35,805 bases of DNA, from the IMG/VR virus record IMGVR_UViG_3300033146_003904, positions 1 to 35,805 of that record; one strand, given 5' to 3'. Within the stretch, counting starts at the first letter, position 1. Each line of letters opens with the position of its first letter. Below, in pieces: positions 1 to 35,805 of this stretch. The stretch comes from a virus. The notes beneath the pieces are model-generated. The model was given only the letters and a program-made list of their open reading frames with translations. It was not told the DNA's origin and ran no database searches. The translations under genes were made by a program, and so were the position numbers.

Positions 1-1668
1 GTTGGGTATAGTTATGTGTTTTCTGCTGAATCGCTCGCAAAAGTTCATTTAAAAACATATCAGACTTCAATTTTTATTTCGATGAATCAAGATGAAGCTA
101 ATGAAAAAATTCGTTATGCGGAAAGTTTGTATGATGCAATACCAACAGAATTTAAAAAGACATTGGTGGTGCGCAACAAACAAAGTCTTGAATTTAAGTC
201 GGGGAAAACCACAAATCGTATTTTAAGTTTTCCACAGCGTCAGCCACGTGGTAAGGGCTTGAACACTGATGTTTACCTGGACGAATTTGCTCATATGCGT
301 GATGCACAGGCGATTTATACGGCTTCTACGCCTGTCATCACTCGTGGTTCTGGTGTATTAACTGTTGGTTCGACTCCACTTGGAAAATCTAGTTTACATT
401 ATAAGATTGGCAACGAAAAAGAAAACTTTGCAATGTTTTCTAGGATGAATGTCCCTTGGTGGTGGTGTCCAGATTTTTTGCGTTCAGATGTAGATATTGA
501 TGAAGCTAGAAAATTAGCTCCGCATATGGACACTGATGACCGCGTAAAGATGTTCGGGAATACAAAACTTTATGCGATTTATAAGAGCAATCCAAAATTA
601 GAATTCAAGCAAGAATATGAAATTTATTACATTGATTCTTCTATCAGTTATTTTTCATTAGATTTAATAAGTTCATGTGTTTACAGCGATATTGACGGCA
701 ATGAACTAGAAGATAATATCGACCCTTCAGAAATTCCAGAATCATGGAAACCATACACTGATAAAACAGGAAAAGAAATTGTCCCTGACACAATAATGAG
801 TAGATATGATAAAGACAAGAAGAGAAAAGTGATTTGGAAGGGCTTTGTTGAGGACCTTTATTTTTTTGATGAAGAAGATTTAAAATTAAGAATAAATGAT
901 TTTGTTTCTTTAGTTAGAATGGATATCGCTGTTCGCGGTTGGGGAAGGCATTTATTTTTTGGATATGATGTCGGCCGGGTGAATGATAGTGCTGAACTTT
1001 CACTTTTTGAAGAGATAGAGTTTGGAGATTTCAATCTTCACGTAGAGAGAATGTGTCTTGGGCTTTATGATATTCCATTTTATCTTCAAGAATACGCTAT
1101 AAATAAAATTCTTTCTTCCATTTCAGTTGAAGGTGGAATGGTTGATGCTACCGGAATGGGAAGTCAATTAGGAGAAAATATTGCGAGAATACATTCTCAA
1201 ATTATTCCTGTGAAGTTTACCCCAGAAAGGAAGGGCTTATGGGCCAGGAGATTCAAGCAGAGGCTTGAAGATAGAACAATAGGGTTGATAGACGACAAAC
1301 GTTCTATAACGCAGATTCATAGTATTAGGCGCAAAATTAGCGAATATTCAAATGTGAAATATGAAGCTGAACAAAACACTGAACATCATGGAGATAAGTT
1401 TTGGTCAAAAGCTCTTGCTTCTGCCTCTGGAAACTTTTATGAAAAGAATTTGTCGAATGATGTTGACTATAAGGCAGATGATGAGCGTATAATATCCCAG
1501 CAGAATTTTTCGCAGATAACACATAGGTCAAATAAATATGGTAGAATTGAGCCAAGTTCGTTTTCAGTAAAAGAGTCTGATTTGGTTAGATTTGTTAGAG
1601 GTAATAGCGGAGCGTTTAATTCTGGTTCTATGATGAGTGAATTTTTTGATTTTAAGTATAGAGGTTAA
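1..1668 (+). CDS. terL: Terminase large subunit (gp28-like), 5' end outside window
   Basis: ATP-driven DNA-packaging motor and headful or cos nuclease. The reading frame is open from base 1, so the start and most of the nucleotide-binding loop lie upstream. The first residues VGYSY look like the tail of a deviant Walker A loop. Counting from base 1, Walker B is VYLDEFAHM (about residue 91, acidic pair at 94-95) and the coupling motif is TVGSTPLG (about 121). The RNase H-like nuclease carries three aspartates: GYDVGR (about 323), VDATGMG (about 382) and HGDKFWSKALA (about 465). The HGDxFW ending is typical of Mu gp28-type terminases. The portal gene follows after 2 nt, as expected. An initiation codon near base 16 is not meaningful because homologous sequence continues upstream. 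Confidence 0.93.
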   Translation, partial: VGYSYVFSAESLAKVHLKTYQTSIFISMNQDEANEKIRYAESLYDAIPTEFKKTLVVRNKQSLEFKSGKTTNRILSFPQRQPRGKGLNTDVYLDEFAHMRDAQAIYTASTPVITRGSGVLTVGSTPLGKSSLHYKIGNEKENFAMFSRMNVPWWWCPDFLRSDVDIDEARKLAPHMDTDDRVKMFGNTKLYAIYKSNPKLEFKQEYEIYYIDSSISYFSLDLISSCVYSDIDGNELEDNIDPSEIPESWKPYTDKTGKEIVPDTIMSRYDKDKKRKVIWKGFVEDLYFFDEEDLKLRINDFVSLVRMDIAVRGWGRHLFFGYDVGRVNDSAELSLFEEIEFGDFNLHVERMCLGLYDIPFYLQEYAINKILSSISVEGGMVDATGMGSQLGENIARIHSQIIPVKFTPERKGLWARRFKQRLEDRTIGLIDDKRSITQIHSIRRKISEYSNVKYEAEQNTEHHGDKFWSKALASASGNFYEKNLSNDVDYKADDERIISQQNFSQITHRSNKYGRIEPSSFSVKESDLVRFVRGNSGAFNSGSMMSEFFDFKYRG

Positions 1669-1670
1669 AA

Positions 1671-3233
1671 GTGGGAAAGAAAAAAAATTCTGATATTGCA
1701 AAGCAAATTTTGCAGATTTTTAGAGAAGATGAAGAAATACATACGGAAATGTCTGAAGTTTTTGCGGAATTAGAAAATCCTTCTGATGAATCTCCTTCGT
1801 TTGCTACTTCTAAACTTCGCCAAACTGATATATTTTTTGCTAATTTAAGTAACAGTATTGGAACTTATAATTCAGATCGTATTCCTGTTTCGACTTATGA
1901 TAAAATGTTGCTGGATCCAGATATAGCTCTCGGAAGATCATTTGTAGTTTTACCAATATTGGCGCAAAACTTTCGCATTGATTCGACTGACACAGATAAG
2001 GCTCTTGTCGTTCAGTCTCTTGTTAAGAAAATTTATCGTGAGCTTATGCGTAATATGCTCACTTCATATGACTATGGTTTTTCAGTTGGAGAAAAGATTT
2101 TTGAAAAACTTCCAAATTATAAACTTACAGTAAAAGATGAATCTGGAAATGAAAGAATTATTCGAGACGGTTATACAATTGGAATTAAAAAAGTAAAATA
2201 TGTCAAACCGAGTAGCGTGTCCATCGTTAGAGATAAAAAAACAGAAGAAATTAAATATGTTAAACAAGAAAATTATTATACGAAGAGGCAACCAAAAGTC
2301 AAATATGACAAAGTTGTTTGGTTCGCAATGGATGAAAAGTTCGGAAATGTTTTTGGCATTAGTCGTTTAAAACCTGCGTATCAGCCCTGGTATTGGTATC
2401 AAATAATTATTCAGTTTATGCTTAGGTACTTGGATAGAACAGGAAGTCCAACTGCTGTAGCGCGTGCTCCAAGAGGAACCACTGTTACTAAGGATAAATT
2501 GAAGGTTGATAATATGGACGTTGGTTTGGCTGTGGCTAATGCAGTGTCAAGCAACTCTTCTATTGTATTATCTAGTGACTTGTACGCTGAATCGCGTGAA
2601 AAGAAGTGGGATGTAAAGTTTTTAGAAGATACTAAGCGTGGAGATATGTTCTTAGAAGCATTAAGATTTTTGTCTGTAAATAAAATGCGAGCTATGCTGA
2701 TTCCAGATAAAGTTGGAGTTTCAGAAGGTTCAAACACTAACGCAACTGGCGTGAATAATACTGATATTCACCTTTTGTCAGAAGAAGCTCTAGTTCAACA
2801 GGTTGAAGATGTTTTAAATAAATCAGTTGTTAATGATTTAATTAAATACAACTGGCCTCCAGAAGAACGTTTTCATGCTCAAATAAAAATTGAGCGACTT
2901 AACCATGGTAAACGCAACCTTTTGCGTGATACATTGTTAAGAATGTTGATGTTTGCTGGCGGCGTAAGTGATACAGACAAGCCCAAAACAATGCCTTCAA
3001 TTAAAGATATGTGTGAATTTTTGGAAATACCTTATGAAGAATATGATGCTATTTTTACTCCAGAAGAAGATGGTTCAGAAAAAACTGATATAATGAAGCC
3101 GACAGAGAAGGCGGATGCTAAAGATGATAGCAATGAAAAATCCGTTAAAGAAAAAAAACGTACGCAAGAAGAAATAAATAATAGAAAACGTTACTTTGAA
3201 AAAGGAACGGAAGAGGTTTCAAATGAAGTTTAA
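1671..3233 (+). CDS. Portal protein
   Basis: 520-residue portal, the dodecameric ring through which DNA enters and leaves the capsid. It starts at GTG 1671 with AGAGG six bases upstream and follows the terminase directly. The region LDPDIALGRSFVVLPI, then the YGFSVGEKIFE stretch and a Lys/Val-rich beta section, resembles portals of the Mu gp29 (DUF935) type. The C-terminal 60 residues are highly charged and probably disordered. It overlaps the protease gene by 11 bases, which suggests translational coupling. The call rests on these motifs plus its position between the terminase and the head protease. Confidence 0.85.
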   Translation: MGKKKNSDIAKQILQIFREDEEIHTEMSEVFAELENPSDESPSFATSKLRQTDIFFANLSNSIGTYNSDRIPVSTYDKMLLDPDIALGRSFVVLPILAQNFRIDSTDTDKALVVQSLVKKIYRELMRNMLTSYDYGFSVGEKIFEKLPNYKLTVKDESGNERIIRDGYTIGIKKVKYVKPSSVSIVRDKKTEEIKYVKQENYYTKRQPKVKYDKVVWFAMDEKFGNVFGISRLKPAYQPWYWYQIIIQFMLRYLDRTGSPTAVARAPRGTTVTKDKLKVDNMDVGLAVANAVSSNSSIVLSSDLYAESREKKWDVKFLEDTKRGDMFLEALRFLSVNKMRAMLIPDKVGVSEGSNTNATGVNNTDIHLLSEEALVQQVEDVLNKSVVNDLIKYNWPPEERFHAQIKIERLNHGKRNLLRDTLLRMLMFAGGVSDTDKPKTMPSIKDMCEFLEIPYEEYDAIFTPEEDGSEKTDIMKPTEKADAKDDSNEKSVKEKKRTQEEINNRKRYFEKGTEEVSNEV

Positions 3234-4848
3234 AGAAATGAAAAAAGCTATCATGTCGAGAAAAACTTTTGGTTTTAAGCTCGCTGAAGATGAAAAAAAT
3301 AAATTAGCGGATAATGTAGTTAGTGTTATTTCAAACAATCAAGATTCTTCTGAAGAAGATTTAACTGATATGATTTTATCACTACCAGATGACATTAATA
3401 TTTATATTGACGATGGTGGCTTTATTCGATTTACTTCTATTGACCTTGAAGAATTGGCGAAAATTGAAAAAGAAGTAAGTCCAGAGAAAGATGATTCAGC
3501 AGAAAAAGAAGTTGAAAAATTTTCGGAAGATTCTAAAGGAAATAAATTTGCTTGCAGCCTTGAAGACGGTGGTTGCTTCGAAAATAACTCTCCGAAAGTG
3601 TATTCTCTTTCTGACAAGAAAGAAGCTGGTTTTTATAGTTTGGCCCAAGCAGATTCAAAAATAGATAAAACAGGCAGAACAAAAATAGAGGTTTTAAGAC
3701 AAGGAAGTTTTGATCATTACTGGTATGGTGAAATCGTTTTTAATAGAGACTATTTTTTGTCTGTAATGGCGAATTTCATTAATGGTTCTGTTGCCCGTGA
3801 AATTTCTTTCGATTTTCAACATCAACCTGAATACGGTGCTGCTGCATGGGTTAAAAAGTTTGGCATTGAAGCACGTCGTTTTAGTGATGGGATTGCTCGA
3901 TGGGTGTTGACCTCCGATATAGAATATACAAAGATGGGTTTGGAATCAGTTCAGGAAAAGAGATTCAAGTATTTTTCAGTTGAAGTGAGAGATGCTTTTA
4001 CTGATAAGGAAACAAATTTTTTGCATGGTCCTACTGCAATGGGTGGTGGACTTACTAATAGACCGTACATTCCGGGGATGAAAGTTGTTACTACGCCTGG
4101 TTCTACTGAAGGAGGGTCCGCCAACAGTAGTTCTAAAAATAGTGATAAATATTCTGAACCAAAAACAAAGCCCGCTTCGGAAGATAGCGGCGAAGGAGTC
4201 GGAAAGATGAAGAAACTTGAAGAAAAGATCGCGGATCTTCAGGCAAAATTCGACGCTATTGAGGATAAAAAATCCGAAGCGGCGCAGCTCTATGGAGAGC
4301 AGATTGATGCCTTGAAGGATGCTCAGAAAATGTTTTCTGAAGTAAACGCTCAAACTGAAGCTGAAATTGCCGAGAAGTTTAGTGAACAAGCTAAGAAGCT
4401 CAGTGAGCAAGACCAGAAAATGCAGGAAATGGCCAAAGTTAATGAAAAACTTTTGGCTGAAGCTGATGAAGCTCGTGAAGAACGTCGTAAGTCAGATGTT
4501 GAGCTTTATTGTAAAACTCTTGCTGAACAGAATCACACCCCAGCCGTTGTCGAAGTTGTCAAGAAACATTTGACCGCTAATCGTGTCATTGAACTTTATA
4601 AGTTCTCTGAAGAAGGCGCTGCTGACAAGTCAATTGCTTTGAAAGATGTGATTGATGAAATTCTGTCCGCTATTCCCAAAGAGGGAAAAATTGATTTAGG
4701 TGAGAACCTGAAACATGATGCGACTAAGACTCCTGAAAAAACCGAAAAAGACGAGAAAATTGTTTTGTCTGACGGCGAAGAGATCGACCTGATGGATGAA
4801 GACCGCATTAAGAAGAACCTGGCTAAAGTTGGCGTTAAAACCAAGTAA
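3223..4848 (+). CDS. Capsid maturation protease with C-terminal scaffold (Mu gpI-like)
   Basis: 541 residues. I chose ATG 3223 (AAGAGG seven bases upstream) over the in-frame TTG 27 bases earlier. The middle (about residues 150-295) resembles the Mu gpI family of head proteases: FDFQHQPEYGAAAWVKKF, then RFKYFSVEVRDAF, then GGGLTNRPYIPGM. In that family the His of the HQ segment and nearby residues are thought to act in catalysis. The first ~140 residues are acidic and low in complexity. From residue 329 the protein is a long charged coiled coil (EEKIADLQAKF...), as expected of a scaffold cleaved out during maturation. Codon style changes at this junction from AT-rich to CGT/CTT-rich, matching an internal start at 4207. 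Confidence 0.85.
   Translation: MKFKEMKKAIMSRKTFGFKLAEDEKNKLADNVVSVISNNQDSSEEDLTDMILSLPDDINIYIDDGGFIRFTSIDLEELAKIEKEVSPEKDDSAEKEVEKFSEDSKGNKFACSLEDGGCFENNSPKVYSLSDKKEAGFYSLAQADSKIDKTGRTKIEVLRQGSFDHYWYGEIVFNRDYFLSVMANFINGSVAREISFDFQHQPEYGAAAWVKKFGIEARRFSDGIARWVLTSDIEYTKMGLESVQEKRFKYFSVEVRDAFTDKETNFLHGPTAMGGGLTNRPYIPGMKVVTTPGSTEGGSANSSSKNSDKYSEPKTKPASEDSGEGVGKMKKLEEKIADLQAKFDAIEDKKSEAAQLYGEQIDALKDAQKMFSEVNAQTEAEIAEKFSEQAKKLSEQDQKMQEMAKVNEKLLAEADEAREERRKSDVELYCKTLAEQNHTPAVVEVVKKHLTANRVIELYKFSEEGAADKSIALKDVIDEILSAIPKEGKIDLGENLKHDATKTPEKTEKDEKIVLSDGEEIDLMDEDRIKKNLAKVGVKTK
4192..4209 (+). promoter_or_regulatory. Internal ribosome binding site for scaffold
   Basis: GAAGGAG at 4192-4198, then eight bases, then ATG 4207, all inside the protease reading frame. 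Confidence 0.7.
4207..4848 (+). CDS. Internal in-frame scaffold start (gpZ-like product)
   Basis: A nested product of 213 residues sharing the C-terminus of the protease gene. ATG 4207 is in frame and has AAGGAG at 4193-4198, a Shine-Dalgarno site as good as any in the window at good spacing. The product would be the coiled-coil scaffold alone, starting MKKLEEKIADLQ. Mu itself makes scaffold Z from an internal start in gene I, and lambda makes Nu3 inside C, so this arrangement is well precedented. The abrupt change in codon use at this point fits a product needed in large amounts. Internal initiation is inferred and has not been measured. Confidence 0.7.
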   Translation: MKKLEEKIADLQAKFDAIEDKKSEAAQLYGEQIDALKDAQKMFSEVNAQTEAEIAEKFSEQAKKLSEQDQKMQEMAKVNEKLLAEADEAREERRKSDVELYCKTLAEQNHTPAVVEVVKKHLTANRVIELYKFSEEGAADKSIALKDVIDEILSAIPKEGKIDLGENLKHDATKTPEKTEKDEKIVLSDGEEIDLMDEDRIKKNLAKVGVKTK

Positions 4849-4896
4849 GCCGTTTATGTAAAGACGAATTTTTTGTCTTAAACAAGGAGAGTCAAA

Positions 4897-5361
4897 ATGA
4901 CTGCTAGCAACCAATATGGTTATGTTGAATTTGACGGCGTAGGGATGAGCGAAGAAATCCTGGCCAGTTCTCATGACCTTGAAAAAATCTCAATCACCAT
5001 TGACCCAGGCGCGACTGATCCATCTAACGCCAATGGTACTGAAACCCTTCGTCGCGGCCTGCTTATGTATGTACCTGCTGGAGCAGATTATTACAAAGAG
5101 TTGGACGTTGTTCCTCCCACTCCGGCGGAAATTGAAACTATTATCGTTCTAGGCGCTGAAGTCGTTATGAACGCTGGTGGTGCTGCGGCTAATGAAACTG
5201 CCGTGGCTATGGCTTATTTCACAGCCACTTTCAAGAAAGAAAAAATCTTTGATTCCACTGGTTTCCAAACCAATACACATTGGGCTGACCTTAAAATCGG
5301 TGCCACTGTTGTTGGTTCTGGAGCGTTGGTTTCACGACTTCGTGAACGTACCAACATTTAA
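4897..5361 (+). CDS. Head decoration protein (gpD-like)
   Basis: 154 residues, starting at ATG 4897 with AAGGAG just upstream. The order scaffold, this gene, major capsid protein is that of lambda-type heads, where this position holds decoration protein D. D trimers stud and stabilise the expanded capsid. The RRGLLMYV segment, the later IVLGAEV..GGAAANETAVAMAY stretch and a final GFQTNTHWADLKIGATVV are compatible with the D fold, but no catalytic or diagnostic motif exists in this family. Codons are of the highly expressed type seen in the capsid gene. Confidence 0.72.
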   Translation: MTASNQYGYVEFDGVGMSEEILASSHDLEKISITIDPGATDPSNANGTETLRRGLLMYVPAGADYYKELDVVPPTPAEIETIIVLGAEVVMNAGGAAANETAVAMAYFTATFKKEKIFDSTGFQTNTHWADLKIGATVVGSGALVSRLRERTNI

Positions 5362-5409
5362 TAATTTTGTGTTTCCTGACTTTAATTAGTTTAGGTAAAG
5401 GAGAGAAAA

Positions 5410-6669
5410 ATGGACGGATTTAAAAATCACAAGCTGCTACAACCAGCCTATGTGAACAAAGTTGTGGATGCTATTGTCCCTGACACTTCTAGTTATGATT
5501 TGGTCAACGATGTCCCTTTGAAGACCACAGACCAAGAAACCATTACGGTTGATGAACAATATGCCATGAGTGGAATGACTCAGGCTGTTTCGCTTGGCGC
5601 TGAGTCACCTACAGTAGAGTATGGTTCTCGTAGCCAGTTCTCTTTCCGCCCTGCATTCTTCCGCGAGAAGATCATGCTGAGTGAAAGCGATATGCGTGTT
5701 ATGCGTAAAATGGGCACAGCTAGTGAAGTCGAAACTGCTGAACAGAAAATCACTGAACGTTTGAGCGGTTTGCGCTTTCGACTTGAGACACGCCTTGAGT
5801 GGTCTAAATGGCAGATGATGATGGGTCATTTGAATGTGACTCAAGATGATGTTACTGTTGACGTTGATTATGGCATTCCTGCTGAGTTCACTCCCGCTCT
5901 CGTCGGTCCCGCGACTTGGAATTTAGCAACGAGTGATCCTCTTGCTGATATGCAGAATTGGCTCTATCAGTTCCGTGATGAGGGCACTGAACCTAAGTAT
6001 TTTGAGTTCAATATGGCAATTGAAAAGTTGCTGTTGCAAAACGATAAAATTCGAACTCTTCATGAATCGCAGTTTATTGGGACAGGCACACACGCTGCCA
6101 TGATGAATCGCGAAGCTCTTGGTAATATTCTGTCTACCTTTGGCGGTCTGCCTTATCGTGTTTTCGATAAGGGCTATATGTTTGACATGAAGATGAAGAC
6201 TCCAATTCTTGGTGGTGTCACTGTTACTGTGACCTTGGCTGAAAATGATGGTCTTGCCGTTGGCGATGAAGTTGTTTTGATGCACGTGCGGGGTCAACGT
6301 GTAGCGCGTGAAAAAGCGACCATTTTGAATGTTGTTGGTCGTACTATCACGTTTACAGCCGCTCCTCTGGAAAGTTATCCAGAAGGTTCGCGTGTCATTG
6401 TTAAACGTCGGTTTATCCCTGACAATCGTTTCGTCATTCGTGGTGAGCTTCCTTCAAACGTCATTGGCGGTCCAAATATCGCTGAGTTTATCAGTACTCC
6501 GAGCGCTTATGGTCCTGGTGGCATGATGAGTCCGACACCTGGCATTTTCAGTAAGGTAATTATTGATGATGATGGTGATCCGCCCAAGATTCAACTCATC
6601 GAAGGTGTTTATGGACTTCCCATTCTGTACTTCCCCACGGGAAATATGGTTGCGAAAGTAACTGCGTAG
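5410..6669 (+). CDS. Major capsid protein (gpE-like)
   Basis: 419 residues, starting at ATG 5410 with AAAGGAG upstream. It has the size, position and texture of a lambda gpE-type HK97-fold capsid protein. It opens with a hydrophilic N-arm, followed by an extended loop region around FSFRPAFFREKIMLSE, a long helix (residues about 110-145) and a C-terminal beta-rich part with GGVTVTVTLAEN and ITFTAAPLESYPEGSRVIVKR. It ends in a double stop (TAG TAG) and is followed by a strong hairpin terminator. That fits the most abundant virion protein ending its own transcript. Codon use is the most biased of the head genes. Confidence 0.9.
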   Translation: MDGFKNHKLLQPAYVNKVVDAIVPDTSSYDLVNDVPLKTTDQETITVDEQYAMSGMTQAVSLGAESPTVEYGSRSQFSFRPAFFREKIMLSESDMRVMRKMGTASEVETAEQKITERLSGLRFRLETRLEWSKWQMMMGHLNVTQDDVTVDVDYGIPAEFTPALVGPATWNLATSDPLADMQNWLYQFRDEGTEPKYFEFNMAIEKLLLQNDKIRTLHESQFIGTGTHAAMMNREALGNILSTFGGLPYRVFDKGYMFDMKMKTPILGGVTVTVTLAENDGLAVGDEVVLMHVRGQRVAREKATILNVVGRTITFTAAPLESYPEGSRVIVKRRFIPDNRFVIRGELPSNVIGGPNIAEFISTPSAYGPGGMMSPTPGIFSKVIIDDDGDPPKIQLIEGVYGLPILYFPTGNMVAKVTA

Positions 6670-6696
6670 TAGACACGCAAGCTTTTTTGGGTTTAT

Positions 6697-6735
6697 AATG
6701 GCCCGGTTCCGGTTAATCTGGGCCGGGCCATTTTT
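6697..6735 (+). terminator. Rho-independent terminator after capsid gene
   Basis: Perfect 10-bp stem AATGGCCCGG (6697-6706) with CCGGGCCATT (6723-6732), a 16-nt loop, and a run of T at 6731-6735. It is GC-rich in an AT-rich neighbourhood and sits directly after the capsid gene. It would limit downstream transcription relative to the head genes. Confidence 0.88.
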
Positions 6736-6751
6736 ATAAAAAGGAGAAGAG

Positions 6752-7231
6752 ATGAAAAAGTTAGAAAATTTTACAGTTTCGGTTAATTTACATGGTTGGC
6801 AAACAAAAGTAGATGGAAAGCTGAAAGTTTATCCTCGTGCGTTTAAAGCCAAAGGGATTCAGATCAATGAGGCTATGGTTGAATGTCTTGTGGAAGGATA
6901 TCAATTTAGCGGCAGTAGCGGTAAGAAATTGCCTGTATTAAGCCTTGTTGGTGGAACTCAACAGGAATTGCAAGAAGCATTTAACACTCTTACAAAAAAA
7001 GAACGTGTCGAAAAGATTCGTGAATTGGCTCGTAAGGAAGTGATGGAAACACTTGGCGAAGATGAAAAGAAGTTGGTTCTTAAGGGAATGAAAGAGCAAG
7101 CTGAAGAGCAAGCTGAAGAGCAAGCTGAAGAGCAAGCTGAAGAGCAAGCTGAAGAGCAAGCTGAAGAGCAAGCTGAAGAGCAAGCTGAAGAGCAAGCTGA
7201 AGAGCAGTTGAAAAAAGAATCTGGTGAATAG
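6752..7231 (+). CDS. Hypothetical protein with EQAE tandem repeat tail
   Basis: 159 residues, starting at ATG 6752 with AAGGAG upstream. I do not recognise the family. Residues 1-66 look like a small beta-rich domain (FTVSVNLHGWQTKVDG). Residues about 70-110 are helical and charged, and residues 115-150 are nine perfect EQAE tetrapeptides followed by EQLKKESGE. The tail should form an acidic helix or coiled coil. By position, just after the capsid gene, it could be a head-completion or packaging factor, as lambda FI is, but this is only a positional guess. Confidence 0.75.
   Translation: MKKLENFTVSVNLHGWQTKVDGKLKVYPRAFKAKGIQINEAMVECLVEGYQFSGSSGKKLPVLSLVGGTQQELQEAFNTLTKKERVEKIRELARKEVMETLGEDEKKLVLKGMKEQAEEQAEEQAEEQAEEQAEEQAEEQAEEQAEEQAEEQLKKESGE
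7094..7201 (+). repeat. Nine perfect 12-bp tandem repeats (GAGCAAGCTGAA)
   Basis: The unit GAGCAAGCTGAA occurs nine times without a single mismatch from 7094 to 7201, then continues as a partial GAGCAG. Each unit encodes EQAE in frame. Exact identity at all codon positions indicates recent expansion, probably by replication slippage, so copy number is expected to vary between relatives. Confidence 0.97.
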
Positions 7232-7233
7232 CC

Positions 7234-7659
7234 ATGTCTCAAAACGAAAAAATTGAAGTTATTCGTAATGGCGTAGCTGATGGTTTTGTTAAAAAGAAGT
7301 ATGATATATCGAATAGAAGCACGACTTCTACGAAAATAATTGATTCCATGTATCATAAGGCCAATGGCAAGGCTCCAGATAAAGAAGAAATTAAATCTTT
7401 TTATAGAACGAGAGAAAAAAGGATTTCTTCTTTTCTAAAAGCGCGTGGGTTTCCTTATAGAGGAATGGAAAAAGTTTTGATCTCAAGCAAAAACGGAAAG
7501 TCTAAAACAATTGTTGTGTTTTGTTTTGACGGCGGTGACGAGACTCGTCAGTCAATATTTGAATATTACAACTCTGATGAACGACAAGACTTTAATGTGA
7601 ATGCAAAAAAAATTCTTGCTGAGTTTTCAAATATAACTTCAATGATTTCAAATTTTTAA
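7234..7659 (+). CDS. Hypothetical protein, probably head or head-tail factor
   Basis: 141 residues, starting at ATG 7234, two bases after the previous stop. Family not recognised. The N-terminal half is rich in Lys, Arg and Ser (KKKYDISNRS, FYRTREKRISSFLKARGF), suggesting contact with nucleic acid. The second half holds a beta segment (KTIVVFCFDGGDETRQ) and an amphipathic helix. It is co-transcribed with the EQAE gene. Nothing in it fixes a function. Confidence 0.7.
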   Translation: MSQNEKIEVIRNGVADGFVKKKYDISNRSTTSTKIIDSMYHKANGKAPDKEEIKSFYRTREKRISSFLKARGFPYRGMEKVLISSKNGKSKTIVVFCFDGGDETRQSIFEYYNSDERQDFNVNAKKILAEFSNITSMISNF

Positions 7660-7698
7660 CGCTGCTTTTTTCAAGTCAAATCTAAAAACATTTTTTTA

Positions 7699-7707
7699 TG
7701 TTATCAT
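7699..7707 (+). promoter_or_regulatory. Possible extended -10 promoter
   Basis: TGTTATCAT matches the extended -10 form TGn-TATAAT with one mismatch. It lies in the 65-base gap before the membrane-protein cluster. No good -35 is present, so this is a weak candidate. Confidence 0.3.
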
Positions 7708-7724
7708 TAAAACACGGAGGTTTT

Positions 7725-8027
7725 ATGTTGGATCTTAATATTATTCTCGGATACCAAAATGTAATTTTTATGCTTGTAGTGATTGCGATAATTAGCGCGA
7801 TTAAGAAAACGACAAAAGTGTATAAAATTGACAAAAAGAAATTTGTTTTGGCCATAGTTCCATGGCTCCCGATTTTGTTAGGGCTAGGGCTGTCATTTGT
7901 TCCAGGAGCTATTGAAGGTGCTTCTACACAAGGAAAAATTATCACTGGTATCGCTTTAGGCGGAATAAGTGGTCAAATTTGGAAAATAGTTAGAACTAAA
8001 TTAGAATTGTTTGGGAAAAAACGATGA
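7725..8027 (+). CDS. Small membrane protein, holin-like topology
   Basis: 100 residues. ATG 7725 is chosen because GGAGG lies five bases upstream. An ATG 27 bases earlier lacks such a site. Hydrophobic segments are seen at about residues 9-24 (VIFMLVVIAIISAI), 42-62 (FVLAIVPWLPILLGLG) and more weakly 72-88, separated by a Lys-rich loop. Size and topology suit a holin, which would make the inner-membrane hole at lysis, but no family motif supports this. It is followed by two more membrane-associated genes with stop/start overlap, so the three form one translational unit. Confidence 0.72.
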   Translation: MLDLNIILGYQNVIFMLVVIAIISAIKKTTKVYKIDKKKFVLAIVPWLPILLGLGLSFVPGAIEGASTQGKIITGIALGGISGQIWKIVRTKLELFGKKR

Positions 8028-8392
8028 ATGTTCTTTATTCAAAGGCGCTTTTGTTGTTTAATCTAATTAAGAGCAACATGACATATACTTTATTATTACT
8101 AGCGACTGTTGGCGTTGTAATTGGTGTTGCGGTGGTGTTTGTTGGAGGAGCCAAATCTACTGCCAAATCCATTTGGTCTAAATGGAGTTCTAACTTTTAT
8201 GAAAATAAGCTAAAAGAATTGACAAAAAAGAAAACTATAATGGAAGAGTTTGACATAAAGCATGAAGAAATTTTGACAAAATTGGATAAAGATATAGCGT
8301 TAGTACACAAAACAAGTCAAAAGAAAAAATTAGAATCTTTGGGATTAAATGATGAAGAAGTTGCAAAACATCTTACTGATATGGGTTTTTAA
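8024..8392 (+). CDS. Single-pass membrane protein with cytoplasmic coiled coil
   Basis: 122 residues, starting at ATG 8024, which overlaps the stop of the gene before it (ATGA). Residues about 20-43 form one hydrophobic helix (YTLLLLATVGVVIGVAVVFVG), followed by a Lys/Glu-rich helical region to the C-terminus. No known family was recognised. The next gene begins directly after the stop. It may work with its two neighbours in lysis or membrane attachment. Confidence 0.7.
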   Translation: MNVLYSKALLLFNLIKSNMTYTLLLLATVGVVIGVAVVFVGGAKSTAKSIWSKWSSNFYENKLKELTKKKTIMEEFDIKHEEILTKLDKDIALVHKTSQKKKLESLGLNDEEVAKHLTDMGF

Positions 8393-8797
8393 ATGAGTTC
8401 TATTCTATTATTATGTTTTTTGAATTCAGTTGTATTTGGCGCTGAACCAATTACACATGATGGCAAAGAAGGAATTTTCATAGAGTCTCAAAAGGCCAAA
8501 GAATTATTAAGTTCTGTGGAAGAGAAAGAGTCTTTAAAAAAAGAAAAAGTCCTTCTTCTTAAAAAAATAGAAGTGTTAGATTTAAGAGTAAAAAATTCTA
8601 AAAATATTTTGAAAATAGAAGAAAATAAATCTGAAATTTTAAGAAAAAGAATTGAATTTTTAATAAAAAAACTAGAAGAAAAAGAATCAAAAGAAGAACG
8701 TTTTTTGTATGTAGGGGTTGGATTAGTGTCACTTGGTGTTGTTATTGGAATGGGCACTGTGTTTTTATCTTCTGAAGTGTTACTTAACATTAGGTAA
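8393..8797 (+). CDS. Signal peptide, coiled coil, C-terminal membrane helix (spanin-like)
   Basis: 134 residues, starting at ATG 8393 right after the previous stop. It shows a short N-terminal signal sequence with a plausible cleavage site after VFG. A long charged coiled coil follows (about 38-103, KEKVLLLKKIEVLDLRVKN), then a hydrophobic C-terminal helix (about 104-128, FLYVGVGLVSLGVVIGMG). This would place a coiled coil in the periplasm anchored by its C-terminus. The layout is close to that of unimolecular spanins, which join inner and outer membranes at lysis, but a proper lipobox is missing: the only early Cys, residue 8, follows LLL. The function is inferred from topology alone. Confidence 0.7.
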   Translation: MSSILLLCFLNSVVFGAEPITHDGKEGIFIESQKAKELLSSVEEKESLKKEKVLLLKKIEVLDLRVKNSKNILKIEENKSEILRKRIEFLIKKLEEKESKEERFLYVGVGLVSLGVVIGMGTVFLSSEVLLNIR

Positions 8798-8842
8798 ATG
8801 TTGTATAGTTATTAGAGCGGCATTTAACAAAGAGTGTTCAAT

Positions 8843-9229
8843 ATGTTTTACGGAACGATGATACATGCTGAAGCAGAACACAAATTATTGGATTCAGCTA
8901 ATTTATTAGCTGCTCCTGTGTCAAAATTGTTGCATGTAGATGGGTATTCTGAAGCCGCTATAAGAATCGAATTGTCTCATGTTGCAGCATCCAAAATTAG
9001 CATGAGAGTTGAAGCTACTTGGGATATGGTTAATTTTTTCTTTATACAAGATAATTTTGGTTTGAACACAAGTGTATCAACCGGAAACCTTGTGATGAGT
9101 AGAGATGTTTCAGGGAATTATAATTGGCTTTGGAATACGCCGACAATTGGTGTAGCAATGCGTTTTAGTTTTACTGGAACGGGTCCTACTGGTGACACAA
9201 TAAATGTGTGGGGCGGAGTTTTCGCATGA
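8843..9229 (+). CDS. Single-domain fibre adaptor (copy A)
   Basis: 128 residues. ATG 8843 is preferred to a GTG nine bases upstream because AAAGAG is suitably placed before it. The whole protein is one beta-rich domain with the pattern VDGYSEAAIRI, then EATWD, then GNYNWLWNT, then GPTGDTINVWGG. The same pattern recurs at the N-terminus of the next protein and in the 14370 and 14752 genes. Its stop overlaps the start of the fibre gene (ATGA), so the two are probably coupled. I infer a joining piece between virion and fibre, but no function has been shown for this domain. Confidence 0.72.
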   Translation: MFYGTMIHAEAEHKLLDSANLLAAPVSKLLHVDGYSEAAIRIELSHVAASKISMRVEATWDMVNFFFIQDNFGLNTSVSTGNLVMSRDVSGNYNWLWNTPTIGVAMRFSFTGTGPTGDTINVWGGVFA

Positions 9230-11733
9230 AAAGTTATGGTCCGATAAAGTATAAAAATATTGGCGAGATTTTGTCTGCAACTTTAGCTGGTGGAAGTGAG
9301 CAGTTTATTGTTGATGTCGATGGTTTTTCTGAAATGGGATTGTCTTCAACCATTGAAAACTATTCAAGTTTAGCAAAAATTGATGCCACTTTTGAAGCAT
9401 CATACAACAGCGGGTTAACTTGGTATAATATCACAGATGATTCCGGAGAAAATGATTTAGTTTTATCTAAAACTATTTCTGGGAATGTAAAGTGGTTGTG
9501 GACAGTAAAATCAAGAGCACAGTTAATCAGAGTGACGTTTGTTCCCACTTCTCCAGGCGGAGAGTCATTAAGTGTTGTTGCGACTGCTAGCGCTGTTCCT
9601 GTTAAAGCACAAGCAGCACAAAGTGGTGGAGGCGGTGGCCCTGTGACTGCGCATCACACTACTCACGAAAGTGGTGGTTCTGATGAAATTAATGTTACGG
9701 GTTTAAATGGTGTTCTTCTTGACCATCAACATCCAATTCGTTCCGCACAAACTGTGATTGTTGCCAAATCAGGAGGTGATTTCACTTCTATTAATGCGGC
9801 AATGACTTCTATTACAGACGCTGCAAATGTTAAACCTTATGTGATAATAGTTGAATCTGGGCTGTTCAGTGAACTTCCCGTACTAATGAAACCATTTGTT
9901 AAAATCGTTGGAAGAAGTGATAATTCTATAGTGGTTGCTGGTAATAATTCAGCTCCATTGTTTGATATGGCAGATAACAGTTCAATAGAGAACATTTCGT
10001 TAAGTGGGCCTACTTCTGATGTTACAGTACAAGCATCTGGAAAGACTAGAGTTGGCGTTAAGAATTGTGTTTTTTTTCAAGGTCAACAAGCAATAGAAAT
10101 AAATAATTCTGATGCTTTTGTAGAAAATTGTAAATCATTATCTGGCGTGAATATATTTTTGAATATTTCTAATGGAGCTACAGTAAGTGCTAACGGATTA
10201 CTTTCTTATTCTCAAATTTCATTTCAATGTTCCGGCTCGGAATTGTGGGTCCACAATTCTGGTGTAGCAGGTGGCTCTTATGGTCTAACAGTTGATTTAG
10301 GAGGTTCAGTTTATCCTTCAAATATAACTTTTAATAATTGTCAAACAGTTATCCACACTGGATCTACGGGAATAAATAGAGTAGTTGGAAATAGTATTGT
10401 TAGTAAAGGGTTGTCCAATTTCGATGTTTTACAAGAGTCTGGCACAAGTGAAATTTCTCTTACGGGTTGTAGTTTAGACGAACATAAAATTCAAGCTGAT
10501 GATTTTACTAATATTAATATTCAATTTTCATCTAGAACAGAAGAGCAAGAGACTTTCATTTCAACTGTAAGTACTTCCACAGGAGTTCCTGAATATGGTC
10601 AAGAATCTCATATGGGCGAAGGAAGGGAAACTTCTCGTGGTATAAGGGTGTATGAATATTTGAATTCTTCTGGCGTATTTACTAACGTGACGCCTGCTGC
10701 CAAATCTGCAACGGGTTCTACGTTTGGGATCCCAGGAACTTCTGTGAATGATGCTCTTTATGTTTCTTGGGACCTTGATGATCAAGAAACATTCGATAAG
10801 AAGAAATTTTTTGGGTCCATGTTTGATATTGTTCAAGCGGCTGATTTAGGTGGAACTGGAGAAATTGTTATTGAATTTTGGGATGGTTCTACGTGGTCTT
10901 GGTTGAATACTATGTCAACACAAGAAACAGGGAAAAAACTTCCATTTACTAATTATGAAATTTTTCAGCGTATTGGAAAAGAGTCTGTACGCTTTGACAA
11001 AAGACTTGACGACCAGTGGGTTAAAAATGATCCAGTGAGTTTGGGCAGCATTCAATATTGGATTAGATTTAGGGTGGCCGTCGCCATAACAACAGAGCCT
11101 ATTTTTGAATTATTAAAACTTCATCCTTCTCACACTCATATCGGACATGATGGGTGGATTATGTTTCATGGAAAAGCTAGACCTCTTCGTTATGTTGAAT
11201 GGAATCTTGGTCTATTAGAAGGTTTTTATCACCCCCCTGCTGCTGCTGACTTATATTTAGGAGATCGCCTCGGATGTGGCCTTAAGATGAATAGATTCGT
11301 GAGTGGGAGTGAAGATTTATCTGGTTTGAACACCTATTTGCCATTGGATATTGATACGAGTTGTCCGATTGTTTTGAAATGGTCATTTGTAGGTTCCGAT
11401 AATGATCCAACCAATCATTCTGATTGGACAATTAGATGGGGGTGGACATATGACGGTGAAGATGTTTTTTTTAGCAGATCACAAGCCCCTGTTGCGGGTT
11501 CAAATGAACAGTCTGTTAATGTTTCAATACTTATTCCAGCAAGAAGAATCCAGAATACATTTTCTGTAGAATTAGACGTGTCTGAGATGAAATCAAGAAG
11601 AGATAATGGTAACGGAGACGTTCTTTGGATAAGTATTCTTAGACACGGAAATACGGATGCGTATTCTGGCGATATCGCTTTAATGAGTCTTGTACCGTAT
11701 TACACAGCGTGGAATTTAGGAGGACATGAATAA
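9226..11733 (+). CDS. Large tail fibre/spike with beta-helix (fibre B)
   Basis: 835 residues. ATG 9226 is used because GGCGGAG lies upstream and it overlaps the previous stop. Domains in order: residues 1-125 repeat the adaptor domain of the gene before (MKSYGPI, GNVKWLWTV); 130-165 form a Gly-rich and HHTTHESGGSDEI linker typical of phage fibres. Residues 175-430 look like a right-handed parallel beta-helix of the pectin-lyase type (TVIVAKSGGDFTSINAAM with many short turns). Residues 505-625 are a module with EFWDGSTWSWL and IQYWIRFRV. Residues 640-835 are a beta-rich C-terminal region, perhaps the receptor-binding head. It probably binds or trims host surface glycans, but no catalytic residues could be assigned. 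Confidence 0.82.
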   Translation: MKSYGPIKYKNIGEILSATLAGGSEQFIVDVDGFSEMGLSSTIENYSSLAKIDATFEASYNSGLTWYNITDDSGENDLVLSKTISGNVKWLWTVKSRAQLIRVTFVPTSPGGESLSVVATASAVPVKAQAAQSGGGGGPVTAHHTTHESGGSDEINVTGLNGVLLDHQHPIRSAQTVIVAKSGGDFTSINAAMTSITDAANVKPYVIIVESGLFSELPVLMKPFVKIVGRSDNSIVVAGNNSAPLFDMADNSSIENISLSGPTSDVTVQASGKTRVGVKNCVFFQGQQAIEINNSDAFVENCKSLSGVNIFLNISNGATVSANGLLSYSQISFQCSGSELWVHNSGVAGGSYGLTVDLGGSVYPSNITFNNCQTVIHTGSTGINRVVGNSIVSKGLSNFDVLQESGTSEISLTGCSLDEHKIQADDFTNINIQFSSRTEEQETFISTVSTSTGVPEYGQESHMGEGRETSRGIRVYEYLNSSGVFTNVTPAAKSATGSTFGIPGTSVNDALYVSWDLDDQETFDKKKFFGSMFDIVQAADLGGTGEIVIEFWDGSTWSWLNTMSTQETGKKLPFTNYEIFQRIGKESVRFDKRLDDQWVKNDPVSLGSIQYWIRFRVAVAITTEPIFELLKLHPSHTHIGHDGWIMFHGKARPLRYVEWNLGLLEGFYHPPAAADLYLGDRLGCGLKMNRFVSGSEDLSGLNTYLPLDIDTSCPIVLKWSFVGSDNDPTNHSDWTIRWGWTYDGEDVFFSRSQAPVAGSNEQSVNVSILIPARRIQNTFSVELDVSEMKSRRDNGNGDVLWISILRHGNTDAYSGDIALMSLVPYYTAWNLGGHE

Positions 11734-12068
11734 TGGCTTTTACATCAAATGACGTAGAAATTGTAGAAATAAAAAAGGTTTTCGACAAAGAGGTGAATGA
11801 ATATCGAATTTATGGAATGAATATTCGTATTGATCCAAATGACCCCGCTGGTTTAATTATAGTAGTTGATTACGGTAAGGGTTATATAGATGATGATGAA
11901 AAATTTGTTGCGGTTAAACGGGACAAAGAAACATTGTCTGGTCCATCCATATTAAGCGCTGTGACTGCGCCAGTAACAGATGGCAGCACTAGATATGACG
12001 AAATCAAAAATGGAATTTGGAGCGCCTTGTTGTCTGAGGGACTTGTGCCAGAAGGAACGGTTTCGTGA
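11733..12068 (+). CDS. Hypothetical protein downstream of fibre B
   Basis: 111 residues, starting at ATG 11733, which shares a base with the fibre stop and has GGAGG ten bases upstream. Family not recognised. It is acidic and mixed alpha/beta (IIVVDYGKGYIDDDEKFVAVKRDKE), with a helical end. Small genes right after a fibre gene are often fibre chaperones or tip proteins, and that is the best positional guess. Confidence 0.65.
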   Translation: MAFTSNDVEIVEIKKVFDKEVNEYRIYGMNIRIDPNDPAGLIIVVDYGKGYIDDDEKFVAVKRDKETLSGPSILSAVTAPVTDGSTRYDEIKNGIWSALLSEGLVPEGTVS

Positions 12069-12071
12069 AAA

Positions 12072-12425
12072 ATGGAGAACCCCGTGGAAGTTTTGAAGGG
12101 GTTGGTTGATGTCCTAAAAAGCGGTGGAGTTTACGCTGCTTGGGGTCTTTTTGTTGTCCTTTGGTATTTCGAAAGACGGCAAAATGTAAAAATGAATAAA
12201 GAACTTGTTGAAATTGCCGTTTTAAAAGTAAAGGGAGATGTAGCTGTAGAGAGGACTTTAATGGGAATAAGTGAAACATTAAAAACTCTTGGTTATAATT
12301 TAGAATTAATTTCCCGCAATGTAATTGAATTTAAAAATGATTTAAAAAGTTCTCCTTTATTAAAGGGGGAATATAAAGTTTTTGCGTTACCTAAGATTGG
12401 GGATTATGAAGAGGAAGGCGATTGA
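12072..12425 (+). CDS. Single-pass membrane protein with helical tail
   Basis: 117 residues from ATG 12072. A GTG at 12084 with GGAG seven bases upstream is an equally good start and would remove four residues. Hydrophobic residues about 18-33 (VYAAWGLFVVLWYF) form one membrane helix, followed by FERRQN, which suggests the tail lies in the cytoplasm, and then a long amphipathic helical region. The layout recalls small BhlA/UviB-type holins, but the sequence is not close enough to claim the family. It lies among fibre genes, so a virion role is also possible. Confidence 0.65.
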   Translation: MENPVEVLKGLVDVLKSGGVYAAWGLFVVLWYFERRQNVKMNKELVEIAVLKVKGDVAVERTLMGISETLKTLGYNLELISRNVIEFKNDLKSSPLLKGEYKVFALPKIGDYEEEGD

Positions 12426-12426
12426 C

Positions 12427-12774
12427 ATGTTCTGGAAAAAGAAAAAGCAGACGTTTGACGAAACTATTGAGAAGGCGAGGAAAGACCCGCAATCCCTTGG
12501 GAGTTTGCTTCTAAAGTTTGGCAGAATAGACAACCGCCAGTTAGAGAAAGCTTTGAGCTATCAACGGGAACATGAAAATGAATTGTTGGGAAAAACATTA
12601 ATTGAACTTGAGTTTATAGATCGAGAAACATTAGAAACCTTTTTGCTTATTCAAGACGGAAAAAAAGTTGATATTGAAAAAGTTTTAAAATTAATTAAGT
12701 ATCAAGAAAAAAAACTTACATTAGCTCATCAAGCCGTAAGACTAGCGTCTTCTAATATTGTAACAATTGTTTGA
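12427..12774 (+). CDS. Stand-alone MshEN/T2SSE-N-like domain protein
   Basis: 115 residues. ATG 12427 has GAGGAAGG upstream, whereas an in-frame ATG at 12382 lies inside the previous gene. Residues about 23-80 show two successive motifs of the form LGxxLLxxGxIxxxxLxxALxxQ (SLGSLLLKFGRID, LEKALSYQ; then LGKTLIELEFIDRET, LLIQ). This is the signature of the N-terminal domain of type II secretion/MshE ATPases, which in MshE binds cyclic di-GMP. The Arg that normally opens each motif is Ser in the first and Leu in the second, so nucleotide binding may be lost. No ATPase domain is attached. The similarity was judged by eye. Confidence 0.6.
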   Translation: MFWKKKKQTFDETIEKARKDPQSLGSLLLKFGRIDNRQLEKALSYQREHENELLGKTLIELEFIDRETLETFLLIQDGKKVDIEKVLKLIKYQEKKLTLAHQAVRLASSNIVTIV

Positions 12775-12801
12775 AACCAACGATGACTCGTAACGGTTTT
12801 C

Positions 12802-12810
12802 TGATACAAT
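12802..12810 (+). promoter_or_regulatory. Extended -10 promoter candidate
   Basis: TGATACAAT matches TGn-TATAAT with one mismatch, 34 bases before the next start codon and in the only gap of this stretch. No convincing -35 hexamer is present, which extended -10 promoters tolerate. Confidence 0.4.
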
Positions 12811-12843
12811 GTTTTATAGGTAAAAGCTAGATAAGAGGAAAAA

Positions 12844-13197
12844 ATGTCAATTTACAAATTGTATCATGGTTATCCGCCAACAGAGCATGAAGACGTGCTC
12901 AACATGGAACTTGTTGCTGGGGATACACTTCCAGAATACCCATTTTATTTAAAAGATCAAGACGGCGCTGATGTTGATATGACTGGTTTCGTCGCGGAAA
13001 TGCACGTCGCCTACGCTGTTCCGCTAACCATTCCGGCAAATATTATTGATCTGACTGGTGGAGAATTTTTTATTGATTTTGGCCCTGGTGATTTGGTTCA
13101 AGGAATTTATTCTGCTGAAATACAAGTCACTAATTCTTCTGGAAAAATACGGACTTGGCAAAAAATTAAATTAATAATTACGCCGGAGATTCTGTAA
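12844..13197 (+). CDS. Ig-like protein resembling baseplate BppU N-terminal domain
   Basis: 117 residues, starting at ATG 12844 with AAGAGGA upstream. The layout is D-x-DG-x-x-V-D-M-T-G (KDQDGADVDMTGFVAEMHV), then GGEFFIDF, then GIYSAEIQVTNSSGKIRTWQKIKLII. It matches the small beta-sandwich found at the N-terminus of Lactococcus-phage baseplate protein BppU and in many one-domain phage proteins. It is probably a virion connector or fibre-attachment piece. The next gene begins directly after its stop. Confidence 0.65.
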   Translation: MSIYKLYHGYPPTEHEDVLNMELVAGDTLPEYPFYLKDQDGADVDMTGFVAEMHVAYAVPLTIPANIIDLTGGEFFIDFGPGDLVQGIYSAEIQVTNSSGKIRTWQKIKLIITPEIL

Positions 13198-14370
13198 ATG
13201 TCATTGATTATTGTTCAGCCATGGATAGAAGATATAAACGTTCAAATGAAAACGTTTGGCCGAGCACAAATCTTTCGTTCTGAAACTAAACATGGGTTAT
13301 ACCAAGAGATCACCAATTCTAACACTCGTCTAATATTGCGAGAAGATCAAAATTATTATGATTTTGAAGACTGGAATGGAAGTGAGTTCTTTTGGTACAA
13401 ATGGCGTCTTTATGATGACGCCTCTCAGGAAAATGGACCATGGTCTGAACCTTGGCGTGGTCAAGTACCGGGGGCGACATATTGTCGTTTGGAAGATGTG
13501 GAGCGGGTACTTAGGACATCGGGAGATGAACGTAGAATACGTTTTTCATACTTCTACAAAAATCTCTCCTGTGATTCAGGTAATGAAGGTTCTGTAAAGC
13601 TTTCTAGTTTATCTATTGGACCAGAATATTCTGGCCATGAACCTTTTCAAATAATGTTCAAAAACTCTCAAGAATTTACCGTTTATTCTGGTGAATCTCA
13701 TAATATTGAATTGACAGTTATAGGCGAAGGAATTGTCAGTGAAGACTTTGTGGCTTCAGATAATAGTGTCAGAATACCTTCTGAATCTTGGGAAGGTTTG
13801 GCGAAAGAGAACGACATTATAAGATTTGATACTGACAGTCACATGTCGCAGGCGGATGCTGTTAGGTTTATAAATGATGCAGAAGTTTATGTCGATATGT
13901 TGTTAGAAGAAAATTTATCTTGGTTGGAAGCGAAGGAATCTGAATTAAGATTTACTAGAGATAATATTCCTAAAACACTATCGCAAGCTGCTTCTCGCTT
14001 TGCTGCATTTTTTATTTATAGTTCCATTTATAACGAACAAACTATTCCGGGTTTACCTGGTAACATTGATGACATTTCCAATGGCGTTAATAGAGGGCCG
14101 GATCAAGAAGATTTAAGTTCGTGGGCAACGCACGCGAATAGGTTGGTTAAAGGTTATGTCAGGAAATACAGTAAGTACTTCAATGGTGAGACAGGCAAAG
14201 CGGTATCAAATGGCGCGCAATGGATCAAAACCGAATCAGTCTTTGAACGCGTTGGTATATGCGGTGTTAAAGATGGCGTTAAATTTCCAGAGCGTAATGC
14301 GTTTAAAATTAAAACAGAAGATTCATTCAATTATTGTGTGAATTATTATTTACTGACTGGTGGGATGTGA
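13198..14370 (+). CDS. Connector-like structural protein with N-terminal beta domain
   Basis: 390 residues, starting at ATG 13198 with CGGAG nine bases upstream. The N-terminal ~95 residues resemble a fibronectin-III-like sandwich (FFWYKWRLYDDASQENGPWSEPW). A second beta region follows (about 140-200). Residues about 215-330 (QADAVRFINDAEVYVDMLLEE, SQAASRFAAFFIYSSIY, ATHANRLVKGYVRKY) have the helical texture of head-tail connector proteins of the HK97 gp6/Mu gp36 type. A head-completion role is plausible, with beta domains added for surface contacts. The stop overlaps the next start (TGATG). Confidence 0.55.
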   Translation: MSLIIVQPWIEDINVQMKTFGRAQIFRSETKHGLYQEITNSNTRLILREDQNYYDFEDWNGSEFFWYKWRLYDDASQENGPWSEPWRGQVPGATYCRLEDVERVLRTSGDERRIRFSYFYKNLSCDSGNEGSVKLSSLSIGPEYSGHEPFQIMFKNSQEFTVYSGESHNIELTVIGEGIVSEDFVASDNSVRIPSESWEGLAKENDIIRFDTDSHMSQADAVRFINDAEVYVDMLLEENLSWLEAKESELRFTRDNIPKTLSQAASRFAAFFIYSSIYNEQTIPGLPGNIDDISNGVNRGPDQEDLSSWATHANRLVKGYVRKYSKYFNGETGKAVSNGAQWIKTESVFERVGICGVKDGVKFPERNAFKIKTEDSFNYCVNYYLLTGGM

Positions 14371-14747
14371 TGTCTAAAACATTAAATGTTCAAGGTTATC
14401 AAAGGCTTATCACTGACGCTGATTTGTCTTCTGGTCCAATTATAGCTGGTCCTGCTATAATTGGTGGTTATAACGAATTAGCACTTTATGTTGATCATTC
14501 AAACCATATTAGTTTAAGTCAAATTGATGTAACTTGTGAAGTTTCTCAAGATGGAACCAACTGGCATTGGCCACTAGACGACTCAAACACACAAGAAATG
14601 TCAAGACAGAAAGCTGGATTAACATCGGACGAAAAGTGGATTTGGAATTTTAATAGTTTTGAAGGAAACTTTGCTAGGTTTCACATTAACGCCGTTTCGG
14701 CTGCTCTTGGAGACACTATCACTGTTTCTACACTTGTGATGGGATAA
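14370..14747 (+). CDS. Single-domain fibre adaptor (copy C)
   Basis: 125 residues. ATG 14370 overlaps the preceding stop. An in-frame start 36 bases upstream lies within the previous gene and is not preferred. It is the second stand-alone copy of the adaptor domain: IGGYNELALYVDHSNHISLSQIDV, then SQDGTNWHW, then DEKWIWNFNS, then ALGDTITVSTL. It is followed after a few bases by a long fibre opening with the same domain, just as copy A precedes fibre B. Confidence 0.72.
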   Translation: MSKTLNVQGYQRLITDADLSSGPIIAGPAIIGGYNELALYVDHSNHISLSQIDVTCEVSQDGTNWHWPLDDSNTQEMSRQKAGLTSDEKWIWNFNSFEGNFARFHINAVSAALGDTITVSTLVMG

Positions 14748-14751
14748 AGAT

Positions 14752-16905
14752 ATGCCTGTTTATGGTCCTATAGAACAAAAAGTTGAACGCATAATAGAAG
14801 AACAAAATGTTTCTTCTTTAACGCTGGAAAATAGCGAACCAGTTAATGTAACGGGTTTTAGTCAAATTTCTTTGATGATAGGCGTTTCTAATTATGGCGG
14901 GTTGTCTTCCATGATAGCGGATGTTTATGAATCAACAGATGGATTAATTTGGTTTAAAAGTGAAGACATAAATTCTCATTGGACTAAAGCTTTATCTGGT
15001 TCTGAAAATTGGACTTGGGCACGTCAAATTAATTCTGTTTATTTAAAGATTGTTCTGACTTTAAGTGGAGCTGCTGGAGAAGATATTTTTTGTGACCTTT
15101 ATCTTACGAGTTCTCAAGCTGGAAGTTCTTCAGGCGGTACACCTCCAACACCTGGCACATTAGAAATTTTAGATGAAGGCGGGTTGATTTGTAGCGATGT
15201 AACAACTCTGAATTTTATTGGAACAGATGTTTTATCTCAGTGCGCTTCTCCGGGCGTTGTTAATGTTTATATTCCGCCTCCTGCTTTTGACAGTCATTGG
15301 AATACTGATGACGGGGCTAATGGCGCACAATGGACGAGCGAATCAATTTCACGTTTAATTGCGCACATTAGTGACCCGATTGCTCAAGGTAATCCATTTA
15401 ATACTTCTGGTTGGGAAGATACAGTACAACAAGCCACTTTACAAGGTTCGATGACTTTTACGACTCCAAGTACAACAACTGGCTTCGGCGGCGATTCTAC
15501 AGCCCATGTAGTTGTTTATGACGCGGATGGGACAAACATATTAGAAGAACTCACTACAGTTCCTATTGCAGCCAATGGAAGTTATGGCAGCGGGAATATA
15601 CAAGTAACAATTTCTTCTTATGGTGTTGATGGGCCACGTTTTAAGGCGCACATGTCCATAATTGTTGACGTGGCTGGAGTTTTGGCTTCCAATGGTTTGT
15701 TAAGTGGAAGAATTCATGTCGTGGCAGTCCATACAACGGATACTAGCACTGATACTGGAACCGGTTATGCTTTTGTTCAAACCGATGTTTTCTTGGACAA
15801 TAACCCAAATACTCCTCAAATAAATGGCAATACTTCAGTTGTTGAAACTCCCGGTAGTGTTTTAAGCAAACATTTGTCAGGGCTTGAATATTATATACTT
15901 GGGTCAAGATTTACTGTTGGCGTGACTGATATCGACAACTTGAACCGTGATACTTCAAGGATTGATTCCAACTTAAATATTATTGGAACTGATTATGGTT
16001 TGCCTGCTTTACATGAAAGTATGCATGGATCCGGTGCAGCAAATTTTTCAAATTGGTCGAATTTATATGATGACATTGATGCCAATTATAATTGGGATGC
16101 ATGGGCTATTACGCAAGGAAACTTTAGATATGTTGGAGACGCAGCTTCAATTGATGCAAATCCTGCTGATACGTGGGGAAATGGCGCTGTTGATAGCTCT
16201 CCTGTGGCTTTTATTTTGGTGGATACATGGGGAATAAGGTCAACAGATAAAGAAGAATATTTTGATGATGAAGCTAGACGACAGGATGAATTTTTTAATG
16301 CAGGTTCCTTTCTAGGCAATTGGAATTCTGTGAATAGTTTAGTTTCAAATGAAGCGATGGTTTTTAATAGTCAAATTATGCACCCTGATGCAGCGACATT
16401 ATTTTCTTCCTCAAATGCTATTAATCTTGACTGGTCTTTTTATCAACCTGATGAAGGTGGCCCGAATCCAGATTATAGTTCTTTAGCTTCTCAAGGTAAT
16501 GTGAATTATTATAGAACATTAAGAGATTCAACAGTTAATGGAGGACCTTTATCAGGGGTAAGCAGAAGTTCGGGAAGATTAATGTTTTCTGGTAATTTTA
16601 TGTCTGACGCTACAACTGATTTAGCAAATGGAAATCTTGAAATATTTATTTATAAAGTTTCTGGCATGGGAAATGTCGGGCCAACGCCTGGTAATATAAC
16701 TCCACTTTTGCTTCATGGCGGCAATTATAATTTTGCTACTTTTGATGATGGAGTGACGGATGGTCATTGTCGTCAAGCGACAAGTTCTGGACAAATTGTT
16801 GACTTTACATTCGGTGGTTTCAACATGGAAGACGGAATTTATATTCATGTTAAAATAAACAATAAAATCATACGATTAGATAGCATGATTGTTACGTTTA
16901 TTTAA
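14752..16905 (+). CDS. Large tail fibre (fibre D) with N-terminal adaptor domain
   Basis: 717 residues, starting at ATG 14752. Residues 1-122 repeat the adaptor domain (MPVYGPI; VTGFSQISLMIGVSNYGGLS; ENWTWARQINS). A Ser/Gly/Pro linker follows (SSGGTPPTPG), then a short motif ILDEGG...TTLNFIGTDV...VNVYIPPP, common in modular phage fibres. The remainder is a long beta-rich shaft with many Asn, Thr, Gly and Ser, and a C-terminal domain with no recognised enzyme motif. It probably binds receptors. The shared MxxYGPI start with fibre B suggests both attach to the same site on the particle. Confidence 0.78.
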   Translation: MPVYGPIEQKVERIIEEQNVSSLTLENSEPVNVTGFSQISLMIGVSNYGGLSSMIADVYESTDGLIWFKSEDINSHWTKALSGSENWTWARQINSVYLKIVLTLSGAAGEDIFCDLYLTSSQAGSSSGGTPPTPGTLEILDEGGLICSDVTTLNFIGTDVLSQCASPGVVNVYIPPPAFDSHWNTDDGANGAQWTSESISRLIAHISDPIAQGNPFNTSGWEDTVQQATLQGSMTFTTPSTTTGFGGDSTAHVVVYDADGTNILEELTTVPIAANGSYGSGNIQVTISSYGVDGPRFKAHMSIIVDVAGVLASNGLLSGRIHVVAVHTTDTSTDTGTGYAFVQTDVFLDNNPNTPQINGNTSVVETPGSVLSKHLSGLEYYILGSRFTVGVTDIDNLNRDTSRIDSNLNIIGTDYGLPALHESMHGSGAANFSNWSNLYDDIDANYNWDAWAITQGNFRYVGDAASIDANPADTWGNGAVDSSPVAFILVDTWGIRSTDKEEYFDDEARRQDEFFNAGSFLGNWNSVNSLVSNEAMVFNSQIMHPDAATLFSSSNAINLDWSFYQPDEGGPNPDYSSLASQGNVNYYRTLRDSTVNGGPLSGVSRSSGRLMFSGNFMSDATTDLANGNLEIFIYKVSGMGNVGPTPGNITPLLLHGGNYNFATFDDGVTDGHCRQATSSGQIVDFTFGGFNMEDGIYIHVKINNKIIRLDSMIVTFI

Positions 16906-16915
16906 GGAGTTTGTT

Positions 16916-17083
16916 ATGGTTAGTTTTGATGAAGATTTTTCTGTTATAATTGAAGACAGAAAAGTTAGGTTAAGTATTCGGGTTTCAGAAGGTGTTTCTA
17001 TAATTAAGATAACTTCTATTCCTGAATTTGAAGCTATGATTGCTGAATTTAAAACAAAGCTTCAAGAAGCCGATGCAATTTAG
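16916..17083 (+). CDS. Small hypothetical protein after fibre D
   Basis: 55 residues. ATG 16916 with AAGGAG six bases upstream is chosen over an in-frame start inside the fibre gene. It is acidic, with two beta strands (FSVIIEDRKVRLSIRV) and a C-terminal helix (EFEAMIAEFKTKLQEAD). Placement after a fibre suggests an assembly aid, but nothing proves it. Confidence 0.65.
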   Translation: MVSFDEDFSVIIEDRKVRLSIRVSEGVSIIKITSIPEFEAMIAEFKTKLQEADAI

Positions 17084-17092
17084 GAGTTAATG

Positions 17093-18547
17093 ATGGGCTT
17101 TTCCGATGCTGAACGCCGCAACATAGACACTAAGATTCTTCAAGGATCAGTTTTTGATGCTAATAGCACAGGTGTTTGGTTTGAAAGTCGTTTATTATCT
17201 GGAAAAATGATTGATAGTCGTCAAGTATTAGTTCAAGCTGATATATTAGAAGCTAATCCTGCTTCTAATATATCTGAAGCTAGAACTAATGCTGCTGGCC
17301 CATTAACTGGAATTATTGCAGATGTTAGTTTACCTACTAATAGCATACATTTGACTTCAGTTCCAGGAACAAATGCTTCTACCTATGTTGCTTTATCTGG
17401 TTATAATGATTGGTCTAGTCCTAGAATTAAAAATTGGATTCAGCCACAAATGATTCCACAAGCTAATGGAGCTGCTTCTATTGGTTATGCTGTAAGACTT
17501 TATAATGGTGATCCAAATGGTGCTGGAACAGAAATTCTTACTACAGATGGTACTTCTGGATTAGGAATTAATAAAACTGTTGGTTGGATTTTTAATTATG
17601 ATAACGGAGAATTGATTCTTTCTGATGATTTTAAATCTAATGTTACCGATCCTTATATCATGGGCTTCTACTACATTGGAGAGACTGCTGGTTCAGGTGG
17701 ATCAATAGATGTATGTAATAAGACTACGAAGACAAAAATCCAACTTGGTTCTAATCTTACAGTTGATAATAGTGGTGAACGATATATTAAAATGCCATTT
17801 GTTATGTTCACTGGAGGAGATTTTGTTAAGGTTTATGAGGATGGAGTATTATTGACTAAAGGAACTGATTGGGTTTTTGGAATAGTATTAGCCGGTACTG
17901 TTTCAGATTTGATAGACAATGTTAGAATATTAAATCCTAATATGAGTTCCACTTATCAGTTGGAATACACTGAATGTCAGAACCCTTATAAAATGTCTTT
18001 AAAAATGTATAGAAGAGATGGTCAACTTGCAAAGAACAGAGCGATTACCCCAAGAATGTCTATGGAAGGAGATACGCAACCTTTACATTTCTTGTTTGAT
18101 GGCTTTGATTACGAAGATACAAATGAAATGATATATGCGGCTAAATATGTCTGTCCCTTAGAACCACATTATGATACTACAACAATGAAACTATTTAGTA
18201 ATCATGCTATGTTTAGTGAGTTCGCAGAAAATTTACCTCTCGATCCATGGCGTATTGAAGTGTGGAAAACAGGCTTGAGACGAAGCTCTGGCACAGTATC
18301 TGACAGTACTGGCAGAAATACTAATTTAGTACCTTATGGTATTTATGATGCTAATAGAATTGAAATATCTGGTAGAAATTGGGGAGATTCTGGAAGATTT
18401 TTCAGATTTACTATGAGAAACACAGTGACTAATGAAATTATGGACTTTTCAGATAGACTTTTGGAAGTAGCTAAGAGAAGTATTTGGTTGCCTGGGAATA
18501 ATGGTGATGAATTTATAGCGAGTTATTATCGCACAAAGGTGCTATAA
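17093..18547 (+). CDS. Fibre-like structural protein
   Basis: 484 residues. Two adjacent ATGs exist; the second, 17093, has AGGAG at the better spacing. The start MGFSDAERRNIDTKILQ and the following VWFESRL segment are of the kind seen at the head of phage fibre or whisker proteins. The rest is beta-rich, with KVYEDGVLLTKGTDWVFG, a typical phage beta-domain turn, and a C-terminal part rich in Arg and aromatic residues. No enzyme motif is seen. Its stop codon lies within a TATAAT box in front of a strongly structured gap. Confidence 0.65.
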   Translation: MGFSDAERRNIDTKILQGSVFDANSTGVWFESRLLSGKMIDSRQVLVQADILEANPASNISEARTNAAGPLTGIIADVSLPTNSIHLTSVPGTNASTYVALSGYNDWSSPRIKNWIQPQMIPQANGAASIGYAVRLYNGDPNGAGTEILTTDGTSGLGINKTVGWIFNYDNGELILSDDFKSNVTDPYIMGFYYIGETAGSGGSIDVCNKTTKTKIQLGSNLTVDNSGERYIKMPFVMFTGGDFVKVYEDGVLLTKGTDWVFGIVLAGTVSDLIDNVRILNPNMSSTYQLEYTECQNPYKMSLKMYRRDGQLAKNRAITPRMSMEGDTQPLHFLFDGFDYEDTNEMIYAAKYVCPLEPHYDTTTMKLFSNHAMFSEFAENLPLDPWRIEVWKTGLRRSSGTVSDSTGRNTNLVPYGIYDANRIEISGRNWGDSGRFFRFTMRNTVTNEIMDFSDRLLEVAKRSIWLPGNNGDEFIASYYRTKVL

Positions 18548-18548
18548 T
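18540..18548 (+). promoter_or_regulatory. Consensus extended -10 promoter
   Basis: TGCTATAAT is a perfect extended -10 (TGn-TATAAT) and overlaps the stop codon of the preceding gene. The predicted start of transcription, about seven bases on, falls at the left arm of the long inverted repeat. No clear -35 is seen. Confidence 0.55.
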
Positions 18549-18552
18549 ATGT

Positions 18553-18644
18553 TCGTCTCATTAGAGGTGCAGTTGACACAGAATCTTGGTTTTGTAGACA
18601 CTGAACCTTGTGGTTCAGTTGCCACTGCATCTCTAATGAGACGA
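18553..18644 (+). ncRNA. Long intergenic stem-loop RNA element
   Basis: The arms 18553-18575 and 18622-18644 pair over 23 positions, with one G-U pair and one mismatch. Inside them a second perfect 7-bp hairpin (CTGAACC 18601-18607, loop TTGT, GGTTCAG 18612-18618) is enclosed. A consensus -10 lies immediately upstream and the ribosome site of the 18662 gene immediately downstream, within a palindrome CCTAATTAGG. No T-run follows, so it is not a standard terminator. It could be a leader RNA, an independent small RNA, a processing site or a cruciform. TTGACA at 18573-18578 could also be a -35 box. Confidence 0.6.
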
Positions 18645-18661
18645 CCTAATTAGGAGAGAAC

Positions 18662-19897
18662 ATGGAAGGCGACGGATTCAATAAAGAAACTGGTCAGAAA
18701 TTGTTCTACGATACTCTCGTAGAAATGAATATAGAATATCCGACCAATACGTCTTCATTACTCACACATAATGAAAGATTTGCCCCAAAAGTGGTTAGAG
18801 ATTGGAACGCTGGACGATTTGCTAAAAGCAAATGGCAAGTAACTAATTATACAACAAACAAGACTTATGATAATTTGACGTTTTCTGACGCTAATGAATA
18901 TGGAAAATGGAAAGATCGTAATGTAAAAGAAGATTCAGGTTTTTTTATTGAAAATGTAGATTTGAGAGTTTACGATATTGTAGATGAAACTATTCCCACA
19001 TTCTCTAGGATGTGGGGATATAACACCATGTATATGAGCATGAAAGGAAGAAGAAGATACAAGTTTGGAACAGACACCTTTTACTATGGAAAAGGGTATA
19101 TCAATTTATTGGCAGCAATGTGGAATGAGGCTCATAGTGGACTTGGTGGATTTACGGCAGCCGATTTTAACGAAATGGATAAACACAGAAATTTGTTTTG
19201 GACTACAAGTAATTACAGCAGATTGTATAGTATGCCGAAATCCGATAATGCGGAATCCATTATAGGACCTTATTCAACGTCTATTTCGGGGAGACATGTA
19301 TATAGTGCTGCTGGTGGGTTAGAACAAGTTCCTAACGACTGGTTTTCAATAAATAAAGTTTATTTTGCTTTTGAAGATTCATATGAATCTTTTAATATAA
19401 AAGTCGGAACAGCACACAGCAACACTAAGAAAATTAGGGAAAGAGTATTAAACGGTCATCAAGGTAAAGGTGTAGCTTTTTATTCTCTTTACAGTAGAAC
19501 TGATTCGTCAAAAAAGGCCATATTGGTTAAACCAATGGGAGTGAATGTTATTTGGCTCGATTGGTTTGATACTTCTTTGTATGATTTGGAAGTTGTTTAT
19601 TTCAGTACCGATAAACAACAAATAGACTTTGCTACAATAGATCCAAGTGAATTTTGGCGTTCAAGTCCTAAAAATGGAGTAGGTATTTTTCAAGAAACTT
19701 TTTTGAAAGATATAAAATTTCCAGGCTCTACTTTTAGGAGCGCTAAATACAATACTGTACCAGATATCTATTTTAGACTTCGAGACAAAAGTAACAATAG
19801 AGTCGGCAGGTTGTCGCGAGCAAAGATTTCAATGCACTTTGGTTCAGACATCTATCCATGTAATTTCATGGTGAGAAACGGAGTTAAAAGTGTATAA
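18662..19897 (+). CDS. Hypothetical virion protein, probably fibre-associated
   Basis: 411 residues, starting at ATG 18662 with AGGAGAG upstream. Family not recognised. It is rich in Tyr, Phe, Trp, Asn and Lys with many short beta strands and contains no transmembrane helix or signal peptide. Stretches such as FDTSLYDLEVVYFSTDK and PDIYFRLRDKSNNRVGRLSRAKISMHF resemble the jelly-roll texture of receptor-binding proteins. It is flanked on both sides by RNA-structured gaps, unlike its neighbours. Confidence 0.6.
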   Translation: MEGDGFNKETGQKLFYDTLVEMNIEYPTNTSSLLTHNERFAPKVVRDWNAGRFAKSKWQVTNYTTNKTYDNLTFSDANEYGKWKDRNVKEDSGFFIENVDLRVYDIVDETIPTFSRMWGYNTMYMSMKGRRRYKFGTDTFYYGKGYINLLAAMWNEAHSGLGGFTAADFNEMDKHRNLFWTTSNYSRLYSMPKSDNAESIIGPYSTSISGRHVYSAAGGLEQVPNDWFSINKVYFAFEDSYESFNIKVGTAHSNTKKIRERVLNGHQGKGVAFYSLYSRTDSSKKAILVKPMGVNVIWLDWFDTSLYDLEVVYFSTDKQQIDFATIDPSEFWRSSPKNGVGIFQETFLKDIKFPGSTFRSAKYNTVPDIYFRLRDKSNNRVGRLSRAKISMHFGSDIYPCNFMVRNGVKSV

Positions 19898-19898
19898 T
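19893..19898 (+). promoter_or_regulatory. Perfect TATAAT box before hairpin repeats
   Basis: TATAAT overlaps the stop codon of the preceding gene. The expected transcription start, about seven bases on, is at 19905-19906, exactly where the first 32-nt repeat begins. The -35 region is poor. Confidence 0.45.
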
Positions 19899-19905
19899 AT
19901 TTTTA

Positions 19906-19997
19906 GGGAAGGCTCATCTAATGTCCTTCCGGGGTATGGGAAGGCTCATCTAATGTCCTTCCGGGGTATGGGAAGGCTCATCTAATGTCCTTCCGGG
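19906..19997 (+). repeat. Three direct 32-nt repeats, each a hairpin
   Basis: Copies start at 19906, 19938 and 19970 with no mismatch. The third stops after 28 bases. Each begins GGGAAGGCTCATC and ends TCCTTCCGGGGTAT. There are no spacers of varying sequence between copies, so this is a tandem repeat and not a CRISPR array. Confidence 0.97.
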
Positions 19998-20000
19998 TTT

Positions 20001-20041
20001 GTCCCTCTCTGGTTCAATTCCAGAGAGGGACTGCTCTTTTT
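20001..20041 (+). terminator. Terminator shaped like a tRNA acceptor/T-arm minihelix
   Basis: Perfect 12-bp stem GTCCCTCTCTGG (20001-20012) with CCAGAGAGGGAC (20020-20031) and 7-nt loop TTCAATT, followed by TTTTT at 20037-20041. As a terminator it is excellent. The loop and its closing pair (GGTTCAATTCC) are those of a canonical tRNA T-arm, and 7+5 base pairs equal an acceptor stem stacked on a T-stem. Confidence 0.9.
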
Positions 20042-20078
20042 AATCACATGGCGAAAGCTATGTTCATAGGAGAATATT

Positions 20079-20837
20079 ATGGCTTTTGGAGTAGGTACAC
20101 CAGCAGACGACTGGACACAAGAAATATCGGGGGTTTCAGAGAATAAAGTACAACATTCTTCTCTAACATCCCCGATATTAACAAATCACGGTTCTTATTG
20201 TAGACGCTTCAATGCACCTTCTGCTAATGACTTGAAGACATTCTACAAGCTGATAGACCCAGCTTATGTTACTGAGAATTCTAAGTCAATTAGAGGTTTT
20301 TTCAGAACCGAAGACACAAGAGGAGGCACAAACGTTGATTTTAGATTCGTCAATCAACCAAGATTGATTTTGAATGCTGACGACAATGCTGGCTCTTTGG
20401 ACTTAGACACTGGGTATCAAGCGTATATTGGTGGGGCATATACTCATATTGACTTGTATCTAACAATGGGCTTATCTAATTCACCAGTTGCCACAGTTAG
20501 ATTGTCTACTGCGGCTGATGACTTTGGTCAAAAGTGGAACGGTCTGAGACTCGATGTCATCAAAGAAGATCAAGATGCTCACATTCTCGTATACATGGCA
20601 CAAGGTGCATCAGTTTGCGACAATCTTACAAATGGTGAGCCTGTTTGGACAAAGATGTTAGACGTCATACATGTTAATGGTACGACTACACCGACAATTC
20701 TTCTCGGAGATACAGCTTACTCTTTTCCGACAACCGTTCCCGTACTATCAGGTTACTCAGCGTTTGGTTTTCACAATCCAGAAACGTTATCATATTACGT
20801 AACATTTGTCGATTCCGTTTCAATTAAAAAGATGTAA
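20079..20837 (+). CDS. Hypothetical structural protein, fibre or lectin-like
   Basis: 252 residues, starting at ATG 20079 with AGGAGA upstream. It looks like one beta-sandwich domain: FYKLIDPAYVTENSKSIRGFF, GLRLDVIKEDQDAHILVYM and a final LSYYVTFVDSVSIKKM suggest a jelly roll of the carbohydrate-binding or concanavalin kind, though no family is certain. Its codons differ from the AT-rich neighbours and include more GAC and ACA. It comes directly after the triple hairpin and its terminator, so it must have its own promoter or rely on readthrough. Confidence 0.62.
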   Translation: MAFGVGTPADDWTQEISGVSENKVQHSSLTSPILTNHGSYCRRFNAPSANDLKTFYKLIDPAYVTENSKSIRGFFRTEDTRGGTNVDFRFVNQPRLILNADDNAGSLDLDTGYQAYIGGAYTHIDLYLTMGLSNSPVATVRLSTAADDFGQKWNGLRLDVIKEDQDAHILVYMAQGASVCDNLTNGEPVWTKMLDVIHVNGTTTPTILLGDTAYSFPTTVPVLSGYSAFGFHNPETLSYYVTFVDSVSIKKM

Positions 20838-20961
20838 GAGGATGTCTATGGTTTCAAATAGATGTTGGAAGTGTGTTTTTTGTTCTTACTGAATGAGTAG
20901 ATACAACAACTGAGGGGCTTTTTGTTGATCAGGCATCTTGTAAGGAGATTGACGTATAAAA
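20838..20961. other. Intergenic gap with no clear element
   Basis: There is no gene, no strong hairpin and no good promoter here. A 14-codon ORF at 20848 (Cys-rich) has AAGAGG in front but is too short to trust. AAGGAG at 20942-20947 is 14 bases from the next ATG, further than usual. Confidence 0.5.
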
Positions 20962-21318
20962 ATGTATAAGTATAACGCCATGGTAGTCAAAGTTGTAGAT
21001 GGAGACACTCTTGACCTTGTGGTTGATTTGGGATTTGATATTTTTCAAAAGATGCGTGTGCGATTGTTCGGGATCGATACCCCTGAAGTTTATGGTGTAA
21101 AACACGATTCTGAAGAATATGCTAGAGGAAAACTATCTTCTGATTTTGTAAAGAAAATGCTTCACCCTGGGGCCAAAGTGTCTATGCATTCAGTTAAAGA
21201 CAAAAAAGGTAAGTACGGGAGATATCTAGCTACAGTGTTTTGTGATGTAGACGGAGTGTTGACAAATTTAAATGATTTGTTGGTCACAAATGGATTGGCC
21301 ATAAAGAAAGAATATTAA
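20962..21318 (+). CDS. Staphylococcal nuclease-family (SNase) protein
   Basis: 118 residues, starting at ATG 20962. SNase enzymes cut DNA and RNA using Ca2+. The fold signature is clear: VVKVVDGDTLDL at the start, then RVRLFGIDTPEV with the catalytic Arg and Glu and a metal-binding Asp, then KGKYGRYLATVF with the second catalytic Arg, and a C-terminal LNDLLVTNGLAIKKEY. All expected active-site residues are present. There is no signal peptide, so it acts in the cell or in the virion. It sits among tail-completion genes and its stop abuts the next start, so it is expressed with virion parts. Confidence 0.9.
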   Translation: MYKYNAMVVKVVDGDTLDLVVDLGFDIFQKMRVRLFGIDTPEVYGVKHDSEEYARGKLSSDFVKKMLHPGAKVSMHSVKDKKGKYGRYLATVFCDVDGVLTNLNDLLVTNGLAIKKEY

Positions 21319-21957
21319 ATGATAAAAGTAGATGTAGATTTAACAGGAATAGAAAATTTATCTGGAAATTTTAGATTATTCATAACTGATTTTATTAATT
21401 TATCTTCTAATTCAAATGAAAAGTTCATCGACACAATAAAAAAAGTCATGAACACCAAAATTAGAAAAAATTACAATATTGCAAAGTCTTATCCGACAGG
21501 TTCCGAATGGAGAAAAACAAAAGAAGAACTCGTTGGCAAACCAATTGACGACGTAAAGAAAAAATTAGAAAAATTTGGATATGATACCATAAGATTTTCC
21601 GGCGGTGACTGGCTTCCTATCAACCATTCTAGTAACTGGAAAGCTACTGGAACTTTAGAAAAAAGATTCTTTCGAGATGTCCCCGCTGAAAAAACAAAAA
21701 CAGTAAAAACTGGTAATGGAATTTCTTTAGAATCTTCCATGGATGTTTCAGACTTAAAACCGACAGAATATGGCGGCCAATGGATTCCTTATCCTATTGC
21801 TATTGCTGATATGATGATGGATATAAGCGATGATAACGCTTCTATTATGTATATGTCAGAACATGGTAAGGATGAAATTTCTGATATACTTAAAACTGAA
21901 CTTGAATTTATATTAAAAAAGAAATATTCTTCTTCAAAAGTTGGAGAGAAGGGTTAA
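21319..21957 (+). CDS. Probable tail-completion/neck protein
   Basis: 212 residues, starting at ATG 21319 directly after the nuclease stop. By position just before a tail-terminator-like gene and the major tail protein, it fits the HK97 gp10/tail-completion slot. The sequence gives some support: an N-terminal helical part, KIRKNYNIAKSYPTGSEW, a central GDWLPINHSSNWKATGTLEKRFF that recalls the KTGxLxxS segment of such proteins, and a helical end with DEISDILKTELEFILKK. Family membership is not certain. Confidence 0.55.
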   Translation: MIKVDVDLTGIENLSGNFRLFITDFINLSSNSNEKFIDTIKKVMNTKIRKNYNIAKSYPTGSEWRKTKEELVGKPIDDVKKKLEKFGYDTIRFSGGDWLPINHSSNWKATGTLEKRFFRDVPAEKTKTVKTGNGISLESSMDVSDLKPTEYGGQWIPYPIAIADMMMDISDDNASIMYMSEHGKDEISDILKTELEFILKKKYSSSKVGEKG

Positions 21958-21960
21958 AAC

Positions 21961-22542
21961 ATGGGTCCAAAAGATTGTTCGACAGAAAATTGTGCTATTA
22001 CAAATTGTTTGCCAACAGGACATTTAATTAAAACAGGAAACCTATTTTCTGACATAGTTAATAATTTTGTTGAAATAATTAAACGTGAGCAAAGAGAAGA
22101 TAAAGGACAGAAATTAAAATATATTAGAAGGCTTCACGAAGTGTATGATGGTGATGTAATTACAGTGCCGAGAACACCTTGTATAGCTGTTTCTTTTGAT
22201 AGTTGGAGTGAAGGAGCGAGGACAATTGGGCAAAAATATCCACAAGCTATGCATATAGAAGCGAATATTGTGGTACACTATTATCATCAAGAGTTAAACA
22301 ACAAGATAAAAGATATTGAGATTCGTGATGCCCTTTGGGAAATCTCTCGTATTCTACGTCGCAATTCGGACTTGAACGGACTCAGTTCGAAAGGCGCTAC
22401 AATAGAAGAAGGAGTTTTAGCCGTTAGGGTGAAACAAAATAAGGTTTATGTGGGTGGAGTTATTCACATGACCGTCCCCGTACTGTTTGAAGAACGACGT
22501 GGGGTTACACCAGTCCAGGCTCACGGTCATAGGGACCGTTAA
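21961..22542 (+). CDS. Tail terminator-like protein
   Basis: 193 residues, starting at ATG 21961. It lies immediately before the major tail protein, where siphophages encode the protein that caps the finished tail tube (gpU-like). Residues about 70-175 fit a small alpha/beta domain: TPCIAVSFDSWSEG, then MHIEANIVVHYYHQ, a helix with ALWEISRILRRNSDLNG, and VYVGGVIHMTVPVLFEE. The N-terminal 25 residues contain four Cys residues. Function is inferred from order and fold texture. Confidence 0.62.
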   Translation: MGPKDCSTENCAITNCLPTGHLIKTGNLFSDIVNNFVEIIKREQREDKGQKLKYIRRLHEVYDGDVITVPRTPCIAVSFDSWSEGARTIGQKYPQAMHIEANIVVHYYHQELNNKIKDIEIRDALWEISRILRRNSDLNGLSSKGATIEEGVLAVRVKQNKVYVGGVIHMTVPVLFEERRGVTPVQAHGHRDR

Positions 22543-22561
22543 AGTCTGAAGGAGAATGAAA

Positions 22562-24526
22562 ATGAGCGTATGTAGTTTTAGACATGCTATTGGTGCACGT
22601 GGCGAATTGTCTTACGGTGATGAAAATTGCTGGGGACGTGCTGTTGAACCAACCAATCGAATCGCTTTTAAAACTGAAGGTTTCAAAAATGAAATTGGCG
22701 ACCTTCGTTCTGAAGCCCTTGACCCGAATCGTGCTTTGACGAAGCGTGTTAACGGCGTTTCCAATGTAAGTGGTGAGTTTGCTTTTGAACAGAACACAAC
22801 TGGTTATGAATTTATCGCACGACATGCTCTGGGCGATTATGTCAGTGTTGCTTCTGCTGATGGCGCTATTGGTAGTCGCGTAACGACTGAATATGCTGCT
22901 TCTGCAAATGATATGGTTGTGGCTGATAATAGCGTTTTTGTCGCTGGTACTGGTTCTGGTGCTGGCAATCATTATTTCTTGGCTGCTATCTACAAAGATT
23001 CAAGCGGCAAGCTTCAAGCCGAGATCTCAACAGCTCAATACGCTTTGAACGCTGATGGTGTCACTGTTAATGGTGCTTCATCATTGTTTACAGTAAAGGT
23101 CCCCCTTGGCGCTTATATTGTCCAGACAAATTCTGACTGGAACAATGTCTACACGCATTATATCGAAGCGGCCCGCGATCTTCCTGAAGGTCTTACCTTT
23201 GAAGTCGGCCGTGATGTGGCTTATTTTGTTTACACTGGCATGAAGGTTAATACTCTTGAGTATACTTTCAACGCTCAGGAAATTTGTCAAGGCACTGCAA
23301 GTCTTGTTGGTAAGGGCGAATATAGCGGTGGTCTTCTGGCCACTGTCACCACTGAAGCTTCAACTTCTGTTGTTATCGACAACTTTGGTATGGATCTTTA
23401 TGTCGCTGGTCAACAAATGAGCGCTTCAGTACAAGACGATGGTGGCACACCTCACGACTATACCACTGAATCTAATGATAACGTTACTGGTGATGTAGAA
23501 TTATTCACCGTCAATGCTCAATTGGATGACGCTTTTTATTTTGGCATGACAAGTAAATTTAGTGCTATTGACATCACCAATCTGGTTCCTCAAGCGAATG
23601 CTCCCGCTAGCTTGAACTGGGAATATTACAACGGCGCAACTTGGGAATCTCTCAATGTCACTCAAGATGATATTGGTGATAATCTTGCTGGTACTGTTGC
23701 TGGTGATCGTCTTACTACGTGGGACATCCCTAGTGATATGAGCGTTTTCACTTTTAATGCGCAAGGTCCGTTTTATTATGTCCGTGCCGTTGTTCCTGCC
23801 AATGCTGCGAACATTATCGCTATTGTTGCTGATCGCGTTTGGGCTGGCCCATCTGCTATTGGTTTCCCTCGCGAAGGCGGAGACTTGCAAGTTGGTTCAG
23901 AAAATGGCGTAGCTTTTAGCTCTTACACCATTGATTATGACACTGCGTTAGCAACTCTCATTGTGGATGTCGCTGAATGGAACCAAGGTTCAACTCACGC
24001 TCTTGAAGAACCTGTTGTTAGTCAACAGACTTGGGGCCACGATGTGACTCCTTCGTCCGATAGCGATCCGCTTTCAAGTTTCCAAGCAGCCGCTTATATG
24101 GATAGTGTATATCAGGAAATTTTGAGTGCTACTGTTACGTTGAACAACAACTTGAATACTGATAAATTCCAGATTGGTGCTCGCTTCCGCGCTGGTATCC
24201 CTGAAGGTATGCGCTCCGTTGAATGTTCTCTCAATGCAGAATTTGATGATCTCATTCTTTATCGTAAGTATATCGATCACAATAGTTTTGAGCTTGAAAT
24301 TCGCGCCGTCCAGGATTCAGGGGCCATTAACACTACAATCCCTGCTGATCCGGTATACGCTTCGAAAACATTATTTATGCCAAAGGTTGAACTCACTGGT
24401 ACGACCCCCAATATTGGTGGACCTGATCAAATTTTGATTGACCACCCTGGTGTTTGTATGCGTGATACGACACGAGATATCAACGAGCTGGTTGTTATCT
24501 TTGTTAATGAGAATTCTAGCATTTGA
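22562..24526 (+). CDS. Major tail tube protein, unusually large
   Basis: 654 residues. ATG 22562 has AAGGAG seven bases upstream; the ATG at 22556 is only one base from that site. The opening IGARGELSYGDENCWGRAVEPTNRIAFKTEG and the LRSEALDPNRALTKRVNGVSNVSGEFAFE segment match tail tube proteins of the Phage_tube_2 kind. Its second half resumes at about 518 (EILSATVTLNN ... GIPEGMRSVECSLNAEF). An extra module at about 325-430 (LNWEYYNGATWESL, FYYVRAVVP) appears inserted in the tube fold and resembles a module of fibre B. Codons are of the highly expressed class. The TGA stop is followed by 96 further open codons in the same frame. Confidence 0.82.
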   Translation: MSVCSFRHAIGARGELSYGDENCWGRAVEPTNRIAFKTEGFKNEIGDLRSEALDPNRALTKRVNGVSNVSGEFAFEQNTTGYEFIARHALGDYVSVASADGAIGSRVTTEYAASANDMVVADNSVFVAGTGSGAGNHYFLAAIYKDSSGKLQAEISTAQYALNADGVTVNGASSLFTVKVPLGAYIVQTNSDWNNVYTHYIEAARDLPEGLTFEVGRDVAYFVYTGMKVNTLEYTFNAQEICQGTASLVGKGEYSGGLLATVTTEASTSVVIDNFGMDLYVAGQQMSASVQDDGGTPHDYTTESNDNVTGDVELFTVNAQLDDAFYFGMTSKFSAIDITNLVPQANAPASLNWEYYNGATWESLNVTQDDIGDNLAGTVAGDRLTTWDIPSDMSVFTFNAQGPFYYVRAVVPANAANIIAIVADRVWAGPSAIGFPREGGDLQVGSENGVAFSSYTIDYDTALATLIVDVAEWNQGSTHALEEPVVSQQTWGHDVTPSSDSDPLSSFQAAAYMDSVYQEILSATVTLNNNLNTDKFQIGARFRAGIPEGMRSVECSLNAEFDDLILYRKYIDHNSFELEIRAVQDSGAINTTIPADPVYASKTLFMPKVELTGTTPNIGGPDQILIDHPGVCMRDTTRDINELVVIFVNENSSI

Positions 24527-24817
24527 CTGGGAGACGCAGTTGTTACGCCGCCTACTCCGTGGGTTCCTCGTGCTGGATACGCTCTGTTTGACGACGATAC
24601 GGTGGACGTAGAAACCTTTGAAAATTGGTCAGGCGTTATTGTTCCTTGGGTCGAATCTAGTTCTACACCAGCTTCTTTTGATGGAGACGCTGTAGACAAA
24701 GACCCCTTTGAAAATTGGTCAGGCGTTATTGTTCCTTGGGTCGAATCTAGTTCTACACCAGCTTCTTTTGATGGATCGACCGAGAACAAGGAAACTTTTG
24801 AGAACTGGCCAGCGTAA
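22562..24817 (+). CDS. Tail tube protein readthrough form (TGA 24524 decoded)
   Basis: If the TGA at 24524-24526 is read through, the product has 751 residues. The added part starts LGDAVVTPPTPWVPRAGY, a Pro-rich hinge. It continues with two identical 30-residue repeats and a third shorter one, each opening with FENW. No ATG and no Shine-Dalgarno site exist between the TGA and the repeats; the only start is a bare GTG at 24602. Codon use continues unchanged. The stop is followed by C, and UGAC is the weakest bacterial stop context. A hairpin terminator follows the real TAA at 24815. A minor, longer tail subunit decorating the tube is inferred. Confidence 0.62.
24524..24529 (+). promoter_or_regulatory. 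Leaky TGA-C stop, candidate readthrough site
   Basis: The context is AGC ATT TGA CTG GGA. UGAC is known as a poor termination signal, also found in the self-regulating prfB frameshift site of E. coli. Confidence 0.55.
24615..24775 (+). repeat. Two identical 71-nt repeats encoding FENW units
   Basis: Bases 24615-24685 and 24705-24775 are identical over 71 nt, at a 90-nt (30-codon) period. A third, degenerate start (TTTTGAGAACTGG) lies at about 24796. Both repeats are in the same frame as the tail tube gene and encode FENWSGVIVPWVESSSTPAS followed by FDG. Confidence 0.95.
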
Positions 24818-24844
24818 CAAAGATGGCGTTGAAGACAAACGGAA

Positions 24845-24878
24845 GAAACGGGCATCTGAGAAATTAGATGCCCGTTTC
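24845..24878 (+). terminator. Perfect hairpin after tail tube gene
   Basis: 13-bp perfect stem GAAACGGGCATCT (24845-24857) with AGATGCCCGTTTC (24866-24878) and an 8-nt loop. The T-run after it is poor (GCTATTATA), so it may work as a partial terminator or as a 3' end protector of the abundant tail transcript. Confidence 0.75.
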
Positions 24879-24887
24879 GCTATTATA

Positions 24888-24896
24888 TGCTAAAAT
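24888..24896 (+). promoter_or_regulatory. Extended -10 promoter candidate
   Basis: TGCTAAAAT matches TGn-TATAAT with one mismatch. It is 25 bases before the chaperone GTG start and just after the hairpin, a sensible place to restart transcription. No good -35. Confidence 0.4.
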
Positions 24897-24920
24897 TATT
24901 TTTTTAATTAGGAGAAATGT

Positions 24921-25553
24921 GTGAATTTTTTTACAAAAATGTTATCTTTTTTAACAATTATATTTTATATGCCAATGGTAATACTAGCAAAGGCACAACT
25001 GTTTTTTTCTAAAACTCTCTTAAATTATTCAGTTAAAAAATATGGTCACATTTCTGGAATGAGCGGTAAATTTGGCTTGCAATTAAAAAACAAAGCTAAT
25101 ATAATTGCGCACGAGGTGTTCATGGAGAGCGCCGCATTTATAACACAGGAACGAGAGGACGTGATCATGAAAGCTATTGACGCCAATAAGGCATATCCGT
25201 ACATCCCTAAAGAAGATAGAAAATCCACAGTCAAGCCGGAAGATAAAACCACTTTTTTGTGCAAGTACGTTAATCCGTATTTGGACGCAAAGCTTGGTGA
25301 TGAACTTTTTAGCATTCAAGGGGTTGGCAATCAGCGCAAAGAACGCCTTTTGACTGGTACACAGCGCCTTGAGATTCTTAAGGAGTGCGTTACAGGCTGG
25401 GAAAACTTTGTTGGCCCTGACGGTAAGCCTGTTACCTTTGACCCCAAGAACATTGAAGCCATGATTTCGATGATCCCGCCTCCAGTTCGTTCAGAACTTG
25501 CCGATTTTATTCGCGGTGAAAGCGACCTCGAAGAGGGGGAAACGAACGGCTAA
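24921..25553 (+). CDS. Tail assembly chaperone, upstream part (G-like), with membrane-like extension
   Basis: 210 residues from GTG 24921, which has AGGAG six bases upstream. Residues 1-32 are strongly hydrophobic (FLTIIFYMPMVILAKAQLFF). The chaperone-like part begins near residue 83: MKAIDANKAYPYIPKED, then CVTGWENFVGPDGKPVTFDP and MISMIPPPVRSELADFI, typical of tail assembly chaperones that bind the tape measure. Two further in-frame ATGs, 25122 and 25167, also have Shine-Dalgarno-like sites (GAGG), and codon style turns GC-richer at about 25110. The core chaperone is therefore likely to start at 25122 or 25167 (128 residues). The product ends just after a G-run used for a -1 frameshift. Confidence 0.75.
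   Translation: MNFFTKMLSFLTIIFYMPMVILAKAQLFFSKTLLNYSVKKYGHISGMSGKFGLQLKNKANIIAHEVFMESAAFITQEREDVIMKAIDANKAYPYIPKEDRKSTVKPEDKTTFLCKYVNPYLDAKLGDELFSIQGVGNQRKERLLTGTQRLEILKECVTGWENFVGPDGKPVTFDPKNIEAMISMIPPPVRSELADFIRGESDLEEGETNG
25167..25553 (+). CDS. Core tail assembly chaperone from internal ATG
   Basis: Alternative start ATG 25167, with GAGAGGA upstream, gives 128 residues lacking the hydrophobic extension. This is closer to the usual size of such chaperones and contains all of the recognisable domain. It is listed separately so that both options can be judged. Confidence 0.55.
   Translation: MKAIDANKAYPYIPKEDRKSTVKPEDKTTFLCKYVNPYLDAKLGDELFSIQGVGNQRKERLLTGTQRLEILKECVTGWENFVGPDGKPVTFDPKNIEAMISMIPPPVRSELADFIRGESDLEEGETNG
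25535..25541 (+). promoter_or_regulatory. -1 frameshift slippery site (G-run)
   Basis: Zero-frame codons are GAG GGG GAA ACG. The Gly-tRNA on GGG can re-pair perfectly one base back. The -1 frame has a stop at 25517-25519, so the shift must occur after it and before the zero-frame TAA at 25551. The G-run is the only plausible site. The second codon (GAA to GGA) re-pairs poorly, so it is not a canonical heptamer. Confidence 0.65.
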
Positions 25554-25585
25554 GAAGCCTAGTTCGTTTCCGTCACTTCTTAGCC
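25538..25585 (+). promoter_or_regulatory. Two alternative hairpins at frameshift site
   Basis: Hairpin 1: 25538-25551 pairs with 25556-25571, as a 10-bp stem GGAAACGAAC/GTTCGTTTCC, a 2-nt bulge, then GGCT/AGCC and an AAGA loop. Hairpin 2: 25548-25557 GGCTAAGAAG pairs with 25576-25585 CTTCTTAGCC, a perfect 10 bp. They share bases, so they exclude each other. A ribosome on the G-run would melt hairpin 1 and leave hairpin 2 six bases ahead, the usual distance for a stimulator. Confidence 0.7.
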
Positions 25586-26113
25586 AGTGCTAAAGACCCA
25601 GAACACATCCAAAGATTATGGTCCTGCGAAAATTGTAGGAAAAGCGAAACCTTACCTTTTGAGCGCAATTGTCCTTTTTTAACAAAAGAGGAAAAGATTC
25701 GTTGGGCCTACACTTCTGGAACGCGGACTTCTTCTTCTAAATATCAATTAAAATCAAAAAAACGTTCTATTAAAGAATTAAAAGATGAGTTAAAAGATGG
25801 GGAAGCAAAGGAAAGAGCCATTGTTTCTATAGGTAAATTTCAGTTTTTAGAATGTCCAGTAAAAATGTTTAATGAAGAACATGGTTTGCTAAAGCTAATA
25901 GATATGATAAATTGGTCTGAGAACATGAAGACACCACTTGTTGATGGAGGACTCTTAAATTATACCGCTTACTTTTTTAAATGCTATCAGATAGTTATTG
26001 GCGAACAAAGTAGAATAGATTCAGAAGAAAGAGAATTGTCAAAAGGAAGTAGCAGCGGTAATAGCGAGTCCCAGCCAAGTAAGTCCACAATGGGTGGCGC
26101 AACACGAAGATAA
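25538..26113 (+). CDS. Frameshifted chaperone extension (T-like)
   Basis: This -1 frame is open from 25520 to the TAA at 26111. It is expressed by fusion with the upstream chaperone through the G-run, adding about 191 residues. It has no start codon of its own near the beginning. The segment RFRHFLASAKDPEHIQRLWS followed by CENCRK and NCP gives a four-Cys pattern typical of a small zinc-binding region. The end is Ser-rich (SKGSSSGNSESQPSKS). A G/GT chaperone pair with a -1 shift directly before the tape measure is conserved across long-tailed phages. Confidence 0.82.
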   Translation, partial: GNERLRSLVRFRHFLASAKDPEHIQRLWSCENCRKSETLPFERNCPFLTKEEKIRWAYTSGTRTSSSKYQLKSKKRSIKELKDELKDGEAKERAIVSIGKFQFLECPVKMFNEEHGLLKLIDMINWSENMKTPLVDGGLLNYTAYFFKCYQIVIGEQSRIDSEERELSKGSSSGNSESQPSKSTMGGATRR

Positions 26114-26124
26114 AAGAGGACAAG

Positions 26125-29100
26125 ATGGCCAACAAACGTCAGATTACTTTTAAAATTAATATCATCAAATCTGATGAGAAGGCAGTTAAGGCCGCAGTTC
26201 AAGACTTTAAAAGGATTGAAGATGCAGCTAAACTTTCTGCTAGTGTTGCACACAGCGCATTCAATACTGGCAAAGGATATGAGGAATTTATTTCTGTATT
26301 GGGGAAAGTTTCTTCTGAAATGAATTCTGTAAAAGAAGCTATTTCTGCTATTAATGGCGCTCAACAACTTACCGCTTCCGGTTTACAAAAAACAATAAAT
26401 ATTTTAAATTCAATGTCAGAAAAAGCAGACAAGAACAAAGTTGAATTAAAAGGTCTTTCTAATGAATTACAGCAAGTAGCAAACTCTACGAGCGCAGAGG
26501 CTAAAGCTGTTGAACAAAGTTCCCAGGCATTAGCGTCCAATGAACAATCCGTCAAAAAGAGCAATCAAGCCGTTAAGGAACAAACTGCTGTTAATCGTGA
26601 GGCAAAGGACGCAATTGACGCTAAAAATAAAGCTGAAGCCGCTGGTGGAAAGAAGACTTATACATTAAACAAAGAAAAGGCATTTGTCGCACAAAAAGAA
26701 GTTTCTCCTGCTCAAGCGTCGCCAGCCATCAAAGCAGCTAATGATGCACAAAAAGAACTTATAAAAAGTCAAGAGCTTTCCAAATCTATTGAAGAGGGAA
26801 CTTTAAAACTTTCTAATGAAATAGCAAAAGCGAATAAAGCTCAAGCTACTTCAGTAAAAGCTGTTGCTAAAGAAAGTGCTGAATTAAAAAGCGCAAGAAA
26901 AAAAGAATTAGCTGTTCAACAGGAACTTGCGAAAGTTGAAGAAGAAATAACGCTTATTGTTTCCAAACAAAGGGCACAGAACGAAGCCCCTAAAAAAATA
27001 TTAGAATTAGAAAAAGAACGAAAAGAAGCCGCTAAAAAAACAGCTTTATCCTATACTGAACTTGAGGAACTTACCTCGAAAGAAGGAAAAGTCTTAAAAG
27101 GCATAGAGGATACAAAGAAAAAACTTCAGGCCATCGACGCTATGAGTAGCACTTCAATAGAAAAGAAAAACTCTTTAGAGAGTGAAGCAAAAAAAATTCA
27201 AGAAACTATTTTTGGTTCTAATAAAAAAAACAATATAATTATTGATTCTGAATATAGAAAAAAAGTTAAAATTTTAGGCACAATGAAAAACGAAGCGATT
27301 GCGCTTCGAGAAGAAATCGCCGACCTTGAAGCTGTTCGAAGATTTACAATAGAAAATCTTGAAGCAAGAGAAAAAAATCTTAAAAAATTAAGAGATGAAC
27401 TGAATTTAACAAAAGATATTAATAAAAAAATCAAAGAGCAAATGGAATTCGCAAGCGGTAAAAAAAGCGATAGTGTTACAGAAGAACTTAAAATTGCTTT
27501 AGAAAAATATGACAAAATAGCGCTTCGTTTAAAGAAAACAAAAGCAATAATCCAAGAGTCAAACGCTTCAACTGAAAAAGCTATTTCTCTTGCCAAAGAA
27601 CGCGCTTCTGTTGAAAAAACAATTGTTGATTTGATTAAAAGAGAGATGCGTCCGGCCAAAGAAACTTCTAGTATGAAGGTGAGTAACGGAGATTTGACGA
27701 AAGCCGCTCAAGAAACTGAAAAATATAATAATATTTTGAAAGCTGAAAGAGAAGCTATTTCTCTTGCCAAAGAACGCGCTTCTGTTGAAAAAACAATTGT
27801 TGATTTGATTAAAAGAGAAATGCGTCCGGCCAAAGAAACTTCCAGTATGAAGGTGAGTGGAGGGGAGTTAACAAGGGCTATTCAAGAAACTGAAAAATAT
27901 AATATTCTTTTGAAAAACAGAAAACGACTTACGAGAGAAGTCACTGAAATTTTAAATGCTCCAATTAGAAAAAGTAGACTTGAAGAAGATCTTACAAAAG
28001 AGTTAGCGCTTCGAAAAAAAGTGTTGGTTAAAGAAAAAGAACAAGGAGATATTAAAAAAAATATTTCTTCTTTTTCTGAAGTGCTTGCTGCGAGAATTAA
28101 TAATGCAGATCGTAAAAATTTAGAGTCTTTAAAAAGCATAATTGATGAAAGAAAAAAAATAGTCGCTTCTATGGCCGCCGAAAGAGAAGCTGCAAGTTTA
28201 AGTGAAAGTCAAATTACTGTTACAAAAGGTCAAATTGGTTCGCTCAAGAACCTCGACAATGCTTATAAGCTTGTCACGCGAGATGCTATAGAAGCAGCTA
28301 AGGCTGGAACAGCTTTAAGAAATTCACCAGCTTATATTAAGAAGGCTTCAGCGGAAGGTGAGTCCCCTTCTAACCCAGAAGATGACAAACTGGCTAAAGC
28401 ATTAATTGGGCAGATTAGAAGCATAAGCATAGGACTCGCTAAAGCTAAAGGAGAATTTCGTAGTTTTCAAACTGAAATGAGTGCTGCAAGTGACCCTAAA
28501 GCTATTTCTAAAATTTCAGAAAAGATAAATGTTTTATCAACAAAAATCGGAACAGCAAAAGCAAAATCAGAAGGACTCCAGAAACAACTTTCTAAAGTTC
28601 CAGTAACAGGAAAAGAAATTGGAGCGGATTACGATAGAGTGCTGACCATCCAAGAAAATCTTTTCAACAGCACTTTAAAATTAAGTTCTGGGTTGAGAAA
28701 TGCGGCCACTTCTGGAAAAGTATTATTCGAAGCTTATACTCAGTTAAGTTCAAGTCAAAAAGCTTTTGACAAATCTTCTGATAGTATTGGTTCTAGTATT
28801 GAAAAACAATCGGCTTCAGTTAAAGGTTTGGCTGCTGAACTTGTTACACTAGACGCACAAATAAATAAAACAGCAAGTTACAAAACACCTAAATTAGGAG
28901 CTGATGTAAAGAGAATCGACTCTACTGCTGCTCAAGAAAAAGCTGCGCAATTAGACGCTAAACGTGTTGAACTTATACAAAAACAAAATGGTTTATATGA
29001 TATTAAAGAAACTAAATTAGATGTTGAGAAACAAAAATTAGATATTCTTCAGAAAATAGAAGTTAACAGAAATCGCACATCTATAGAACGCTTACGTTTA

Positions 29101-32100
29101 GAAGAACTTATTAAAAAAGAGAGCAATTCTGCTGTAAAGGGCGGACAGAACGTTGCTGATATTAAAAAGTCACAAGAGGCTCTAAATAAATTGGAAGGAC
29201 TATTTAAAATATTAAATAATTCTTCTGCTTCGTTCGATAGCAAAATAAAAAGTATTGGAACTGATATCGTTAGGGTTACGAAAGAGTCCAGTAAACTCGA
29301 ACGTGAATTCAAAGATATAGAAAATGGTTTGAATAGAGAATATGGAAGTTCTTTTAGAAAATTAGATAAAGATATTTCTGTTCTGACCAGGGATATGTCC
29401 TATCTAAATGGAAAAATAAGAGAAACTATCGCTGATTTAAAAAATTTAGAAAAGAGAAAAGGAACTCTTCTTTCTAAGTCAGATGCACAGAGAATGAGTG
29501 CTTCTACTCTAACAAAAGATTATAATTACGCTTCTGAAAATAAAGAGTTGATGAAGAATAAAGGTTATTCTGAAAGCACTCTTAAAATACAACAGCAATT
29601 AATGGATGGAATCATAGAGCGTAAAAAAATTGCTGTTGAATTAGAGAAGAAATACATCCTTCAAGCGAGAGCAGTAAACAGCGCGTTAGAAAAAGAAAAA
29701 GAACGTCACCAAGAATTAATAAAGTTGAAGTCTATAGGCGAGACTAAACAAAGAGTTCAGACGCAGATTTCAAAAACTGGTGGAAACGCTGCTTTAATTG
29801 CTGAAGAAAAACAATTAACTGATCAATTTAATAAACAGCGTTTAGTTACTGAAAAGATGCACAAAGAAGTTGTTGTATTGCGTGAAGCAGAAACGTATAG
29901 AGCGAACCAAGTGACAAAGGGTTTGGCAAAAGAAAAAGCGGCCAAAGAAGATTTAAGAGTTGTTCAAAAACAATTGACTCGTGCTTCCATTGAAGACGGA
30001 AAAAAGATAACTAACACACTAGCTCGTGAAAGACGTGAGTTAAAAGGTCTGGATTCCGAGACAATGACCTTTTCGCGTGGCGTGAGTAAAGGATTTGGAA
30101 AAGTAGTTACGGCACTTACACAATATTTTAGTGTCAGCATGATAATGTTTGGCATTGTAAGAAAACTCGGTGAAGCTTTTCAATCTATGTTTGAAGTGGC
30201 AGATAGAACTGCAAAAGTGTTCGCTGTTAGCCGTTCTAGTGTAATGGATTATGATGAACGTTTTAAGGCTCTTGGTGAAACACTTGTAAATGTGTCGTCC
30301 GATATGGGTCAGTCAATAGATAAAGTTTCAGAAGTGTTATTCCAGTTTGGTAGTGCGGGTCTACAAGCCGAAGAGTCCATGGCAGCTTTAGACTCAACAA
30401 TGAATTTGTTAATCGCTACTGATGCCGAAGCGGCCCAAACAACAAAAACAATTGCAGCCATTTATCGTTTGATGGGAGATACGATTGATGTCGCTGGCGG
30501 AAAGATGGCTAAGTTTGCCAGGATTAATGATATTTTGGCAGCCACCTATCGTGACAACCAGGTAGAACTTGGAGAATTAAATCAAGGTTTGAAATTTGCT
30601 CTTCCAGTTGCAAGACAATTAGGAATGTCTTTTGAAGATACCGCTGGTGTCTTGGCCCATTTGCAGAACAACATGATTCGTTCTGGTGAAGCCGGACGTA
30701 GTTTACGTTCTATTTTCTCAAAGATGACAACCAATATGAGCGCTTTTAGTCGCACTTTTGGCATTGCGATTGACCCCAACAAACCACTTGATTTCTTAGA
30801 TATAATGAAAAAAATTGGCGATAGAATGCGTGAAGGCGCAATGACTTCTAGTGATGTTGAAAAGATATTCAAGAGGATGGGTCTTCGTGGGGCAAATAGT
30901 TTTCAAATTATCGCCAGTAAGTTTGGAGATCTTGAACAAGTTATCGGTCGTTTAAAAAGTGAAAGCCAAGGCGCTGCCGAAGCCATGGCGAATATTAGAA
31001 TTGAAAGTTTGCAAGGCCAATTAAATGTTTTTCATGAAACGTTTTTAAAATTTTCTCGTGAAGCACTTGGACCAATTTCAAAACTTTTAGAGGGATTTTT
31101 TCGGCTAATGAATAAGGGCATGAAACTGGCCATGGAAAATGATTCCGTGATGGCTCTTGTCACTGCTTTGACTTCATTAACCGCAGCTTATGCTGCGCTG
31201 ACTGTTGTTAGAATAGCGTCTTATGTGCTTAATGATAAATTACTCAAACCAATGAAGATTGAGCGTAAAGCACAGTTAGAATTGTCTCAAGCTCAGAATA
31301 TAACTGGCGAAGCTTTGGCAAAAAAGACTTTGGCCACTGAAGCGGAAGCGCTGGCCAGTGCATCATCAGCAAAAGCAACGGATGTTTCTACCGCAGCGAC
31401 TGAGAGAGAAACCGCTGCTTTATTGGAAAATTCTGCGGTTAAAGAAAAATCTGCTGGTTTAGGTGCAGCTCAAGCCACTTCTGGAGCCGCAGCCTCAGTA
31501 GCTTCAAAAACTAATGTGGTCGGAATTCCTACAGCCATTAGTGGTGTGCAAAGTGCGGGACTAGCACAGAACACCGCAGTCGTGAATGCGAATACAGCTT
31601 CGATTTCGGCACACGAAAAAGCCGTGGCGAGTGACGCAGCAACTTCTTCCGCTGCAAACGCCTCAGTTGCAGAGAGCACAGCTTTGAATAGCGTTAATGC
31701 TGCCTCTGTTGACGCTAAGGTCGTTGCTAAGGAAATGGATGTAGCAGCACAAGCCATGGATACAGCGGCTATAAAAACTAATACAGGCGTTCAAATCGTA
31801 CAAGCTGAAGCTGTTGGCGCAGAAGCCGCTGCTGAAGGGGTGAAGACTCTAGCCAAAGCGAATAGTACTAGAGTGACAGAAGTTGAAACAGGAGTAATAG
31901 TATCCAATATTGCTGCTCAGAATACACAAACGGCTTCTACAATAGCTGGTTCTTTAGCCGCCATAAAGGCGACAGCAGGAATTGGTGTATTCGCAAAAGC
32001 GTGGAAATATGTAGTAGCCGTTTTTGTTGGCGGTGGAAGAGCAATTTGGGGTGCTATGACGGCTGCTTGGGCCGCTACATCTGCCTTTTTTACTGGGATA

Positions 32101-35100
32101 GGACTTGCTGGCGCTATTGCAATTGGAATATATGTAGCGATAGTCGCTGCAATTGCTGGTGTTATATATATCATTTATCGTTTAGCGTGGGCACGTGAGA
32201 TTGAATATGATGCAAATCAAAAAATAATTGATCAATATAAGGAAATGAATTCGGAAGAAAAGAAAAAAAGAGATTCTATGGAGACGTCTATCAAGACGTT
32301 AGAAGACCTTTATAAAGCTTATAAAGAAGGAAGAGCTACAGGGGATCAACTGTCTAATGGTATTAATCAAATAGTGAGTAATCATCATGATTTGGCTTAT
32401 GCCGCTCTGCAAGTTCGTGCAGCATATAGTGATGAAGGAAAACAATTAATTGAGCTTAATAAAATAATTAGAAAGAAAATTGAATTAGACAAAGAATTAA
32501 ACAAAGAGTCTCGCAAGGAGGCTGGTGAAAAATCTATTAGAAGTTTTGAAATGAATTCTGAAGATTTCAAAAAGCAAGTAGAAAAATATAAAAAAATATT
32601 AAAAGAAACTGACGCAGCTTCTGGGAAAAAGTTCGTTTTAACGGCATTTGGTGATACCAGAAAAGAAACTGATACAGAACTTAAAAAACGTTTAAGTTCA
32701 TTAAAAGAAAGCCAGGAAAAGCAAAGAAAAGCTTTACAGGAAGTATTAAAGAAAAACGATGAGCTTGTTGCTGTTGTTCCAGAAGCGTTTAACAATTCCA
32801 AAACAAAAATGATGACTGATTCGTTTTATAAAATGGCTGAAAGTGTAGGACTTGTTGTAAGAAATATAAGTAAAGCTGACAATTCTTTAAAAATGTTGAT
32901 GTCAAGTGTAAAAGAATATACAAATTATGAATTTAATTTCAAAGATGATCAATTTGGTGATCAAATGTTTCGTGGTCGAGATGCCATGGCCAAAAGTATA
33001 CTGGTTAAATACAATGTTGTTGTTGATAAGAAATCAGAATTAGATACTCTTTTTAATTTGCAAGCCTTAGCGAGAGAAGCAAAAACAATTATTGAAAGCG
33101 AAAATATTGTTATAGATTTAGGAAAAGTGAATTTTAAAAGGACTGAAAGAGAAGCAGAACTCACGGCTATTGCCTACAATAAAGCTTTGAATAAAGCTCT
33201 AAAACCATTGAATTTTAAGGTTAATATCCCAACAGAAAAAGTTAATGCTTGGGTTGATTCTTATGAAGAAATTTCAAAACAGTATGATAATTTTGCTGAC
33301 AAAGAAGAAGCCATTTTAAATAGCGCATGGCTGAGCGCTGACATGCAAGATGATATTCGCAAACAGATAGAGGGGCAAGTTAAAGCTGGTGAAAAGAATA
33401 TAAACATTGATAAGAAACGTAAAGATGAGTTAAAAGTCGCCAAAGGTTTCCTTGATGGTTCTTTGACTACTTATATTGATATGACAGAAGAACAAAAAAA
33501 ATCTTTGCAAAGCGTTGGAGTTTACAACGCTGGTCTAGACAAATCAAATGCTTCACTTAAAACATTGCTGTTATCTATCATAAAGGCCAAACAAGCTACT
33601 CAGGAAATGGACAGTATTGATTCTATGTACGACGATGTAAGGCTCAATACGGCGCTTATCGTCCAGAATAAGATGTTTGGTATCAATAGGGACATGACTG
33701 CTGAGATGGAGAAGTACGCCATCATTATGGCCCAAGTTGCGATTGATTCAGATAAAAGTGTGAAAAATTCTTCCGTCGAATTAAAGACGATTTCGGAGAT
33801 AGTGAAAAAACAAGCTGACGCCGCTGAAGCTGCCAGTCAGTCTAGTGTAGAAAATGAAAATTTAATAAAGAACAAGAAGAAAATGTTGGACGCTCAAGTT
33901 CAGCTCGAACAAAAAATATCAAAGTTAAAAGAACAATATATTCTTCAGTCAGAACAACTGGCCAATATTGACGCGAAGAGAAGATCTTCCTCGGAGAAGT
34001 TGTTGGTTTATGGAAACCTTCAAAGTGCTCAAGCTGTTGTCCAGGCCAGAATGGCAAAAAGAACTTATTCCATACATGAACAAGCCAAAAGGCTTATGGA
34101 AGCGCAAAACAAAGAGTTTATTAAGGATATAAAAAATCAAGATAAAGCTCGTGAGAAGTCAAAGTCCACCAATGAGAGCGTTGAAAAATCTAGAGCCAAT
34201 CTTTTTAAAAGGCAAGAGGCGGTTATTCGTCAAGAAACCAAATACGTTAAATCATTAATAAAGGAGAAAAAGGAATTATTAGCCATTCAAAAAATAGTTG
34301 ATAAAATCCGCACTGGAAACAACATGTCTCTTGAGTCTGTCAATAAATTGAACATTCTCAATCAAGATATGATTGCTGCATATTCAGAAGTTCTTCGCGT
34401 TCAAGAATTAATGCAAGAAAGCAAAAAAGCTCAAATTGAAATGCAAGGTGAATTGAATCTTGTAACAGCAAAATATCAAGAAGCTTATTATAAGATTTTT
34501 GAATATCAGACTTCTATTATTGGTAATTTTATTAAGATGCGTCAAAGTGTTTCTAAAATAGCTGATGGATATGATGACATTTTGAAAAGTTCAGTTGAAG
34601 CACAAAGAATTTCTGCTACCGATGAACTTCGCGCAATATCAATGAGAAAGTTAAATCGTAAACGTTTCCAAGACGAAGAAAATCTTAGGTTAAAGAAAAC
34701 TGAAATAGCGCAATTAACAGAAAAAACAGCAAAAAGTGAAATTGGCGTCAAGAAACATATTGAAGAGATGAATGCTGAGCTTGCAGTAGCAGTTGATAAA
34801 GTTAAAGCGTATCAAATGAAGATGAAAGAAGTGAACGACCTCGAAATACAGCATCGTTCACTATTAAATGATAGCGCTCAATCTTCTGATAGCATGGGGA
34901 GTAGATACGAAGAACTTGGTCGAACACTTCGCACTGAAATAATTGATCCTTTATTGGGTTCTGAGTTAAAAAATACTGCTACTTCAAAATTTGCTTTACA
35001 GATGAAGCTTGGACTTTCTCCTGCTGCCACTTCTGCACAAGTTTTAGAACGTGCGTTGAAGGGTATCAAAGAAGGAACACTACAGGTAACAGATATAACC

Positions 35101-35805
35101 AGGAACCTCGACAGTCAATTGGGTAAGGCCCTATTAAAATATCAAGAAATAGGTGAAGCACAAAGAGAACAAGTCGCCAACAGTGAGAAGATAAAGAATG
35201 AGATGCGACAATTAAAAGGCAATGATTTTAAAATTGCTTTTGATAAAGGGAATTTAGCAAAAGCTCAAGAAATTTTGAGTCAGTTGTCAGGTAGTGTTGA
35301 TGTAATAGACGCCACTACTGGACTCAAAGACTATGAAGCCATTGGAAAAAACATTCTTGACGTTGAAGAAAAACGTGCTCTTTTACAAAAGCAAGTAGAT
35401 GAACGACTTAAGAACGGGAAAGGCTTACTTTCTGATAACAAAGAAGAATACGATAAATTGATAACAAGTGTTTCTCAAAAAATGGAGGAATTAGATAGTT
35501 CTTTAATGTCTAAAATTAAAGGCAATATCATTACAATAATGGATGAGTTTAGAAAAGCTATTTCTGAAATGCAGACGCTAATGACAGAAGTAGAACCTAT
35601 GCAAATAAAATTAGTTCCAAGTATTGATGAAGAAGCGATGAAAAGCATTAGAGAAGAAATGCAAAACGCTTTTACAGATAAAATTGCAAATCCAGATAGA
35701 ATTGGTGTGAAAGCTCCCAAAAACGATAACGAATTGCAAAACATATTACAAAAAATGATCGTTCAACAGACAGCGTTAATGGGGTCTATGCAAGATGGCA
35801 TAAAT
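26125..35805 (+). CDS. Tail tape measure protein, 3' end outside window
   Basis: At least 3227 residues from ATG 26125 (AAGAGGA upstream), open to the last base. It sets tail length and is ejected with the DNA. Residues 1-1300 are almost all charged coiled coil. Residues about 1310-1660 contain a TP901-type tape measure core (MIMFGIVRKLGEAFQSMFEV, then DTAGVLAHLQNNM, SGEAGRSLRSIFSKM). A hydrophobic stretch follows at about 1675-1700, then an Ala/Ser/Thr-rich segment (about 1725-1950) and a strong transmembrane region at about 1955-2023. The rest is again coiled coil. An internal 58-codon duplication lies at residues 486-597. At the usual ratio of about 0.15 nm per residue the tail would exceed about 480 nm. 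Confidence 0.93.
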   Translation, partial: MANKRQITFKINIIKSDEKAVKAAVQDFKRIEDAAKLSASVAHSAFNTGKGYEEFISVLGKVSSEMNSVKEAISAINGAQQLTASGLQKTINILNSMSEKADKNKVELKGLSNELQQVANSTSAEAKAVEQSSQALASNEQSVKKSNQAVKEQTAVNREAKDAIDAKNKAEAAGGKKTYTLNKEKAFVAQKEVSPAQASPAIKAANDAQKELIKSQELSKSIEEGTLKLSNEIAKANKAQATSVKAVAKESAELKSARKKELAVQQELAKVEEEITLIVSKQRAQNEAPKKILELEKERKEAAKKTALSYTELEELTSKEGKVLKGIEDTKKKLQAIDAMSSTSIEKKNSLESEAKKIQETIFGSNKKNNIIIDSEYRKKVKILGTMKNEAIALREEIADLEAVRRFTIENLEAREKNLKKLRDELNLTKDINKKIKEQMEFASGKKSDSVTEELKIALEKYDKIALRLKKTKAIIQESNASTEKAISLAKERASVEKTIVDLIKREMRPAKETSSMKVSNGDLTKAAQETEKYNNILKAEREAISLAKERASVEKTIVDLIKREMRPAKETSSMKVSGGELTRAIQETEKYNILLKNRKRLTREVTEILNAPIRKSRLEEDLTKELALRKKVLVKEKEQGDIKKNISSFSEVLAARINNADRKNLESLKSIIDERKKIVASMAAEREAASLSESQITVTKGQIGSLKNLDNAYKLVTRDAIEAAKAGTALRNSPAYIKKASAEGESPSNPEDDKLAKALIGQIRSISIGLAKAKGEFRSFQTEMSAASDPKAISKISEKINVLSTKIGTAKAKSEGLQKQLSKVPVTGKEIGADYDRVLTIQENLFNSTLKLSSGLRNAATSGKVLFEAYTQLSSSQKAFDKSSDSIGSSIEKQSASVKGLAAELVTLDAQINKTASYKTPKLGADVKRIDSTAAQEKAAQLDAKRVELIQKQNGLYDIKETKLDVEKQKLDILQKIEVNRNRTSIERLRLEELIKKESNSAVKGGQNVADIKKSQEALNKLEGLFKILNNSSASFDSKIKSIGTDIVRVTKESSKLEREFKDIENGLNREYGSSFRKLDKDISVLTRDMSYLNGKIRETIADLKNLEKRKGTLLSKSDAQRMSASTLTKDYNYASENKELMKNKGYSESTLKIQQQLMDGIIERKKIAVELEKKYILQARAVNSALEKEKERHQELIKLKSIGETKQRVQTQISKTGGNAALIAEEKQLTDQFNKQRLVTEKMHKEVVVLREAETYRANQVTKGLAKEKAAKEDLRVVQKQLTRASIEDGKKITNTLARERRELKGLDSETMTFSRGVSKGFGKVVTALTQYFSVSMIMFGIVRKLGEAFQSMFEVADRTAKVFAVSRSSVMDYDERFKALGETLVNVSSDMGQSIDKVSEVLFQFGSAGLQAEESMAALDSTMNLLIATDAEAAQTTKTIAAIYRLMGDTIDVAGGKMAKFARINDILAATYRDNQVELGELNQGLKFALPVARQLGMSFEDTAGVLAHLQNNMIRSGEAGRSLRSIFSKMTTNMSAFSRTFGIAIDPNKPLDFLDIMKKIGDRMREGAMTSSDVEKIFKRMGLRGANSFQIIASKFGDLEQVIGRLKSESQGAAEAMANIRIESLQGQLNVFHETFLKFSREALGPISKLLEGFFRLMNKGMKLAMENDSVMALVTALTSLTAAYAALTVVRIASYVLNDKLLKPMKIERKAQLELSQAQNITGEALAKKTLATEAEALASASSAKATDVSTAATERETAALLENSAVKEKSAGLGAAQATSGAAASVASKTNVVGIPTAISGVQSAGLAQNTAVVNANTASISAHEKAVASDAATSSAANASVAESTALNSVNAASVDAKVVAKEMDVAAQAMDTAAIKTNTGVQIVQAEAVGAEAAAEGVKTLAKANSTRVTEVETGVIVSNIAAQNTQTASTIAGSLAAIKATAGIGVFAKAWKYVVAVFVGGGRAIWGAMTAAWAATSAFFTGIGLAGAIAIGIYVAIVAAIAGVIYIIYRLAWAREIEYDANQKIIDQYKEMNSEEKKKRDSMETSIKTLEDLYKAYKEGRATGDQLSNGINQIVSNHHDLAYAALQVRAAYSDEGKQLIELNKIIRKKIELDKELNKESRKEAGEKSIRSFEMNSEDFKKQVEKYKKILKETDAASGKKFVLTAFGDTRKETDTELKKRLSSLKESQEKQRKALQEVLKKNDELVAVVPEAFNNSKTKMMTDSFYKMAESVGLVVRNISKADNSLKMLMSSVKEYTNYEFNFKDDQFGDQMFRGRDAMAKSILVKYNVVVDKKSELDTLFNLQALAREAKTIIESENIVIDLGKVNFKRTEREAELTAIAYNKALNKALKPLNFKVNIPTEKVNAWVDSYEEISKQYDNFADKEEAILNSAWLSADMQDDIRKQIEGQVKAGEKNINIDKKRKDELKVAKGFLDGSLTTYIDMTEEQKKSLQSVGVYNAGLDKSNASLKTLLLSIIKAKQATQEMDSIDSMYDDVRLNTALIVQNKMFGINRDMTAEMEKYAIIMAQVAIDSDKSVKNSSVELKTISEIVKKQADAAEAASQSSVENENLIKNKKKMLDAQVQLEQKISKLKEQYILQSEQLANIDAKRRSSSEKLLVYGNLQSAQAVVQARMAKRTYSIHEQAKRLMEAQNKEFIKDIKNQDKAREKSKSTNESVEKSRANLFKRQEAVIRQETKYVKSLIKEKKELLAIQKIVDKIRTGNNMSLESVNKLNILNQDMIAAYSEVLRVQELMQESKKAQIEMQGELNLVTAKYQEAYYKIFEYQTSIIGNFIKMRQSVSKIADGYDDILKSSVEAQRISATDELRAISMRKLNRKRFQDEENLRLKKTEIAQLTEKTAKSEIGVKKHIEEMNAELAVAVDKVKAYQMKMKEVNDLEIQHRSLLNDSAQSSDSMGSRYEELGRTLRTEIIDPLLGSELKNTATSKFALQMKLGLSPAATSAQVLERALKGIKEGTLQVTDITRNLDSQLGKALLKYQEIGEAQREQVANSEKIKNEMRQLKGNDFKIAFDKGNLAKAQEILSQLSGSVDVIDATTGLKDYEAIGKNILDVEEKRALLQKQVDERLKNGKGLLSDNKEEYDKLITSVSQKMEELDSSLMSKIKGNIITIMDEFRKAISEMQTLMTEVEPMQIKLVPSIDEEAMKSIREEMQNAFTDKIANPDRIGVKAPKNDNELQNILQKMIVQQTALMGSMQDGIN
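27580..27915 (+). repeat. 174-nt duplication inside tape measure gene
   Basis: Copy 1 is 27580-27753 and copy 2 begins at 27754. The first 105 nt differ at only two positions, both silent (GAG/GAA and TCT/TCC), after which the copies diverge more. Each encodes AISLAKERASVEKTIVDL and onward. Confidence 0.95.

Follow-up and report, generated by a model that had tools for sequence, protein, structure and literature searches.

An in-frame UGA can separate a virion protein from an extension that only a minority of subunits carry. The RNA phage Q-beta, with its essential A1 readthrough extension, is a known example. In tail-tube proteins, minor C-terminally extended forms are made by programmed frameshift, as in SPP1 (gp17.1 and gp17.1*) and in the Listeria phages PSA, A118 and A500, and the SPP1 extension is an FN3 domain (PMC8718954, PMC7666168, PMC5009743). 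A limited literature search turned up no tail-tube gene with UGA readthrough.

Here we analysed a stretch of 35,805 bases from an IMG/VR virus record (the window), which encodes a terminase, a capsid protein and a tail module. An earlier note had claimed that the stop codon of its major tail protein gene is read through, which would add a domain of FENW repeats to some of the subunits. We confirm the gene and the code-like frame behind its stop. With about even confidence, we explain the 96 codons past the TGA as a coding relic in the 3' UTR, intact here and decaying in a sister phage.

Results

A complete tail-tube gene ends at an ordinary TGA

The locus contains the following features, all in the direction of the tail-tube gene:

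22556-24526, plus strand: major tail-tube protein, 656 aa, complete; matches PF18906 and phrog_290, its C-terminus coincides with that of distant tail-tube proteins, ends in TGA
24524-24526, plus strand: the stop codon TGA in TGAC context; TAA in the sister phage
24527-24601, plus strand: Pro-rich stretch LGDAVVTPPTPWVPRAGYALFDDDT past the stop; coding signal weak at first, site of the sister's 1-nt deletion
24587-24817, plus strand: FENW repeats, 90-bp unit in 2.3 copies with three FENW motifs; codon use gene-like, closed by TAA
24602-24604, plus strand: GTG, the only usual in-frame start, without ribosome site; TCG in the sister phage
24845-24878, plus strand: terminator-like hairpin of 15 pairs with a weak U tract
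24921-25553, plus strand: next gene, tail assembly chaperone (phrog_313, 8.7e-5), with a -1-frame continuation to 26113

The upstream gene, which had been called a major tail protein, is a tail-tube gene. Its product matches PF18906 (Phage_tube_2) with an E-value of 1.6e-25 and 90.7 bits against a curated cut-off of 27, which places it in the family, and phrog_290 with an E-value of 2.1e-28. When distant tail-tube proteins (from Guernseyvirinae and a Vibrio phage) were aligned with it, their ends fell within about 5 residues of the TGA, and in the four distant tube genes inspected we saw no long open frame past the stop. Judged by this shared end point, the 656-aa protein is complete and the FENW extension is an add-on to it.

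TGA is an ordinary stop in the window and terminates six other predicted genes; a reassigned genetic code, with TGA as a sense codon throughout, was rejected on this ground. Selenocysteine was rejected since there is no structure 3' of the TGA and the sister phage has TAA. An assembly error at the TGA is unlikely because an independent lineage has a stop at the identical position, and the stop can be taken as real, as the earlier note had assumed. A single frameshift into the FENW frame is impossible, since the repeats already lie in frame 0. An extension of the SPP1/PSA type was rejected for the same reason, and the gene end has no CCC_TGA of the Listeria-phage type (PMC5009743).

The Caulobacter phage RBC11 (record L139, 342-2172) seemed to read across its stop and was discarded as a parallel. 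Its annotated tail-tube gene has an apparent frameshift within the gene, and the homologous C-terminus continues in another frame.

The repeat part codes, or recently coded, for protein

Between the TGA and TAA 24815-24817, 96 sense codons are open in the frame of the tube gene. The Pro-rich hinge leads into the FENW repeats as had been described, and the 90-bp tandem repeat spans 24610-24812 in 2.3 copies. The FENW motifs lie at 24617, 24707 and 24797. The third repeat copy is diverged and retains ETFENW through synonymous codons (ACC/ACT, GAA/GAG, AAT/AAC).

Under a first-order Markov model, the probability of at least 96 open codons is 0.0066, and it rises to 0.035 when the repeat is counted once. 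The window has about 26 gene ends, so the open frame alone is weak evidence. The codon score of frame 0 over the whole stretch is 0.20 bits/codon, compared with 0.262 +/- 0.096 for true genes and an out-of-frame 95th percentile of -0.26. The unit at 24602-24700 scores 0.45, which none of 5000 shuffles equalled, and the signal drops at the second stop. This gene-like codon use, together with the fall-off at the second stop, means that the repeats code for protein, or did so until recently. The frame count and the codon scores thus agree with the earlier note, which had also described codon use as unchanged across the TGA. That holds for the stretch as a whole and fails just behind the stop, where the scores of the first 15 and the first 25 codons lie under the 5th percentile for equally long gene windows, with frame 0 still the best. 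The coding signal is strong only from about 24566 onward; it is weak at the end of the tube gene itself, too.

Database searches gave the extension no family. Pfam, PHROGs and NCBIfam searches returned nothing significant, and tblastn against phage records gave no match. FENW repeats were also sought elsewhere: viral contigs were searched with the 97-aa extension and with two DNA patterns, genome contigs with one pattern, and only unrelated proteins were found. A search with the pattern FE.GW returned one phage protein with a similar C-terminal repeat. Structure prediction from two sequences reached a mean pLDDT of 27.9.

No start codon with a ribosome site was found in the stretch, in line with the earlier note; besides GTG 24602, it has a second in-frame start, CTG 24527. 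A short ORF in the +1 frame (24507-24610), whose ATG overlaps the end of the tube gene, is similar in the sister phage (MRILAFDWETQLL and MRVLVFNWEIQLL, respectively), and no ribosome site was seen for it. An antisense ORF (24427-24855) overlaps the tube gene and has a codon score of -0.03, far below that of genes; it was rejected as a shadow of the plus frame.

The terminator-like hairpin reported after the second stop is present, and the region 24818-24895 has a folding energy of -30.2 kcal/mol (z -6.2). We found no stimulatory RNA structure 3' of the TGA (z +1.75); such structures are common in readthrough and not obligatory. An Rfam search of 24300-25000 gave sub-threshold matches only.

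The tail assembly chaperone gene that follows (24921-25553) is overlapped by an open stretch of 197 codons in the -1 frame (25520-26113), with the G-rich GAGGGGGAAACG in the overlap. By analogy, the arrangement at 24921-26113 would correspond to the G/GT frameshift of siphophages.

Other tandem duplications are present in the genome, including one between genes. The gap before the gene at 20079 holds, at 19906-19997, a hairpin-like repeat of 32 bp (GGGAAGGCTCATCTAATGTCCTTCCGGGGTAT) in 2.9 exact copies, with a terminator-like hairpin behind it. A 174-bp tandem duplication (27578-27915, 90% matches) lies inside a tape-measure-like ORF of great length, still open after more than 3,200 codons where the window ends. 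At 7092-7206 a 12-bp tandem repeat encodes EQAE units at a protein C-terminus, and the sister phage has 30 extra bases there.

The sister phage has TAA and a broken frame

IMG/VR 3300017593_000611 is the sole viral contig in the collection with a close tube protein, and other searches for close relatives gave only this contig. The tube proteins of the two phages are 79-80% identical. Across most of the sequence that they share, the sister phage's genome is 91-94% identical to the window; the genes of the sister phage are open. Within the tube protein, both ends are well conserved, and the middle (23431-23830) differs sharply between the two phages, with in-frame indels of 9, 12 and 3 nt. This middle part is probably an exchanged or fast-evolving domain, judging by the alignment.

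The sister phage carries TAA at the position of TGA 24524-24526. The frame behind it is interrupted by an in-frame TAG and by two 1-nt indels, a deletion at window position 24551 and an insertion at 24622. The contig breaks off within the repeat, 118 nt beyond the stop, so that errors at its end are possible. Over the 117 aligned bases, the first, second and third codon positions have 9, 6 and 8 substitutions of 39 each (23/15/21%). The corresponding values are 3.6/2.2/15.8% for the remaining shared genes taken together and 7.5/7.5/20.9% for the final 67 codons of the tube gene. How improbable it is that at most 8 of the 23 substitutions fall at position 3 depends on the yardstick: against the proportion for all genes P is 1e-4, against that for the last third of the tube gene 0.01, and against that for the whole tube gene 0.08, which is not significant. 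Indels in the fast-evolving part of the tube gene are all multiples of three. The frame breaks, the even change over codon positions and the in-frame-only indels of the tube gene suggest that the stretch past the stop behaves like unconstrained sequence between the two phages.

Past the stop, each block of the sister's sequence still has a frame in which similarity at the protein level can be recognised (VPRSGYALFDDNTSDVE; YWSGVIV). When changes were polarised by the other repeat copies of the window, the window's own changes were synonymous and those of the relative mostly altered amino acids, including loss of FENW; the polarised sites are few and the insertion was placed by hand. This pattern suggests decay in the sister, with constraint perhaps still acting in the lineage of the window.

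The gene identity, the code-like frame and the real stop of the earlier interpretation are therefore upheld, and programmed UGA readthrough is not. The comparison with relatives that had been proposed, looking for a TGA, a sense codon or a frameshift at this spot, gave TAA in the single close relative, so that the leaky stop is not kept there. Its downstream frame is neither open nor biased by codon position (possible contig-end errors apply to this frame), and the stimulatory structure is missing.

Discussion

The 96 codons past the TGA are probably best explained as a relic. The tube protein is complete at the TGA, and the FENW codons would belong to the 3' UTR of its transcript, upstream of the terminator. 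The relic may have been a C-terminal tail of the tube protein or a small repeat ORF. Both lineages have a stop at the same site; this common stop, TGA or TAA, would cut the relic off and was probably already present in their ancestor. Any product of the relic would be due to ribosomes that pass the UGAC at a low basal rate, in a gene that is highly expressed. The composition is code-like, and the sister's frame is broken with neutral-type divergence; from this we infer loss of function and the order of events. Codon use that is still gene-like and drops at the second stop is to be expected if the loss was recent. Our confidence stays near the halfway mark, given a single relative, possible contig-end errors and a codon-position test that depends on the yardstick.

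Functional UGA readthrough would give a few percent of the tube subunits a FENW tail in this lineage, the sister having lost it. UGAC is regarded as a weak stop in bacteria, and this context speaks for readthrough, as do codon use that is gene-like in this frame as far as the second stop, the likeness of the diverged repeat copies at the codon level and the mostly amino-acid changes on the sister's side. Minor extended tail-tube subunits made by frameshift in SPP1, PSA, A118 and A500 provide a precedent (PMC8718954, PMC5009743). However, the sister has TAA, frame breaks and neutral-type divergence, no RNA structure lies downstream of the TGA, and no other instance of a FENW tail was found in the viral contig collection. 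We consider readthrough unlikely, and keep it in view for this lineage alone because the polarisable changes are mostly on the sister's branch.

The FENW part could also be a small ORF of its own, with translation starting at GTG 24602 (71 aa) or by reinitiation behind the tube gene. This would agree with the in-frame GTG and with a coding signal that is weak just past the stop and strong only from about 24566, but no ribosome site precedes 24602, the GTG is TCG in the sister and the frame is broken there, which makes a separate ORF quite improbable. We place least belief in a non-coding origin, in which a frame that was open by chance grew longer as a unit with a length divisible by three was duplicated in tandem. 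The open-frame probability with the repeat counted once, the roughly 26 gene ends, the tandem duplications elsewhere in the genome, also between genes, and the neutral-type divergence from the sister all fit it; the codon score of the unit, unmatched in the shuffles, and the synonymous differences between the diverged repeat copies do not.

If the stretch is a relic, an accessory tail module is being lost between close relatives, and the locus cautions against calling readthrough solely because the frame past a stop is open and has good codon use. If readthrough were true, it would be a third route, besides direct fusion and frameshift, to decorate a minority of tail-tube subunits.

Compared with described proteins, the tube protein shares about 21-29% identity and the same C-terminus with those of Guernseyvirinae and related PF18906 members; in the four inspected, no long open frame follows the stop. 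A phage baseplate/tail-region protein (L129, 5890-6831) carries C-terminal FETGW repeats with similar acidic-aromatic FE..W motifs; it is, however, another protein, its repeats are in frame without a stop, and the likeness is one of motif only. As in the coat/A1 arrangement of Q-beta, a UGA stands between a structural gene and an in-frame extension, but here the sister has TAA and the extension is not conserved. The locus resembles SPP1, PSA, A118 and A500 in that a tail-tube gene is followed by a piece able to add a C-terminal domain to a minority of subunits. Theirs is added by frameshift, whereas here the piece lies in frame behind a stop, consists of short FENW repeats and is broken in the sister phage.
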